From assembly GCA_022402525.1 (NCBI GenBank), contig JAKRSB010000112.1:62001-126000 (forward strand): 64,000 bases of DNA. Direction: 5' to 3'. The notes under the pieces are model-generated. The model made no database searches. It was not told the DNA's origin and saw nothing but the letters and a program-made list of their open reading frames with translations. This document shows, piece after piece, positions 1-64,000 of the stretch. This DNA is from Thermosynechococcaceae cyanobacterium MS004. Lineage in GTDB: Bacteria; Cyanobacteriota; Cyanobacteriia; Thermosynechococcales; Thermosynechococcaceae. A program made the position numbers and the translations under genes. Each line of letters begins with the position of its first letter. Position 1 is the first letter of the stretch.

Positions 1-1717
1 CTTGGGTGAGGCTGCTGTAGGCTTGCTGAAGCCGTTCTTGCTCTGGCACAGCGGCCGCTAAACTTGCTTCCAGGGTTTGTACTTGCTTGCGGAGGGCGTC
101 TAGCTCTGCTGCGGCCTGCTCTTGGCGCTGGGTTTGAGCCTGGGCGGTGGACGCGATCGTTTCTTGCGCCTCTTGTAGCGCTTCTTTTAGTGCCAGTTCT
201 AGCGCCGTTTTTTGCTGGGCGGTAGCCTGAAGCTGTTGCTGAAGATCGTTGAGGGACTGTTTGGTTTGCTGGGCGCTTTGCTGGAGGCGATCGCGCTCTT
301 GGGTTAGAGTTTCGACCTGTTTTTGAACCGTGGCGCGCTCTTGTTGGCTGGTCTTGAGCAGTTTGTTCAGAGATTCGAGCTGCTGCTTTTGCTGCTCAAA
401 AGCAAGAGACTGCTGTTCGTCAAGGGTAAGGTGCTCCTGCTGCGCCGCTTCAAGTGCCTGCTTCGCTTGGGTGAGCGCTTGAAGCTGGGTTTGCAGCGCT
501 TCAATCTGCCGCTGCTGTTCTTCAAATTGCTGCTGTTGCTCCTCAAACTCCGCAATGCTTTTTGCCTGTACAGTCTCGAACGCCTTTCTTTGGGTTTCTA
601 GCTGAGTGGCTAACTGAGTGGCTAACTGAGCCTCTAAATCAGCTTCAAATTTAGCCTCAAATTTAGCCTTAAATTTAGTCTCCAACTCCGCTTCCAATTC
701 CGCCTCTAGCTGACTTCTGAGCTGGGCGATCGCTTCCCTGGACTTTTGCTCAGCCTCAGCCAGATCTGCGCTGGCCTGCTGTTGCTGAAGGGTCAGTGTT
801 TCGGTGAATGCTTGAAGATCGGCACTGAGTTTAGCTTCCTGAGCTGCTTCCCTGGCTTCCTGTTCTTTTAATGCTTCCGCTAGGCTAGATTTTTCGGCTG
901 TAAGTTGCTGCACCTGCCCAAGGTAGGCCGCAATTTCTGCCTTAGCCTGTTCCTTGTTTTGTTCTAAGGCTAGCTTGGTTTTCTCCAGCTCCACTTGTAC
1001 TACGGCGATCGCATTTTGCTGAAGGGCTACCGCTTCCTGCTGTCGTTGCTGTTCCTGCTGCCGCTCTTGCTCTAGTGCCTGTCTCTGTTGTACCTGAGCG
1101 GCCAGATCTTGCTCTAAGGCGGCTAGTTTTGTCTGTCCCTCTGCCAGAGCCTCTGCCAGAGCGGTCTTTACGTTGTTTAAATCTTGCTCAGAAGTTTGCA
1201 GTTGCGCCCGTAGCGCTTCGACGGCATGCTGTGCATCTTGGGACTGCGTTTCTAGCTGGGTTTTAGCCTGAGTTAGCGTTTCGACGAAGGATTTGAGCTG
1301 ATGCTGCTCGTGGGTGTGGGCTTGCGCGGCCTGCTCTAGCTCTGCCGTTGTTTTTTGAGCCTGCTCCAGCGACTTTTGGAGATGACTATTGCGATGGGTT
1401 AAGTCGCCAAGCTTAAGCTGTAGGGCATTTAGGCTGCTCTGCCCCTGCTGCTGACCCTTGGTCAGGTCTTGATTTTGCTGCTCTAGGGAGGAAACAACCT
1501 GCTTTGCCAAGTCTAGGGCTTCTATTAGCTTTTGCTGCTCTGCGGTCAGGGACTGAACTTTCTGCTCCAGGGTCGCCTTTGCGTCAGCAGCCAGCCGCGC
1601 CTTTGCAACCTGTGCAGACTGTACCTCTTGTTGCTGGCGATTGCGCAGCCAAAGGCCAGCGCCCCCTGCAGTTAATAGAAACAGGCTGGGTAGGAGTGAA
1701 GCGAGGTCAAAGTCCAC
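1..1717 (-). CDS. Coiled-coil protein with N-terminal membrane segment (3' end outside window)
   Basis: An open frame runs from a GTG at 1717 to the window edge without a stop, so the C-terminus is missing. Residues about 7-23 (LLPSLFLLTAGGAGLWL) form one hydrophobic segment, followed by a basic stretch (LRNRQQQ). The remaining 550 or so residues are almost entirely Gln/Glu/Ala/Leu/Lys heptad-like sequence, as in a very long coiled coil. The frame is closed by a TGA just upstream of 1717, so GTG is the earliest plausible start. It lies 70 bp downstream of the TetR-like gene on the same strand and could be co-transcribed. No catalytic domain is visible. It is probably a membrane-anchored structural or SMC-like filament protein; function unknown. 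Confidence 0.7.
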   Translation of the reverse strand, partial: MDFDLASLLPSLFLLTAGGAGLWLRNRQQQEVQSAQVAKARLAADAKATLEQKVQSLTAEQQKLIEALDLAKQVVSSLEQQNQDLTKGQQQGQSSLNALQLKLGDLTHRNSHLQKSLEQAQKTTAELEQAAQAHTHEQHQLKSFVETLTQAKTQLETQSQDAQHAVEALRAQLQTSEQDLNNVKTALAEALAEGQTKLAALEQDLAAQVQQRQALEQERQQEQQRQQEAVALQQNAIAVVQVELEKTKLALEQNKEQAKAEIAAYLGQVQQLTAEKSSLAEALKEQEAREAAQEAKLSADLQAFTETLTLQQQQASADLAEAEQKSREAIAQLRSQLEAELEAELETKFKAKFEAKFEADLEAQLATQLATQLETQRKAFETVQAKSIAEFEEQQQQFEEQQRQIEALQTQLQALTQAKQALEAAQQEHLTLDEQQSLAFEQQKQQLESLNKLLKTSQQERATVQKQVETLTQERDRLQQSAQQTKQSLNDLQQQLQATAQQKTALELALKEALQEAQETIASTAQAQTQRQEQAAAELDALRKQVQTLEASLAAAVPEQERLQQAYSSLTQ

Positions 1718-1787
1718 GGGCGATAATCCCCATTTGCAGTAAGTTCATGGTTCAAGTCTATCCAAAGCCTGCATTAGTATTCCAGCT

Positions 1788-3143
1788 TTAACCCCTAAAT
1801 TCCACTGAGCGAGGGACTTTTTGATCCAGACGGGTTGCCTGCTCCAAAGCCGCAAGTTCCTTTGCTCTGGCTGCATAAGGCCGTAAACAGTCGAGCGTCA
1901 AGCCTGACAAAATACTTAGGTTTTCTAAGCTGATGCCCCGCAGCAGCATATCGATATACCAGGTTTGCTGTGCTTGGGCGATCGCCCAGTTTCTCGTGTT
2001 TTGTCCCGTGTCTTGTCCATCAGCAGACTCCATCTCTTTAAGCCAGGTCTGCCAGCGCGCTTCAATCTCTAGCGCTGATATGGGTTGCCCTGCATCGTCC
2101 AGAAACAGTGCTGAATTATTGTCTTTGCGCCCTCTTAAGTACTTAGTGAGCGGATTTGCCGTGTAGGAGCCATAGCGCTTGCCTAAAACCCACTGATTAA
2201 TCGGCACCGAGCGCTGGGGGATTCCCACGCGCAAAACATGCTGGTGGGCGTCACTGGTGTGGTGCGATCGCCCTAGTCCAGCAACCTCAGCAGCCGATAG
2301 ACCCGCCGCAAACAGCACATAGGCCAAGGCATAGTCACGGTTTCCCAGCTTGCGGGTGCGTCGCAAAATCTCATGGACTACACCCGCAGGTAACTCCAAT
2401 CCCTTCTGAAGAGTGGCTGGCAGCGGTTCAGCTTTTTGCGTTGCCGAATCTGTTGCCGAATCTGTTGCCGAATCTGTTGCCGAATCTGTGGGCAAACCCA
2501 TCGGCAAATCTGTGGGCAAATCCGTCGGCAAGAATAACTGCACAAGACCGTCTAGGAATTCATCTTGAGTTTGCCAAAGTCCATGATTCTCAGACGTAAA
2601 CTCAATCATGGCGTACCCCAGCATTAAGCTATGGAGCAAACTTATATTGCCCTCGACGCGGATATTGCCCTCGACGCGCGTGCTGCCTCCGACCTCTCCT
2701 AGTCCCAAACTCGCTAAATATTGAGCGCCACGCCGATTAATAGCGCCTAGTCCTACCCCCAAAGCCCGCCGATTTCCGGGGGGGTACTGTTCCGCTTCAC
2801 CCACCACAGAGCAAATGAGCTGAGGTGCCTCTCGGATCGCCTGTAAGCACCCACTTGCGTAAGCCCTCAAGATCGAGGCCGATCCTGAATCCTCCACCCT
2901 CCGTCCCCACTCTAGCGATACCGACCGCTCTAGAGATTCACTGATTTTCTGGAAGGTATGAGCATCTTCCAAAATGGCCAAAAGCAAGCCATACTTGCTG
3001 CCAAAATGACGAAAAAGTGTGACCTCATTCACATCAGCTCGCTCGGCAATTTTGCGAGTAGGCGTGCCAACCCCCTGGGCGATAAACAGCTCTAACGCAG
3101 CATAAATCAGCTTTTGACGGGTTGAATGACTTGGAGCAGACAT
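1788..3143 (-). CDS. TetR-family regulator with degenerate tyrosine-recombinase-like C-terminal domain
   Basis: This 451-residue protein is about twice the usual TetR length. Residues 8-55 are a TetR DNA-binding domain (start RQKLIYAALELFIAQG, then the helix-turn-helix around KIAERADVNEVTLFRHFGSK). A ligand-domain-like helical part follows to about 205, then a low-complexity linker of repeated TDLP and SATD units. Residues 250-440 resemble a phage-integrase catalytic domain: NRDYALAYVLFAAGLSAAEV matches the helix around catalytic Arg I, and the segment ending in LRPYAARAKEL matches the tyrosine end. Arg I is replaced by Ser (GLSAAE rather than GLRxxE) and the HxxR pair is not visible, so recombination activity is unlikely. 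It is divergent from the desaturase gene; two matching inverted repeats between them are its likely operators. TetR identity is secure; the C-terminal assignment is an inference from pattern. Confidence 0.8.
   Translation of the reverse strand: MSAPSHSTRQKLIYAALELFIAQGVGTPTRKIAERADVNEVTLFRHFGSKYGLLLAILEDAHTFQKISESLERSVSLEWGRRVEDSGSASILRAYASGCLQAIREAPQLICSVVGEAEQYPPGNRRALGVGLGAINRRGAQYLASLGLGEVGGSTRVEGNIRVEGNISLLHSLMLGYAMIEFTSENHGLWQTQDEFLDGLVQLFLPTDLPTDLPMGLPTDSATDSATDSATDSATQKAEPLPATLQKGLELPAGVVHEILRRTRKLGNRDYALAYVLFAAGLSAAEVAGLGRSHHTSDAHQHVLRVGIPQRSVPINQWVLGKRYGSYTANPLTKYLRGRKDNNSALFLDDAGQPISALEIEARWQTWLKEMESADGQDTGQNTRNWAIAQAQQTWYIDMLLRGISLENLSILSGLTLDCLRPYAARAKELAALEQATRLDQKVPRSVEFRG
2440..2535. 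repeat. In-frame 12-bp tandem array encoding the TetR linker
   Basis: Eight 12-bp units: four identical (GTTGCCGAATCT), then four diverged ones of the GTGGGCAAATCC/ATCGGCAAATCT kind. They encode the TDLP/SATD repeats between the regulator's two domains. Because 12 is a multiple of three, copy number can change without a frameshift. Confidence 0.9.
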
Positions 3144-3191
3144 AAGCTAAGCGCAACCAGAGAGGAACTCAACGTAAAAGATCGAAGCTGG

Positions 3192-3210
3192 TTGCAAGCA
3201 ATACTTGCAA
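3192..3210. promoter_or_regulatory. Operator 1: 19-bp perfect inverted repeat
   Basis: TTGCAAG-CAATA-CTTGCAA: 7-bp arms, 5-bp spacer, in the gap between the TetR-like gene (starts at 3143, minus) and desC (plus). A second site 48 bp away (centre to centre) shares the core GCAAGCnnTACTTGC. Size and symmetry fit a TetR dimer site. The cognate regulator is inferred from divergent orientation. Confidence 0.7.
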
Positions 3211-3241
3211 TTTTGATGAAGGATTGTTAGCATGGTTTTAT

Positions 3242-3256
3242 GCAAGCGGTACTTGC
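3242..3256. promoter_or_regulatory. Operator 2: 15-bp inverted repeat matching operator 1
   Basis: GCAAG-CGGTA-CTTGC differs from the core of operator 1 only at the two central bases (GG for AA). It lies 66 bp upstream of the chosen desC start at 3322, where a repressor would block transcription. Its presence argues against translation starting further upstream. Confidence 0.65.
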
Positions 3257-3321
3257 TTTTAACCATAGCGCATAAAGCCCAAGGTCTTCTGGACTCCAGC
3301 GCTTACTGCGAAGGAACTTTT

Positions 3322-4185
3322 ATGACTTCAACCTACCCCAGCGCTTCCCCTCAGGGGAGCCAGCTCCCTGCACTAAACTGGACAAACGTTGCGTTCTTTG
3401 GTGCATTTCATGTCGTGGCGCTCCTGGTCGCGCCCTTTTTCTTTTCCTGGTCAGCGATCGCGGTTGCGCTGTTGCTGCACTGGCTGTTTGGGGGCATCGG
3501 CATTTGTTTGGGCTTCCACCGTCTGATTAGCCATCGCAGCTTTCAGGTGCCTAAGTGGCTAGAGTATGTAATCGCCACCTTGGGCGCACTGGCCATTCAG
3601 GGTGGGCCAATCTTTTGGGTGAGCGGCCATCGGCAGCACCACGCTTTTACCGAGCATGTAGATAAAGATCCCTACTCCGCCCAGCGCGGGTTCTGGTGGA
3701 GCCATATTCTGTGGATTTTGTACCCTAAGCCTGAATTTTTTGACCCCAATATTTATCAAAAATATGCGCCAGACCTTATGCGTCAGCCCTACTATCGCTG
3801 GCTAGACCGCAACTTTTTAATGCTTCAGGTGCCCTTGGGGTTGGTGCTTTATGCCCTGGGCGGATGGTCTTTCGTTATTTACGGTATTGCGGTGCGCTCT
3901 GTGCTGCTGTGGCATTCAACCTGGCTGGTCAATTCTGCCACGCACATGAGGGGCTATCGCAGTTTTGAGTCCGACGATGGCTCCAGAAACTGTTGGTGGG
4001 TTTCGCTGTTGACCTACGGTGAAGGCTGGCACAATAATCACCATGCTTATCCCCGTGTGGCAAAGTCTGGCTATCGCTGGTGGGAGATTGATACAACTTG
4101 GTGGGCGATCGCGGTGCTCCAGAAGCTAGGGTTAGCGAAAAAGGTGATTGCGATGCCGAGTCAACAGGTCAGTCCTGAATCTTAA
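3322..4185 (+). CDS. desC: Acyl-lipid/acyl-CoA delta-9 fatty acid desaturase (DesC type)
   Basis: A membrane di-iron desaturase that puts the first double bond into membrane fatty acids. The three histidine boxes are intact: HRLISH (H66, H71), HRQHH (H103, H106, H107) and HNNHH (H237, H240, H241). Hydrophobic segments lie before box 1 and between boxes 2 and 3, as in the family; 287 residues is close to usual length. ATG 3322 is chosen because AAGGA lies 5-9 bases before it; the longer frame from 3232 would run through an operator. It is divergent from a TetR-like regulator with two paired operators, so its expression is probably controlled by that protein, perhaps in response to a lipid signal (inference). 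A hairpin follows at 4225. Confidence 0.92.
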   Translation: MTSTYPSASPQGSQLPALNWTNVAFFGAFHVVALLVAPFFFSWSAIAVALLLHWLFGGIGICLGFHRLISHRSFQVPKWLEYVIATLGALAIQGGPIFWVSGHRQHHAFTEHVDKDPYSAQRGFWWSHILWILYPKPEFFDPNIYQKYAPDLMRQPYYRWLDRNFLMLQVPLGLVLYALGGWSFVIYGIAVRSVLLWHSTWLVNSATHMRGYRSFESDDGSRNCWWVSLLTYGEGWHNNHHAYPRVAKSGYRWWEIDTTWWAIAVLQKLGLAKKVIAMPSQQVSPES

Positions 4186-4224
4186 GGTTCCTCAGGCTCA
4201 ATGGGTTATAAGGCAATGTAAAGC

Positions 4225-4250
4225 AAGGGAGAGGCGATCGCCTCTCCCTT
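4225..4250 (+). terminator. Perfect 26-bp palindrome after desC, terminator-like
   Basis: Arms AAGGGAGAGGCGA and TCGCCTCTCCCTT form a perfect palindrome built round a HIP1 octamer and followed by TTCTT. It starts 40 bp after the desC stop. It would have little or no loop, so termination is likely but not certain. Confidence 0.55.
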
Positions 4251-4286
4251 TTCTTCGCTGACTTTTCTAAAATCTAAGATTCTCAG

Positions 4287-4352
4287 GCGTGAGATTCTAA
4301 AGTACTAGATCCTAAACGCTAGATTCTAATGCGCTAGATTCTAAGACGCTAG
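4287..4352. repeat. 14-15-bp tandem array (CGCTAGATTCTAA type)
   Basis: Five imperfect units, for example GCGTGAGATTCTAAA, GTACTAGATCCTAAA, CGCTAGATTCTAAT, GCGCTAGATTCTAAG, ACGCTAGAG. It is one of many such arrays in this window. Confidence 0.8.
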
Positions 4353-4698
4353 AGTTGCATTCTCCATCGCCCAAGGTTCAATTTGCTGCCCAAATAGGGA
4401 GGATTTATAGGGCTTTTGGCCCTTTTCTATCTCAAAAAAAGCTACAATCGCAGCACACCAAATAACATTTTTGATAGACTGCCCAAGCCTGCATGAGCGA
4501 AATTCTGGGGCGGCATCCTGGGGTGAGATTCTGGCTGGTGGAATGTTGCTACCCCTCAATAAATTAAAAAGTGAATTGCAAAGTCACTTATAGGGAACTC
4601 TTAGGACAGAGAAACACTCTAGAAAACTATTAAAGACTGTGCACCCCGTGAACCCCTGTTGATCTGAACCTCAACCTAGCCCTGCTTAAGGAAACATC

Positions 4699-5226
4699 AT
4701 GAAAAAGCTTACAACACTCCTCGGAACTGGCCTGTTTGCGATGTCTGGCGTCATTGCTCCCATGACGGCCATGGCACAAGGCCTTGACTTAGGTCTAGAT
4801 CCATCCTTAGCGGATGCGGCACCAGCCTCCACGGTATCGTCTGGGCAAAAAATGGCGCTCTACAACGATTGCCTGCGGTCCCATGCCAACGTAAATGGTG
4901 CAGATTTTAAGCAAGTAAACAAGTTTTGCGCCTGCATTGCAGATCAAAGCATTCAGGGTGAAGGCTCCTTCAGCAGTTGCGCGGGCGGCGGCGGTGGCGG
5001 CGGTGGACTCTTGGGTGGCGGCGGCGGCACCTTTGGGATGCTCGGTGAAGTTGCGCCTTCTGTCATTTCTGGCGTAGTGCAGGGCATTACCAGCAATTCT
5101 GGTAAAAAGTCTGGTGGCGGCATTCTCAGCGGTTTGGGTGGGTTACTCGGTGGTGGCTTGCTCGGCGGTGGCGGCGGTGGGCTGCTCGGTGGCGGCGGCC
5201 TCGGCGATCTGCTCAAGGGTCGCTAG
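4699..5226 (+). CDS. Secreted glycine-rich protein with four-cysteine core, function unknown
   Basis: 175 residues. A clear signal peptide (MKKLTTLLGTGLFAMSG..., cleavage after AMA) is followed by a short acidic stretch. A core of about 50 residues has four cysteines (YNDCLRS, FCACIADQ, SSCAG). The C-terminal half is mostly Gly/Leu (GGGLLGGGG repeats). AAGGA precedes the ATG by 7 bases. The cysteine core could form disulphides in the periplasm; the Gly-rich tail suggests a flexible or wall-associated region. I do not recognise the family. The gene is monocistronic, with a hairpin downstream at 5309-5366. Confidence 0.75.
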   Translation: MKKLTTLLGTGLFAMSGVIAPMTAMAQGLDLGLDPSLADAAPASTVSSGQKMALYNDCLRSHANVNGADFKQVNKFCACIADQSIQGEGSFSSCAGGGGGGGGLLGGGGGTFGMLGEVAPSVISGVVQGITSNSGKKSGGGILSGLGGLLGGGLLGGGGGGLLGGGGLGDLLKGR

Positions 5227-5308
5227 TTTGGGGCTTGTATCGGTTTCTGTTATTAAGAAAGTCGATGTATTGGGCCACTTGTGAATTGATTAAATGCATT
5301 GATTAAAC

Positions 5309-5366
5309 AAAAGGCGATCGCGGGCTGTTTCCTATTTAAGGGTTGTAGCGGGGGCGATCGCTTTTT
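5309..5366 (+). terminator. Stem-loop with T-tract after the Gly-rich gene
   Basis: AAAAGGCGATCGC pairs with GCGATCGCTTTTT across about 31 bases; the 3' arm ends in five T. Both arms contain HIP1. It fits a factor-independent terminator 83 bp after the stop codon. Confidence 0.5.
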
Positions 5367-5490
5367 GGTGTATGGGCATTTTGGAATAGTAGCTACGAAG
5401 CGACGGATGGAAGTTACCTGAGTTTCAATTTCTGCAAGGGCTTGGGGCGTTTACTTTGGGCTGAGTTGTTTAGACCTTCGCTGCCTTGCA

Positions 5491-5558
5491 TATGGGTGCG
5501 AATTGAATATGGGTGCGAATTGTATATGGTTGTGAATTGCATATTGGCGTGAATATCA
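5491..5558. repeat. 17-bp tandem array, four units
   Basis: TATGGGTGCGAATTGAA, TATGGGTGCGAATTGTA, TATGGTTGTGAATTGCA, TATTGGCGTGAATATCA. Divergence increases toward the 3' end. There are no unique spacers, so it is not a CRISPR. Confidence 0.9.
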
Positions 5559-5578
5559 CAGCCTACAGCGCTACCAGG

Positions 5579-5623
5579 TCTTACGGCCTCATGTCTTATA
5601 ACCTTATGTCTTAGGAATTCATA
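5579..5623. repeat. 15-bp tandem array, three units
   Basis: TCTTACGGCCTCATG, TCTTATAACCTTATG, TCTTAGGAATTCATA, directly adjacent to one another. Confidence 0.75.
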
Positions 5624-6006
5624 AGTCTGTCCGGAGCACTGTTCGTCTTTTGGGACATTGACTCAGACCTAGACGACGAGCCATAGTATCTGAGTGAGTT
5701 TTTCCAGGGCTAAAATAGAGTTTAGGCTAGTCTTGCGGGGTCTTTATTTGTCATGCCCGCTCCACGGCCTTGATTTGGCCGTTGGGCCTGGAATGTTTCA
5801 ATCTATAATCTCAATCGATGATCTCAATCAACGGATTGGCTGATTTCTGATTGGCTGATTTCTATTAATTGATCCCTACGTTTAAGATTGACCCATCTAC
5901 TCTGTCCCTCTAGCTGAAATCAGGGTGTGGATTCAGCGCCTAGGGACTAACCTCTAGAGCATGCGTATGCGGTCATTCAGTTTGTGTGGAGTGCTTCAGG
6001 AAAAAC

Positions 6007-8070
6007 ATGTTCAAGCTCAAGGTTTTAAGTGCTCTGTTGGGCTCCTTCGCCGCAATTCCTAGCGTGTTGAGTTTCGCGATCGCCACGGCTGCTCCAGCTC
6101 AGGCTCAGCAGCGCCCTAGGCTTACCCAAGCAGCCCCCAGCCAGCTTGCCCCCGACCTGCCAGACACCTCCCAGCCCAGTCCGCTAAACAGCCCTACCCC
6201 ACTCCCCAATCCAGCTCAAACGTCCCCTCCAGCCTCTACCTCCCCCGATTCTGCATCTCCTGAATCTGCACCGTCCCAGTTTCCATCGCCCCAATTCCCA
6301 TCGTCCCAATTTCCACTGCCCCAATTTCCACCGCCCCAATTGCCGCCCATTCCTGCTCCGCCTACTGAACTTCAAGAGAGCGGCCCAGCGACCCTAAACA
6401 CGCTCAACGGGCTATCGCCAGAAAAAATTTGCACCCAAGACGTCAACTTCTTTTCGCGAGGGTTAGCGTCTCAAACAGAAGGGTCTTCAGCCCCAGCAAA
6501 GTCTCTATCTACCGCCAATAACCTAGCCATTCCGCAACAGCCGTCTGAAGTGAGCATTCAGCAGGTGCTGAATTTAGAGCTGTCCACCGCCATTCAGGCG
6601 GCCTTTGCTCAAAATCCAGATCTCCAGGTTACAAAGCTTCAGCTCCAGCGAAGCTGTGAGCAACTTCGCCAGTCCAATGCATCTTTGTTTCCCACCCTTT
6701 CCTTAAGCAGCAGCATTTCTCGTACCGATGGAGGTAACTTTGGCCCCCGTAGCCGTATCTACGGCTCAAGTCCTGCGAACCAAGCACAAATCCAGCAGTT
6801 TTTAATTCAGCAGCAGGCCCAAGCGCAGCAGCAACTCCAGCAGCAGATCGCGCAGCTTCAGCAGCGCTTCCAGCAAACGGCTACCCAGGTGCAGCGCAGT
6901 ACGCTTCAGCAGCAGATCGCTCAGCTTCAGCAGCGCGCCAATCGCGTGGCGCTGTCTCCCCCCATTACCCTCACTCCCTTTGCTCCGAGCGATGTGGCAC
7001 TTCCGCTCCGTTCTCTGGGGGGTGGCGGCGGCGGTAACGGGAGCTTTTTCAATGGCTCTCTCAACTTGAGCTACAGCATTTTCTCCGGCGGACAGCGTTC
7101 GGCCTCAATTCAGGCGGCTAAACGCCAAATTGAAACCTCGGCGCTAGACCTGCAGCTCCAGTTTCAGCAGTTGCGGCAGGATGTCACCAATCGCTATATT
7201 GACCTCCAGCAAACTCAGTCCCTCATTGGCATTGCCGAAAGCGCGATCGCCAGCGCCCAAGAAACCCTCAGAGTCACCCAGCTCGGCGAGCAGGCGGGCA
7301 TCCGCACCCAGTTTGAAGTGCTTCAGGCTGCGGTCTCTCTGGCAGATGCTCAGCAAAACTTGACCCAGGCAAGAGCGCTCTTTACCATTGCGCGTCGTCA
7401 ACTGGTGCAGCAAATCGGCCTGCCCGACACGGTGGACGTCACCCTTCCTGATTCCGTCAGGGTTACTAAGGCGGGCGCTTGGCAACCCTCCCTTGAAGAG
7501 ACGATCATCCTCGCGCTCAATAACCGCATTGAGCTGACCCAAACGCGGATCCAGCGCAACATTACCGAACTCCAAAAGCGTATTACCAAAGCCCAGAATC
7601 GTCCTCAGCTCCAAGGGTTTGCGAGCATCAACCTAGCCGACGACTTGGAAGACCGCTTTTTGGGAGCCTATGGCTACGCGGTAGGGGTTCAGGCGAATTT
7701 CAATGTCTTTGATGGGGGAGAGGTGCGATCGCGTCTGAGGCAGCTAGATCGGAACCTTCAGATCATTGATCAGCAGTTTAACCAGCTTAGGGAGTCCATT
7801 CGCCTTGAAATTGAGCAGGCCTACTTTACGCTTCAGTCCAGCGCCACCAATATTGAAACTGCAAATCAGGCACTCACTCAAGCCGAAGAAGGACTCCGCC
7901 TAGCCCAACTCCGGTTTAGTGCAGGGGTGGGAACCAGCCTAGAAGTCACCCGTGCCCAGGCAGACCTCACTCAAGCTCAAGGCAACCAAGTCTCGGCAAT
8001 TTTGACCTATAACCGCGCCCTCGCCAACTTAGAGCGCGCTACGGGCTACGCCACCTCCCCTCAGCCGTAA
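6007..8070 (+). CDS. TolC-family outer-membrane efflux protein
   Basis: About 687 residues. The signal peptide (MFKLKVLSALLGSFAAIPSVL, then APAQAQ) is followed by some 100 residues of Pro/Ser/Gln low complexity with repeated QFP units. The mature part has two OEP repeats of the TolC fold: the first has NPDLQ and long Gln-rich helices (an inserted QQQ coiled coil around residues 255-310), the second has NRIELTQTRIQ and ends LTYNRALANLERATG, a typical OEP ending. ATG 6007 is preferred over GTG 5986 because it gives a clean signal peptide and is preceded by AGGA. It would serve as exit duct for type I or RND pumps; the RND operon at 49730-53590 has no outer-membrane partner of its own, so it is a possible partner in trans (inference). 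Confidence 0.9.
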   Translation: MFKLKVLSALLGSFAAIPSVLSFAIATAAPAQAQQRPRLTQAAPSQLAPDLPDTSQPSPLNSPTPLPNPAQTSPPASTSPDSASPESAPSQFPSPQFPSSQFPLPQFPPPQLPPIPAPPTELQESGPATLNTLNGLSPEKICTQDVNFFSRGLASQTEGSSAPAKSLSTANNLAIPQQPSEVSIQQVLNLELSTAIQAAFAQNPDLQVTKLQLQRSCEQLRQSNASLFPTLSLSSSISRTDGGNFGPRSRIYGSSPANQAQIQQFLIQQQAQAQQQLQQQIAQLQQRFQQTATQVQRSTLQQQIAQLQQRANRVALSPPITLTPFAPSDVALPLRSLGGGGGGNGSFFNGSLNLSYSIFSGGQRSASIQAAKRQIETSALDLQLQFQQLRQDVTNRYIDLQQTQSLIGIAESAIASAQETLRVTQLGEQAGIRTQFEVLQAAVSLADAQQNLTQARALFTIARRQLVQQIGLPDTVDVTLPDSVRVTKAGAWQPSLEETIILALNNRIELTQTRIQRNITELQKRITKAQNRPQLQGFASINLADDLEDRFLGAYGYAVGVQANFNVFDGGEVRSRLRQLDRNLQIIDQQFNQLRESIRLEIEQAYFTLQSSATNIETANQALTQAEEGLRLAQLRFSAGVGTSLEVTRAQADLTQAQGNQVSAILTYNRALANLERATGYATSPQP

Positions 8071-8122
8071 ATGGGTTTATGCGGGATGGGTGAATGTGTA
8101 AGTGGGTTTATGCGTGAATGGG
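8068..8122. repeat. 31-bp duplication starting at the TolC-like stop codon
   Basis: TAAATGGGTTTATGCG... (8068) recurs as TAAGTGGGTTTATGCG... (8099). The stop codon TAA is itself duplicated. The second copy ends against the stop codon of the convergent aldolase gene. Confidence 0.7.
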
Positions 8123-8911
8123 CTATAGCTTTGCAGCCTGCTCAAATTCATCCGTAGCCTTGAGCGTAGCCGATACATTAAAAAATTGCTCCAGCACGGC
8201 GCTGGAAAGGGTGAAGGTATTCAGTCCTGCTGCTGTGAGGGTTGCAATATCTTCCGCTCGGCGAATGCTGGCCACCAGCAGTCGAGTTTGACTCTGAATG
8301 CCTAAGAGCGATCGCTGCATGGCGCTCAGCTCAGCGCACCCATCGTGACCCAAATCATGAATGCGCCCCAGATAGGGCGCTGCATAGTCTGCCCCAATGG
8401 CCGCCGCAATCAGCACCTGGGTCTGGGCGTATACCCCCGTGAGCGTCACTCGATATCCCTGCTGGATCAGCCTCGCGGCTGCGGTCACGCCCGCTGCCAC
8501 AATCGGAACTTTAACGACCACCCTAGGGTCAACTGCGGCCAAGGCCGCACCTGTCTCCAGGTAGCTGTCCACCGTTCCACCCCAGGCCTGAAGCTGAATT
8601 TCCTGTGCGCCTAAGCTAAACGCTTTCGAGGCCAGCGTCTGAAGCGCATCAATCCGGCAAGAGACCTGCGATCGCGCCAGCAGTAGGGGATTCGTAGTGA
8701 TGCCAAAGAGAAAGCCCATGGGCAGCCACCGCTCCCACTGAACAACGTCTGCACTATCCAGCATGAGCCGCAAAGATGAGGATAAGGCCGATGAGGATAA
8801 GGTTGATGAGTCTGTGGCCTCTGGAGGACTTCCTGGGCTAATTGTTGGGCCTGTCTGTGCGCTAAGGCTTACGTTTGCTTCTAAAGGAATTGCAGTATCT
8901 GTTGAAGTCAT
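8123..8911 (-). CDS. Transaldolase-like (fructose-6-phosphate aldolase type) protein
   Basis: A class I aldolase of the transaldolase family, TIM-barrel, Schiff-base type. The conserved core begins LRLMLDSADVVQW and has GITTNPLLL, the catalytic lysine in VVVKVPIV, and TLTGVYAQTQVLIAAAIGADYAAPYLGRI. These match the small TalC/FSA-like branch (about 215 residues). The frame opens at ATG 8911, giving a Ser/Thr-rich 46-residue N-terminal extension partly coded by short DNA repeats. A TTG at 8773 would give the canonical MRLMLDSAD start and may be the true one. It could work in sugar-phosphate interconversion; substrate not determinable. Convergent with the TolC-like gene. Confidence 0.8.
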   Translation of the reverse strand: MTSTDTAIPLEANVSLSAQTGPTISPGSPPEATDSSTLSSSALSSSLRLMLDSADVVQWERWLPMGFLFGITTNPLLLARSQVSCRIDALQTLASKAFSLGAQEIQLQAWGGTVDSYLETGAALAAVDPRVVVKVPIVAAGVTAAARLIQQGYRVTLTGVYAQTQVLIAAAIGADYAAPYLGRIHDLGHDGCAELSAMQRSLLGIQSQTRLLVASIRRAEDIATLTAAGLNTFTLSSAVLEQFFNVSATLKATDEFEQAAKL

Positions 8912-9447
8912 GGTGGGAGAATTTTCAGACTTTACCCCGTCTACCCTATCGCTTGGTGAATGCCTAGTGTTGGATTTCCTACAGCTTTTGGGCAGGCGAC
9001 ATTACGGACTATCCATTTATGCAGATTTTGCTGCATTTTTAATAAAAATTGTCAACCGTTTTATTCCGGATAAAATATTAATTTTTGTGAATTGCAGTCT
9101 TTGAGATTGTTGCTCAGCACGCAATTCCCCTTCAGGACTGCATTTTAGCTTTTACTCACTCTCTAACTTGGAACATCTTGGAGAATGCTTTAGATCGCAA
9201 TCGAGTCAAAAGTTAAATAAAAATCTAGATTTCTGGGGCACCACCTAAGTGAGTGCGGAGATTGCCTAGGGACGCCTCGGCAGGTCAAACAGAAAGTTCA
9301 GTGATCTTCCTGATGTTCAGATTTTCGGCAATCCGTACCTTAGAGAGAGGGTTACTTCCGCAGCGTCAAGGCCAACTCAATCCATGATGTGGCTGCTAAA
9401 GATAACGGCCTGTTTAATTTCATTTTTTTAAGAAGTGGTTTAACAAC
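8912..9447. other. Upstream region of sigF
   Basis: About 530 bp, AT-rich in the centre (9000-9240), with no supported gene. A 113-codon frame starting inside the aldolase gene on the other strand reads into it but lacks features. It presumably holds the promoters of the aldolase gene and sigF. Confidence 0.5.
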
Positions 9448-10266
9448 ATGCTGGCAACTTCCCCCTCTGAACTCAAAAGCGAAAGTCTTGAACTGCTTCA
9501 GGAGTATCAAAGACAGCCCTCAACGGCACGGCGTAATCAGTTGGTTCAGATGAATTTGGGGTTGGTACGCAAAGAAGCCCATCGCTGGGTTAATCAATGT
9601 ACCGAAAGCTTTGATGATCTCTTACAGGTGGGCAGCATTGGTCTAATTCGCGCCATTGAGCGCTTTGAACCCGCCAAAGGGCATGCCTTTAGCTCCTTCG
9701 CCGTTCCCTACATTCGCGGCGAAATCCAGCACTACCTCCGCGACAAAAGCCCCCAGGTCAAGATTCCACGGCGTTGGCAAGACCTGCAAAGGCAAGCGAT
9801 TTCCGTAAACCGCGACATGCGTACCCAGCTAAACCGCACCCCCATTGATGAAGAAATGGCGATCGCCCTCGGCATTAGCCAAGCAGAATGGCAGGAGGTC
9901 AAGCTCACCGCCTACAATCGATCCATCGTCAGCCTCGATGCGCCGCTGCAGCACGATGATAATGAGTCCATGTCCATTGGCGATCTACTGCCAGACTCCC
10001 AGTACCGGAGCTTTCAGCTTGCCCAAGAAGATCAGATGCGGCTCCAGCAGGCGCTGTCTCAACTTGAAAAGCGCACCTCTGAAGTTTTAGAGTTTGTGTT
10101 CTTTCACGATTTAACGCAAAAAGAAACCGCCGATCTCCTAGGCATCAGCGCTGTTACCGTTTCGCGGCAAGTCAAGAAGGGGCTAACCGCCCTTCGCGAT
10201 CTGCTTGGCACCCTAGAAGAAGAGGAGTCCTACGGGCCAGTAACGGTTCCTGCTGCACGCCAGTAA
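9448..10266 (+). CDS. sigF: RNA polymerase sigma factor, SigF type (group 3)
   Basis: 272 residues with sigma-70 regions 2, 3 and 4 and no region 1.1. Region 2 reads FDDLLQVGSIGLIRAIERF and FSSFAVPYIRGEIQHYLRD, as in the SigB/SigF branch. Region 3 is GRTP-like (LNRTPIDEEMAIALGIS). Region 4 has a helix-turn-helix, LTQKETADLLGISAVTVSRQ. Length and spacing match cyanobacterial SigF, which in Synechocystis controls pilus and motility genes (family knowledge). The start is ATG 9448 with only a weak ribosome site. No anti-sigma gene is adjacent. The stop codon lies in a 10-bp tandem array and is followed by a hairpin. Confidence 0.92.
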   Translation: MLATSPSELKSESLELLQEYQRQPSTARRNQLVQMNLGLVRKEAHRWVNQCTESFDDLLQVGSIGLIRAIERFEPAKGHAFSSFAVPYIRGEIQHYLRDKSPQVKIPRRWQDLQRQAISVNRDMRTQLNRTPIDEEMAIALGISQAEWQEVKLTAYNRSIVSLDAPLQHDDNESMSIGDLLPDSQYRSFQLAQEDQMRLQQALSQLEKRTSEVLEFVFFHDLTQKETADLLGISAVTVSRQVKKGLTALRDLLGTLEEEESYGPVTVPAARQ

Positions 10267-10299
10267 AAACCAGTAGAAACCGTTAGAAGCCAGTTGACC
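10260..10299. repeat. 10-bp tandem array over the sigF stop codon
   Basis: CCAGTAAAAA, CCAGTAGAAA, CCGTTAGAAG, CCAGTTGACC. The TAA stop (10264-10266) is in unit 1; units 2-4 carry TAG, TAG and TGA at the same place. Confidence 0.85.
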
Positions 10300-10318
10300 C
10301 AAGACCGTTCCCGTAATG

Positions 10319-10358
10319 CTCTAGAGAGGACCCTTTAACCAGAGTGTACTCTCTAGAG
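10319..10358 (+). terminator. Stem-loop after sigF
   Basis: CTCTAGAGAG and CTCTCTAGAG are perfect 10-bp inverted arms round a 20-base loop, 53 bp past the stop. There is no T-tract, so it may be a transcript-end stabiliser rather than a terminator. Confidence 0.5.
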
Positions 10359-10400
10359 AACTTTGACGGTTTGGGAAAACTGCGGCGGAATTTAGTTCAG

Positions 10401-10462
10401 GCTATTGGCCCATAAAGCTTGGCCCATTAAGCTACTGGCCCATTAAACTACTGGCCCAGCTG
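10401..10462. repeat. 14-16-bp tandem array over the TPR gene stop codon
   Basis: Four units of the form GCTACTGGCCCATTAA. The stop codon of the minus-strand TPR gene (10448-10450) is inside the last unit, and the other units repeat the same CAGTAG or similar on the minus strand. Confidence 0.85.
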
Positions 10463-11578
10463 GCTCAGGGCACCATTAATTTTGCGCACCTCATCACTTT
10501 GTCCCTGTCCCTGACTGAGGTAGATCTGGCGCGCCGTCCGTAGTTCGGTGACAGCCTCCGCTGCGCGTCCCCGATCTTTTAAGGCCAATCCTAGTTTGTA
10601 TCGCGCCTCTGGGTTTTGCGGCTGGTTTTGTAGTGCCTGACGGTAGGCGACTAAAGCGCCTAAAGAATCTCCCCTTGTTCGCAGTACATCCCCCACGCCA
10701 ATGTGGCCATCCACCATCTTGGCTTCAACATTTGTTGCGCGGCGGTAGGCGGCTAGGGCTTCATCTAGGTTGCCTTGGGAGAGCAAAATTCCCCCAGCCT
10801 GCACGTTGACCTTGGCGTTTCTTGGCTCTAGTCGGGTGGCTTCATTGGCAGCGGCGATCGCACCTGCCGTATTCCCTTGAGCAAGATACCCATAGGCTAG
10901 CCCCACGCGCACTTCCCCACTTTTGGGGTCTAGCTGAGCAGCCTGGGTAAAAGCAGCGATCGCCTCTGGGATGCGCTGTTGCTGAAGGGCTAAGATTCCT
11001 AAGGATCGATGGGCACTCGCATTTTTAGGATCATTGGCGACAATCCTTTGGTAGGTTGCCAGCGCTCCGACAAAATTACGCTGGCGGCTGTAGACCACCG
11101 CCAATCCTTCCTGCGCCTGAATATTTTTAGGATCAAGCTGAATTGCCTGCGTATAGGCCTGCACCGCGCCAGAATAGTCCTTCAGGTTCGCCAGACAGTA
11201 AGCCAGCGCATAGTAAAAGTTAGAGTTCTGGTTATCTAGGGCGATCGCCTGTCGGTAGGCCTGCGCCGCTTCAGCATAAGCCTCTCGACGAGCCTGGATA
11301 AATCCAATGGCTGAGTAAATTCGCGCATTTCTATTGTCGAGCTGAGCAGCCTGTTGGTAGATGCGAAGGGCCGCATCATACTGGCCCGCATCCAGGGATG
11401 CCCTGGCCTGTTTAAATAGCTCAAAGACCCGCAGTTCATTGGCGGGAGCGGAGTTGGGGTTAGCAGAGGATTGAGCCTGAACCCCCACTACCCAGCCAGG
11501 AATCGCCCCTAGCCCTAGGGATAACGGCAGGCTCATCATTAACGCCACAGGAATGCGTATTAATCGCTCTTGCATCAC
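10448..11578 (-). CDS. Secreted/periplasmic TPR-repeat protein
   Basis: 376 residues. The signal peptide (PVALMMSLPLSLGLGAIPGW, ending VQAQSS) is followed by about nine tetratricopeptide repeats from residue 48 to 360, each with the A-Y-x2-A-I-x-L-(D/N)-P-(K/R)-N pattern (for example AYTQAIQLDPKNIQAQEGLA). TPR arrays are protein-binding scaffolds; no enzyme domain is present. It acts outside the cytoplasmic membrane if the signal is real. No operon partner: neighbours are convergent sigF and, 700 bp upstream, unrelated sequence. Confidence 0.85.
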   Translation of the reverse strand: MMQERLIRIPVALMMSLPLSLGLGAIPGWVVGVQAQSSANPNSAPANELRVFELFKQARASLDAGQYDAALRIYQQAAQLDNRNARIYSAIGFIQARREAYAEAAQAYRQAIALDNQNSNFYYALAYCLANLKDYSGAVQAYTQAIQLDPKNIQAQEGLAVVYSRQRNFVGALATYQRIVANDPKNASAHRSLGILALQQQRIPEAIAAFTQAAQLDPKSGEVRVGLAYGYLAQGNTAGAIAAANEATRLEPRNAKVNVQAGGILLSQGNLDEALAAYRRATNVEAKMVDGHIGVGDVLRTRGDSLGALVAYRQALQNQPQNPEARYKLGLALKDRGRAAEAVTELRTARQIYLSQGQGQSDEVRKINGALSQLGQ

Positions 11579-12288
11579 AAAACCTACTCAAAATTCATTG
11601 ATTTTAATGGTTTGATTTCAGCGGATTGATTCTTGGTGCACAATTCTTGGTGCACAGGTTAGTGCGCAGGCTAGTGTTCAAACTAGCTAGCATTCAAATT
11701 GTCCCAAATCTAAATCGCACTTAACTCAAATCGCATTTAACCCGCAACCAAAACCTCAGGATACCCAATCTCGTGAATACCTGGTCTCAGAGTCGCCTGA
11801 CAATTACCCAGTCTCTTGAGCTAAAAAAACTAGAGAGCACAGATCTAGCTCACACTAGATCACAAAGACTCTAGTCTACAAGACCTTGAGAATGAACGTC
11901 CAAGCATCAGCGCCCAAGTTTACATCGTTCTAGGCCCATCGTTCTGGGCCCATCGTTCTGGGCACATCACTTTGATGGGGATCCGAAACAATCTCAAAAC
12001 AGTTGCTTCAGAGGTCATAGACCGCAGGGGATTAGGGTTTTGTTTCCGGATGAGTGCGCTATTCTGTCGCTGGGCGATCGCTCCATATGTTTCTTTGCAA
12101 CTATTGGCCTTCAAAGGCGACTCGGCCTGTTGCGCTTGAATCCGGATTGGGCGGCCACATTTTACCCAAACCCTAACCCCTCAACCTTAGTCTAGGCAGA
12201 CTTAGAGGTTTAATTCGTTACCCTTTAACCGAGCAGTGTCTCGTCGATATGCTCCCAGTCGATATGCTCCCAGCCGACATGCTCCCAC
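11579..12288. other. Intergenic region with short repeats
   Basis: About 700 bp. It contains duplicated TTCTTGGTGCACA (about 11629-11656), AAATCGCA(C/T)TTAAC pairs (about 11712-11743), the 14-bp array at 11922-11963 and the start of the array at 12243. A 64-codon minus-strand frame at 11920-12114 is partly that array and is not supported as a gene. Confidence 0.55.
11922..11963. repeat. 14-bp tandem array, three units
   Basis: ACATCGTTCTAGGC, CCATCGTTCTGGGC, CCATCGTTCTGGGC, then a decayed fourth (ACATCACTTTG). Confidence 0.85.
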
Positions 12289-12302
12289 TCAATATGCGGC
12301 AA
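12243..12302. repeat. 15-bp tandem array over the stop codon of the GRAM-like gene
   Basis: GTCGATATGCTCCCA twice, GCCGACATGCTCCCA, then CTCAATATGCGGCAA. The fourth unit contains the end of the minus-strand gene (stop at 12289-12291). Confidence 0.85.
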
Positions 12303-12786
12303 TCTGCTGCGAAATTACGCTGAGCCATTTTCTGCGATTGTTCACCACAAAGGATTCTTTTTGCCCCGTTTTTAGAACAACGCCTAGCCCATTAGGAATA
12401 AAGCCCACGGTCTGGGTTGGAATAATTTCCACAATTTCTGTGATGTCGATATCTATTGCATGGTTATTGACATTGAGGCCATGAGATCTAAAAGCTAGTC
12501 GGGATGGTGTGAGCGTGAGCCAGCCCCCTCTTCCCTCACCATTCAAGAAATGGTTGGCACCGTCTTCAAACAGCACGATCTCCCCTTCAAATTTTCCATC
12601 CTTAGACGACATTCTCTTGCGCTGGAACTCCACAAATCCAGCGATTATTAATCCAAAAAGAACGCCACAAGTTATGCCACTGATCAGGCCAGGGAGGATG
12701 CCGTGCAGCACCATAAAAAACAGGCCCATAAAAAGACCAAAGGGGACACCAGTCAGTAGCGAAGTCTTAATGAGTCTATTGATCAT
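12289..12786 (-). CDS. Small membrane protein with GRAM/PH-like C-terminal domain
   Basis: 165 residues. Two hydrophobic segments (about residues 8-28 and 32-50; FGLFMGLFFMVLHGILPG and ITCGVLFGLIIAGF) are followed by a basic turn (QRKRM). The soluble part (about 62-160) has the pattern of a bacterial GRAM/PH-like beta domain: FEDGANHFLNGEGRGGWLTLTPSRLAFRSHG, then beta strands ending VVLKTGQKESFVVNNRRKW and a C-terminal helix. Such domains bind lipids or act as adaptors (family knowledge). The exact role is unknown. Monocistronic. Confidence 0.65.
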   Translation of the reverse strand: MINRLIKTSLLTGVPFGLFMGLFFMVLHGILPGLISGITCGVLFGLIIAGFVEFQRKRMSSKDGKFEGEIVLFEDGANHFLNGEGRGGWLTLTPSRLAFRSHGLNVNNHAIDIDITEIVEIIPTQTVGFIPNGLGVVLKTGQKESFVVNNRRKWLSVISQQIAAY

Positions 12787-13368
12787 GGTGAACAGTTTTC
12801 CTCTATTTCACAGACGACATTCCATAGTTCATGATTGGAGATAAATGCCTCTCTACTTTCCTCAGCCCACCATCCCTTGAGGCACGACCGAACGCTTTAG
12901 TGGATTAAGTTACTTTTTCCAGACTCCTGAGTGACTATAATCTCACCTGAGGACTGTGGCCACCAGCGCATGCCTAGCTCATATTCAGTTCGTGGCGTTT
13001 CCGTAAATTCTCGGATGTCAGCAGTGGGGTTCTGCAAGTAGGCTGAGCATATCCTTGGTATGGATGAATTCAAGGCTGGGGTTAAGTATGTATCTTTGTA
13101 AGACTAAATTTTAAGATCATAGAACGGGTTGAAATTTTCTTTCAAATTCCTCTAAAGTCAGTATTCTTAAAGTAGAGACAGTGTAGCAAGACAGCCATTC
13201 TAAGCGCCCATTGCAAGTGCCCATTGCAAGTCCTTAGTTCAAGCGCACAGTCTTAGCGAGAAGTTTCCCTGCACCATTTTTCATTTCAAGCATTCTCTCC
13301 ATTGTGTAGTCGCCCATTCTCTCAAGCTGCTTTTCCATCGTGCAACCGATCCTCGTGAGGCTAGATCA
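12787..13368. other. Intergenic region upstream of the bifunctional-nuclease gene
   Basis: About 580 bp, AT-rich around 13080-13180. A duplicated GCCCATTGCAAGT lies at about 13205-13231. No gene is supported. Confidence 0.5.
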
Positions 13369-13881
13369 ATGATTGAAATGAATGTTGCGGGAATTGCCCT
13401 CGATGCCGCCACTAGGGTGCCCATTGTACTTCTCAAAGACTCTACAGAGCGCCGCGCCCTGCCCATTTGGATTGGCCAAAATGAAGCCAGAGCAATTCTG
13501 AGCGTTCTGGAAAATCAGTCCCCAGCGAGGCCCATGACCCATGACCTTTTGGGAAGCTGCCTGACGACCTTGGGCGTTACGCTAGAGCGCATTATTATTC
13601 ACTCCCTTCAGGACAATACATTTTTTGCAGTCTTGACCCTGAAACAAGGCGAAACGACTCACCAAATGGATGCTCGCCCCAGCGATGCGATCGCCCTTGC
13701 GCTGCGTCTCAACTCTCCCATTTGGGTCATGGAAGAAGTGGTTGCAGACGCCTCAATTCCCGTAGATCAGGAAGCGGATGAAGCAGAACGCCAAGCCTTC
13801 CGAGACTTTGTCGATAATCTTCGCCCAGAGGACTTCAGCAAAAGTCGAGGCGGAGGGGAACGATCCAATCATTTGCAGTAG
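13369..13881 (+). CDS. Bifunctional nuclease family protein (DUF151)
   Basis: 170 residues, matching the BFN/DUF151 fold from residue 1 to about 135: MIEMNVAGIALDAATRVPIV, then LPIWIGQNEARAI, RPMTHDLLGSCLTTLGV and the highly conserved DARPSDAIALALRLNSPIWV. A 30-residue acidic tail (DQEADEAERQAF) follows. Plant members have DNase and RNase activity; bacterial ones are poorly characterised. The start codon ATG 13369 is family-typical. Monocistronic. Confidence 0.88.
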   Translation: MIEMNVAGIALDAATRVPIVLLKDSTERRALPIWIGQNEARAILSVLENQSPARPMTHDLLGSCLTTLGVTLERIIIHSLQDNTFFAVLTLKQGETTHQMDARPSDAIALALRLNSPIWVMEEVVADASIPVDQEADEAERQAFRDFVDNLRPEDFSKSRGGGERSNHLQ

Positions 13882-13933
13882 TGCGGCCTCTCTTCAGAAG
13901 GTTATGTATAAGAGAGCTACACATCAGAAAGCT

Positions 13934-13992
13934 ACATAAAACTCACAGACATAAATCTAGAGACATAAAACCCAGCGTCATAAACCCCAGAG
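13934..13992. repeat. 14-15-bp tandem array, four units
   Basis: ACATAAAACTCACAG, ACATAAATCTAGAG, ACATAAAACCCAGCG, TCATAAACCCCAGAG, about 50 bp after the BFN stop and 60 bp before the GH57 start. Confidence 0.8.
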
Positions 13993-14052
13993 GGCGAAGG
14001 TAACGGTAAACTTATAAGCAGTGCTTATGAACTTTCCTAACGCTGTAATGCT

Positions 14053-16284
14053 ATGGCTCATCCTCTTTACGTTGCATTTATTTGGCACCAGCACCAGCCT
14101 CTCTACAAAAGCTGTGTAACAGGGAAGTATCATCTCCCTTGGGTTCGCCTGCATGGAGTTAAGGACTATTTAGACTTGATTTTGCTGCTGGAGCGCTACC
14201 CCAAGATTCACCAGACCGTAAATCTGGTGCCCTCCCTCATCCTGCAAATCGAAGACTATGTGGCAGGCAAGGCGATTGATCCCTATTTGGCTCAAACCTT
14301 AACCCCCGAAGATCAGCTCACCACTGAGCAAAAAGAATTTATCATTCATCACTTCTTTGACGCACAGCATCACACACTCATTGACCCCCATCCCCGCTAC
14401 GCAGATCTCTATGCCCAACGCCAAGAGAAGGGAGAAGCCTGGTGTCTTGAGCATTGGCAGCCTCAGGACTATAGCGATCTGGTGATGTGGCACAACCTCG
14501 CCTGGATTGATCCGCTGTTTTGGGATGATCCAGAAATTGCTGCGTGGCTTGTCCAGGGCCGAAACTTTACCCTCAGCGATCGCCAGCGCATTATTGCCAA
14601 GCATCGGGATATCCTGGCTCGAATCCTGCCCCAGCATCGCAAAATGCAGGAAAGTGGCCAGCTAGAAGTGACTACCACTCCCTATACTCACCCCATCCTG
14701 CCTCTGCTGGCCGATACCCAGGCTGGAAGAGTGGCTGTGCCTAAAATGCCCTTGCCTAAGGAGCGCTTTCAGTGGTCTGAAGATATTCCTCGCCATCTAC
14801 AGAAAGCTTGGGAGATTTACGAATCAAGGTTTGGCCTTGCCCCACGGGGCCTTTGGCCATCGGAGCAGTCCGTCAGCCCTGCCATTCTGCCCTACGTGGC
14901 TGAGCAAGGGTTTCAGTGGCTCTGCTCGGATGAGGCGGTCTTGGGCTGGTCGCTGAAGCATTTCTTTCATCGGAATGAGTCTGGGAATGTCTATGAGCCA
15001 GAGCTGATTTATCAGCCCTATCGTCTCGAAACGCCTCAGGGCGACCTCGCCATTGTGTTCCGCGACCACCGCCTCTCGGATTTGGTGGGCTTTACCTACA
15101 GCGCAATGGAGCCACAGGCTGCCGCAACGGACTTGGTGGGGCACCTAGATGCGATCGCCCAAACCCTCACCCAGCGTCAGTCTTCTCAATCTCCAGAGCT
15201 AGAACAGCCCTGGCTAGTGACCATTGCCCTAGATGGCGAAAACTGTTGGGAATTCTATGAAAAAGACGGGATTCCGTTTCTAGAAAGCCTCTATAGCCAG
15301 CTTAGCGATCGCGATGACATCCGGCTGGTGACGGTTTCAGAGTACCTCGACCAGTTTCCGCCGCGTGCGACCTTACCCGCAGACCAGCTCCACAGTGGTT
15401 CTTGGGTAGACGGTAACTTTACCACCTGGATTGGTGACCCCGTCAAAAACCGCGCTTGGGAACTCCTCACGGACGCCAGACTTACTTTGGCACAGCATCC
15501 CGAAGCAACAGAAGAGGCTAATCCCAAGGTTTGGGAAGCGCTCTATGCGGCTGAAGGATCTGACTGGTTTTGGTGGTTTGGGGAAGGCCATTCTTCCAAC
15601 CAAGATGCGATGTTTGACCAGCTCTTTCGAGAGCATGTTGCAGCCATCTATCAATCCCTGGATGAACCAGTGCCTGAAGCCTTACACCATTCTTTAGAAC
15701 CCCATGAAACCCTTGCGAATCATCGCCCCCAAAGCTTTATCCATCCTGTGATCAACGGCATTGGAGATGAGCAAGACTGGGATCATGCCGGACGCATCGC
15801 GGTGGCAGGGGCAAGGGGCACCATGCACAAGAGCAGCCCCATTCAGCGGCTTTGGTACGGGCTAAATCACCTCAATTTTTACTTTCGCTTTGACTTCCAG
15901 GTGGGTAAGCGCCCTGGCATTGATTTCCCCCCGGAACTGCATTTATTTTGGTACTACCCTGGCCAGACCCTCCACAATAGCCCCCTCCCCTTGGCGGATG
16001 TTCCCAATACGGCTCCCGTCAACTATGCTTTCCACCACCATATGGGCATCCATTTGCTGAATGGCGCGGTTTGGCTGGAGCAGGCTGGAGAGTATCACAC
16101 TTGGCAAGGGCGATCGCATCATATTCAGACGGGGCTGGATCAATGTCTGGAGATTGCAGTCCCTTGGGCCGATCTGCATGTGCAGCCCGACTGGCCTTTA
16201 GAGATTTTGGCGGTTCTTGCGACGGATGCTCACTTTGTCGAGTATTTGCCGGAGGATGCGCTCATCCCGCTCCAGGTGCCCTAG
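14053..16284 (+). CDS. Glycoside hydrolase family 57 protein
   Basis: 743 residues, cytoplasmic (no signal). The GH57 barrel is recognised from FIWHQHQPLY near residue 10, the nucleophile motif GLWPSEQSV (E271) and the acid motif TIALDGENCWEFY (D394). GH57 enzymes act on alpha-glucans (amylase, amylopullulanase, 4-alpha-glucanotransferase) with retention. The C-terminal 200 residues (from about 560) form an extra beta-rich domain. Since cyanobacteria store glycogen, a role in glycogen or maltodextrin remodelling is likely, but specificity cannot be read from the sequence. A strong hairpin follows at 16364-16402. Confidence 0.88.
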   Translation: MAHPLYVAFIWHQHQPLYKSCVTGKYHLPWVRLHGVKDYLDLILLLERYPKIHQTVNLVPSLILQIEDYVAGKAIDPYLAQTLTPEDQLTTEQKEFIIHHFFDAQHHTLIDPHPRYADLYAQRQEKGEAWCLEHWQPQDYSDLVMWHNLAWIDPLFWDDPEIAAWLVQGRNFTLSDRQRIIAKHRDILARILPQHRKMQESGQLEVTTTPYTHPILPLLADTQAGRVAVPKMPLPKERFQWSEDIPRHLQKAWEIYESRFGLAPRGLWPSEQSVSPAILPYVAEQGFQWLCSDEAVLGWSLKHFFHRNESGNVYEPELIYQPYRLETPQGDLAIVFRDHRLSDLVGFTYSAMEPQAAATDLVGHLDAIAQTLTQRQSSQSPELEQPWLVTIALDGENCWEFYEKDGIPFLESLYSQLSDRDDIRLVTVSEYLDQFPPRATLPADQLHSGSWVDGNFTTWIGDPVKNRAWELLTDARLTLAQHPEATEEANPKVWEALYAAEGSDWFWWFGEGHSSNQDAMFDQLFREHVAAIYQSLDEPVPEALHHSLEPHETLANHRPQSFIHPVINGIGDEQDWDHAGRIAVAGARGTMHKSSPIQRLWYGLNHLNFYFRFDFQVGKRPGIDFPPELHLFWYYPGQTLHNSPLPLADVPNTAPVNYAFHHHMGIHLLNGAVWLEQAGEYHTWQGRSHHIQTGLDQCLEIAVPWADLHVQPDWPLEILAVLATDAHFVEYLPEDALIPLQVP

Positions 16285-16363
16285 CGGGAGATCCTGCGAT
16301 CACTTCAGTCAAGGGCTTTCATAACCCTGTTGTCGGTTTTATTGCACTACCACAAGACGGCAG

Positions 16364-16402
16364 AAAGCAGGAGAGCTGAACGAGGTTCAGTCCTCCTGCT
16401 TT
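16364..16402 (+). terminator. Long stem-loop after the GH57 gene
   Basis: The outer arms AAAGCAGGAG and CTCCTGCTTT enclose inner arms CTGAAC and GTTCAG with a three-base loop (GAG). It ends in TTT, 80 bp past the stop. Symmetric enough to act in both directions. Confidence 0.65.
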
Positions 16403-16453
16403 AGATGGTGTGTAGGGTTTAGTCCCTTCTGAGTGCATCTACAGCACTGGTTT

Positions 16454-16604
16454 AACGTGAGCTCGATGATGCACTTGAAGCCCCTCACCCCAAACCCAAA
16501 GGCGAGGGGCTTAAGAAGGTTGATTTTTCATTGCCCCTCCTTCTCCCTAGGAAGAAGAAGGACGGCAGGATGAGGGGCGGTTGTTTTTTTGTCGAACTCA
16601 CGTT
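16454..16604. mobile_element. MITE-like element, copy 1 (151 bp, terminal inverted repeats, 5-bp duplication)
   Basis: The left end AACGTGAGCTCGA and right end TCGAACTCACGTT are inverted with 12 of 13 matches. GGTTT flanks both sides (16449-16453, 16605-16609), as a target-site duplication would. The inside has inverted CCCCTCACCCC/GAGGGG blocks and no coding frame. A homologous copy lies at 41726-41882. Confidence 0.75.
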
Positions 16605-16654
16605 GGTTTATTTTGAGAGTTAGCGACTCTAGGCTGCAACCCTAGACTGCGACT

Positions 16655-17317
16655 CTAGAATGGGGTACCAGGTGTGACAGGCGCAGGCACCATAGGCTCA
16701 ACGGGTGCGGCCTCAACGGGTGCGGTGGTTGCTGGAGGCACAGCAGGCGCTACGCTCTTAGGGACTGGATTCACCACAGGTTGATTGCTTTCACTCGGCA
16801 TCCCCAACGCTAGAGTAGAGGCTGAATCCTTGACGTCTGCTGCACCTAGGATGTAGTTTTCTGCCCTTGCCAGCCGTTGGTCAGGGGTGACCACAATGCG
16901 ATCGCCAAAGGTGAGGGTGGCCCGACCTTCCTGAGAGAGATAGTAAGTGTCAGATTCTCCATTGGCAAACTCTACCGTTGCAGCGGACCGGTTGATATTC
17001 ACAATGGTGCCCAGCTTGTGATCGCCAAAGGCAACGGTAGACCCTTTGCTAAGGTTCATGGCCTGCACCAATGCTGGGTCTAGACGATAGGTTTGGGTGC
17101 TGTTTTTGGAAAACTGAACCGACACTTCAGGTGATTCAATGGACTCAACCTTTCCGGTTAGCACCTGCTCATTGGTAGCCTGCTCATTTGAAAACTGTGG
17201 ATTAGCAGGTTGAGTGATAGTGGCGGGTGTTTCGGGCATTTCAGTTTGAGCAGACGCAGGGAAAGTGGCTCCTAGGAATAACGTTGCGCCCAAGGCGATG
17301 AGGGAAAGATTCTTCAT
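16655..17317 (-). CDS. Exported protein with two related beta-type segments, function unknown
   Basis: 220 residues. Clear signal peptide (MKNLSLIALGATLFLGATF, cleavage after ASA). The mature part has two similar beta-rich segments: VLTGKVESIESPEVSVQF... with GSTVAFGDHKLG, and ATVEFANGESDTYYLSQEG... with TLTFGDRIVV. This suggests an internally duplicated small beta domain. The C-terminus is Pro/Ala/Val-rich (PVEAAPVEP). An AAGGAG site precedes the ATG by 8 bases. I do not recognise the family. Monocistronic; a MITE copy lies 50 bp downstream. Confidence 0.75.
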   Translation of the reverse strand: MKNLSLIALGATLFLGATFPASAQTEMPETPATITQPANPQFSNEQATNEQVLTGKVESIESPEVSVQFSKNSTQTYRLDPALVQAMNLSKGSTVAFGDHKLGTIVNINRSAATVEFANGESDTYYLSQEGRATLTFGDRIVVTPDQRLARAENYILGAADVKDSASTLALGMPSESNQPVVNPVPKSVAPAVPPATTAPVEAAPVEPMVPAPVTPGTPF

Positions 17318-17723
17318 TTTTGTACTCCTTTTTGTCGGTAGCCAAACGATTCAAAGTTGGGAACTGAATCAGCAGATATCTTTCTAGGTCTAAGTTTCGA
17401 TGCTAGTAACAAGCACTGAATGAAACAAAGTCCACGAATCACCTGACGGATTAAAATATGTTCCGAACGTTGGTCTACCAATCACTTCAGTTCCCATTGA
17501 AGCGAAGTGAGCCTAGAAGTAACTCTGTAAATGGGTTGAATGTTTCCGTCTCAAACGTCCCTCTTTAAGTGGAGTGTCCTCGCAACAGAAAGAGTCGCTA
17601 GTGGCTCCTTTGGCTGCCCAGATTCCCCTAGCCCCGCTGGTTCGGATCTTAAAGGTGCCCCGGTTCGTGCCAAATTTTGTGTCAGAATTTATGCCAAATT
17701 TTGTGCCAAATAGTGAATGCGGG
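17318..17723. other. Intergenic region between the exported protein and lspA
   Basis: About 400 bp. It contains the 12-bp array at 17669-17716 next to the lspA stop. A 93-codon minus-strand frame overlapping lspA in another phase is a shadow. No further gene supported. Confidence 0.5.
17669..17716. repeat. 12-bp tandem array beside the lspA stop codon
   Basis: GCCAAATTTTGT, GTCAGAATTTAT, GCCAAATTTTGT, GCCAAATAGTGA, ending 8 bp before the lspA stop codon at 17724. The same TTTTGTGCCAA word makes up the 13-bp array at 23544. Confidence 0.8.
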
Positions 17724-18230
17724 CTAAGGAACCTCACTGCGATCCGTGACGGATTTATCCTCTGCCTGAGGCTTCCTCGTCCAGAGCGAGACAAACAAGC
17801 AGGCTAGACCAATATTGATGGCCACATCCGCCACATTAAAGATCGGAAAATTGATAAGCCGAAAGTCTAGGAAATCAATCACCTGGCCTGTCGAAAGCCG
17901 ATCCAGTCCATTCCCAGCAGCGCCCCCTAGCAAAAAACCGTACCCCGCCTGCTCCCAAGACCTGAGGGGTGAGCCAAACAGTCCGTAGTAGATGAGGCCA
18001 AGGGTCACCAATAACGAGAGCCATCGGAGCCAGCCTTCTCCCTGGAATAAGCTAAACGCCGCTCCTCGATTGGTCACGTAGGTAAAGTGAAAAACACCCT
18101 GCCAGATGGGCCAAGATTGGGGAGGATTCGTCAGATCAAAAGTATCCAGCACCCACTGCTTTGTGATGCGGTCTAGGACAAAACTGAGGACAGCAGCAAG
18201 CCAAAACATGGGATTTTTTTTTAGTTTCAT
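17724..18230 (-). CDS. lspA: Lipoprotein signal peptidase (signal peptidase II)
   Basis: 168 residues, four membrane segments. This aspartic protease removes the signal peptide from prolipoproteins in the inner membrane. Both catalytic aspartates are present in their motifs: GNGLDRL and FNVADVAIN. YVTNRGAAFSLF and LGGAAGNGLDR are conserved family sequences. Length is normal. The start ATG 18230 gives a short basic N-terminus before the first helix. Same strand as bioY, but separated from it by 268 bp, so not clearly an operon. Confidence 0.95.
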   Translation of the reverse strand: MKLKKNPMFWLAAVLSFVLDRITKQWVLDTFDLTNPPQSWPIWQGVFHFTYVTNRGAAFSLFQGEGWLRWLSLLVTLGLIYYGLFGSPLRSWEQAGYGFLLGGAAGNGLDRLSTGQVIDFLDFRLINFPIFNVADVAINIGLACLFVSLWTRKPQAEDKSVTDRSEVP

Positions 18231-18450
18231 AGTCAGTTCATTGTCAGGCTACGCCTTTCAAAACCTCAGTTTTTAGGGCTTGTGTCTTCAGGGTTCATAT
18301 TTTCGAGGGTTTTCAGCCTCTATCCCCACTTCTAGGGGTTTAATGCTGTTATTAGAGTCTAATGTCCTGAGCTTAATGTTTGAGGCAAATATTCTGAACC
18401 TACCGACTAGGGGATGCTCGATAAATTCCTTGCCCAGCAAAGCTTTAGAG

Positions 18451-18502
18451 AATTAGTCTCTAGTATTAGTCTCTAGCATTAGTCCCTAGCATTAGTTTCT
18501 AG
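18451..18502. repeat. 13-bp tandem array over the bioY stop codon
   Basis: AATTAGTCTCTAG, TATTAGTCTCTAG, CATTAGTCCCTAG, CATTAGTTTCTAG. The bioY stop (18499-18501, TAG on the minus strand) is in the last unit and each other unit repeats it. Confidence 0.9.
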
Positions 18503-19149
18503 TAAAACAGCAGCACACGTAGGACATAGGCCGAAACAGCCACAGCGCACACAATAATAAACTGTCCCGGCAAAGGAAAAATGGAATACTGCAAAACAGC
18601 GCCCCACCAGTTGACCACCGTCAGCCTCAACACAGACAGCACGCTTAGGTACAGCAGCCCTAGGGTATGAATACAAGCGAGCCCTGAAAGACAGCTAATA
18701 ATGAGCGTTTCGAGTCGTCGCTTTTGCCGAAATGCCAGATGCCCACAGACCCAAGCACCAGGAATAAAGCCCAGCAAGTAACCGAAGGTCGGCTCTTGGA
18801 GATACCCTAACCCGCCACCCTGAGCAAACACCTGAAACCCCGCCAACCCTAAGGCTAGGTAAGCTATTTGCGAAAGTGCGGCAGGACTTCGACCTGCCAT
18901 GCAGCCCACCAGCAGAATGGCCCCAACCTGAAACGTAACGCCTAGGGAATAGGTTGAAACATTGCTAAGATCTATTGGCCAAGCGAGCTTTGGCAGGGGA
19001 ATTGCAACCTCCAGAAAGACGCCGCCAATGGTCAGCAGCAACCCAATGATTGTCCACAGCAGCTTATCGAAGGACGAGAGCGTATTGGCATCCTGCGGCA
19101 CTTTCACGTCTTTCACAAGGGGGGTCACGGGCGAGAGTCGTCTCCACAA
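18499..19149 (-). CDS. bioY: Biotin transporter substrate-binding subunit BioY
   Basis: 216 residues, about six membrane helices. It is the S-component of an ECF-type biotin importer. The family signature GGGLGYLQEPTFGYLLGFIPG is clear, with AYLALGLAGFQVFA just before it. The N-terminal 30 residues are hydrophilic. No BioM/BioN genes are adjacent; cyanobacterial BioY often works alone or with a shared energy-coupling module (family knowledge). No biotin operator was recognised upstream. Confidence 0.85.
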   Translation of the reverse strand: MWRRLSPVTPLVKDVKVPQDANTLSSFDKLLWTIIGLLLTIGGVFLEVAIPLPKLAWPIDLSNVSTYSLGVTFQVGAILLVGCMAGRSPAALSQIAYLALGLAGFQVFAQGGGLGYLQEPTFGYLLGFIPGAWVCGHLAFRQKRRLETLIISCLSGLACIHTLGLLYLSVLSVLRLTVVNWWGAVLQYSIFPLPGQFIIVCAVAVSAYVLRVLLFY

Positions 19150-19642
19150 TTTAGATGGTTTAGCCTTTCTCGTGCTGTTTCTAGCCGCTGGGCCGAGCAG
19201 TGAACAGCAGGGCGATACATTTAAGGACGGTTAAACCTTAAGCCATAATTTCTGGCATTTTAGCACCGTTAAAGTGCGGGCATTCAGGAGAACTAACGGA
19301 AAATAAGGTGTGATAAAGGCTGGTTTTTGGATAGGGCTATGTTAGACCCTCGGTTTAGACAATATTCTTGAAGTGATGTGACGCGCTAGGGGCTAAAGAA
19401 CTGTAACAGTTCCTGACAAGTTTGATAAAGTGCCGCTGACGCGATGATAGGATTCCACCAGAGTCAAGGATCTTGTATGGGTCTATGGGCGGTGATTTAC
19501 GCCACCCTTTTGATTTAATACAGTGCCTAAACGTCTTGATACATTAATTATCAAAAGCACTCAAACGCAATGAGCGGGGCTTGCCTGCTTTGACTTGTGA
19601 AAGGGTGATTTTTTAACTTGCGCCGTTTTGGGAGAAAAGTGC
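19150..19642. other. Divergent promoter region of bioY and psaD
   Basis: About 490 bp with no supported gene. It contains a hairpin at 19487-19507 followed by T-rich sequence. I could not assign a confident psaD promoter or light-response element. Confidence 0.5.
19487..19510 (+). terminator. Hairpin with T-tail in the psaD upstream region
   Basis: GGGCGGTG and CGCCACCC pair (7 of 8 including one G-U) round ATTTA and run into TTTTG. No plus-strand gene ends nearby, so it is either part of the psaD leader or the end of a small RNA. Confidence 0.35.
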
Positions 19643-20065
19643 ATGGCAGAACAATTGACTGGACAGACGCCTTTGTTTGGCGGCAGTACAGGTGGCTTGC
19701 TGAGCAAGGCCAATGTCGAAGAGAAGTATGCAATTACCTGGACGAGTCCAAAGGAGCAGGTGTTTGAGATGCCGACCGGGGGCGCTGCGGTGATGCGCTC
19801 TGGTGAGAATTTGCTCTATCTCGCTCGGAAGGAGCAATGTTTAGCGTTGGGGATTCGCCAGCTTCGGGCAAAGAAGATTACGGATTACAAAATTTATCGC
19901 GTGTTCCCGGACGGAGAATCAACGCTGATTCATCCCAGCGATGGCGTTTTCCCTGAGAAGGTGAATGAAGGTCGGGAGGCCGTCAATAGCGTGCCCCGAT
20001 CGATTGGAGAAAATCCAAACCCGGTTTCTGTGAAGTTTTCTGGCAAAAGAACGATTGATCCATAG
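19643..20065 (+). CDS. psaD: Photosystem I subunit II (PsaD)
   Basis: 140 residues, stromal-side extrinsic subunit of photosystem I that docks ferredoxin. Sequence is typical throughout: [73 protein letters not shown] 19643 is preceded by GGGAGAAAAG; an in-frame TTG at 19628 would add five residues and is unlikely. It is monocistronic with a strong hairpin terminator at 20132, and trpE follows, as in Synechocystis. Confidence 0.97.
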
Positions 20066-20131
20066 GGACTCAACCCCAAGGGATTCAACCCTTCAGGTTT
20101 CTTTCTTAAGGATTATCTCAAAAAGTAGCTC

Positions 20132-20165
20132 AAGCAGGGTCGTGGCATTGCCATGACCCTGTTTG
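20132..20165 (+). terminator. psaD terminator
   Basis: CAGGGTC and GACCCTG plus TGGC and GCCA form a nearly perfect stem round ATT, ending in TTT, 70 bp after the psaD stop. Confidence 0.8.
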
Positions 20166-20345
20166 GTTTAGTGTTTGGCTTAGACTGACCCGTTGGGTTT
20201 CATCAGGGCAGGTTTGGCAAGGTAGGATATTAGGGCGCTGTAGCGCTCAACGGCTGAAGTGCGTTTGGCAAGTTTTTGGATTGGTAGGATTCAGCTAGGG
20301 TTCGCTTAGGGTTCCGTTTCAGATTCAGTTGCGATCGCAAGATTC

Positions 20346-21872
20346 ATGATTTTCCCAGAGTTTGACGAATTTACTCAACTGGCGCAGAGCGGCAATTTTG
20401 TGCCAGTCTATCGGGAGTGGGTGGCGGATCTAGAAACCCCTGTCTCGGCCTGGTATCGGGTCTGTGCGGGTCAACCCTATAGCTTTTTGCTGGAGTCTGT
20501 GGAAGGAGGCGATCGCCTTGCCCGCTATAGCTTTTTAGGCTGTGATCCGCTGTGGGTACTGGAGGCTAGGGGTGAGGTCACAACGCAAACCCATCGGGAT
20601 GGCTCTGTGGTTGACTTTTCAGGAAATCCTTTTGAGGTACTGGAGGATTGTCTTAAGCCCTACCATCCGGTCAAGCTACCCGAACTGCCCTCTGGCATTG
20701 GCGGGCTGTTTGGATTTTGGGGCTACGAACTGATTCGCTGGATTGAACCACGGGTGCCTATCCATGCTGCAACGGAGCAAGATTTGCCCGATGGCCTCTG
20801 GATGCAGGTGGATAATCTAATTATTTTTGACCAGGTGAAGCGCAAAATCTACGCGATCGCCTACGCAGACCTGCGAGATGAGCCAGATCTGAAGGTGGCC
20901 TACGACAAAGCCTCGGCTCAGGTAGATCAGCTCGTGAAGCGCCTCAAGCAGCCCTTAGATCCGGCTCCCCTGGAGCTGAATCCTAAAGCCGCTGCCCCTC
21001 CCGTGGCCTTTCAGAGCAACGTGACCCAGGCGCAGTATTGCGACAGCGTGGTCAAGGCCAAGGACTACATCAAAGCGGGCGATATTTTTCAGGTGGTGGT
21101 GTCCCAGCGGCTTTCTGTAGAGTACGTGGGTGATCCGTTCTTGCTTTATCGATCGCTGCGTTTGATTAACCCTTCCCCCTACATGGCGTTCATCCAGTTC
21201 CGTCATTGGCAGCTCATTGGCTCTAGTCCAGAGGTGATGGTCAAGGCCGAGCGACAAGCAGACGCCAGCGCCCCGCTCTTGGCCACGGTGCGCCCCATTG
21301 CAGGCACCCGGCCACGGGGGAAAACCTTCGCCGAAGATCAGACCTTTGAAGCTGATTTGCTTCAAGACCCCAAGGAAGTTGCAGAGCATGTGATGCTGGT
21401 GGACTTAGGGCGCAATGACCTAGGCCGAGTGTGCATCAAGGGCAGCGTCCAGGTTGAGCCACAGTCCTTGATGACCATTGAGCGCTATTCCCACGTCATG
21501 CACATTGTGAGTAACGTGATTGGGGAGTTAGCCCCAGGCAAAACAGCCTGGGATTTGCTGAAGGCATGCTTCCCTGCAGGAACCGTCAGCGGGGCACCCA
21601 AGATTCGCGCTATGGAAATTATTCACGAACTCGAAGGCTGCCGGCGAGGACCCTATTCTGGGGTTTATGGCTACTACGATTTTGAAGGCCAGCTCAATTC
21701 AGCCATTACGATCCGCACAATGGTCGTGGAGCATCAGGACGGCGATCACCATCGGGTGAGTGTCCAGGCAGGGGCGGGTCTGGTGGCTGACTCGGTGCCG
21801 GAAAGCGAGTATCAAGAGACGCTCAACAAGGCTAGAGGACTCCTTGAAGCGTTGCGGGTCTTGGGTGTATAA
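20346..21872 (+). CDS. trpE: Anthranilate synthase component I
   Basis: 508 residues, cytoplasmic; makes anthranilate from chorismate and ammonia in tryptophan synthesis. The N-terminal domain (to about 190) has SFLLESVEGGDRLARYSFLG, including a LLES motif that binds tryptophan for feedback inhibition. The chorismate-binding domain shows GDIFQVVVSQR, LIGSSPEVMVK, RPIAGTRPRG, HVMLVDLGRNDLGRV and FPAGTVSGAPKIRAMEII. Normal length. No trpG or trpD adjacent, which is usual for cyanobacteria, where trp genes are scattered. Not a p-aminobenzoate synthase: the trpE-type N-terminus and psaD neighbour both favour TrpE. Confidence 0.95.
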   Translation: MIFPEFDEFTQLAQSGNFVPVYREWVADLETPVSAWYRVCAGQPYSFLLESVEGGDRLARYSFLGCDPLWVLEARGEVTTQTHRDGSVVDFSGNPFEVLEDCLKPYHPVKLPELPSGIGGLFGFWGYELIRWIEPRVPIHAATEQDLPDGLWMQVDNLIIFDQVKRKIYAIAYADLRDEPDLKVAYDKASAQVDQLVKRLKQPLDPAPLELNPKAAAPPVAFQSNVTQAQYCDSVVKAKDYIKAGDIFQVVVSQRLSVEYVGDPFLLYRSLRLINPSPYMAFIQFRHWQLIGSSPEVMVKAERQADASAPLLATVRPIAGTRPRGKTFAEDQTFEADLLQDPKEVAEHVMLVDLGRNDLGRVCIKGSVQVEPQSLMTIERYSHVMHIVSNVIGELAPGKTAWDLLKACFPAGTVSGAPKIRAMEIIHELEGCRRGPYSGVYGYYDFEGQLNSAITIRTMVVEHQDGDHHRVSVQAGAGLVADSVPESEYQETLNKARGLLEALRVLGV

Positions 21873-21926
21873 AGTGGGTGAATGAGTTGGGTGCATGAAG
21901 TTTTGGTCGCATGATTTGGTCGCAGG
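21871..21926. repeat. 13-16-bp imperfect tandem array after the trpE stop
   Basis: AAAGTGGGTGAATG, AGTTGGGTGCATG, AAGTTTTGGTCGCATG, ATTTGGTCGCAGG, starting at the stop codon. Confidence 0.6.
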
Positions 21927-22021
21927 AATTAACACCTGCTGCTAACGGAAGCTGGGGTCTACAATCAATGCTAGGGGAACCCAAACGACTCAGAACTGAC
22001 GCTCGACCTGGAAGACTTTAA

Positions 22022-22570
22022 ATGCCTGAGCCTAATGCAAGAATCGCCGAGACGCTAAAAGCCAAGGCTACAAAAGTTGTGGCGGCAAAAGCTATGGAAG
22101 CAACTGACGCCTACGAGTCTGATTTCTATGCATGGACGCAAGCGCAAGCTGCACTGCTGCGCAGTAAACGGTGGAGCCAAGTTGACCTGCCTAATTTGAT
22201 TGAGGAGATTGAGTCGTTGGGGAGGCAGCAGCGCCAAGAACTCAGAAACCGCCTAGGCATCCTCCTTGGACATTTATTGAAATGGGAATATCAACCTCAC
22301 CATCGCAGCCGAAGCTGGCTGGCAATGCTGCGGGTTCAGCGACGCGACCTATTGCAGCTTCTCCAGGAAAACCCAAGCCTTAAGTCTTACTTAGACAATG
22401 CAGTCCACAAGGCATACCAGAACGGGAGAGATTTGGCGATGGGAGAAACTGATCTGCCGGATCAAACCTTTCCCCAGGCTTGTCCCTATCGCTTGAGCGA
22501 TATTTTGAATGACCGCTTTTATCCTGGGGAGCCGAGTGAGCTGGTAACGGGCGACGAGACACTCTGCTGA
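22022..22570 (+). CDS. DUF29 family protein
   Basis: 182 residues, cytoplasmic. Matches the cyanobacteria-rich DUF29 family: YESDFYAWTQAQAALLRSKR, DLPNLIEEIESLGRQQRQEL, LLGHLLKWEYQP and the C-terminal CPYRLSDILNDRFYPG. The N-terminal 30 residues are Lys/Ala-rich and outside the family core; the core would begin near residue 31. No molecular function is known for the family. Its 3' end overlaps the convergent methyltransferase gene by 52 bp. Confidence 0.85.
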   Translation: MPEPNARIAETLKAKATKVVAAKAMEATDAYESDFYAWTQAQAALLRSKRWSQVDLPNLIEEIESLGRQQRQELRNRLGILLGHLLKWEYQPHHRSRSWLAMLRVQRRDLLQLLQENPSLKSYLDNAVHKAYQNGRDLAMGETDLPDQTFPQACPYRLSDILNDRFYPGEPSELVTGDETLC

Positions 22571-23529
22571 GGTGCTGCGTCCACTGAAGACCAGCGCCAT
22601 CCCGGCCAGAGATCGCTTGGAAGAGGCTGGCGATCGCCTGTCTCTGTATTGTGAAACAGCATGGTGAAGGCCCCGGCTCCCGGATGAAGGTGCGGCCACA
22701 TTCGGTAGCAGGGTAGCTCACTGAGGTGGGACTGATAAGCGGCTAATGGGGGGACAAGCTGGGGCTTAAATTGCGAAAACTTTTTTAAAAACCACTGCCC
22801 GACCTGCTCGTTTTCTTCCGGTGAAAAGGTGCAGGTCATATAGGCCAAATACCCCTGGGGTGCGACCAGATGAGCCGATTGTGCCAGAATCCGCTTTTGG
22901 CGCTGGGCATTCTGCCGAATGGTCAATGGATGGAAGCATCCTGCCGCCTGTCCGCCCTTCGCCAATAAAGACTGCCCCGAACAGGGCGCATCGACGATCG
23001 CCAAGTCTGCGGTTTGGGACAGGTGTAAGGCTAAATGCGCTGGGTCTGTACTGAGGGCGATCGCGGGGTGAATATGACAGCGCTTGAGGTTGCCAATCAG
23101 CATTCCGACGCGCTTGCTGATGGTTTCGTTGCAGATGAGCTGCTGCTGCGCAAAATTTCGAGCCGCAAAAATGCCCTTGCCTCCCGGTGCCGCACAGATA
23201 TCGATCACCACGGTTGGAGAAATCGGGAGTGTCTGCATCACCGAAGCCGCAAATACCGAGGAAAAGTCTAGACAGTAATAGTCCCCTTGGGCATGTAGAG
23301 CATGAAGACCGGGCTGAGTGCCGATCGCCAATCGATCAATAAACGCTGGCTGCCAGGGCAGCGGCGGCTCTACGGTAAAGGGAGCCACTTCTGGCCTTGG
23401 CTTTAGCCATAAAATACAGGATTGATGGGGGGTAGGGTGAACTAATGCCTCCACAAAGGCCGTCTGCTCCAGCGGATCTACAAAAAGTTTCTGGCTTAAC
23501 TTAAGCAGGAGCTTGGAAGCTGAAGACAT
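22519..23529 (-). CDS. RsmB/NOP2-type RNA m5C methyltransferase
   Basis: 336 residues from ATG 23529. It methylates C5 of a cytosine in RNA using SAM. Motif I is VIDICAAPGGKG; motif IV VDAPCSGQS holds one catalytic cysteine; motif VI YMTCTFSPEENE holds the second. GNLKRC and ICNETISKRVGML lie between. A longer frame back to ATG 23610 would run through a 13-bp tandem array whose unit is not a multiple of three, so the shorter start is preferred. The C-terminal tail (after about residue 290) is short, without the extra domain of RsmF. rRNA or tRNA target unknown. The 3' end overlaps DUF29 on the opposite strand. Confidence 0.85.
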   Translation of the reverse strand: MSSASKLLLKLSQKLFVDPLEQTAFVEALVHPTPHQSCILWLKPRPEVAPFTVEPPLPWQPAFIDRLAIGTQPGLHALHAQGDYYCLDFSSVFAASVMQTLPISPTVVIDICAAPGGKGIFAARNFAQQQLICNETISKRVGMLIGNLKRCHIHPAIALSTDPAHLALHLSQTADLAIVDAPCSGQSLLAKGGQAAGCFHPLTIRQNAQRQKRILAQSAHLVAPQGYLAYMTCTFSPEENEQVGQWFLKKFSQFKPQLVPPLAAYQSHLSELPCYRMWPHLHPGAGAFTMLFHNTETGDRQPLPSDLWPGWRWSSVDAAPQQSVSSPVTSSLGSPG

Positions 23530-23543
23530 TAACTCAACGTGAG

Positions 23544-23608
23544 AAGATTTTGTGCCAAGATTTTGTGCCAAGGTTTTGCGCCAAGATTTTGTGTCGAGAT
23601 TTTGTGCC
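23544..23608. repeat. 13-bp tandem array, five units, at the methyltransferase 5' end
   Basis: AAGATTTTGTGCC twice, AAGGTTTTGCGCC, AAGATTTTGTGTC, GAGATTTTGTGCC. It lies just upstream of the preferred start codon. Confidence 0.9.
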
Positions 23609-23715
23609 AAGATGCGATGCGATCGCAGCTTTGAACGCAGCCTTAAACGTGAGCTTACCCCCTACTCTCTCGCCTTTAGGCACAAGCTGCCGCGTCCCTA
23701 TTCTATGCTCATGAA

Positions 23716-25335
23716 ATGCTGAATTACCTGAAAGCCCACTTTAATCGAGCGTGGCTGCTTAACTTTGGCGGGTCTATTGGCGTCCCCATCATCTTTTTTC
23801 TGGTCGTCTATGGGCTGATGCCCGTTAGCGATACCCTTCAGTTTGACCCCGATGAAGGCATTGAGCTAGCCAAGGTCTTGCTCTATCGCCAGGGCTATAC
23901 CCTGTATGACCAAATCTGGAACGACCAGCCGCCCCTCCTCACAATTTTGTTGGCGCATTGGCTGGGGGTTTGGGGGCAGAGCATCACCGCAGCACGGCTG
24001 CTGATTTTGGGGTTTGCAGCGGTACTGGTGGGTGCTTTTTACAGTACGCTGCGGCTCAATCTGCGATCGCGGTATGCCTTGGCTGGCACCTTTGGGCTAT
24101 GTCTCACCTTTGGCTTTTTGCGCTTGAGCGTTTCTGTGATGCGGGGGTTGCCTGCCCTGGCCTTAGCAATGCTGGCGGTCTACTGGCTTTTGCTGGGGCA
24201 GTCTCAAAGACAGGCTAATTCCTCTAGTTCTGAAGATTTTAGGCGACGCGGCTGGTGGGGGTGGATTGCGGCATCAGGGGTCTGTTTTGGCCTCTCGCTG
24301 CAAATTAAGTTTGTCACGCTACTGCTGGTTCCAGCCTATCTTGCTCAGCTTTTGGGTCTGGAGAACGTGTTTGGGCTGGGCAAAATACGACGCGATCGTG
24401 GCCCCATCTATCTAATCCATCGAACTGCCCCATATCGGATCATCCTGCCCGTTGCCCTTTGGAGCCTCTGCGGTGGCCTTACGTTTGTGATCACGGGCCT
24501 GCTCACCGATGCCTTTCATCCCGCCCAGCTCATCGATACCCATCTCGCCGCTAGCCAAGCAACGCTCCAGCGTGAGCCAAGCTGGCTTAGGCTTGTGATG
24601 TTTTTGGCGCAGGACTTTGACTATTCAGCATTGGCAGGCATGGGGATCTGGCTGCTGCTGCGCTGCAAACCCGCGCACATCCCCACCTTTCCCCTCTATT
24701 GGCTAATCACCGTCCTCCTGGTATTAAGCTTCCATCAACCCCTGTGGGATCACTATTCTCTGATGGTGCTCATTCCGGTGGTCTGGTTGGCGACGGTGGC
24801 CCTAGCCCAGCTTGGGCAGACCGGGCTCACCCTAAAGCCTTGGAAACGATCCACTTGCTCTAAAACTGGAGTGGTGCTGGTTATGCTTGCGATCGCCCTA
24901 ATTCCCGTCAAGCTGGGCATCAACGCAGTTATCAATCAGCAGCTCGTTCAGGCATCCCGCCAGCAGGCTCCGGTCATTGCCGCGCTCATGAGGCACCAAG
25001 CCCAAACCCGCTGGCTGTTCACTGACCTTCCCATTGCCTCTTTTTATACCAATCTCAAAGTCTTGCCAGAACTTGCGGTCTTCTCCACCAAGCGCATTGA
25101 ATCCGGTAACCTAAGCAACGCTGTACTTCTGCATCTTTTGCAAACTGCTCAGCCCGAACAAGTCTTACTAGGGCGCTATCCAAAGATTCAGAGTGCTTTG
25201 CAGCCCTACCTAGCGGCTCACTATGTGCGGCAGTACCAGCAAGGGCAAATCTCGCTATACGTCCTGAAATCCCTTGTCGAAACGCGATTGTCCATGATTC
25301 CCGCCGTGCCAACAGCGCGCCCCCCGGCGCTTTAG
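23716..25335 (+). CDS. GT39-like integral membrane glycosyltransferase
   Basis: 539 residues with about ten hydrophobic segments. The first outside loop carries DPDEGIELAKVLLYRQGYTLYDQIWNDQPPL, the acidic DEG motif and following pattern of the PMT/ArnT (GT39/GT83) superfamily, which transfer sugars from polyprenyl phosphates on the outer face of the membrane. The C-terminal 100 residues after the last helix form a soluble domain. The acceptor is unknown. Not in the main glycan cluster (29101-39885), but two other polytopic proteins there share its general design. Start ATG 23716. Confidence 0.75.
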   Translation: MLNYLKAHFNRAWLLNFGGSIGVPIIFFLVVYGLMPVSDTLQFDPDEGIELAKVLLYRQGYTLYDQIWNDQPPLLTILLAHWLGVWGQSITAARLLILGFAAVLVGAFYSTLRLNLRSRYALAGTFGLCLTFGFLRLSVSVMRGLPALALAMLAVYWLLLGQSQRQANSSSSEDFRRRGWWGWIAASGVCFGLSLQIKFVTLLLVPAYLAQLLGLENVFGLGKIRRDRGPIYLIHRTAPYRIILPVALWSLCGGLTFVITGLLTDAFHPAQLIDTHLAASQATLQREPSWLRLVMFLAQDFDYSALAGMGIWLLLRCKPAHIPTFPLYWLITVLLVLSFHQPLWDHYSLMVLIPVVWLATVALAQLGQTGLTLKPWKRSTCSKTGVVLVMLAIALIPVKLGINAVINQQLVQASRQQAPVIAALMRHQAQTRWLFTDLPIASFYTNLKVLPELAVFSTKRIESGNLSNAVLLHLLQTAQPEQVLLGRYPKIQSALQPYLAAHYVRQYQQGQISLYVLKSLVETRLSMIPAVPTARPPAL

Positions 25336-25417
25336 ACGGGCAAGGCGATACGCTATGCTGGAAACTGCGCAATTTTTTCCTCCGCACCCCTCTCCCTTTA
25401 CCTAAAGCGAAAAACCA

Positions 25418-26509
25418 ATGCTCAGAGCTGGTATTGTTGGTCTGCCCAACGTCGGTAAATCAACGCTGTTTAATGCGCTGGTCGCCAATGCCAAGGCAGA
25501 AGCGGCTAATTTCCCCTTTTGCACCATTGAACCCAACGTTGGCGTTGTCTCCGTCCCCGATGAACGCCTCCAAGTCTTGGCAAATATCAGCAGCTCTGCA
25601 GAAATTGTGCCCACAAGGGTTGAATTTGTGGATATTGCGGGACTGGTCAAAGGCGCGAGCCAAGGTGAGGGATTAGGCAATAAGTTTTTGGCAAATATCC
25701 GCGAGGTGGATGCAATTGTCCATGTGGTGCGTTGTTTTGAAGATGACGATATTATTCACGTCTCTGGCTCCGTTGACCCAATTCGCGATATTGAGATTAT
25801 TAACCTAGAGCTGATTTTGACCGATCTCGACCAGGTAGAGCGCCGCATTGAGCGCACCCGCAAACAGGCGCGCACGAGCAAAGAAGCGCAGTTTGAGCTA
25901 ACGGTCTTAGAAAAGATTGCTGAACTGCTGAATGCCGAAAAACCAGCCCGACTGGCGCAACTCTCGGAAGAGGAACTTGCGGCAGTGCAGGGCCTTGGCC
26001 TCTTGACCCTGAAGCCCATTATCTATGCCGCCAACGTCAGCGAAGATGATCTGGCGGCCGGGAACGATTTTGTAAAACAGGTGCAGGCGATCGCCACTCA
26101 CGAAAAAGCCGAAGTTGCGGTGGTCTCGGCTCAGGTGGAGTCCGAGCTTATCGAGCTATCCGAGGAAGAGCGCGGCGACTTCCTGGATTCTCTGGGCGTC
26201 ACCGAAGGCGGCCTCAAGACGTTGATTCGCGCCACCTATACGCTGTTAGGGCTAAGAACCTACTTTACCTGCGGCCCCAAAGAAACCCGTGCCTGGACGA
26301 TTACGACCGGAATGAAAGCGCCCCAAGCGGCTGGGGTGATCCACACCGACTTTGAGCGCGGCTTTATCCGAGCCGAAACGGTTGCCTACAAAGATCTTGT
26401 GGCCACTGGGTCGATGGGTGCTGCGAAAGAAAAAGGGCTTGTCCGCAGTGAAGGCAAAGAATATGTGGTGCAAGAAGGCGACGTGCTGCTGTTCCGGTTT
26501 AATGTTTAG
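25418..26509 (+). CDS. ychF: Ribosome-binding ATPase YchF
   Basis: 363 residues, Obg-related P-loop protein that prefers [17 protein letters not shown] is the P-loop, [20 protein letters not shown] covers G3 and the switch, and the G4 position reads NVSEDD instead of NKxD, the family hallmark behind ATP preference. The C-terminal TGS domain has [35 protein letters not shown]. Full length. Binds ribosomes and is linked to stress response (family knowledge). A hairpin overlaps its stop codon. Confidence 0.95.
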
Positions 26510-26533
26510 CGGATTGCTTCGCTAAAAAACATT
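26501..26533 (+). terminator. Stem-loop over the ychF stop codon
   Basis: AATGTTTAGCG and CGCTAAAAAACATT pair with a three-base bulge and an 8-base loop. The TAG stop is in the left arm. Confidence 0.5.
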
Positions 26534-26615
26534 AACTCCCTCCCATTCTTTCTAAATTTTGGCGAAGGGAAATCAGCGATCGCGCTTGTCCCCCTTAGGC
26601 CCCATTTGCCGCCGA

Positions 26616-28802
26616 CTATGCGATCGCCTGCTGGTCAACCCGATACACTGCCACCACGCCAGGACGGGGTGGGTGGTTCACCTTCAGGCTAGGCCAGTTT
26701 GAGCCGATGGGCACCTGGCGAGTTTGGGTGAAGGCTTTGCCGTCGGTGGTGGTCATGGCAAATTGGCGGGCTTGAGCCGCTTGATTTTGGCGAATACCGT
26801 TGAGTTCGCCGGGGTGCTGCACCGAAAGAAATAGCGTCTTTTGGTCTGCACTGAGGCAGGGCCCCGTTGTCTCACACTCCATCGGGCCGATGCCAAAAAG
26901 ATAGGCGCTGCCGGCTGCTGGCCCTTGGGTGGGAATGACCCAAATGGAGTTATTTCCAAATAAACCTCGCAGGTTAGGCTGGCTCACGGGTGTATTGCCT
27001 TCAACCCGCTGAGGCACTGCACGATTTAGTCCAGCCATATCTGTGACGACCCATAAATTGCCGCGCTTATCGAGCATCAGGTTATCAGGGTTGGCAAAGC
27101 CCAGCCCCCCTGCCGCTGGCTCGCCCCCTGTCGCCAGCATTGACCAGCGAAAGGTGAGGGCTGCGGGGTTTGCTTGGTCTTCGGTAAGGTGCATCACAAA
27201 CCCAAATTCGTAGGGCGTTTCGCCCTTAGGCCCCTTAAAGATCCGGGGGTCTATCCCGCCATCATTGCCGGGGGTGCCGGAGGTGAAGGCGACGTACAGC
27301 GATCCGTCCGGGGCGATAATCGTATCTTCGGGACGAGCGGTGGCCGTGGCTCCGATCGCGTTTCCAGCAAAGTGGGCGTCGATTAAAATTGCCCCCTGCT
27401 GCTCCTGAGCGGTGCCGCTGTAAAGATCGCCCAGGGTTTTGAACTGCTGCTTAAAGGCCAGTACGTCTTCATCGACTTTAGTTCTAAAAACACCCCCCTC
27501 TGGCCGTTGGGGAAGGATTTGCAGGGTGCCTAAAAGCTGGCTGGGCAGGTCTGGGTTAATGGGGGTGTCGGGAGCGAGGGCAATCCACTGTCCGGTGCCA
27601 TCGGGGTTAAATTTGGCGGCGTAGAGCATTCCGGTTTCAAGCAATTTTGAATTGCCTTTGTCCTTTGGATTCACGACCCGATCACGGCTGACAAATTTAT
27701 AGAGATGCCCCCCTTGGCGATCGCAGCCGGAGTAAAAGGCTAAAGGCTGGCCTGCTTCCACTCGGACTCCTACTGCTTCGTGGCGATAGCGCCCCAGCCA
27801 GGTATGCTTGGTGCCGTAGTCCTGGGGATTAGCCGGGTCAACTTCCACAATCCACCCGTATTTATTGCCTGCCAGACCCAGGACGTTGCCTTGGCCACTA
27901 ATGCTGAACCCAGTCATTACAAACCTGCTAGAGCTGGGGACAAAGGGCGTCCCATCGGCATACACCGCTTCAGCCACTTGCGATTGAAAATTTTCTTCGG
28001 CACTTAATACCGTGCCCCAGGGTGTGGTGCCTCCGGCACAGTTGGCAAAGGTGCCAACAATGCGATCTCCCAAAGTATCCAGATACCCCTGCCCTGTCGT
28101 TTTGGCAAACACGGTCTTTGCTGGCCCGGTAACAGCCAGGTAGCGCTGGTCTTCTAGGCCAGAAATCCCGGTGATGCGACGGTCAGCCTTAGAATAAGTC
28201 CGTTCCCACTGTCCCGATGCAGTTTTGCGAACGGACAGGATGCCCAACCCCTGATCGATGAGGGCTTCCTTGGCAATTTGACGAATTTCTGCCTTGAGCG
28301 GGTTCGAGTCAGCTAGGGTAAAGGCGTCAATTCCTTCATTCCCTTGGGCTTTAAGGGCAGCTTCTACGGTCTTAAAAGGCAATGGCTGACCGATCACGGT
28401 TTCGTAGGTTTGCCGCCAGGGAATAGCGCTAATGTACTCGAAATTAACCACCAAGTAGCCTTCGTTGGGCTGAGTTTCAATCAAAGAAAGATAGTCATTG
28501 TTGTAGCCAAAGCGAGAATCCCCCACGCGATCGCCCCAGGCGGCTAGAACCTGATAGCGATAGCCCTCCGGCAGCACTAGGTCGTCCGTGACGGTAAACT
28601 GCTGATAGCGTTCGGCTTGCTGACGGGGGGCTACCCCGCTGGTCAGCAGGGGCATGGGGCCTTGAATGGGAACAAAGGGGAAGGGGGATGGGGGCAGAGC
28701 GGCTTCAGCAATCGTTTCAAAGGGGGCAACTCGTTGAGATAGCGCTGCCCCACCCAAGGCTGCACCAAAAAACTTCAGAAAATCTCGACGATTGGTAGAC
28801 AT
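26616..28802 (-). CDS. PhoX-like phosphatase (DUF839), Tat-exported
   Basis: 728 residues from ATG 28802. The N-terminus STNRRDFLKFFGAALGGAAL is a twin-arginine signal, so it is exported folded, as known PhoX enzymes are. Family blocks include LPEGYRYQVLAAWGDRVGD, NEGYLVVNFEY, GTFANCAGGTTPWGTVLSAEENF and RYRHEAVGVRVE, typical of the calcium/iron PhoX beta-propeller. ATG 28802 is preferred to ATG 28862 because AGGA lies 6 bases before it and the Tat motif then starts at residue 4. It probably releases phosphate from organic esters in the periplasm. No Pho box recognised upstream. Confidence 0.85.
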   Translation of the reverse strand: MSTNRRDFLKFFGAALGGAALSQRVAPFETIAEAALPPSPFPFVPIQGPMPLLTSGVAPRQQAERYQQFTVTDDLVLPEGYRYQVLAAWGDRVGDSRFGYNNDYLSLIETQPNEGYLVVNFEYISAIPWRQTYETVIGQPLPFKTVEAALKAQGNEGIDAFTLADSNPLKAEIRQIAKEALIDQGLGILSVRKTASGQWERTYSKADRRITGISGLEDQRYLAVTGPAKTVFAKTTGQGYLDTLGDRIVGTFANCAGGTTPWGTVLSAEENFQSQVAEAVYADGTPFVPSSSRFVMTGFSISGQGNVLGLAGNKYGWIVEVDPANPQDYGTKHTWLGRYRHEAVGVRVEAGQPLAFYSGCDRQGGHLYKFVSRDRVVNPKDKGNSKLLETGMLYAAKFNPDGTGQWIALAPDTPINPDLPSQLLGTLQILPQRPEGGVFRTKVDEDVLAFKQQFKTLGDLYSGTAQEQQGAILIDAHFAGNAIGATATARPEDTIIAPDGSLYVAFTSGTPGNDGGIDPRIFKGPKGETPYEFGFVMHLTEDQANPAALTFRWSMLATGGEPAAGGLGFANPDNLMLDKRGNLWVVTDMAGLNRAVPQRVEGNTPVSQPNLRGLFGNNSIWVIPTQGPAAGSAYLFGIGPMECETTGPCLSADQKTLFLSVQHPGELNGIRQNQAAQARQFAMTTTDGKAFTQTRQVPIGSNWPSLKVNHPPRPGVVAVYRVDQQAIA

Positions 28803-29100
28803 GCGCATTCCTGCCGTTGCGGATAGTTGGGTTTGCCAGGATTTATCTAGGGGCGATCGCACGGGTTTTGTGCCGTTCCCCGCAAGGGATTTACGCTGAT
28901 GAGTGTAGCGCTTTGGGGTTAAGGACTCGTAATCCTGAGCGAATCGCTGACTAAATCATGTCACTCTGGATTACGTTAATGGATTATGGGAATGAACGGG
29001 CATTACTGCTAGCTAAGGCTTCAGCGCTCAATGACGGTTTGCCCACTTAAGGTCTTGCAGTGCGTCAAAGCTTTGTGGGGAAGCATCGAGATAACACACT

Positions 29101-31221
29101 ATGAAACGCCCTTGGATTTATCTGCGCCGATACCCAGACCTTTTTTGCTTGATGGGTCTGGTGACGATCGCCATTCTCCTGACAACCCTCTACATTTCTC
29201 AGGAGCAGTATTTTTACTTCTGGGACTATACCCACTACTCAGAGCGCGTCAGCCAGCTGGTCTCTAAGCTGCGGATATCGCCCTTAAAGGCGCTCGAAAA
29301 TTTTGTGGATTACTTGGGCGATGACTATACCCAAATCCCATCCATGCCGCTGATTCCCTTTGCACTGGTGTTTGGGCATTCCCGCCTTGCCTTTATTCTG
29401 AGCCTTGCTCTGGTCTATGTTGTCTCCTTTTGCTCAACGATGGGGGCGATCGCCACTCAAGTGGTTGTGGCTAAAGCCAGACCTGTCTTTTGGGTCACGG
29501 CCTATCTCTCCATCCTGGTGCCGGTCACCTGGACTTCTATTTTGAGGGGCTATCCCGACCTGGGGGGTGCAAGTCTCATGGGGTTTGCCATGCTGCTGTA
29601 CTGGAGAGATCCGCAGCTCAGGCCGCGTCACCGCATTGTGCAGCTTGCCGCAATTCTAGCGATCGCCGTGTGGTTTCGCCGTCCCTTTGCCTATAGCGTC
29701 CGCGCCTTCTTTGCGACGCTCTTAATTGAAGCGGTGGTGGCCTATCTTGGCGATCGCTTACAAAATCCTAAAGCCGCAGGGCGAACCTTGCGAACAAGCT
29801 GCCTCAAGCTCCTCAAGCTAGGCGGCTGGTTTTTACTGTTCTCGCCCGTCTTGGTGTTTAAGGTACTCTTTGTGGACTACCGCACCCTCTATGCCTCCTA
29901 CGAACTCAGCGTCCTAGAAGGGCTGCAGTACTATGTCCGTGAGTTTGGAATTTTAACCTGTGCCTTGGCCGTGCTAGGGTACGGCTTCGGCGCATGGGTT
30001 CAGGGCATCCGCTATCGGGAATACAGAGTTTTAGGCACCTGGGGGATACTCTCCATCACCCAGTGGATTTTTCTAGCCAAGCAAAACGGCGCTCACTACA
30101 CCGTTCACTTCAGCCCCTTTATTATTGTGGGTCTTGTGCTGCTGGTTTTCTCTACAGCGCACATTCTGAAAAATCTTGGCAGGGCGAGGATTTTTCTTGC
30201 CTTGACAGGCCTCAGCTTAGCTATTTTTAACCTTTGGTCTGGACTTACCACCTTCGGCAATCGTAGTGATGGGCTAAGCCCTTTATTTGCTGCCGCAAAG
30301 CCCCCGCTCTACCGCACAGACTATTCAGAATTTGCTGACCTCGTGGGGTTTCTCCGCAATATTTCAGCCGCTCAGCCACCCGACCAGCAAAATATCTACG
30401 TTGCGGCTTCTTCCCAAACCCTCACCAGCGATGCGCTATTGGCTGGCGATCGCCAGCTTTACCCTCAAAGCCAGCTCAAGGTCTTAAGAACCTCAAATAT
30501 TGACTCCCGTGATGTCTATCCCCTCAATGGACTCATGAAAGCCCACTTTGTTGTGGTCGCCGTACCGGTGCAGTACCATATCAGGCCAGAGGAGCAGAAA
30601 GTGGTGCGGGTGGTGGTAGATACCTTTCAGCAAAATGAGCCGCTTTCTAGAGACTTTCAGCCCCTAGCCCGTGTCTTTACCTTAGAGAATGGCGTGCAGG
30701 TGAAGGTCTATCAGCGGATTCGCGCCAGCTCTCTTTCTACGGTTCTGGCAACGCTGCGGATCATGCAGGCCAAGATTGATCGCCAGCCTGGACGCGAACC
30801 TTATTGGCTAGTGCTTCAGTCAGAGCAGCCCAGCACCATTGAAAAAGAAATTATTCGCACCGTTCAAATCCGAGATGTTCCGCTTCGCAAGGGTGAGCCT
30901 ACTTCGTTTTTATATTTTGGCTCCCTCGCCAACACCACCACGCTGAGAGCGACCCTCAACACCTCTCGGTGCCCCGCTTCTGGTGCTTTAACCCTGCGGG
31001 TTTCAGCGCTCAATGCCCAAGGACAGCCCCTCACCGCACAGACCTGGTCCAACGCTTCCGGAAATGCGATCGAGATCTCCTTCAAAAACTTACCCCCACA
31101 GGCGTCTTACCTGCGCTTAGATCTTCAGTCCGCCAACCCTGCCTCGGCGCGACTGCCTAACCCAGTCTGCACTATTTCGATTGATCGCTTAACCGTGTCA
31201 ACGGAAGGTCAACCGTTTTGA
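29101..31221 (+). CDS. Large polytopic membrane protein, GT39-like, with C-terminal soluble domain
   Basis: 706 residues. About ten hydrophobic segments lie between residues 13 and 380, starting CLMGLVTIAILLTTLYIS. The first outside loop is YFYFWDYTHYSERVSQLV, with acidic residues where GT-C enzymes carry their catalytic Asp. A 320-residue soluble C-terminal part follows, with a beta-rich last 110 residues (TLRVSALNAQGQPLTAQTW) like a carbohydrate-binding or jelly-roll module. Likely a polyprenyl-phosphate sugar transferase of the GT-C fold; this is inference. First gene of a glycan cluster. Confidence 0.6.
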   Translation: MKRPWIYLRRYPDLFCLMGLVTIAILLTTLYISQEQYFYFWDYTHYSERVSQLVSKLRISPLKALENFVDYLGDDYTQIPSMPLIPFALVFGHSRLAFILSLALVYVVSFCSTMGAIATQVVVAKARPVFWVTAYLSILVPVTWTSILRGYPDLGGASLMGFAMLLYWRDPQLRPRHRIVQLAAILAIAVWFRRPFAYSVRAFFATLLIEAVVAYLGDRLQNPKAAGRTLRTSCLKLLKLGGWFLLFSPVLVFKVLFVDYRTLYASYELSVLEGLQYYVREFGILTCALAVLGYGFGAWVQGIRYREYRVLGTWGILSITQWIFLAKQNGAHYTVHFSPFIIVGLVLLVFSTAHILKNLGRARIFLALTGLSLAIFNLWSGLTTFGNRSDGLSPLFAAAKPPLYRTDYSEFADLVGFLRNISAAQPPDQQNIYVAASSQTLTSDALLAGDRQLYPQSQLKVLRTSNIDSRDVYPLNGLMKAHFVVVAVPVQYHIRPEEQKVVRVVVDTFQQNEPLSRDFQPLARVFTLENGVQVKVYQRIRASSLSTVLATLRIMQAKIDRQPGREPYWLVLQSEQPSTIEKEIIRTVQIRDVPLRKGEPTSFLYFGSLANTTTLRATLNTSRCPASGALTLRVSALNAQGQPLTAQTWSNASGNAIEISFKNLPPQASYLRLDLQSANPASARLPNPVCTISIDRLTVSTEGQPF

Positions 31222-31300
31222 AGAAAGGGCAGAACGTTTAATCCTGCAATCCGCTGGAATTCTCGAACATTGCCCGTGAGCGCCCCAAATCCATGGTGAA
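31209..31300 (-). pseudogene. VapC (PIN-domain toxin) C-terminal remnant
   Basis: On the minus strand the last 27 or so residues of a frame read FGALTGNVREFQRIAGLNVL, matching the end of PIN toxins (family pattern L-V-T-x-N-x-(R/K)-E-F-x-R-(I/V)-x-G-L). The upstream residues of this frame do not look like PIN, so only the tail survives. It overlaps the last 13 bases of the membrane-protein gene. No antitoxin remnant was seen. Confidence 0.5.
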
Positions 31301-31611
31301 ACCAGAAACTGTAGCCCCAAGAATCAGCTAGAGATGATCTGGGGTCATAATGCAGCATGGGCAAAAAACGGCCATGCCCTGTGTTGACCATTGCGTCCGT
31401 CAACCTGTAAAGTTGCAGACTGATGGAAATTAGAAAAAGTCAACGGGCCTTGATATAGTTTGTTCAGCTCAACCCCTAACTCAAAAATTCATTGCCCAGT
31501 CCACCCCTAGGTCAGACTGAGCGATCGCCATTTGTAAGATCGCCATTGGTAAAATCTCAATCTGTAAGATCTCAATTTGTAAGGCTGTCATTAAAGGTCT
31601 AAATCGATTCC
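31222..31611. other. Intergenic region before the GT2 gene
   Basis: About 390 bp. Contains the VapC remnant and, closer to the GT2 gene, the 15-bp array at 31525-31584. The GT2 promoter should be here but was not placed. Confidence 0.5.
31525..31584. repeat. 15-bp tandem array upstream of the GT2 gene
   Basis: TCGCCATTTGTAAGA, TCGCCATTGGTAAAA, TCTCAATCTGTAAGA, TCTCAATTTGTAAGG, ending 27 bp before the GTG start. Its position in the likely leader or promoter means copy number could affect expression. Confidence 0.9.
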
Positions 31612-32781
31612 GTGCAAAGCCATTCCCTAGTGGATCTTGCGACCGATCGCAGTGTAGGTTTCGTTGAAGTCTCCATTGTGATGCCCTGCCTCAACGAGGC
31701 AGAAACCCTGGCAATCTGCATTACAAAGGCGCAGTGGTATATTCAGCAGCACCATCTGGCCGCAGAAATTATCATTGCCGACAATGGCAGTACTGATGGC
31801 TCCCAGGCGATCGCTGCTGGGTTGGGGGTGCGCGTCATTGAGGTGCGCGATCGCGGCTACGGGAGTGCGCTCCGGGCAGGAATTGCTGCTGCCCAGGGAC
31901 AGTACATTATTATGGGCGATGCGGACAATAGCTACGACTTTAGCCAGCTTTCTCCCTTTATTCAGCAACTGCGCGCAGGCTATGACCTCGTGATGGGCAA
32001 TCGCTTTAAGGGCGGCATTCAGCCTGGTGCGATGCCCCCGCTCCATCGCTATTTAGGAAATCCGGTCTTGACCTGGATTGGGCGCTTATTTTTTGCCAGT
32101 CCTTGCCAGGACTTTCACTGCGGACTGCGCGGGTTTCGCAAGGACGCCATTGAGTCCTTGGGATTGCGCACCACGGGCATGGAATTTGCCAGCGAAATGG
32201 TCGTTAAGGCAACCCTCTACCACCTCAAAATTGCCGAAGTCCCCACCGTCCTATCCCCCGATGGACGGAGTCGTCCGCCCCACCTGCGATCGTGGCGAGA
32301 TGGGTGGCGACACCTACGGTTTCTGCTGCTGTACAGCCCGCGTTGGCTGTTTCTGTACCCTGGACTGCTGTTGATGCTGGTTGGGTTTGGGAGTACGCTG
32401 TTGCTGCTGTCTGGCCCAAAGGTGCATACGCTGCTGTATTCCTCCACCGCCATGCTGATAGGGTTTCAGATTGCGCTGTTTTCGATCTTCACCAAAGCCT
32501 TTGCCATGAACGAAGGCTTATTGCCGACCGATCGTCGGTTTCAGAAGCTTTTGCGGCTTCTCAACCTGGAAGTCGGCTTAACGGTCGGAACCATTTTGAC
32601 TTTGATGGGATTTGGCGGCACGGTCTATGCCTTTAGCACCTGGCAAGGCAGGCTTTTTGGTGCGTTAGATCCTGCTGAAACCATGCGCATTGTCATTCCT
32701 TCTATCACTTGCCTTGCCCTTGGTGTTCAGGTCATGTTTGCCAGCTTCTTTCTGAGTGTGCTGAGCTTGAAGACTAAATGA
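31612..32781 (+). CDS. GT2 glycosyltransferase with C-terminal membrane helices (polyprenyl-phosphate type)
   Basis: 389 residues, GT-A fold. EVSIVMPCLNEAETLAICI opens the fold; IIADNGSTDGSQAIA and IIMGDADNSYDFSQL carry the nucleotide and metal-binding acidic residues; GCPQ-like GLRGFRKDAIESL is typical of DPM1/GtrB-like enzymes. Two or three helices follow after residue 230. Such enzymes load a sugar onto polyprenyl phosphate at the inner membrane face. The GTG start is used because the first ATG (31681) would cut the first beta strand. It fits with GtrA (34691) and the GT39-like proteins as lipid-sugar donor. Confidence 0.85.
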   Translation: MQSHSLVDLATDRSVGFVEVSIVMPCLNEAETLAICITKAQWYIQQHHLAAEIIIADNGSTDGSQAIAAGLGVRVIEVRDRGYGSALRAGIAAAQGQYIIMGDADNSYDFSQLSPFIQQLRAGYDLVMGNRFKGGIQPGAMPPLHRYLGNPVLTWIGRLFFASPCQDFHCGLRGFRKDAIESLGLRTTGMEFASEMVVKATLYHLKIAEVPTVLSPDGRSRPPHLRSWRDGWRHLRFLLLYSPRWLFLYPGLLLMLVGFGSTLLLLSGPKVHTLLYSSTAMLIGFQIALFSIFTKAFAMNEGLLPTDRRFQKLLRLLNLEVGLTVGTILTLMGFGGTVYAFSTWQGRLFGALDPAETMRIVIPSITCLALGVQVMFASFFLSVLSLKTK

Positions 32782-32867
32782 GAGAATCAACGAGTATGAC
32801 ACCCCCCGTTTATTGCTCCATTGATTCTTTGCCCGTTGACTCATCTGTGGGAGGCTAAGAACCTATC

Positions 32868-33710
32868 GTGATCGATAAAAGTCTATTAAAGCAATTCCTG
32901 CATGACTATCCCTTTCAGCCCGCCACCGCCGTCTGGAGGGCTTCAGAAATTGCCCATGTTCTGCAATACCCTTTCCCAGAAGGCTATGGGCTTGACTTGG
33001 GGTGTGGGGACGGTCGTCTCACCAAAATTATTTTGGATCGGGTGGGTCGGAGAGAGATGGTTGGTATCGATATTGATCCGGGTGAAACCGCTCTGGCAGA
33101 ACGGCTGAATCTTTATCAAACCATTCATATAGCCCCTGCTAATCAAATTCCAGAGCCAGACCAGACCTTTGACTGGGTGTTTTCAAATTCAGTGCTAGAG
33201 CATATTCCGAATCTCGATGCGGTGCTGCAAGAGGTTGCTAGGGTGTTAAAGCCTGGTGGGCTGTTTTTACTGACGGTTCCAGGCCATGGGTTTCATGATT
33301 GTTTGCGGGGGCCTTTGCTGCCCTGGGCATCGCGTCAGGCTTACCTAGATGAAGTAGACGCGCGCTTTGCCTGCCTCCGCTACTGGAGCCCAGACGACTG
33401 GGCCGCGCACCTTCAGCCCCACGATCTAGGCATTCAGCGCGCTACCTTTTACCAAACCGCCGCCGAAGCCCAGCGCTGGGAGACGATCGCCCGATTTACC
33501 TCAGGGATTTTGTACAGTCTGATTGGTCGTAAACAGCAGCCTATTGAAATCCAGCGATCGCTGGGGGTCAGAAAGCCGAGTGCAAAAATGCCGTGGGTTC
33601 TGGCAAGTCTGCTGAGTCAGTTCTTAGCCCTAGGCTTAGAAAGCGAAAAGTCTGACCAGAATGAACCCGTGATGGGTGGCCTAATGTTGCTTATTCAAAA
33701 ACGGAGATAG
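32868..33710 (+). CDS. Class I SAM-dependent methyltransferase (glycan cluster, 1)
   Basis: 280 residues. A Rossmann methyltransferase: motif I GLDLGCGDGRLTKII, motif II MVGIDIDPGE, motif IV FDWVFSNSVLEHIPNLDAVL, and VLKPGGLFLLTVP (Methyltransf_11 type). The C-terminal 100 residues are helical and family-specific. The 3' end overlaps the next methyltransferase by one base, so they are co-translated. The substrate is probably a sugar or lipid-linked glycan, judged only from the neighbours. Confidence 0.85.
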   Translation: MIDKSLLKQFLHDYPFQPATAVWRASEIAHVLQYPFPEGYGLDLGCGDGRLTKIILDRVGRREMVGIDIDPGETALAERLNLYQTIHIAPANQIPEPDQTFDWVFSNSVLEHIPNLDAVLQEVARVLKPGGLFLLTVPGHGFHDCLRGPLLPWASRQAYLDEVDARFACLRYWSPDDWAAHLQPHDLGIQRATFYQTAAEAQRWETIARFTSGILYSLIGRKQQPIEIQRSLGVRKPSAKMPWVLASLLSQFLALGLESEKSDQNEPVMGGLMLLIQKRR

Positions 33711-34654
33711 TGGCGTCCACTTCAAAAGAATTTATGGAGCCTATCTGTCAACTATGTGCGTGTAAAAGCTATCACAAAGTCTTTACGAAAAAGGGCTATG
33801 AGCATCTTCAGTGCGATCGCTGCCGCAGTATCTATGTATTTCCTAGACCTAGCGAGGCAGAACTGATTGGGTTTTATCAGCAGGATGGGGAGCATCTTTC
33901 AGATACCTGTTGGCAGGACTCTCATCGTCACGCATGGGATCTCTGGAAACAGACCTTAAAGATGGCGAAGCGTAAATCCGGAACTGGAAAACTGCTGGAT
34001 ATTGGCTGCGGTACGGGAGAATTTATGCGGTTCGCACAGCAGGAAGGCTGGACTGATGTACAAGGGATTGAGGTGGTGCCGGAAATTGCCGCGATCGCCA
34101 CTCAAAAGACAGGGGCAACAGTATACGCCACGGACTTTTGGAATGCGCCCCTCAAGGCCGGCGACTATTCTGTCATTGCGATCTGGGATGTCATTGAGCA
34201 CCTGAGAGACGTAAGCGTAACCCTAAGCCGCATCTATGACCTGCTGAAGCCAGGAGGCGTTCTGATTATTGGCACCGTGAATCGGGATGGATTTTCGATT
34301 AAGATGCTGCGTCACCATGCCCAAACCTTTGGCCCGCCAGAACACCTCACCTTTTTTACTCAAAGGGGCGCTTATCTGGCATTAGCGACTCAGAACTTTA
34401 GCAAGATTCATCAGTGGTCTGTATTTATCTATCTCCAGGAGTGGACTCGTTTCCTGCCCAAGCGGGAAAAGACCTCCAGCATTCAAGCTAAAGACACTCA
34501 TTCTGAACTCACAGAGACTAAACCCACAGAAACCCAACCCACAGAAACCAAACTCACAGAGACACCCCTGTTTTTGTCTTGTATGAAGCTAGCAAACGTA
34601 TTCCTGAGGCTCACAAACTTGGGCGACGAGCTGGTTATTGTTGCTCAAAAATAG
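33710..34654 (+). CDS. Class I SAM-dependent methyltransferase with N-terminal Cys-rich motif (glycan cluster, 2)
   Basis: 314 residues. The N-terminus has four cysteines (CQLCACKSYH, LQCDRCRSIYVFPRP), a zinc-ribbon-like module found in many polysaccharide methyltransferases. Motif I LLDIGCGTGEFMRFA and IAIWDVIEHLRDVS follow, then LLKPGGVLIIGTVN. A Thr/Glu/Lys-rich linker near residue 265-285 is coded by a 15-bp tandem array (ETKPTETQPTETKLTETP). GTG 33710 overlaps the previous stop; ATG 33734 is an equally possible start, eight residues later. Confidence 0.82.
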   Translation: MASTSKEFMEPICQLCACKSYHKVFTKKGYEHLQCDRCRSIYVFPRPSEAELIGFYQQDGEHLSDTCWQDSHRHAWDLWKQTLKMAKRKSGTGKLLDIGCGTGEFMRFAQQEGWTDVQGIEVVPEIAAIATQKTGATVYATDFWNAPLKAGDYSVIAIWDVIEHLRDVSVTLSRIYDLLKPGGVLIIGTVNRDGFSIKMLRHHAQTFGPPEHLTFFTQRGAYLALATQNFSKIHQWSVFIYLQEWTRFLPKREKTSSIQAKDTHSELTETKPTETQPTETKLTETPLFLSCMKLANVFLRLTNLGDELVIVAQK

Positions 34655-34690
34655 GTTTCCAAAATCATCGGCAGAGCGATCGCACATTGA

Positions 34691-35101
34691 ATGCAAGTCA
34701 CAAATTTTGTATCAAAACATAAAAAGAAGCTAATTCAGTTTATTAAGTTTTTATTTTTTGGTGCCTTCGGATATTTCTTCTCAGTCTTTCTTTTGGTGGG
34801 CTTCAAGGAGTTTTTGAAAATTCATTATCTGATCGCGTGGCTTTTAGCGTGGCTATTTACCAATCTCATAACCTTCTTTTTTAATAATCGATATACATTT
34901 CAAAGTGTTGAGAGAACAGATATCTGGCTAAAGCTCTTGAAATATTATATCGTCAACTTTTCTAGCTTTTTAATCACCTTGATTTTAATGTATATTGCGG
35001 TAGAGCTATTAAAGATATATTACCTGACGGCAACCATCGGAATTTCATTGATTTTGCTGGGCTACAACTTCCTTATTCATAGAAGCTGGAGTTTTAAGTA
35101 G
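34691..35101 (+). CDS. GtrA-family membrane protein
   Basis: 136 residues, four hydrophobic helices. Typical GtrA/DPMS3 pattern: FIKFLFFGAFGYFFSVFLLV, then WLFTNLITFFFNNRYTF and a final LLGYNFLIHRSWSF. GtrA proteins help flip or present polyprenyl-phosphate sugars together with a GtrB-type GT2. The gene is visibly more AT-rich than the GT2 and methyltransferase genes before it and the GT4 gene follows only 7 bp downstream. Confidence 0.88.
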   Translation: MQVTNFVSKHKKKLIQFIKFLFFGAFGYFFSVFLLVGFKEFLKIHYLIAWLLAWLFTNLITFFFNNRYTFQSVERTDIWLKLLKYYIVNFSSFLITLILMYIAVELLKIYYLTATIGISLILLGYNFLIHRSWSFK

Positions 35102-35108
35102 TCCAGCC

Positions 35109-36218
35109 ATGAAAATAGCAATCATCACCGAGGCATTTTTTCCCAATATTGGCGGCATGGAGGTCAGCTTCTTGGAATTAGGCCGTAGCCTTGTCAAGAT
35201 GGGTCATGAGGTTGAGGTCTACACGCTTCGCTTAAATGAGCGCGATCGCGCGGAAGATAGCATTGATGGTCTTAAAATCCATCGAATTACCAAAGCATTT
35301 CACTATTTCAAAAGTATTTGGGGATTGCGAAACTATCCAGATGTGATTCGTTTTACGATTGATTTAGTAAGGTTAGGTCGAGGGTTAAATCGATTTGATT
35401 TTATTGTCTTTAATCTTTGGCCTGTGGTGCCAGCCATTATCCTGCCGCGCTTTATCCAGCCTAAAATGGCCGTCTATTGGTGTGAAGTTTACGATAAACC
35501 CTTCTGGCGGTTCATTTATCAATTAATCATTCGTTTTGGCCCTAAATTCCACTGCGGTGTCAATCAAAATATCTGTGACTTTCTGCACAATCGCTATCAA
35601 GTCCCTGAGTCGCATCTCAAGACGCTGATTAGCGGGGTCTACGCTAGCCTGTATCAATGCGATCGCACCGCAAAATGCGATCGCTCCATTCTATTTTTTG
35701 GGCGTCTAGCCCCCCATAAAGATCCTGAGGCCGTCATTAAAGCCTTTCTCTCGCGCCAGCTTGCTCAAAAAGGCTATGAACTGAACATCGTGGGCGGTGG
35801 CCCGCTTTATGAAAAGCTGAGGCATCAGTACCAACATGAGCGCGGGATTAAAATCCACGGTGCGGTCGAGGAAGATCGTAAAATCGAGTTCTTGCAGCGT
35901 GCGAGCCTCTTGGTCTTACCCTCCCAACGGGAAGGGTTTCCGAGGGTCTGTGCCGAAGCCGCTGCAGCCGGAACCCCCATCCTGACCACGCTCTACCCTG
36001 CAAACGGCACCGTTAATGTGGTGACGCAGTACGGAATTGGGTGGCTTTCTAACCCAAATCTAGCGGAGCTTGCCGAAAAAATAGAGCGCTATGGAAGCAT
36101 GAAAACCGAAGAATGGGAATTCGTTGCCGCGCGCTGTCAAAAGATGGCTCACACCCGCTTTGATTGGGAGATTGTTGCCCAAGAATTTTTAGCGATCGCA
36201 AGGACTGAGACCGCATGA
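35109..36218 (+). CDS. GT4-family glycosyltransferase
   Basis: 369 residues, GT-B fold, cytoplasmic or peripheral. The N-terminal half opens MKIAIITEAFFPNIGGMEVS with the loop that binds acceptor; the C-terminal half has SILFFGRLAPHKDPEAVI, LNIVGGGPLYEKL, KIHGAVEEDRKIEFL and the E-x7-E motif region LLVLPSQREGFPRVCAEAAAAG. It would add a sugar from a nucleotide donor to a lipid-linked glycan. It overlaps the next gene by four bases (ATGA), so translation is coupled. Confidence 0.9.
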   Translation: MKIAIITEAFFPNIGGMEVSFLELGRSLVKMGHEVEVYTLRLNERDRAEDSIDGLKIHRITKAFHYFKSIWGLRNYPDVIRFTIDLVRLGRGLNRFDFIVFNLWPVVPAIILPRFIQPKMAVYWCEVYDKPFWRFIYQLIIRFGPKFHCGVNQNICDFLHNRYQVPESHLKTLISGVYASLYQCDRTAKCDRSILFFGRLAPHKDPEAVIKAFLSRQLAQKGYELNIVGGGPLYEKLRHQYQHERGIKIHGAVEEDRKIEFLQRASLLVLPSQREGFPRVCAEAAAAGTPILTTLYPANGTVNVVTQYGIGWLSNPNLAELAEKIERYGSMKTEEWEFVAARCQKMAHTRFDWEIVAQEFLAIARTETA

Positions 36219-37057
36219 CCAAGCCCCTGAAGACTCCGGCCTTAAAGCAATTTCTGCCGCCGATATTTTTTAATCAAAAAGAGCAGTGGGTGCGGCTCAA
36301 AGTCATGCTCAACCAAATTGTTCAGCAATTGGCACCACCCATCCTGCTGGATATTGCAGAGGCTGCCGCCGGCTTTTCTCAACCCAAAAGTTCAGGCCAA
36401 AAAGCTCTAGCCCCGACAGATTCTACCCCTTTGGTTCAGGCCCTAGAGGTCTACTGGAACCCTAAAATGGCGCAGGCCCTGGAGACTTGGGGAGAGAGTA
36501 CAACCTGGTCTGAGCTTGAATATTTAATGGTGAACTGTCGCGGGAAGGTCTTAGATATTGCCTGCGGGACGGGTAAAACCATCGAAATTTTGTCTCGATA
36601 TCGCAATATTGAAGTCTATGGCTGCGATATTTCCGACTTCTTTGTTCAAAAAGCCCTTGAGCGAGGCATAGAACCCCACCGACTGCAGGTGTGTGATGCC
36701 ACCCAAACGGACTACAGCGACAATTTTTTTGATTATGCCTACTCCATTGGTTCCCTAGAGCATTTCACCGAAGACGGCATTTTTCAATTTGTGCAGGAGT
36801 CCCACCGCATTACAAAATATGCCTCGTTTCACATGGTGCCGATCTCTCGGCTCGCCCAAAATGAAGGCTGGATTCATAAATTCCAAAGCTACTACAACAA
36901 CTCCACAGACTGGTGGCTAACCAAATTTAAAACCTCCTACGATACTGTTATTGTTCTTGACTCTGCCTGGCAGGATAGAGTCTCCCTCGGCAAATGGTTT
37001 GTCTGCATCAAAGAACCCAATATCAAAGAACCCAATTCCCAACCCACCGATGTCTAG
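36215..37057 (+). CDS. Class I SAM-dependent methyltransferase (glycan cluster, 3)
   Basis: 280 residues. Motif I VLDIACGTGKTIEIL, then VYGCDISDFFVQKALERG and FDYAYSIGSLEHFTEDGIF. The first 100 residues are outside the core and unassigned. The C-terminus carries a duplicated IKEPN, coded by a 15-bp direct repeat just before the stop. Its end overlaps the epimerase gene by 8 bp. The third methyltransferase in this cluster; acceptor unknown. Confidence 0.82.
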   Translation: MTKPLKTPALKQFLPPIFFNQKEQWVRLKVMLNQIVQQLAPPILLDIAEAAAGFSQPKSSGQKALAPTDSTPLVQALEVYWNPKMAQALETWGESTTWSELEYLMVNCRGKVLDIACGTGKTIEILSRYRNIEVYGCDISDFFVQKALERGIEPHRLQVCDATQTDYSDNFFDYAYSIGSLEHFTEDGIFQFVQESHRITKYASFHMVPISRLAQNEGWIHKFQSYYNNSTDWWLTKFKTSYDTVIVLDSAWQDRVSLGKWFVCIKEPNIKEPNSQPTDV

Positions 37058-37973
37058 CGTTTTGATTACGGGCGTGACGGGCTTTCTTGGCCGCTACCTG
37101 GCGCGGCAGTTTTTCCAGGCAGGCTGGACGGTTGTGGGTCTGGGGACTCGCCCCCCAGAAAATGCTCCGCGCCAGGACTTGACGGTCTACCATGCCCTGA
37201 AGCTGCCTTCTCCAGCCTTGGTGGATTTGGTCGCCTCTGCTCAGCCGGACGTTTGTATTCACGGTGCGGGTCGTGCGTCCGTTGATTTATCCGTGAGTGA
37301 CCCCGCCTCAGATTTTGACTCCGGTGTGGCGCTTACTTTTAATCTGCTGGATGCTCTGCGTACCCATGCCCCGCACTGTCGCGTGCTGTTCCTGTCCAGT
37401 GCCGCAGTTTACGGGGAGCCAGAATGCCTCCCTATTCCAGAAACACAGGCTCCCAAACCGATTTCACCCTATGGTTTTCATAAGTCCATGAGTGAGCAGC
37501 TTTGTCAGGAATTTTGTGAACTTTATAACTTGCCCACGGCAGCGGTGCGCATTTTTTCGGCCTATGGCCCAGGCTTACGACGACAGGTGCTCTGGGATAT
37601 TTGCCAAAAGGCGCTGACTCAGGATGCTTTGAGTCTGCGCGGGACAGGCCAAGAAAGCCGAGACTTTATTCATGGACGGGATGTGGCGCAGGCTATTTTT
37701 TTGCTGGCGCAGCAGGCAACTTTTGAGGGTGAGGTCTACAACTTAGCCAATGGCGCTGAGACAACTATCAAAACGCTGGCACAGGTGGTTCTGAATGCCC
37801 TGAATCTTCAGATTCCCCTGGAATTTGACGGAGCGCGATCGCCCGGAATTCCCTGTAACTGGCAGGCAGACATTCGCAAAATCAAGACCCTAGGCTTTCA
37901 GCCTGAAGTCCCGCTAGAGCAGGGCATTCAAGTCTTTGCCCAGTGGTGCCGCGCTGAGATCAAAGGCTATTAG
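37050..37973 (+). CDS. NAD-dependent sugar epimerase/dehydratase (extended SDR)
   Basis: 307 residues from ATG 37050. The nucleotide-binding motif is VLITGVTGFLGRYLARQF; RVLFLSSAAVYGEPE and the catalytic Y-x3-K in SPYGFHKSMSE identify an extended short-chain dehydrogenase acting on nucleotide sugars. VRIFSAYGPGLRRQVLWDI and GRDVAQAIFLLA are family-typical. A longer frame from 36951 runs through the methyltransferase gene in another phase and is not used. It likely supplies a modified sugar nucleotide to the transferases upstream. The stop codon lies in a tandem array shared with the next gene. Confidence 0.87.
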   Translation: MSSVLITGVTGFLGRYLARQFFQAGWTVVGLGTRPPENAPRQDLTVYHALKLPSPALVDLVASAQPDVCIHGAGRASVDLSVSDPASDFDSGVALTFNLLDALRTHAPHCRVLFLSSAAVYGEPECLPIPETQAPKPISPYGFHKSMSEQLCQEFCELYNLPTAAVRIFSAYGPGLRRQVLWDICQKALTQDALSLRGTGQESRDFIHGRDVAQAIFLLAQQATFEGEVYNLANGAETTIKTLAQVVLNALNLQIPLEFDGARSPGIPCNWQADIRKIKTLGFQPEVPLEQGIQVFAQWCRAEIKGY

Positions 37974-38040
37974 TTTCTGACTATTGGTTTCTAGCGCTTA
38001 GTTTCTAGGGCTTGGGTTTCTAGCGCTTGAGCTGCTAGCG
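37967..38040. repeat. 13-16-bp tandem array joining two convergent stop codons
   Basis: Five units of the form CTTGGGTTTCTAGCG. The epimerase TAG (37971-37973) is in the first unit and the minus-strand gene's stop (38035-38037) in the last. Confidence 0.9.
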
Positions 38041-39885
38041 CAGGGGAGTATTATCTGTTTCCGCAATCTGGCGCAGTAGGCAAGCGGATTCCAGCAAAAC
38101 TGTTTCTCCGGTCTCTACGACGGTGCAGGATGATACCAGAGACTGAAGGGCTGGGCGAGTGCCCTCCTCCAGCGATCGCCTTGCCTGTTCTGCCTGGGGC
38201 TGATACTGAAGCAGCCAAGCATTTCCGCGCTTGGATAGGTATTCTGGCGTAAAGGCATTGCGATCAACCAGCCAATAGTCAATGCCGTAGGTCTGAATGA
38301 CTGCTTGAAGGGTCGTTGGATCTTGAGAATACTGAGCCTCTAAAACCTGCACAATGCGCGTCTTCATCTGGGCATAAAGCTTCATGTGGAAGGGAATTGC
38401 CAGCTCCCGCGAAAACAGCACTGATCGCAGGGTAAAGGCTGGAATATTGCTCAACTCTTCTCCCAGCCCAGCGATGAGGGTGTCTTTCGGCTGCTGGGCA
38501 ATAAAACGATATAGCGCTGGGGATGTACCCTGAACCCATCCCTGGAGCCCCAGAAAAATCGATGGAGCTAAAGGCAGCAGCAGCAGAACAGCCATAAACC
38601 CCAAAGACAAGATATTCAGCACTTTTTGCGGCAGACCTGACAGAGAAAAACGTTGTAGCCCTCGTCTTACCCGCTCAACCCAAAGGGTTAATACGATCCC
38701 CGCGCTGACTGAAAACAGAAAAGGAAAGGTGTGGTAAGGGTATCGGCTCGGCCAGTACAGGCGAAAAAGCACGAGGTGCGCCGCAAAAAACAGCAGGAGT
38801 GCTGCCATCCCCATCTGCGTCAAAATGCTGGTGTTAATTTGAGGGACGCTAGACTGAATGGCGTCAGATTTCCCGATACTTTGAAACCCGGTATTTTGAA
38901 TCCCGATACTTTGAGAATGGGCTGCACTTTGAGAATGGGCTGCCTTGCGCTTCAGCACAAACGGCAGCAGATAGGCGAGCCAGATGGCGTAGGGATACAC
39001 GGGCGTATTGAGTCCACTGGTGCCGCTAAACCAAAATTCAAGGGGGTCGTCAATAAAGAAAGGTGTTCTCCCATTGCGGGCAAACTCAGGCATGGTCAGC
39101 ATTTCCTGCCTTGTCACCAGCGCACCATAGGCTTCAACCCCACGGTGATTCAGGATAGGCACCAGCAGCACAACCACAATGATGAAGCTGGCGATCGCCC
39201 AAAGGTAGGGCTGTCTGCGCCGACTCAGGGGAAAGGGGCGCGCCGACCAGTCCAGGCAGCGCAGCCCTAACATGCCGAGCTGCACCAGCACTAAGGGCGG
39301 ATAAAAAATAGTCTGGAGGGCGGTAAAGACCAGGCCCAGCCGAAGGAATTTGCGGCCTAGGCAGTACAAAAAGCCTGCAAAAATTGGAAACAAAAAAGCG
39401 CGGGGTGTCCCAGAACTTAGGTCATCATTCATCCAAATGTTTTGGCTTAAGATGACGGTTGAGAGAAAGGCGCATAGCCCTGAGGGAAAAACCGTGAGAC
39501 AAAACTTAAAGTAAAGAATACTGGTCAACAGACCCAAAAACAACGGCAGAATCTTCGCCAGCACCAGGGGTCGCACTCCCGCAGAAACCCCTATCTCATA
39601 AAGCCACTTCACGCCTGGGGAATTATTCCACTGGGCTTCGGCATAGTTGGCAAAATAATTCCCTGGAAACAAGCTGCCATCACTCCAGCGCTCTATCCAG
39701 ACGGTGCCCTGTCGCACATCATCCTGCACGATGTACTCGCTGCTCAGGGCATAGAGACAAGAGGTCAGACCCAGATAAAAGGCGATCGCCAGCGCTAGGT
39801 AGAAGTATCCAGAGAATCTTGCTTGAGGCTGAGACTGAGGTCGAGACTGGAGCTGAGACTGTCGAAGCTTGTCAAAAAAATGCAT
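38035..39885 (-). CDS. Polytopic membrane protein, probable GT-C/GT39-like
   Basis: About 616 residues from ATG 39885. Roughly ten hydrophobic helices, starting FYLALAIAFYLGLTSCLYAL. The first outer loop includes YIVQDDVRQGTVWIERWSDG, with a DD pair where GT-C transferases have their catalytic acid. The last 150 residues are soluble. A linker near residue 320-350 has repeated AHSQS and SIG units coded by 18-bp tandem repeats. The frame extends to 40041, overlapping purA by 7 bp, but TTGGA precedes ATG 39885 and the first 52 residues look untranslated. It lies convergent to the glycan cluster and probably belongs to it functionally. Confidence 0.65.
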   Translation of the reverse strand: MHFFDKLRQSQLQSRPQSQPQARFSGYFYLALAIAFYLGLTSCLYALSSEYIVQDDVRQGTVWIERWSDGSLFPGNYFANYAEAQWNNSPGVKWLYEIGVSAGVRPLVLAKILPLFLGLLTSILYFKFCLTVFPSGLCAFLSTVILSQNIWMNDDLSSGTPRAFLFPIFAGFLYCLGRKFLRLGLVFTALQTIFYPPLVLVQLGMLGLRCLDWSARPFPLSRRRQPYLWAIASFIIVVVLLVPILNHRGVEAYGALVTRQEMLTMPEFARNGRTPFFIDDPLEFWFSGTSGLNTPVYPYAIWLAYLLPFVLKRKAAHSQSAAHSQSIGIQNTGFQSIGKSDAIQSSVPQINTSILTQMGMAALLLFFAAHLVLFRLYWPSRYPYHTFPFLFSVSAGIVLTLWVERVRRGLQRFSLSGLPQKVLNILSLGFMAVLLLLPLAPSIFLGLQGWVQGTSPALYRFIAQQPKDTLIAGLGEELSNIPAFTLRSVLFSRELAIPFHMKLYAQMKTRIVQVLEAQYSQDPTTLQAVIQTYGIDYWLVDRNAFTPEYLSKRGNAWLLQYQPQAEQARRSLEEGTRPALQSLVSSCTVVETGETVLLESACLLRQIAETDNTPLR

Positions 39886-40025
39886 AGAAATCCAACATAG
39901 CGAATCAAGAGGCCGACCATGAAGCTTATGCTCAGGCGCAGGGAGCAGAACACTTCTGCAAACTGACGTTGACAGAATCTTCAAACGACGAGGATAATTG
40001 TAGATTGTGAAACTGTTGCATTTGA

Positions 40026-41371
<1,346 letters not shown>

Positions 41372-41372
<1 letters not shown>

Positions 41373-41401
41373 GGAAGTGGGTCATTGCTGACCTGCTTCC
41401 C
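41372..41401 (+). terminator. Intercistronic stem-loop directly after purA
   Basis: GGGAAG-TG-GGTCA-TTGC-TGACC-TG-CTTCCC, starting with the last base of the purA stop. No T-tract follows and a gene with a good ribosome site starts 24 bp later, so partial termination or mRNA processing is possible. Confidence 0.6.
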
Positions 41402-41424
41402 TGCGGAACCCCCGGAGATACATT

Positions 41425-41721
41425 ATGGCCGACCTCCTCAGCGCTTCTAAAGACCAGCAGCATCCCCAGTGGCAGTCTGATCGCCAGGTCGTCAATAAGC
41501 TTATGGTTGAAGACCCTACGGACTTCAACCTTGCAGAGCTAGCGCGGCTCACGGTGCGCTACCAGGGCTTTCCGGGCGGTCGCGATATTCAGGCCGACCT
41601 GGAAACCCTCTTCAAAAAATGGCAGCTCACCCCAGAAACCCTCTTTGCAAAAACTAGAGAAATTCACGGGCGCGCGCCTATCTACACCGTCCGCTCTAAT
41701 AAACGAGAAGACTGGAATTAA
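41425..41721 (+). CDS. DUF3288 family protein
   Basis: 98 residues, cytoplasmic. Matches the cyanobacterial DUF3288 family over its full length: HPQWQSDRQVVNKLMVEDP, NLAELARLTVRYQGFPGGRDIQADLETLFKKW, and a C-terminal REIHGRAPIYTVRSN. A GGAG site lies 7 bases before the ATG. Function unknown. Probably co-transcribed with purA through the hairpin between them. Confidence 0.85.
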   Translation: MADLLSASKDQQHPQWQSDRQVVNKLMVEDPTDFNLAELARLTVRYQGFPGGRDIQADLETLFKKWQLTPETLFAKTREIHGRAPIYTVRSNKREDWN

Positions 41722-41725
41722 CTGC

Positions 41726-41882
41726 ACGTGATGGGTTCGACGATGCGCTTGAAGCCCCTCACCCCAAATCCCTCGCCTTTGGGAGAGGGGCTGCAGAAGC
41801 TTGATTTCTAATTTCCCTTCCTTCTCTCCAGGGAAATGGAGGATGGGAGCATGAGGGGCGGTTGTTGTTTGTCGAATTCACG
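41726..41882. mobile_element. MITE-like element, copy 2 (about 157 bp)
   Basis: Homologous along its length to copy 1 (16454-16604): shared blocks include CTTGAAGCCCCTCACCCCAA, GAGGGGCT and ATGAGGGGCGGTTGTT. The ends CGTGATGGGTTCGA and TCGAATTCACG are inverted with a four-base insertion in the left one. No clear target duplication, so the ends are approximate. Confidence 0.7.
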
Positions 41883-41932
41883 GTTTGCTTGGCAGTTTCT
41901 AGCCCTAGGATCCGCCGTGTTTTTGCCAATGT

Positions 41933-43588
41933 TTACCGAGGCGCAAAGATGCGGGCAGAAAGTGCTGTCAGCGTATCGAGTCGCGCCTTCATGAAATTTG
42001 ACCGCACCGTAAATGTGTTGCCGAACTCCAGGGTTTTGTCGCTCGTAGGGCTGTGATTGGGCCAAGGAGGCGTATTGGCTGAGGTCGGTTTTCCGCTGCG
42101 TGCAAACTCAAACCAGTAGTTACTCACCTGTCTTGCCACGATTCGGTCTGCATTGGTGAGGGTATTGGCGATCGCCGGATCTCGGTCTACGGTATTCATC
42201 ACAAAAGAAGTTTCACCGCCGTGGGGCACCCCATTTACCCACCGAGAACGAAGACCCACGGGCACATAGCTGAAATAGTAGCGCCAAGTTGGCGCAACAC
42301 TTGCATGAAGGGTTGCGATGCGGCGCGCTGGGGCAGTAAAGACAGCATCACGCACCAACTGCAGCCCCAGCGCAGTATCATCATTAACCCCAGGATAGAG
42401 AATGCGGACGGCACCGCGCAATGCCCCCAACTGCTGCACCAATGCTGCCGGACGAATGCCAAAGTCGAGGGCAATGCTGGCTTCATTGCTCGTGTTGCCA
42501 ATGATGAGCGGTACACGCGCCTGCTCCCCTTTCTCAAAGGTACTCAAGATTGGCTGTGGCAAAACCGGATCTCCACTAATAGGGACAGGAGAATTTGATA
42601 GGCTTGTGTCCTTTAGCTGACCAAACTTTTTCGCTGGGACAGTTCGTAATTCTGCTAGGGTAGCGTTTGCACCATTCAGACCCACCGCACTGGCAATTCT
42701 GCTGCCCATCGCAACCGCATTGGAGCGGGTCAACTCCGGGGAGCCGTAGGTACTTTGGGCAATCCCCTTTTGAAACAGTCCCTGAGCCAAGGGTGATGCC
42801 ATGAGGGCGAGTACACTTTGCCCTCCAGCAGACTCGCCGAAGATCGTAACGTTATTGGGGTCACCGCCAAAGGCTGCAATGTTCTCCTTAACCCACTGGA
42901 GGGCAGCAATCTGGTCCAGCAGGCCAAAGTTGACGGCTCCACCAGGGCTTTCTTGTTCTAAGGCAGGGTGCGTAAAGAACCCTAACTGCCCCAGCCGATA
43001 GTTTAGGTTAACGACAACCGCCCCTTTTTGGGCCAATGGCCCACCATTCCACAGGGGAAGGTGGGAAGCCCCAATAACGAAGGCACCGCCATGAATCCAG
43101 ACCATGACCGGCTGTTTGGTAGAAGTTGGATTGCGGGGTGCCCAGACATTGAGATAGAGACAGTCTTCACTTTGGGAGCCAACTCGGCCTGAGCCAAGGG
43201 ATACAGAAACACTGGGCTGGGTACAGGCTCTCCCATAGGCAGTTGCTTTACGCACCCCATCCCAAGACTGGGCAGGCTGCGGGGCACGCCAGCGTAGTGC
43301 GCCCAGGGGTGCTGCTGCGTAGGGGATTCCCTTAAAGGCGATCGCATCCCCTTCTGCCACGCCTTCAATCTGCCCCTGCTGGGTTTTGAGGGTCAAGGGC
43401 GTTCTGGCAATTGTTTTGGGCAAGGACTGGGGGGCAGGTGAAATGAGTGCGGGCACCGTTGTGGGTGGTGTAAGTTCGCTGGTGCCCGAACTCCGCCGCG
43501 CCGCATAAAGGCTACTGAGTACGACAATGCAAAACCCGCCCACACCAGTACCACTGGCCCAAATCAATCGTGATATGTTGTGCTTCAT
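41933..43588 (-). CDS. Type B carboxylesterase
   Basis: 551 residues, alpha/beta hydrolase of the cholinesterase/carboxylesterase family. The N-terminus has one hydrophobic helix (GTGVGGFCIVVLSSLYAA), so it is membrane-anchored or exported. PVMVWIHGGAFVIG is the oxyanion hole, GESAGG contains the nucleophile S253, and VNGVPHGGETSFVMN is the likely histidine loop. EDCLYLNVWAP is the family signature before it. It would hydrolyse carboxylic esters; substrate unknown. Monocistronic between a MITE copy and an IS graveyard. Confidence 0.88.
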   Translation of the reverse strand: MKHNISRLIWASGTGVGGFCIVVLSSLYAARRSSGTSELTPPTTVPALISPAPQSLPKTIARTPLTLKTQQGQIEGVAEGDAIAFKGIPYAAAPLGALRWRAPQPAQSWDGVRKATAYGRACTQPSVSVSLGSGRVGSQSEDCLYLNVWAPRNPTSTKQPVMVWIHGGAFVIGASHLPLWNGGPLAQKGAVVVNLNYRLGQLGFFTHPALEQESPGGAVNFGLLDQIAALQWVKENIAAFGGDPNNVTIFGESAGGQSVLALMASPLAQGLFQKGIAQSTYGSPELTRSNAVAMGSRIASAVGLNGANATLAELRTVPAKKFGQLKDTSLSNSPVPISGDPVLPQPILSTFEKGEQARVPLIIGNTSNEASIALDFGIRPAALVQQLGALRGAVRILYPGVNDDTALGLQLVRDAVFTAPARRIATLHASVAPTWRYYFSYVPVGLRSRWVNGVPHGGETSFVMNTVDRDPAIANTLTNADRIVARQVSNYWFEFARSGKPTSANTPPWPNHSPTSDKTLEFGNTFTVRSNFMKARLDTLTALSARIFAPR

Positions 43589-43627
43589 CTAAGAGGCTAC
43601 TTATAAGGCTATTTATAAAGTAAATCT

Positions 43628-43769
43628 TTAGGCCACTAATCGCTTGAGCATCAATCGGGTCATTACGGCATAGATGGCCGCCTCGCTCGTCTCGGTCAAG
43701 CGTTCATAATCTTTGCTTAGACGACGGTACCAATTGAGCCAGCCAAAGGTTTGCTCCACCAGCCACCAG
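43628..43769 (-). pseudogene. IS5-family transposase, C-terminal fragment
   Basis: The minus strand encodes [20 protein letters not shown] and [20 protein letters not shown], ending LKRLVA-stop. This is the typical end of IS5-type DDE transposases (E of the DDE triad in VEQTFGW). The rest is missing: the fragment ends abruptly at a junction with a Uma2 remnant. Confidence 0.75.
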
Positions 43770-43771
43770 TT

Positions 43772-44084
43772 TCATGCATTATGTCAGGAGAACCGTGACC
43801 TTAGACTTGAGCTGACGGCGAAAGGCAAACTCATTGTAATGTCGCCAACTGGATGGGAGTCGGGCGGGCGGAACTCGTCATTAATCGCACAGCTTTGGAA
43901 TTGGAATCAACAGACTCGACTTGGCATATCATTTGACTCCTCAACGGGTTTTGTCCTCCCCAGCGGAGCCATTCGTTCTCCTGATGCTGATTGGATTGAA
44001 ACAGAGAGGCTTACTGCCCTCAACCCGAATCCTGAAGGCTTCTTGCCTCTAGTACAGCTTGGCATAAGTATATCTACTATATAG
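43772..44084 (+). pseudogene. Uma2/DUF820 nuclease-like gene, truncated at both ends
   Basis: The plus strand reads [39 protein letters not shown] and IRSPDADWIE, all DUF820/Uma2 family sequence (PD-(D/E)xK fold). The first 15 or so family residues and everything after FLPL are lost, at junctions with the IS5 and IS630 remnants. The second catalytic acid and lysine region is missing, so the product would be inactive. Confidence 0.7.
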
Positions 44085-44124
44085 AGGTACAAGATAGAGG
44101 TACAAGATTTGAGGCTTCAAAGCG

Positions 44125-44630
44125 ATGCCCCAACTGTCAGCAGTCCCAATCCTTTTGAGTGAGACTGAGAAAGAAGAATTAGAGAAACTATTGAGGCGTT
44201 CCAGGACACCCCAGCAGATTGCGGTGAGAGCCAAAATCATTCTGCGTGCCACAGCAGGAGACCCATGTGAGAGCGCTACTCGCTCAAAATCCCGATGCAC
44301 TCAAACTACATGAAGGACAAATCGGGTGTTCTCAAGTCGATGGCGAGCCGCGCTGCTTGCCTACCAGACTCTGTTCACCGTCTGGTCGTGCATTTCACCC
44401 CTAAATATTGCTCTTGACTCAATCAGATTGAGATTTGGTTTAGCATTTTGGCTCGTAAGCTATTGCGGCGCTCAAGATTTACCAGCAAGCCTCATCTGAG
44501 AACCCATATTCTGGAGTTTATCGAATATTTTAATCGCACCATGACAAAACCTTTTCTGTGGACTTGTAAGGGCAAGCCCTTAGCCGCTGAAATAGTCAAT
44601 GAACTTAAGCCAAGACCTACTCGCTTGTAA
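44125..44630 (+). pseudogene. IS630-family transposase pseudogene
   Basis: The N-terminal part (44125 to about 44262) reads ILLSETEKEELEKLLRRSRT with a helix-turn-helix start. After an internal deletion and frameshift, the C-terminal part (44310-44630) reads GVLKSMASRAACLPDSVHR, VVHFTPKYCS, stop, LNQIEIWFSILARKLL and WTCKGKPLA. The TGA at 44415-44417 replaces the tryptophan of the usual HASWLNQ motif. The middle with two catalytic aspartates is lost. Confidence 0.8.
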
Positions 44631-44828
44631 TGGTTGCGATCTGCTGAGTCTACACCGATCACGCCTAAACTGTTACCTGTTTTTGAACCAAGCTGAAACC
44701 TCACGATTCTCAACTATCAAAACCAAAATAACCAAAATATATAGGAAAAAATACACGAATGTCCCTGTCTAGACACCGTGGATGAACGTCATTGCATCGC
44801 AGTATCTTTCTAAACAGATCATGCTTCA

Positions 44829-45011
44829 ATGATCATGATTCAATGCCAGGTTTGTGGGGAAAACTACAGATATACCGACTGCGGCTTTGCATTGAGACAG
44901 AAGGGGCATGATCCTTATAACTCTTGTATCTGCCCAAAAATGCCAGAAAGAATCATAAAATCCGTCATTTTAAATCAAATCCATCATTTGCCTATTTTAT
45001 TTGGTAGGTAG
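44829..45011 (+). CDS. Small Cys-containing ORF, doubtful
   Basis: 60 residues with CxxC and further cysteines (CQVCGENYRYTDCGF, YNSCICPKMP), like a zinc-ribbon start, then a hydrophobic non-matching tail. It ends 8 bp before the response-regulator gene. No ribosome site was seen. It may be a remnant or a real small protein; I do not recognise it. Confidence 0.3.
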   Translation: MIMIQCQVCGENYRYTDCGFALRQKGHDPYNSCICPKMPERIIKSVILNQIHHLPILFGR

Positions 45012-45019
45012 GAATATTC

Positions 45020-46020
45020 ATGAACCAGCCAACCAAATCAACTCCAGAAAACTGTGCTCAGATTAGGGTGCTTCCACGCCAATCCGCGCCACTCGCGCTT
45101 GTGGCTGAAGATGATCGTACCTCCCGTACTATTCTGCGCCAAGTTCTTGAGAAGGAAGGGTATCGAGTCATAGAAACCTCGAATGGCGAAGAATGCATTG
45201 CAGCTTACCAAGAATTGCATCCCAGCCTTGTGCTTTTAGATGGCATGATGCCCGTCATGAATGGGTTTGAATGCTGTACTCAGTTAAAAACCTTTCCCAG
45301 CAGTAAGCATGTTCCCATCGTGCTTGTGACAGGACTAGGCGATCAGGCCTCCGTGGACTGGGCGTTTAGCGTTGGTGCAACAGACCTTATTCCTAAACCC
45401 ATTCACTGGCCTGTTCTTCGCCAGCGCGTAAAGCTATTGATGGAGCGATTTAAGCTTTATCATGAGCTGGAAGAAGCCAATCAAAAGCTTCAGCACCTTG
45501 CCGCTGTGGATGGTCTAATGAAATTGTTCAATCGTCATGCATTTGACGAGTATTTAGGCCGCGAATGGGGGCGAATGTTCCGAGAACAGAAGCCTATTTC
45601 GCTGCTACTGTGCGACATTGACTATTTTAAGTTTTACAATGACACCTGTGGGCATATTTCAGGTGATACGTGCATACAGTCCGTAGCCGAAGTCCTCAGC
45701 AGAAGCGCTCAACGCCCTGATGATATTACTGCTCCTGACGGTGGAGATGAATTTGTTGCCATTTTGTCGAATACCAATGCAGAGGATGCAGCTTTTGTAG
45801 CTCATTTGCTTAAACTTTTTTAGCTCATATGCTTAAATGTCAAGTTCAGTCATTGCTGCTTCCCCATGAAAGCTCACCTATCAGTCAATATGTAGCGTTA
45901 AGCATTGGTATTTCAACCGTTATACCCGTGCCTACTTTATCTGTCCAATATTTAATGTTGAGTGCTGATCAATCACTCTATTTGACAAAAGAAAATAGAC
46001 GTAATTCTTATGTCTTCTAA
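45020..46020 (+). pseudogene. Response regulator-GGDEF protein frameshifted by a 23-bp duplication
   Basis: Codons 1-267 encode a receiver domain (ALVAEDDRTSRTILRQVLEK; phospho-acceptor D74 in LVLLDGMMP; K in LIPKP) and most of a GGDEF domain (LLCDIDYFKFYNDTCGHISGD, APDGGDEFVAIL). A stop falls at 45821-45823. AGCTCATTTGCTTAAAC... at 45799 is repeated as AGCTCATATGCTTAAA at 45822; removing one 23-bp copy restores the frame to AAFVAHMLKCQVQSLLLPHE and on to VALSIGIS...LMLSADQSLYL, the rest of the GGDEF fold. It would have been a diguanylate cyclase of the REC-GGDEF type. The usual RY before GGEEF is PD here. TAGGA precedes the ATG. Confidence 0.8.
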
Positions 46021-46062
46021 ATTTTAAGTGTCCAAAATAAAACTATCAACTCGTGAGGCAGG

Positions 46063-46413
46063 ATGGATAGACTTGACGATATCAGAAAGAAGACCGATGT
46101 TCCCATCGTTGTCGCTAACCATGAGGGATTTGTGACAGAAATTAACTCAAGATTCACAACCATTTTTGGCTGGGAAGAACTGGATATTATCGGTAAACCT
46201 TTGACAACTATTCTTCCTGAGAGTTTTGGTGATGCCCATAATTTAGGATTTTCTAGGTTTCAATCTACAGAAATAGCAACGGTCTTAAACCACCCTCTTG
46301 AGCTGATGACCATTACTAAAGATAACCAAGAAATCTTGACGGAACACTATATTACGGCTGAAAAGGTTGACGAAGAATGGTTCTTTGCTGCGGTACTTCG
46401 GCCACTTGTTTAG
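46063..46413 (+). CDS. Single PAS-domain protein
   Basis: 116 residues, one PAS domain: PIVVANHEGFVTEINSRFTTIFGWEELDIIGKPLTTILP, ending with the beta strands TKDNQEILTEHYITAEKVD. No output domain. It lies between the GGDEF gene (43 bp) and the hybrid kinase (33 bp), on the same strand, so probably one operon; it could act as a separate sensor input to the kinase. The GWE motif after the F-alpha position is typical of cyanobacterial PAS sensors. Confidence 0.75.
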   Translation: MDRLDDIRKKTDVPIVVANHEGFVTEINSRFTTIFGWEELDIIGKPLTTILPESFGDAHNLGFSRFQSTEIATVLNHPLELMTITKDNQEILTEHYITAEKVDEEWFFAAVLRPLV

Positions 46414-46446
46414 AAATCCTCAAGGAATATAGTTTAATGCTGCACT

Positions 46447-49400
46447 ATGACTGAAGACGCCGCCATACAAATCAGAAAACTTAGAGCCACTTTAGGTAAA
46501 ATGGAGGTGGCCTTAGATGCAGTAGCGAATGCCATTGTGTGGACTGATGGAGAGGGTAATATCCAATGGTGCAATGCACTATTTGAGGCGTTGGTGCAGC
46601 GCAAAAAAATAACGTTTTTAGGTAAACCTCTCCTAAAACTTCTTCCGCTTAAACGCAATGGCCAACTTCTTTGTTCAGAAGAACACCCTGTTCAGATTGT
46701 GTTGAATCAGCAAGCAAGCGGACTCGATTTTTTTGAATTTCATCGAGATAATCTTGAAAAAATTTTAGAGATTGACTGGTCTCCAGTTGCCTTTGGTAAA
46801 GAAGAATTGAGTGCCGTGCTGGCAATTCGCGATGTAACTCAGCTCAAAATTGAAGAAAAAGAGCTTCAGCAATACCGCATTCAGTTAGAAAATATTGTCG
46901 AAGAGCGGACGGCAGCGCTGAAGTTTGCAAATACTCAGCTTCAGGCTAGCGAAAATTCGATCCGCGCACTGTATGAAATTACATCTGCTTCCCGTTACGA
47001 TTTTGAGCAGTGTATCCATGAACTGCTGCTTCTAGGGCGGCAGCAGTTAGACCTTGAGATGGGAGTTCTCTCCTGTATCAAAGGCGATCGCTATGATGCG
47101 CTGTTTGTGCAACTCCCCAACGAAACAACCCTCAAAGGACTGGCCTGTAACCTTAGCCAAACCTATTGTCGAGAGGTGGCTCAGTCTCAGAAAAGCTTAT
47201 CGGTACTCAAGGCCAGTGCCTCTAAGTGGCGCGATCATCCCTGCTACAGCAGTCTAAAAATTGAAAGCTACTTAGGCGTTCCCATTATGGTTGCGGGGAA
47301 AGTCTATGGTACCCTCAGTTTTTCGAGCCATAAGCCCCGCCAATCTGGATTCTCGGCGGTTAATAAAGAGCTTCTAAGGTTAATGGCCCAATGGATTGGG
47401 AGTGAGATAGAGCGCCAAGAAAACGAGAAGGAACTCGCCAAAGCCCGTGATGAGGCGTTAGCCGCAACCCGTGCCAAAAGTGAGTTTCTGGCCACCATGA
47501 GTCATGAAATTCGGACGCCCATGAATGCAGTCATTGGGATGACAGGGCTGCTGCTAGACACTCATTTATCCTCTGAGCAACGGGACTTTGTCGAAACCAT
47601 TCGCAACGGCGGAGACTCGCTGCTGACGCTGATTAATGACATTCTAGATTTCTCAAAAATTGAGTCTGGCAAATTAGATTTAGAAGAGTATCCTTATCAG
47701 CTCAGGAGCTGCCTTGAAGAAGCGTTTGATTTACTCCTCGGAAAAGCAGCCGAAAAGAAATTAGAACTCGCCTTTCAGATTGAACCTCAAGTTCCCCACA
47801 CTATTCTTGGCGATGTTGGCCGCTTACGCCAGATTTTAGTCAACTTAATCAGTAATGCCATCAAATTTACGGCGCAGGGCGAGATTTTTGTATTTGTAAC
47901 CGGCCATCAGCTTGCCCCCAAGGCTGAAGCAGACCATTATTCGGGCCAACCTAAGTACGAGATTGTCTTTTCGGTTAAAGATACGGGAATCGGAATTCCG
48001 CCAGATCGCTTAGAACGTCTTTTTCAGCCCTTTAGCCAGGTTGATTCTTCAACCACGCGTAAACATGGCGGTACGGGTCTAGGGCTAGCCATTTGTAAGC
48101 AGCTTGTTGAAATGATGGGCGGTAAACTCTGGGTTGAAAGCCAGGTTGAAGCAGGCACGACCTTTTACTTCTCTATCGTTGCGGACGCAGTTGAGCAGAC
48201 GTCAGATATAGAACTCAAGCTGACGCAGATTAATCTTGAGGATAAACGCCTCCTGATTGTGGATGATAACAAAACAAATCGGAAAATCCTTGATAAGCAG
48301 GCCAGCTCTTGGGGAATGTTGACCCGTGCTACTCAATCTGCCGATGAAGCCTTAGCACTCTTACACCAAAAAGAATACTTTGATATTGCAATTCTGGATA
48401 TGCAGATGCCCGATATGGATGGGGTATCTCTTGCTAAACAAATTAGACAATTAGAGGCTTATCAAAATTTGCCTTTGGTGATGTTGACTTCTATGGGACG
48501 CTATGAGGTTAACCGTCAAGAGATTGAGCAATACTTTGCAGCTTTTTTGAATAAGCCCATCAAGCAAGCACAGTTGCTGAACGTTATTGCTGGCATCCTT
48601 AATAATCAGAGGATTCACGTTAAGCAAGGACAGCAGAAGGGCTTTGAGATAGATCGTAATTTAGCTGAAATGCTACCCTTAAGAATTCTTTTGGCAGAAG
48701 ATAACGCGATCAACCAAAAGATTGCGCTCCAGATGCTTCAGCGGATGGGTTTTCGGGCAGATGTTGCCAGCAATGGCCTGGAGGTTTTGGAATGCCTGAA
48801 TCGTCAGTCCTATGACGTTGTACTGATGGATGTGCATATGCCCGAAATGGACGGCCTGACGGCAACTCGTGAAATTTGTCAAACCATTCCCGCAGAGGTT
48901 CGGCCCCGGATTGTGGCAATGACAGCCAATGCCATGAAAGGAGATCGCGAGCGCTGTCTGGATGCCGGGATGAGCGATTATGTCAGCAAGCCCATTCGGA
49001 TAGAAGAACTTACCCGCGCCCTCAAGGCTTGTAATGTCAAGGCAGCGGTTCAGAGCCTGCAGCGGCTACCGCCACCGTCTTTAGGAGACCTTCACGCTGA
49101 AAACTCCGCTCTACTCCCCTATAAACCCATGCTTAAAAAATTAACCCCAGACGTTGAGAGCATTTGTGAAGACGCGCTCAACGTCACCTTAAATCAACTC
49201 GGAGAAGAGGCGATGAATATTTTGATTCAACTCATAGATGTCTATCTTGAAAATGCGCCTTTATTGGTTAAGACAGTGATAGAGGCCAATCAAAATAAAG
49301 ACCCAAAGCAGCTATCTTTCGGTGCTCACACCTTAAAGTCGAGTAGTGCCATACTTGGCGCAGTCACCCTTGCAACCCTCTGTGAGGCGCTAGAAACCCT

Positions 49401-49530
49401 CGGAAATTCAGGTGCGATCGAAAAGAATGAAGCACAGGTCAACGAATTAGTAGATCAGCTTGAGCGTGAATACTTGCGGGTTATTTCGGCTTTAGAAAAG
49501 AAGCTTCACACAATCCAGTTGGTACAATGA
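46447..49530 (+). CDS. Hybrid sensor histidine kinase (PAS-GAF-HisKA-HATPase-REC-REC-HPt)
   Basis: 1027 residues, no membrane helices. Domains in order: PAS (about 15-135), coiled coil ([21 protein letters not shown]), GAF (about 180-320), HisKA with H353 in [18 protein letters not shown], HATPase ([41 protein letters not shown]), receiver 1 ([15 protein letters not shown]651), receiver 2 ([16 protein letters not shown]795) and HPt (H961 in [14 protein letters not shown]). This is a full phosphorelay in one chain; phosphate could pass from the HPt to a separate regulator. The nearest one, the REC-GGDEF upstream, is broken. Signal unknown, cytoplasmic. Confidence 0.92.
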
Positions 49531-49729
49531 AGCCAGGACGTTCTGTGAAAGTTGAGTTTGAGTACCTGCGCCATGGCACTCAAACCCTAATTGCTTCGTT
49601 TTTGTTTCATCACTCCACGTTTTACTCAGCGATAAATCTCAGTTGCGGCAGGCATTGAGGGTTTTAACCTTCCCAAAAGTTGAGAAAGGAGGACTCGCTG
49701 CACAGGGCATGAATCCTCCACTCTATTTA

Positions 49730-52700
49730 TCAGCGGTTAGATTTTCCTTCAGCGGTAAACTCTCGATAGGATGTCGTGACTGGCTCCGCTGGCGTAAAGT
49801 CAGTGTTGACCGTAACGGACTCTATTGATTTTTTCTTGGGCATCAATCGCTTTCCAAACTTGGCGTAGATGGCAGGAATCACCAACAGCGTCAATGCGGT
49901 GGAAGTAAACAACCCTCCCAGCACCACGATCGCCAAGGGTTGCAGAATTTCGTTTCCGGCTCCACTGGCGATCGCCAAGGGCAGCATCCCCAGCGCTGAA
50001 GTGAGCGCCGTCATCAGAATGGCATTAATCCGCTCCAGCGATCCGCTCACAATCACTTCCTTGAGGGGCATTCCTTGGGCAAATTTATTGTTGTAGTTGT
50101 CTACGAGCAATAAACCATTGCGGACAGCCACCCCAAACAGGGTGATGAAGCCAATGAGTGAAGCAATCGAAATGACCCCACCGCTTAGGGTAATCGAAAT
50201 AATGCCGCCCACCAGCGCCAAGGGCAGGTTAATCATGATGGCGATGGTAGCGGGCAGTGACTTCACCGAGAAGAACATCAGCACGGCAATGGCGATCGCC
50301 GCTAAGATGCTATACACCAGTAAATTATTGGTGGCCTTTTGCTCCGATTCAAACTGTCCGCCGTATTGGATAAAGTAACCCTGGGGTAACTGTACCTTTT
50401 GCTTAATCTGAGCTTGAATATCGCCCACCACACTGCCCAAGTCCCGCTCGGCAACGTTAGCTGACACGACAATCAGCCGTGAAACATCTTCCCGATTCAC
50501 GACGTTGGCTCCCATGCCGTAGTCTATGTTGGCAACGGCACTCAGCGGAATGGTTTGTCCCGTTGGGGCAACAATAGGAATCCCGCGCATGGCGTCTAAA
50601 CTATTGCGAGCCGATTCGGTCAGGGAGACGGAGATATCGACGCGCTGCTGGTTTTCTGCCACTTGAGACACCACCCGACCGTTGAGGGCAGTTTCCACAA
50701 CGCCGGAAATTTGTTCCATGCTCAGGCCGTAGGTGGCGGCGGCAGCGCGATTGTATTGAATTTGCACCTGACGAATGGGCAATTGAGGTTCAAGCTGGAG
50801 ATCCACAATTCCGACAATCGGTTGGATGACATCGCGCACCTGTTCGCCCACCTTGCGAAGTTCTGCTAAGTCAGGGCCGTAGATTTTGACGGCGATCGCA
50901 CTTCTTACCCCAGACAAGACTTCATCCATGCGGTGGGAGATAAACCCACCAATATTCGGCGCAACACCCGGCAACTTCAGGAATGTTTCCCGCAGTTGTT
51001 TGACACTGGCTTCCCGATCCTTCAGGGCTTCATCGCTGAGTTCCACATCGACGTGCGCCATGCTGACACCTGCACCATCCGCATCCCCTGGGGTACGCCC
51101 CGCCCGTACCTGTACCCATTCATAGAGGGGATTGTCTTTCAGTAAGGTAGACAGCGCTATCCCTGCTCGATTTGTCATATCCAGCGAAACGCCTGGAAAT
51201 AAAACCATCGAGTTGACCATTGATTTTTCCTGGAATTCTGGGAGAAACACGCGTCCTAGAGAGGGAATGATTGCAACAGCTGCCACTAAAGCCGCGAGTG
51301 CCACGCCCAGAATAATTTGAGGCGATCGCAGCGAAAGGTTAAGGAGGGGACGATAGAGCCGTTCCGCCCATCTTGAAATAAAAGTACCTTCCTGGGGGAG
51401 CGTCTGATTCGCCAACAGGATGGCGCAGAGCGCTGGGGAAAGGGTCATCGCCACCAGTGTAGATGCTGCAATGGAGAGTAAGTAAGCCAACCCCATCGGC
51501 GCAAAAATTCGTCCTTCCACGCCCGTCAAGCTAAAGATGGGTGCAAACACCACCACAATAATGACCGTGGAAAAAATCACCGCCAGCCGCACTTCCACTG
51601 AGGTGTCGTATACCACCTGGAAGGGATGCTTGGGGTTGCCCTGGGCCTGATTGGTTCGCAGTCCGCGATAGCAGTTTTCCATATCGACGATGGAATCATC
51701 CACGACTGAGCCAATGGCAACTACCAACCCGCCCAGCGTCATGGTGTTGATGCCTAAACCAAGGGCTTTCATAAACATCAAGCCAATCAGCAAAGAGAGT
51801 GGAATGGCGCTAAGGGTAATGACAGCCGTGCGCCAATTCATCAGAAACAGCAGCATAATGACCGAGACAATGACGATGCCTTCGATTAATGAGGCGCTGA
51901 CATTGCCGATGGCAGAATCAATAAAGTTGGCCTGCCGAAAGGTTCGTGCCACCTGCACATCAGCGGGGAATGTCGGCTGTAATGATTTCATTACGGCTTC
52001 TACTGCCTTCGTGACCGTGGGAGTATCGATATCGGGCTGTTTGTTGATCATCAGCACAATTGCGGGTTGACCGTTAAAGCTGGCATCGCCCCGCTTCAGG
52101 GCTGTTCCAGTTTTGACCTCTGCCACATCCCGCAGCAAAATCGGCTGACCACCGCGCACCTTAACGACCGACTGCTGCAAATCTTCAATGGATTTCACCT
52201 GCCCGATGCCGCGCACCAGCAGTTCTTGCCCACCACCGATCAAAAAGCCGCCTGGCGCATTGGAGTTTGCGCCTTGGGCTGCATTGGTCACTTCAGCGAG
52301 GGACACATTGAGCGATCGCAGTTTAGCCGGATCAACCAGCACCTGTTCTTGCCGCTCATCACCGCCATAAATGGTGACATCCGTGACCCCAGGCACCGAC
52401 AAAATCTGACCGCTCAGGGTGCTATCCACCAAGCGGCGCAGATCCATCATTGAAGTTTGCCCCTGCCCATTGACCGTAAAGGCATACATCAGAATGGTGC
52501 CTAGAGGCGATGCCAGCGGGGAAATTTCGGGAGAATGCACACCTTCTGGCAGTTGGTTTGTCACCTGTTGCAGCCGTTCCGTGACCGATTGCCGCGCTTT
52601 GTAAATGTCGGCATCTTGGTCAAACACCACCTGCACCATCGATAGCCCCACCTTAGAAGACGATCTCACCGTCGTTACTCCCGGTAGGCCATTCACTGCA

Positions 52701-52924
52701 CTTTCGATCGGTACTGTAATTTGCGATTCGACTTCTTCGGGCGCGAGTCCAGTGGCTTCGGTATGAATATCAACCTGGGGCGGCGCAAATTCGGGAAACA
52801 CATCCAGTGGCATCTGAGTGACGCTAAAGACGCCCCATACTGTGATAAAAATCGCACAAATGACAATAAACCACCGCTGGGCGATCGAGTTTTTGAGCGT
52901 CTGATTCAGAATTGAGTTGAACAT
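49730..52924 (-). CDS. RND efflux pump of the heavy-metal (HME, CusA/CzcA) type
   Basis: 1064 residues, twelve-helix inner-membrane proton-driven pump. N-terminus: NSIAQRWFIVICAIFITVWG and MPLDVFPEFAPPQVDIHTEA, the HME signature region. The TM4 motif reads VAIGSVVDDSIVDMENCYRG: it keeps the D...E-N residues but has Ala where CzcA has the first Asp (DFG), so it resembles CusA-like and cyanobacterial HME members more than Zn/Co pumps. The metal is not determinable. It follows its small adaptor by 6 bp and ends with no outer-membrane gene. Likely controlled by the divergent RppAB-type system. Confidence 0.9.
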   Translation of the reverse strand: MFNSILNQTLKNSIAQRWFIVICAIFITVWGVFSVTQMPLDVFPEFAPPQVDIHTEATGLAPEEVESQITVPIESAVNGLPGVTTVRSSSKVGLSMVQVVFDQDADIYKARQSVTERLQQVTNQLPEGVHSPEISPLASPLGTILMYAFTVNGQGQTSMMDLRRLVDSTLSGQILSVPGVTDVTIYGGDERQEQVLVDPAKLRSLNVSLAEVTNAAQGANSNAPGGFLIGGGQELLVRGIGQVKSIEDLQQSVVKVRGGQPILLRDVAEVKTGTALKRGDASFNGQPAIVLMINKQPDIDTPTVTKAVEAVMKSLQPTFPADVQVARTFRQANFIDSAIGNVSASLIEGIVIVSVIMLLFLMNWRTAVITLSAIPLSLLIGLMFMKALGLGINTMTLGGLVVAIGSVVDDSIVDMENCYRGLRTNQAQGNPKHPFQVVYDTSVEVRLAVIFSTVIIVVVFAPIFSLTGVEGRIFAPMGLAYLLSIAASTLVAMTLSPALCAILLANQTLPQEGTFISRWAERLYRPLLNLSLRSPQIILGVALAALVAAVAIIPSLGRVFLPEFQEKSMVNSMVLFPGVSLDMTNRAGIALSTLLKDNPLYEWVQVRAGRTPGDADGAGVSMAHVDVELSDEALKDREASVKQLRETFLKLPGVAPNIGGFISHRMDEVLSGVRSAIAVKIYGPDLAELRKVGEQVRDVIQPIVGIVDLQLEPQLPIRQVQIQYNRAAAATYGLSMEQISGVVETALNGRVVSQVAENQQRVDISVSLTESARNSLDAMRGIPIVAPTGQTIPLSAVANIDYGMGANVVNREDVSRLIVVSANVAERDLGSVVGDIQAQIKQKVQLPQGYFIQYGGQFESEQKATNNLLVYSILAAIAIAVLMFFSVKSLPATIAIMINLPLALVGGIISITLSGGVISIASLIGFITLFGVAVRNGLLLVDNYNNKFAQGMPLKEVIVSGSLERINAILMTALTSALGMLPLAIASGAGNEILQPLAIVVLGGLFTSTALTLLVIPAIYAKFGKRLMPKKKSIESVTVNTDFTPAEPVTTSYREFTAEGKSNR

Positions 52925-52930
52925 CTTAAA

Positions 52931-53590
52931 TTAAACGCCTCCCTTCTTCTTGCGACCGCCCATCACAGCGAACGCGCCGCCCAGCAGTAAAACAGCGCCC
53001 CCCCCAACGGCAACTAAGGTGCCAATCGGGAAGCCACTCGCCTGTTTTGTTGCATCCGCTGGTAGTTGCGCCATACTGTCGGAGCTATTGTGGCTATGGG
53101 GAATACCTTGGGCATCGGCTTGGGCATGGGTGGTATTGGGTGGGAGAGACGTCGCTTGAGGAGAAGCGGCGGTATCAGCGGTTTGGGTTTTGCGAGATTC
53201 GGCATAGAGCGACAAACTGCCCTGCGTTACCAGCTTCTCCCCTACTGATAACCCTTGAGTCACTTCGATGAGCTCACCCTTCGTTGCACCCGTTGTAACG
53301 GGAACGGGCTCATAAAAATTTTCGTACTGCACAAAAACAAGCTGCTTGCCATCCGCATCCACCAGGGATGTGACCGGAACCATCACGGCGGCTCCTCCAT
53401 CAGTAGTGGCGGTGATGGGGGTAACGATAATGCCCAACATCTGATCGGTTTCGGAATTGACCTTTACCCTTTCAATACCACCTTGGGCCTGAAATTCATC
53501 ACCATGACCCACATGGGCAAACACAGCGGTCGGCGTACTGATCGCTAGACCGACTGCAAGAATGGAGCTAATAAGTGGAAAGGGTTTCAT
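52931..53590 (-). CDS. Short periplasmic adaptor-like protein for the RND pump
   Basis: 219 residues, less than half a normal CusB/CzcB. Signal peptide, then AHVGHGDEF (a His-rich start) and a beta domain (MVPVTSLVDADGKQLVFVQYENFYEPVPVTTG, ITEGL-like VTQGLSVGEKLVTQGS), the last part of a membrane-fusion protein. The hairpin and lipoyl domains are absent. A His/Ser-rich stretch (IPHSHNSSD) may bind metal. One C-terminal membrane helix (VAVGGGAVLLLGGAFAVM) ends in GGRKKKGG. First gene of the pump operon. Confidence 0.75.
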   Translation of the reverse strand: MKPFPLISSILAVGLAISTPTAVFAHVGHGDEFQAQGGIERVKVNSETDQMLGIIVTPITATTDGGAAVMVPVTSLVDADGKQLVFVQYENFYEPVPVTTGATKGELIEVTQGLSVGEKLVTQGSLSLYAESRKTQTADTAASPQATSLPPNTTHAQADAQGIPHSHNSSDSMAQLPADATKQASGFPIGTLVAVGGGAVLLLGGAFAVMGGRKKKGGV

Positions 53591-53648
53591 GATAAATCCT
53601 CACGCAGACGTTGAGCCGAACAAAAATCTTCCATAGTTTGCCAGAGGA

Positions 53649-53670
53649 CAGATGAAATTCAGATGAAATG
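53649..53670. promoter_or_regulatory. 11-bp direct repeat, likely RppA (OmpR-type) operator
   Basis: CAGATGAAATT and CAGATGAAATG are adjacent, one helical turn apart, as OmpR-family dimers bind. They lie in the gap between the pump operon and the regulator gene, just upstream of the -35 place for the TACAAT box at 53684. Confidence 0.65.
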
Positions 53671-53683
53671 AAAGGGGCTTCGG

Positions 53684-53689
53684 TACAAT
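53684..53689 (+). promoter_or_regulatory. Candidate -10 box (TACAAT) of the rppAB promoter
   Basis: TACAAT lies 29 bp before the regulator start. No good -35 is present at 17 bp spacing, where the direct repeat lies instead, fitting an activated promoter. Confidence 0.5.
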
Positions 53690-53717
53690 CAAGCTCACAA
53701 GTAATTTTTCTGATGCG

Positions 53718-54410
53718 ATGCGAATTCTGCTGGTCGAAGATGAAGTAGATTTAGGGCTGGCTATTAAGCAGGTTTTGGTCAGCGAAAAATATGTGGTGGA
53801 CTGGGTATCAGATGGCGCTCAGGCATGGGGCTATCTCGAAAGCCAGTGGACAGACTACACGGTGGCAATCTTTGATTGGCTTGTACCAGAGCTATCGGGA
53901 TTAGAACTATGTCAGCGACTCAGATTAAGCCAAAATCCCTTACCTGTCCTGATGTTGACCGCCTTGGGCCAGCCAGAAAATCGCGTGGCAGGGCTGGATG
54001 CTGGAGCTGATGACTATTTGATCAAACCGTTTGTCATGGAGGAGCTATTGGCGCGACTGCGGGCATTGGCACGGCGATCGCCCCAACTCCAGCCCCAAAC
54101 CCTGACCATTGGCGCGCTCACCCTAGATTACGCCAACAATGCGCTATACCTTGGGCTCGCTCAACCCCCACAAACAATTCCATTAACGGCCAAGGAATTT
54201 CAAATCCTTGCCTATCTGATGCAAAACCCTGATCGGATTATTGCAGGCAGCAAAATTCGACATCAACTTTGGGATCTAGATGAAGAGCCAATGAGTAACG
54301 TTGTGGCGGCACAAATGCGGTTACTGCGGCGTAAACTAGCCAGCTATGGCTGTAACTGCCCCATCGAAACGATTTCCGGTCAGGGCTACCGATTTAACAC
54401 GCAACAATGA
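53718..54410 (+). CDS. rppA: OmpR-family response regulator, RppA/NrsR type
   Basis: 230 residues. Receiver domain with D53 (AIFDWLVPELSG; Trp after Asp is typical of this branch), MLTALGQPENRVAGLDAGADDYLIKPF, then a winged helix (LTAKEFQILAYLMQNP, QMRLLRRKLASYG, ETISGQGYRFNT). The sequence style matches regulators annotated RppA in cyanobacteria, involved in redox, nickel or copper response. It is divergent from the RND pump operon and overlaps rppB by 4 bp. The name is by similarity; the metal specificity is unproven. Confidence 0.85.
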   Translation: MRILLVEDEVDLGLAIKQVLVSEKYVVDWVSDGAQAWGYLESQWTDYTVAIFDWLVPELSGLELCQRLRLSQNPLPVLMLTALGQPENRVAGLDAGADDYLIKPFVMEELLARLRALARRSPQLQPQTLTIGALTLDYANNALYLGLAQPPQTIPLTAKEFQILAYLMQNPDRIIAGSKIRHQLWDLDEEPMSNVVAAQMRLLRRKLASYGCNCPIETISGQGYRFNTQQ

Positions 54411-55783
54411 ATACCCATCAACTCTTTCGCCGTAGCCGCACCCGTTTAGCACTCTGGTACGCCGGAGTGATGGCGGTAATTTTGAGCCTATCTGGGTTTA
54501 GCCTCTACCGCGCTCTGGTTCAGTCTCATTGGGTTGCAATGGAACGGGAAATCGAGTCGATCGCTGGGACGCTCCATGATAGTTTGGAACCCATGCTCCC
54601 GGCTGGAGAAGACCCAACGGCGGTTTTACGGCGAATTTTGCCTGAGCTTTGTTTAGCGGGGCAGCCCTGCAATGTCAATCCCACGCTAATTCAGCGCCAT
54701 ACCACTGGCATTAGCGATCGCACTCTTTATGCGATTCGGCTCTTCAATCACCAGGGAAAGCTGCTGGCCTTTTCCCCTAATCTACCGCCCCAACGATTCC
54801 AAATGCTCCAGGCTGAATCGTGGCAGACGGTACAGAGCGTGAATGGTTTGCGCTATCGCCAGTTTACGACTATCCTGCACAGCGCAGGAGCCAATCATCC
54901 CGCTGGAACAACCAGCGCCCATCCCTCTTGGGGCTATTTGCAAATTGGGCGCATGTTGGAACCCTTGGATGCGGAAACCAGACGAATTCAATGGACTTTT
55001 GCCGTTGGGTTGCCCCTTGCCCTGGGCTTAGTGGTTGCATCTAGCTGGTGGCTCTCAGGGTTAGCGATGCAGCCGATTTATCAGTCCTATCAGCAGCAGC
55101 AGCAGTTTACCGCCAATGCTGCCCATGAGCTGCGATCGCCCTTGGCTAGCCTCTTGGCCACGGTCGAAGCTACCTTACGAGTGCCGCAGTCCAGTCCCCA
55201 AGAGATCCAAACCATGCTCCACACTGTTGAGCGGCAGGGACGGCGTTTGAGCCATTTAATTTCCGATCTACTTTTGCTAACTAGCCTTGAGCAAAATTCA
55301 TCGCCAAAGCCCTTTGGATATTGCTGCTTAAACGATTTAATCAGCGATTTAACCGAGGAATTTTTAGAGCTGGCAGCGATTACTAACTTGCACTTAACCC
55401 ACCAAATTCCGGATCGTGAACTTTATGTGTTGGGCAACGAGTCTCAGCTTTACCGCCTGGTGTCAAACTTAATCGCCAATGCAATTCACTACACGCCCGA
55501 TGGCGGTGATGTGTTGGTTAGCCTCACCGCCCGCGATCGCACCGCTATCATCACTGTAAAAGATACAGGCATTGGCATCGCACCCGCCGCACAAAATCGA
55601 ATTTTTGAGCGGTTTTATCGGGTGGATAGCGATCGCTCTCGCAAAACTGGAGGGACTGGGCTAGGGTTGGCGATTGTGCAGGCGATCGCCCAAAAACATC
55701 AAGCCCAAGTCAAGGTCGAAAGTCAAGTCGATCAAGGAAGTGTATTTATAGTAGAGATGGCGATGACTTCTTTGGGTGCGTAG
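54407..55783 (+). CDS. rppB: Sensor histidine kinase, RppB/NrsS type
   Basis: 458 residues. TM1 (about 12-30, LALWYAGVMAVILSLSGFSL), a periplasmic sensor of about 160 residues with ELCLAGQPCNVNP (two cysteines that could bind metal), TM2 (about 200-220, GLPLALGLVVASSWWLSGLA), HisKA with H240 in AAHELRSPLASLLA, and HATPase ([54 protein letters not shown]). Co-translated with rppA. Its place beside the pump suggests it senses the pumped metal (inference). Confidence 0.88.
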   Translation: MNTHQLFRRSRTRLALWYAGVMAVILSLSGFSLYRALVQSHWVAMEREIESIAGTLHDSLEPMLPAGEDPTAVLRRILPELCLAGQPCNVNPTLIQRHTTGISDRTLYAIRLFNHQGKLLAFSPNLPPQRFQMLQAESWQTVQSVNGLRYRQFTTILHSAGANHPAGTTSAHPSWGYLQIGRMLEPLDAETRRIQWTFAVGLPLALGLVVASSWWLSGLAMQPIYQSYQQQQQFTANAAHELRSPLASLLATVEATLRVPQSSPQEIQTMLHTVERQGRRLSHLISDLLLLTSLEQNSSPKPFGYCCLNDLISDLTEEFLELAAITNLHLTHQIPDRELYVLGNESQLYRLVSNLIANAIHYTPDGGDVLVSLTARDRTAIITVKDTGIGIAPAAQNRIFERFYRVDSDRSRKTGGTGLGLAIVQAIAQKHQAQVKVESQVDQGSVFIVEMAMTSLGA

Positions 55784-55824
55784 ATGTTCGTTACAATACC
55801 CATTTTGGGTTTAATCAACCATCG

Positions 55825-55974
55825 TTAAGGTCATCCAGACCTGGAACGGGGAAGGATGTGATCGTGGGTCATGGGTATGCCGCTATTTGCTTCGGTGGTT
55901 AAGCAAAAACAGCATCGATGGCGGTCTGTTTGTTCAACCTGGCTTTTTAGGCTTTCGGGAATGTAGGCGGACAC
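55825..55974 (-). pseudogene. HNH endonuclease, N-terminal remnant
   Basis: From a GTG at 55974 the minus strand reads SAYIPESLKSQVEQTDRH, then RCCFCLTTEANSGIPMTHDH and ILPRSRSG, stop. This is the start of a cyanobacterial HNH nuclease (CxxC, then the DH of the HNH core); the second Cys pair and the rest are missing. The decayed partner gene lies 6 bp upstream on the same strand. Confidence 0.65.
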
Positions 55975-55980
55975 AAAGAG

Positions 55981-56387
55981 CTAAGGATGAACAACTGTAT
56001 GACCGCGCTAGCGCAGAATAGCTGCGGCTTGGGCTTTGCACAACATGAAGCGATCGCCTTCAACCCTAAGTGCTGTTAACTCTGTCCGTTCGGTGTCAGA
56101 GAGAGTATGTTCTTGATTTTTCTGTAACAGTTCTTCGTAGCGTGTCATGTCTGAATGTGCTTTACGCGCTTGGGCAATTTTCCATAGAGCTTCGTCTTCA
56201 AGCCGATCTAGGGCGGCAAGATCAGCTTGAAATTCTTCGGGGGCGTTATCCCAGGCGGGGGGACTGCCCACTTGAAGTGAATGAAGAACCACTTCTTCCA
56301 TTGGGCGATGGGATGGGTTGCTTGGGCTGTGCTAGCTATGCGTTGGTAGAGCGGATCTGGGATTTGTAAGGTAATTGATCCGGTCAT
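55981..56387 (-). pseudogene. Small HNH-partner gene, frameshifted by a 5-bp duplication and with a nonsense codon
   Basis: From ATG 56387 the frame reads MTGSITLQIPDPLYQRIAST, a ribbon-helix-helix-like start. At 56307-56316 GATGG occurs twice in tandem; removing one joins it to the following frame RPMEEVVLHSLQVGSPPAWD. That second frame (56008-56301 alone encodes 97 residues and could still be made from its own ATG) continues EEFQADLAALDRLEDEALWK to ILR, a TAG (where relatives have Trp), then RGHTVVHP. In other cyanobacteria this kind of gene sits before an HNH nuclease, as it did here. Confidence 0.6.
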
Positions 56388-56654
56388 AAGATTAATTTTG
56401 CCCTGTTCCTTGAATTCTATACTTTGATTTAGGTCAGTGCCCTTAATAAATTTGCTTGGAACAGGGATAGCGATCGCATTTTCTCCGCAAGGTTATACCC
56501 AACGAGGCGATCGCACTCTAACATCGAAAACTGGTATGGAAGAAAGGTGCGATCATTTATACCTAGGCAAATCACCATACTCTATATGTAGCGTACTTAG
56601 ATTTGATTTGATACTATATGTGGAGTGAAAATCTCGAAAACAGTCGGAACGCTT

Positions 56655-59600
56655 ATGTCTAAACGGGTTAAGTCGACTAAGAGAGCAGGCCGAAAAGTTG
56701 AGAAAAAGACCCTTAGCCCCCAGCCGAATGAAATAAGCAAAGATCTAGATGCGATTTTTAGGTCTCGATGGCACGGAGCAGTAAATATTCGTGGCATACG
56801 TTATCAAATCCTTTATTCTTTATTTCGAGCCTTTGATCTCTACAACGAAGAAAACGAAACAGCCTCCTTGCGTTTAGAAGGAATTGAGGACGTAGACTTT
56901 TTAGGTATTAGAGGTTTTCACTATGAGAATGAATATGTTCAGGTAAAATCGGCGGATAAAGACTGGAACTGGAGTCAGCTCAAAGGCCCGTTAGACGGTT
57001 TTCTGTCTGTTCATCGTACTGACGCTAACTGTGGTTTTGTCTTGGCTGTAGGATTTTCTCTAACAGGCGATATTGAGAAACTAACTCGACTGGAGTCTTT
57101 GCTTGCAAACGAAAGAAAACGAGTTGAAAATAAGTTCTGTAAATTATGTGCTCAAGTTGGATATTCTGAAGCTGAGTCAAATGCTCTACTTCGCAAACTT
57201 ACGATTCTTTCAGTGCCAGAAGAAAAGATTTGGCAAGAACTTCAAGTCATTGTTGCAGAAAGATTTAGCTTAGGTAGCGAAGCGGTTGAAACCTATATTT
57301 ACACGCTCGTTGCGAAGTTCTTGGAGTGGGCTAAGGACCGTAAAACGGTTACTCGGTTAGATTTGGAAGATGTTCGGGGTGTTGTAGGAGAGGCTTTGGC
57401 GCGTGAGACAGAGTTTCAAGCTTATGGACAAGGTTTGATCAATCGAGTTGAATGGAAGATAGATGCAACGCCAACAGACTTCTTTGATGCCAAAGGAACG
57501 AGAAGTGGTCACGTCGTTGCAGGACTGGATATAGTCCGACCGATCTGGTTGGAGAAAATTGATGTTGCTCTGAATGCTTCTAAGATTTGTATTCTGCGTT
57601 CTTCCAGTGGACAGGGCAAGTCTACCCTATTGTATCGGTATGCATATGAAAAGCGATCGCCTGAGCATGTCTTTGTGCTACGCATTGCTGAAACATCGGA
57701 ACAAGTTGAGTTAATCCGTAATTACCTCCAGTTCCGAGCAAATTTGGGATTGCCTATCCTGCTACTGATCGATGACGTTAGATGGCAGACTCGTCTTTGG
57801 GCATCCGTCGCTCAGCAATGTGCCGCATTAAATATTCGGGTTTTAGTCACGGTTCGAGATGAAGACTGGCAACGGTTTGCACAAGAAAGTTTAATCAATT
57901 ATGAAATCTTGGAACCGAGACTTGATCTAGAAGAGGCAAAGCAGATCTTTCAACAACTCAAGACACAGAGGAAAGTACATACATCTGCCATTTCTCCAGA
58001 ATGGGCATATGAGAAAATTGGCAAGCCCTATCTACTGATGGAATACGTATATCTGGTAACTCAAGGACGAATGCTTGAAGATAGATTACGTGAGCAGGTC
58101 AGACAGATTTTTCAGCAGCAGGAAGACCCAGCAAAAATTGAAATCTTACGGCGTACTTCATTAGCTCATGCTCTAGGAACACCTGTATTGGTTGATAAGT
58201 TGCTGCAAAATATATCTTTCAACAGCGATCCGCAGCAGACACTAAATTCGCTTCTAGGGGAATACCTACAGCTAGAGGACGGGATGCTGAATGGTCTTCA
58301 TTGGTTACGGTCTAACTCACTGTTTGAAATTCTTCATGAAGGATTTCCAAATCCAGCTAGTACAGCGCTAGCTATACTAAATGCTGTCCCCTCAGAGAAT
58401 ATTGCCTCTTTCATCTCAAATGCTTTATGCAAAGATGGCCTTGATACAAAGAGATTTATATCAAAACTTACTGAACAAGCTAAAGGAGTAGATGTCAAAA
58501 CCATTTTGGATTATACAAATGGTTTTTTTGAAGCTGGCGAACGTATTTTTTTTAATAAAAATCGAAATGTATTTGATGAATCATATAAAACATTTGGTTC
58601 AAATTTTCCTTTTCTAATCGGCATGGAATACATGCCTGTTATTAAGGATTACAAACTTTCAAGTGTATTTGAAGATTTAGCTAAGGATTCACAGAATTTT
58701 CAAGAATTAAATGAAATTATAGCTAAAGTTATTCAAGTCCCTAGAGGTCTTGATCTATGCAAAGAGTTTTTGTCTAATGTAATTTCATCTTTAAGAATTA
58801 ATACAATCAGATCTGCACATTCTCTTCTAGGGCAATTGCTTGACTGGTGTGCTTTATGTGAGTTACATCTTCCGAGTTGGAATGAAATCAAAGATGATCT
58901 TGTTCAAGATGAAACTGTTTTCGAGTTACCATTCGAAGAGTTTTGCAATTTCACACAAGGACTTTATCGATATGATGCTTCCACTTATCAGTTCTGGTTC
59001 AGTCTGTATCAAAATCAAATTATCGGTTATGTGAAGCTTCACATAGACTGCATCACATTAGAAGTCTCAGATCAAGAAGCATATATAGAATTTTTCCCAG
59101 ATTCAAGTGATAACTCTAACACTCATGAGCAGACTATGAATCGGATCAATTATCTTCGATCGACTATTCCTTTCTGTGAGAATTATAAATCGCAGGGTAT
59201 CTGGCTGTTACCATCAGAACTTAAGCTATCATTTGATGAAACCTACAAAGATATCTCAGAACATTATCTACCATTCAACTCAGATGTTGCAAGAAATTCG
59301 ATTTGGTTTAGAATTATTGATAAAAATTACCTGCCTGATAGCTATTATACGTATCAGAAAGAATGGTTTAGTGTCCGATTAAATCTATTGACTCTTGCTC
59401 AAAAGTTATCAAAGGCTTTGGAGATAGGCTTTTCTTCTAGCAAGAAAGCTAGTACATCTCTAATTTCTGACATCAGTAAATTATTTGAGAGCCTTGAAGA
59501 TGAAATAAGACATGTTTCAAGTATTTCAGCAGAAAATTTAAAAGTAGTTGGCAAAACTATTCCATTGCAATTAGAGCGAATTCTTAAAAACAATTTTCAT

Positions 59601-60665
59601 GGTAAATGGCTGCAAAGCCTCTACAGCTTTATTACCGATCTATCAAGATGGCTCAAAAACAAAGATGAATCTATTGGCAAATTTACAATAGACCATTTCA
59701 AGGGAGCACTGAGTCAACTTGATGGCATGCAGAATTCATTTGGTCAGCTATTTCAAGAATCACCTGATTACTTTGGTGCAAGCAGCTTGGACAATAAAGA
59801 GAAAATCGCCTATTCAAAATTAGCAGATCTTCTTGAAGTTTGGATTTTGAACCCACCTCATAGTTTACCAATTGATGTCTTTGCATATATTCGGGCTAAT
59901 AAAGAATCGGAAAGGCAAGAAATAATTCGTCGCGTTCAAGAGACATTGGCTCCATTACAGGAAAATGGTTTAGATTTAATCCTTCCAAATAATATTTATT
60001 TGGAATATCCGCAAAGTTACTTACCGATTGTATTTTCAGTGGATGATACATGTAGTATCGAACTTTATCTTGAAGTTATTATCTCTGAGATGACGCAAAT
60101 ACGGGATCTTGTAAGTTTCTTTTGTTTGATTCCAATATATAAAGGTAAACGGTTTCTTGAAGGAAGTTATCAAATTAGCTCAACTGATCTAGAAAATCTT
60201 CTAGAAGGTAAAATTAGATGGGAGATGCTTATACCTCTTGAGCTACCCAAAGGTATATGGAACTGCTTGCAGGAAATAGAGTTTTGCCAAGAGTCAAGAC
60301 ATCTTTTTCGAGCAAGTATCTATGGATTAATGCGCGACTTAGAAATCTTAACAAGGCGGCAAAAAATAGTTTCATCACTCAAAGGCTCTAAAAATATTTT
60401 TGAGATAGCACTCTATGATAGACATATTTCCAAAACAAAAGATTTAGCACTAGAGTTCAGAAATTTAATCATACAGATTAAAAATCAATTAGAAAATAAC
60501 TTCTCGGCACATAAAAATAGCTCTAGCTATTTAAGAATTAGAGATCTTCTGGAGGTAATTGAGCCAGGTTTGACTGAGACCAATATCAATGATATTTTTT
60601 CTCTGGGATTAGAAGAAACTACTGGTGCTGTGGATAACTTATTGAAAGAAGCGCAACCTGATTGA
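56655..60665 (+). CDS. Cap4-like nuclease-STAND NTPase protein, candidate Avs-type antiviral effector
   Basis: 1336 residues from ATG 56655 (GTG 56625 is possible, ten residues longer). Residues about 40-150 form a nuclease domain: GIRYQILYSLFRAF, then LRLEGIEDVDFL and NEYVQVKSAD, with E78/D79 or D81, Q96 and K98 as the likely E-D...QxK site of Cap4/DUF4297-type PD-(D/E)xK nucleases. A helical part to about 300 links to an NTPase: Walker A SSSGQGKSTLL (K322), Walker B LPILLLIDD (D373, D374) and sensor-like VLVTVRDEDW. The remaining 900 residues are mostly helical without clear repeats, the place of the sensor in STAND proteins. Single gene, AT-rich, especially in its second half, and unlike the flanking genes. 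Inference: it detects a phage protein, oligomerises and degrades DNA. Confidence 0.75.
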   Translation: MSKRVKSTKRAGRKVEKKTLSPQPNEISKDLDAIFRSRWHGAVNIRGIRYQILYSLFRAFDLYNEENETASLRLEGIEDVDFLGIRGFHYENEYVQVKSADKDWNWSQLKGPLDGFLSVHRTDANCGFVLAVGFSLTGDIEKLTRLESLLANERKRVENKFCKLCAQVGYSEAESNALLRKLTILSVPEEKIWQELQVIVAERFSLGSEAVETYIYTLVAKFLEWAKDRKTVTRLDLEDVRGVVGEALARETEFQAYGQGLINRVEWKIDATPTDFFDAKGTRSGHVVAGLDIVRPIWLEKIDVALNASKICILRSSSGQGKSTLLYRYAYEKRSPEHVFVLRIAETSEQVELIRNYLQFRANLGLPILLLIDDVRWQTRLWASVAQQCAALNIRVLVTVRDEDWQRFAQESLINYEILEPRLDLEEAKQIFQQLKTQRKVHTSAISPEWAYEKIGKPYLLMEYVYLVTQGRMLEDRLREQVRQIFQQQEDPAKIEILRRTSLAHALGTPVLVDKLLQNISFNSDPQQTLNSLLGEYLQLEDGMLNGLHWLRSNSLFEILHEGFPNPASTALAILNAVPSENIASFISNALCKDGLDTKRFISKLTEQAKGVDVKTILDYTNGFFEAGERIFFNKNRNVFDESYKTFGSNFPFLIGMEYMPVIKDYKLSSVFEDLAKDSQNFQELNEIIAKVIQVPRGLDLCKEFLSNVISSLRINTIRSAHSLLGQLLDWCALCELHLPSWNEIKDDLVQDETVFELPFEEFCNFTQGLYRYDASTYQFWFSLYQNQIIGYVKLHIDCITLEVSDQEAYIEFFPDSSDNSNTHEQTMNRINYLRSTIPFCENYKSQGIWLLPSELKLSFDETYKDISEHYLPFNSDVARNSIWFRIIDKNYLPDSYYTYQKEWFSVRLNLLTLAQKLSKALEIGFSSSKKASTSLISDISKLFESLEDEIRHVSSISAENLKVVGKTIPLQLERILKNNFHGKWLQSLYSFITDLSRWLKNKDESIGKFTIDHFKGALSQLDGMQNSFGQLFQESPDYFGASSLDNKEKIAYSKLADLLEVWILNPPHSLPIDVFAYIRANKESERQEIIRRVQETLAPLQENGLDLILPNNIYLEYPQSYLPIVFSVDDTCSIELYLEVIISEMTQIRDLVSFFCLIPIYKGKRFLEGSYQISSTDLENLLEGKIRWEMLIPLELPKGIWNCLQEIEFCQESRHLFRASIYGLMRDLEILTRRQKIVSSLKGSKNIFEIALYDRHISKTKDLALEFRNLIIQIKNQLENNFSAHKNSSSYLRIRDLLEVIEPGLTETNINDIFSLGLEETTGAVDNLLKEAQPD

Positions 60666-60671
60666 TTGGCA

Positions 60672-60711
60672 ATCGCCCACAAAGCTGAAACTTGAGAAAC
60701 TGCGATCGCCC
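60672..60711. repeat. 40-bp direct repeat, left copy
   Basis: ATCGCCCACAAAGCTGAAAC... identical at 38 of 40 positions to 61522-61561, exactly 850 bp away. It begins 7 bp after the STAND gene stop and borders the VapC remnant. Confidence 0.85.
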
Positions 60712-60822
60712 CTATGTCTCGACCTCCCAATCCTCAAGCTGTAAACCCTCAACCCGCTCAAATTCTTGTGTATTATGTGTCACCAGGGTTAGGTTGTTTG
60801 CAAGGGTGATCTGTAGGTCATG
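60712..60822 (-). pseudogene. VapC (PIN toxin) C-terminal remnant
   Basis: The minus strand reads HDLQITLANNLTLVTHNTQ, then EFERVEGLQLEDWEVET and stop: the standard C-terminus of VapC with the LVTHNTxEFxRVxGLxLEDW pattern. A stop lies just before it, and the N-terminal catalytic part is absent. Confidence 0.75.
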
Positions 60823-60878
60823 TTATTTCTAAGACCATGCCAAAATTAGAAAAATCTATCCAGTTGGATTAAGAGCTT

Positions 60879-61223
60879 ATGGAAGCGCAGCCACGAGAAG
60901 TGGTCTTATTCGTGACAGCAGACGGTAATTGTCCCTTTGAACTTTGGCTAGACGCTCTACGAGACAGACAGGCTAGAGTTAGAATTAAGAAACGACTTGA
61001 TCGCGTTAGCCTAGGCAACCTAGGAGACTTTAAGCCCGTTGGCGAAGGAGTGCTAGAACTCAGAATTGATTATGGCCCAGGCTACCGAGTCTACTTTGCT
61101 CAGGCAGGCATCACCATTGTCCTTTTACTCTGTGGCGGCGCAAAAAGTACCCAGGATCAAGACATTCTTAACGCACAACAATACTGGACGGATTTTCAAG
61201 CGAGATGCCATGACAACTCATAA
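60879..61223 (+). CDS. RelE/HigB-type toxin (phage-derived Gp49-like family)
   Basis: 114 residues. Matches the addiction-module killer family: CPFELWLDALRDRQARVRIKKRLDRVSLGNLGDFKPVGEGVLELRIDYGPGYRVYF, and LLLCGGAKSTQDQDI near the end. Such toxins cut mRNA at the ribosome; key basic residues (R in RIDYGPGYR, K in GGAKS) are present. It precedes and overlaps its antitoxin by 14 bp, toxin-first as in HigBA. Start ATG 60879 lacks a strong ribosome site. Confidence 0.82.
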   Translation: MEAQPREVVLFVTADGNCPFELWLDALRDRQARVRIKKRLDRVSLGNLGDFKPVGEGVLELRIDYGPGYRVYFAQAGITIVLLLCGGAKSTQDQDILNAQQYWTDFQARCHDNS

Positions 61224-61518
61224 AAGCTATAAATCCTATTTGATTGAATCCTTAAAAGACCCAGCAGAAGCAGCGGCTTATCTGGATGCCGTCTTAGAGG
61301 ATAGCAATCTTGAGCAGATCGTACTGGCATTGAAAAATGTCGCTGAAGCTCGAAGAAATCAGGTCGATAACTCCAACGAACCCGATCCTGTTTGGGAAAA
61401 CTGTTATCGCTTGCTTGATCAAGGCAAAACGCCAGAACTATTATCGATTTTAGCTTTACTCAACGAATTAGGTTTAAAGCTAACCGTAACTGCCAAAGAA
61501 GAACTGCCTGTTTGGTAA
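61210..61518 (+). CDS. Antitoxin of the RelE/HigB-type pair
   Basis: 102 residues. The N-terminus YKSYLIESLKDPAEAAAYLDAVLED is the addiction-module antidote family start, and LLSILALLNELGLKLTVT its end. The middle, where relatives have the DNA-contacting helix-turn-helix (MSKLAExTxLNRESLYRML), reads DNSNEPDPVWENCYRLLDQG, so DNA binding may be altered. A longer frame from 61066 lies within the toxin gene in another phase and is not used. Confidence 0.75.
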   Translation: MTTHKSYKSYLIESLKDPAEAAAYLDAVLEDSNLEQIVLALKNVAEARRNQVDNSNEPDPVWENCYRLLDQGKTPELLSILALLNELGLKLTVTAKEELPVW

Positions 61519-61521
61519 CTG

Positions 61522-61561
61522 ATCGCCCCCAAAGCTAAAACTTGAGAAACTGCGATCGCCC
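61522..61561. repeat. 40-bp direct repeat, right copy
   Basis: ATCGCCCCCAAAGCTAAAAC..., two mismatches to 60672-60711. It starts 3 bp after the antitoxin stop, so the two copies frame the VapC remnant and the toxin-antitoxin pair exactly. Confidence 0.85.
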
Positions 61562-61683
61562 AGATTCAGACTACTGCCCTCAATCCATCACTTTAATTTA
61601 TCGATTTGAAAAGAAACCGCGCTGGCAGCGATGAATTTAGCTGCCTACAGTGGAGATAAGTCTCACAGAGTTGATTGTGAAAA

Positions 61684-61857
61684 ATGTTTGGGTTGTTTGG
61701 TGGGAAGTCTCGGCAAAAGGATGAACGATTCGAGCAGGGTTGCCGTGATCGCAAAGCAGGTCTGTTGCCTAAAATGATGGCATCAGACTATCTCAGAGGC
61801 TACAATGCCGAGCGTTTGGGCGGGCTGGATGAAATTGTGCAGTACTTTCCTACTTGA
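61684..61857 (+). CDS. Small hypothetical protein, 57 residues
   Basis: Opens MFGLFGGKSRQKDERFEQGC and ends LGGLDEIVQYFPT. The middle, KAGLLPKMMASDYLRGYNAE, has the look of a conserved small family (R-D-R-K-x-G-L...SDYLRGYN). No domain is recognised. The ribosome site is weak. It may belong to the toxin-antitoxin island or be a remnant, but the frame is intact. Confidence 0.45.
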   Translation: MFGLFGGKSRQKDERFEQGCRDRKAGLLPKMMASDYLRGYNAERLGGLDEIVQYFPT

Positions 61858-61884
61858 GTTTGGACTCATAAGGTCAGGCAGTCC

Positions 61885-62058
61885 ATGCAGGACACGGACT
61901 GCCGCAAGGTCAATGAAGCGGTTAAACCCATTGCCTGTATGATCTTTGCACAACTACGCCAACTTCGGCAAACGATCTATGATTGCTGCAGCAATGCTAA
62001 AGATGCCCTGTGTGAGCTGATGGATACGGTGCTCTGTACTCCGAGCCTCGATGCGTAA
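61885..62058 (+). pseudogene. Transposase N-terminal remnant (IS701/IS4-like), doubtful
   Basis: The frame reads PIACMIFAQLRQLRQTIYD and ALCELMDTVLCTPSLDA, then stop. The L-(F/C)-E-L-M-D-(A/T)-(V/L)-L-x-T-P pattern is found near the N-terminus of some DDE transposases. Nothing further of a transposase follows. Confidence 0.4.
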
Positions 62059-62274
62059 GTTGACCAGTAAGCTTCTGTCGCAACCGGAGGGCACTGGTTC
62101 ATGACACCCTAAATCCGGCTACGCTTCAACTTAAATGGGGTTTAGAACCAGATCAGCCTGTCTAAAGGGCTGAAATGACCAACCTTTGTTATCCCCTGGG
62201 AGGCTTACCTGCCGTCGATGGTGCTTGCGGCTCTGGCATTGTTTGCGAGGCTGCTGGAGTTGCTGTACCCGCTG

Positions 62275-62312
62275 CTGAGAATCGCGGATCTGATTTAATC
62301 CGTGATCCTCAG
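62275..62312 (-). terminator. Stem-loop over the end of the exported-protein gene
   Basis: CTGAGAATCGCGGAT and ATCCGTGATCCTCAG pair at 13 of 15 positions round an 8-base loop. The gene's stop codon (62309-62311) is in the stem. No T-tract. Confidence 0.5.
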
Positions 62313-63145
62313 TCGGAAGGCTTGCAACCGTCGAACCACATGACGTGCTTAAACTGGTCAAAGTCACGATATTTGCCAGTCAATTTAATGCTGTTTCCCT
62401 TCTTTAGCGTTAAGGCATAGGCGCTCTGCCCTTTAGCCATTAGACAACTAATCTGAGTTAAAAATCGAAATTTTCCGACTTTGAGGACGAGATCACTCGT
62501 TGTCTCTGGAATGTCATAGGCAATGCGGTAGGTGCCAGCATCCCGAATTACATAAGCCACACGACCTTTAATCGTGAATGATTTCCCTTGGTAGCGTGAC
62601 GGGATGATGGCTGCATTACTATCGGCTTCCTGAGAAATTTGCTGCGACAGTACCAGTGCATCAATAACAATCGGAGCCGCTGTTGAAGTCGCACCCTTGC
62701 CACTCGTGGCAGCATCAATACCCGCTTTCCCGCCCTTAACCGCAGTTAACATACTGCACAGCTCAGCTTTTGCACCGTCAGCACCAGCGAACATCCCGCT
62801 CGGCAATTTTGCCTCAAGTTTTACCCGCGAAGCTCGCTCTAGGGGTGTTGCAGTAACGACGATCGGAAAAGGACGCGCTGAGCCTGAACGGGGCTGTTCA
62901 ATCAACATACTCCCGTCCTCTGCTTCCTCGACAATAATGTCATATCCTTTGCTAGAAGCGATTCCACGCATCTGAAGAATTGCGGTTGGGGGCGTCAAAT
63001 CCTCAACTACAGCTTCTGTGCTAAAACGCAGCCCCGTCAGAGGACTACCTTTCTTGACAAAGCTATCTTCACAGGTCGCCCCCCAAGCAGTTGAGGGAAT
63101 CGCCAGTGCGAGAGTCACGCCAGCCAACACAGCAAAATAACGCAT
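62309..63145 (-). CDS. Exported protein of unknown function
   Basis: 278 residues from ATG 63145, with TAGGAG 5 bases before it; a longer frame to 63214 is rejected for that reason. The signal peptide is MRYFAVLAGVTLALAIPSTA with cleavage near AWGA. The mature protein has an N-terminal alpha/beta part (TEAVVEDLTPPTAILQMRGIASSKGYDI) and a C-terminal part that looks OB-like (FTIKGRVAYVIRDAGTYRIAYDI, NSIKLTGKYRDFDQFKHVMWF). Two cysteines near the ends could pair (TCEDS, DGCKPSD). Family not recognised. Confidence 0.7.
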   Translation of the reverse strand: MRYFAVLAGVTLALAIPSTAWGATCEDSFVKKGSPLTGLRFSTEAVVEDLTPPTAILQMRGIASSKGYDIIVEEAEDGSMLIEQPRSGSARPFPIVVTATPLERASRVKLEAKLPSGMFAGADGAKAELCSMLTAVKGGKAGIDAATSGKGATSTAAPIVIDALVLSQQISQEADSNAAIIPSRYQGKSFTIKGRVAYVIRDAGTYRIAYDIPETTSDLVLKVGKFRFLTQISCLMAKGQSAYALTLKKGNSIKLTGKYRDFDQFKHVMWFDGCKPSD

Positions 63146-63259
63146 GAAGTCTCCTAAGCACAACTTGATTAATATAAACTTCGAGAGGGCTCGGCTGCTG
63201 ATGGATTCCCTCATCTCTGGCGATATAGCCCAGTCGGCCCTGGGTGTCGGCCCTGGGTA

Positions 63260-64000
63260 TTACATCCGAATTGCGATCTTTCCCCGTACCTGCCGCTGTT
63301 CCAAGCGACGGATAGCGACGGGAACTTCGCTCAGGTCATAACACTGATCAATGAAGGGAGTGATCTTGCCTGCAACTGTCAGCTCTCTCAAAATGGCGAG
63401 ATCGGCTTGATTCGGTTTTGCCGTCACAAATTTCACTTTTCGGCCAGTGAGTCTTGAAAGCCAAGATCCGAAAATCATGACTTGGAACAATCGAGCAATC
63501 GAGCCACCCACCAAGGCGTAGGTTCCCTGAGCCCTTAAGATTCGCATGTAGTCGAAAATTGAACGGTAGGCAGCTACATCCAGAATTAGGTCGTACTGCT
63601 GACCATTTTGAGTGACATCTGCTTGAGTATAATCGATGATGTGGTCGGCTCCGAGCGATCGCACCATGCCCATCTTTTGTGTGCTGCATGTGCCTGTGAC
63701 CACTGCCCCAAACGCCTTTGCTATCTGAACGGCAAATGACCCTACACCACCGGAAGCTCCAACAATTAAGACTTTCTGTCCGGACTGAAGCTGACCAACA
63801 TCTCGGAGTCCCTGTAGTGCAGCGAGTGCCGCTCCAGGAATAGTAGCCGCTTCCTCGAAGGAACAATTGCTTGGCTTCAAGGCCAAAGCGGATTGGGTCG
63901 CGCAGACATACTCGGCAAATGCCCCAAAACCACATTCGGACAAATCTCCGAAAACCTCATCTCCGGGCTGAAACTGTGTGACAGCTTTGCCAATCGCTTC
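63260..64000 (-). CDS. Zinc-type/quinone oxidoreductase-like MDR dehydrogenase (5' end outside window)
   Basis: The frame is open to the window edge, so the N-terminus is missing (247 residues seen). FQPGDEVFGDLSECGFGAFAEYVCA is the catalytic-domain part; GQKVLIVGASGGVGSFAVQIAKAFGAVVTG is the NADPH-binding Rossmann motif; LGADHIIDYTQADV and YDLILDVAAYRS follow. The seen part matches NAD(P)-dependent MDR quinone reductases without structural zinc ligands. The end, ATRRLEQRQVRGKIAI-like, is typical (VAIRRLEQRQVRGKIAIRM). Substrate unknown. Confidence 0.88.
   Translation of the reverse strand, partial: EAIGKAVTQFQPGDEVFGDLSECGFGAFAEYVCATQSALALKPSNCSFEEAATIPGAALAALQGLRDVGQLQSGQKVLIVGASGGVGSFAVQIAKAFGAVVTGTCSTQKMGMVRSLGADHIIDYTQADVTQNGQQYDLILDVAAYRSIFDYMRILRAQGTYALVGGSIARLFQVMIFGSWLSRLTGRKVKFVTAKPNQADLAILRELTVAGKITPFIDQCYDLSEVPVAIRRLEQRQVRGKIAIRM

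Follow-up and report, generated by a model that had tools for sequence, protein, structure and literature searches.

The region under study lies in a 64,000-nucleotide stretch of DNA from a cyanobacterial genome (hereafter, the window), where a gene encoding a TetR-type protein and a gene encoding a membrane fatty acid desaturase diverge from a 178-bp gap (Table 1). This gap contains two 15-bp inverted repeats of the form GCAAG-N5-CTTGC (operators 1 and 2), which are 48 bp apart and present mismatches at bases 7 and 8 only. The original prediction had described a matched pair with this spacing, differing at two middle bases, and the pair is real; of the coordinates proposed for it (3192-3256), the end holds but the first site begins at 3194, 2 bp later. 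The probability of finding at least two such repeats in the gap by chance is about 3e-8 to 7e-8. Genome-wide (4.93 Mb, 150 contigs), there are ten GCAAG-N5-CTTGC repeats, three of them at the tetR-desaturase locus, and four sites matching the GYAAGYNNNRCTTGC consensus, with three again at this locus and the fourth inside a GntR-type coding sequence. Exact matches to GCAAGCNNTACTTGC occur in this genome only at the tetR-desaturase locus.

Table 1. Features of the tetR-desaturase locus, with positions given in the window.
Feature	Position	Strand	Basis and remarks
tetR	1788..3143	-	TetR HTH and ligand-type domain, repeat-rich linker, non-catalytic tyrosine-recombinase domain
Tyrosine-recombinase domain	1791-2405	-	Fused to TetR; conserved across cyanobacterial families
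Third operator-like site, GCAAGCCATACTTGC	2984..2998	+	Inside the HTH codons of tetR; exact match to GCAAGCNNTACTTGC
Putative operator 1, GCAAGCAATACTTGC	3194..3208	+	Sequence; equivalent site in 106/106 loci; flanks T...A
-35-like element, TTGCAA	3205..3210	+	Sequence; overlaps operator 1; geometry kept in 103/106 loci
Extended -10 element, TG-T-TAGCAT	3225..3233	+	17 bp from the -35; hexamer TAGCAT at 3228-3233
Putative operator 2, GCAAGCGGTACTTGC	3242..3256	+	Sequence; equivalent site in 106/106 loci; begins at the predicted transcription start
Membrane delta-9-type fatty acid desaturase	3322..4185	+	Clade common to hemN-linked DesF-like enzymes

The 3' arm of operator 1 contains the putative -35 element of the desaturase promoter, and transcription of the desaturase is predicted to start near 3240. 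A generic scan returned no consensus sigma-70 match, with both the -35 and -10 elements being weak relative to that consensus, and a promoter for tetR was sought and not found. The desaturase start was set at 3322, with GAAGGAAC just upstream of it; the ATG at 3232, which defines the longest ORF, was rejected because it precedes the predicted transcription start.

Desaturase control in cyanobacteria is usually discussed as temperature sensing, and the gene had been designated desC in the original prediction, with membrane fluidity as the controlled property. Phylogenetic analysis placed the window desaturase and the hemN-linked desaturases in a single clade (SH-aLRT 100, in a tree without DesF itself), separate from the canonical DesC clade (HNNHHA..SARHG). 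The desC designation is hence not upheld, and control of membrane fluidity at low temperature is left unsupported. DesF of Synechococcus 7002 is a hemN-linked, low-oxygen isozyme under ChlR control, and its gene sits directly downstream of hemN (PMC4500134). The window copy is not located downstream of hemN but divergent from tetR, and its clade suggests that it may be described as DesF-like, so that an oxygen or lipid-state signal would be at least as plausible as cold. A second desaturase of the same clade is encoded in this genome directly downstream of hemN, on another contig (C74, locus L181), without the motif; its neighbor is identified as HemN by TIGR00538, above the cut-off.

Homologs of the TetR-type protein were sought in 390 cyanobacterial genomes sampling the class and were identified in 200 of them (E <= 1e-20), with the regulator occurring in about half of the sampled genera. 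The comparative analysis was performed on 106 distinct loci, those fetched with both tetR and the desaturase gene, and sites were picked by their match to the pooled consensus, with one mismatch tolerated, or two at most. The expectation that relatives would share the motif in their tetR-desaturase gaps was borne out: across the cyanobacteria, the desaturase is divergent from tetR and two operator sites are present in the gap in all 106 loci. Pooling of the sites gives the consensus T-GYAAGYNNNRCTTGC-A, in which most bases of the arms do not vary, and the base just 3' of operator 1 is an A in 105 of the 106 loci. Among the 35 loci with a 47-bp spacing, the operator arms share 94-96% identity from locus to locus, whereas the DNA around the operators is 28-44% identical (40% upstream, 28% downstream). 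The motif is retained by homologs that are 34-42% identical, some of them with one clear site only. A peptide-pattern scan of contigs returned no relatives, whereas the whole-genome search did find them.

Site spacing is 46-48 bp in 87 of the 106 loci, with other values of 42-60, 72 and 83 bp, and keeps to no single helical phase. Counting from the TTGCA that closes site 1, 103 of the 106 loci have a TANNNT hexamer 16-18 bp downstream, as opposed to 10% in shuffled spacers, and the TGN extension of the -10 is present in 94. Site 2 starts 6-8 bp past the -10 in 89 loci, and the variation in spacing falls mostly between these two elements. In the two outlier loci (72 and 83 bp) site 1 remains near tetR and an additional CCTTGC would act as the -35 at the correct distance. 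Site 1 lies anywhere from 2 to 400 bp away from the tetR start (usually about 10 bp; 51 bp in the window), which indicates that the pair follows the desaturase promoter. The 48-bp spacing can thus be attributed to the geometry of the predicted -35, -10 and transcription start, and the location of site 1 on the -35 and of site 2 on the transcription start points to steric repression.

To assess specificity, the full architecture, comprising both sites and the promoter geometry, was written as a single pattern and run on the 390 genomes. It was detected in 131 of them, always as one match per genome, and the reversed-pattern control yielded no matches in the same set. All 131 pattern-bearing genomes encode the TetR homolog, and the full pattern is absent from each of the 190 genomes lacking the homolog, outlining a one-to-one link between site pair and regulator. 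Variant sites, diverged homologs and fragmented contigs were observed in the inspected subset of TetR-positive, pattern-negative genomes. The whole-genome motif search anticipated in the original prediction gave matches concentrated at the tetR-desaturase locus. A wider regulon was considered and rejected, with off-locus matches in this and 12 other genomes being isolated and at control level. The motif is also absent upstream of the hemN-linked desaturase of this genome and of desaturases of the same type in TetR-less relatives, a control based on a related enzyme and not on a strict ortholog. The co-occurrence of pattern and TetR homolog, together with the motif-less hemN-linked copies, hence suggests that the regulator looks dedicated to a single gene pair. 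The proposal that the repeats serve as operators of the adjoining TetR-type protein is supported by their retention in relatives and with the restriction of the pair to regulator-bearing genomes.

The TetR HTH and ligand-type domain of the regulator encompass residues 1-205. The HTH matches PF00440 with 47 bits against a cut-off of 24, and was identified in 38 of 38 relatives. The TetR part is also predicted to have an all-helical C-terminal ligand/dimer domain, with a fold similar to those of the acyl-CoA-responsive proteins FadR of Bacillus and FasR of Mycobacterium (TM by target 0.6-0.66); TetR_C families were matched in part of the relatives. Residues from about 250 to 441 are predicted to fold like the catalytic domain of tyrosine recombinases, and the profile of this C-terminal domain matches the XerC-like 4a8e (E 2.8e-5). 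The residues of active tyrosine recombinases (R-K-H-R-H/W-Y) are not conserved: the first R is replaced by S, the HxxR histidine by E and its arginine by Q, so that both catalytic arginines are lost and the tyrosine is the only catalytic residue retained. The anticipated departure of this regulator from the architecture of DesT and FabT-like systems was confirmed in the fusion of TetR with a non-catalytic tyrosine-recombinase domain, which could conceivably bind DNA. Kept across families, this domain constitutes an unexplained protein architecture. In the linker, positions 2440-2531 contain tandem 12-bp repeats (GTTGCCGAATCT and variants) that encode PTD/SATD between the TetR and recombinase-like domains.

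One family (f5) includes TetR homologs without the recombinase-like domain. Within it, the second site of genus g15 is degenerate and the other good, indicating that the pair is not indispensable, and genera g71 and g75 retain two sites, indicating that the domain is not required for the motif. A link between the recombinase domain and the second operator was rejected on the same grounds, since g71 and g75 have two sites without it. Loci L216, L217, L219 and L228-L230 encode homologs lacking the domain, and in these site 1 is good but site 2 is degenerate.

A third operator-like site, missed in the original prediction, lies within tetR. The full site is present at the same codons in 24 of the 106 loci, many of them close relatives and hence not independent, against 0.16 expected from synonymous codon resampling; for the window alone, the same procedure gives P = 0.003. 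In loci with the serine codon AGC, codons AAG, GGC, TTG and CTT are nearly fixed and neighboring codons vary. Presence of the site requires nine changes on the desaturase tree, which indicates that it recurs in several lineages. A paired test for co-evolution of its arms was not significant (same direction in 3.6 pairs vs 0.5). The third site is flanked by A...T, as opposed to T...A at operators 1 and 2, and may tentatively be considered a probable auxiliary operator.

We consider it highly probable that the repeats are dimer sites of the divergently encoded TetR-type protein, operating as a local repressor with a clamp on both the desaturase promoter and tetR itself. Dimers would occupy both repeats and bracket one promoter, with site 1 over the -35 and site 2 over the first transcribed bases, and the bound repressor would keep RNA polymerase off the desaturase promoter. 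Expression of tetR would also be limited from site 1, given that the tetR start codon usually follows it by some 10 bp. A ligand, plausibly an acyl derivative, would free the repressor from the DNA. In a search of the open-access literature, neither this regulator nor the motif was found described. The system would represent a previously undescribed and testable local switch on a membrane-lipid enzyme, and a conserved repressor-operator module dedicated to a desaturase would also provide a promoter part of small size for engineering strains.

The original prediction had attributed the pairing to cooperation or looping between two dimers. A cooperative switch of this kind, based on dimer-dimer contact or DNA looping, and possibly involving the third site in a lac-O2-like role and the recombinase-derived domain as a bridge, appears unlikely. 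Two sites are almost universal, the third recurs at the same codons in several lineages, much more often than synonymous resampling would predict, and tyrosine recombinases assemble across paired sites; however, promoter geometry accounts for the spacing without a lock to helical phase, one lineage gets by with a single clear site, and two genera of family f5 retain two sites without the recombinase domain. Furthermore, most loci lack the third site, and the co-change of its arms is not significant on the tree. Cooperation may occur, but is not needed to explain the pair. It is likewise rather improbable that the retired tyrosine-recombinase domain serves as an oligomerization module, with dimers on operators 1 and 2 and on the third site forming a higher-order repression complex. 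Some TetR-family proteins, such as FasR, operate as activators, and the fold of the TetR part is similar to that of FasR and FadR, yet the sites overlap the -35 and the transcription start rather than lying upstream, making it very unlikely that the protein activates the desaturase or has a dual role in its regulation. Reading the repeats not as TetR operators but as hairpins in mRNA or DNA, or as sites where the recombinase-like domain attaches, is scarcely credible, despite their adjoining a gene with a recombinase fold, given that the domain lacks the first histidine and the two catalytic arginines, that the motif is kept beside homologs without the domain and that only a promoter lies between the sites.

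The proposed repression of a divergent gene pair by the TetR-type protein can be compared with several known systems. As in TetR/tetA-type local repressors, an HTH protein is encoded in a divergent gene pair with dimer-sized palindromic operators that lie in the gap and overlap a promoter, but here two separate 15-bp sites surround one promoter, the protein carries an additional recombinase-derived domain and the target gene encodes a lipid desaturase. DesT of Pseudomonas, a TetR-type protein not known to carry a recombinase domain, controls desaturase genes in response to acyl-CoA, distinguishing saturated from unsaturated chains; its likeness to the window system, where tetR adjoins the gene of a membrane desaturase, is one of gene neighborhood, and implies no match in operator sequence, ligand or architecture, with the resemblance in fold to FadR and FasR as the one lead toward acyl-CoA binding. 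FabT, which the original prediction had also invoked, is a MarR-family protein. The ChlR-controlled operon chlAII-ho2-hemN-desF (PMC4500134) is related through the desaturase, which belongs to the hemN-linked clade in a host that also has a hemN-linked copy; in contrast, the window copy lacks the link to hemN and adjoins TetR, not ChlR. The C-terminal domain shares its fold and weak sequence similarity with the XerC/XerA tyrosine recombinases (PDB 4a8e, 5hxy), but differs from them in its missing catalytic residues and its fusion to TetR. Comparative sequence analysis shows the sites with their geometry and conservation, as well as their link to the regulator; the module they form is real, conserved and functional-looking, and is most likely a local TetR repressor-operator system of a variant type, whose regulator carries an unusual fused domain.
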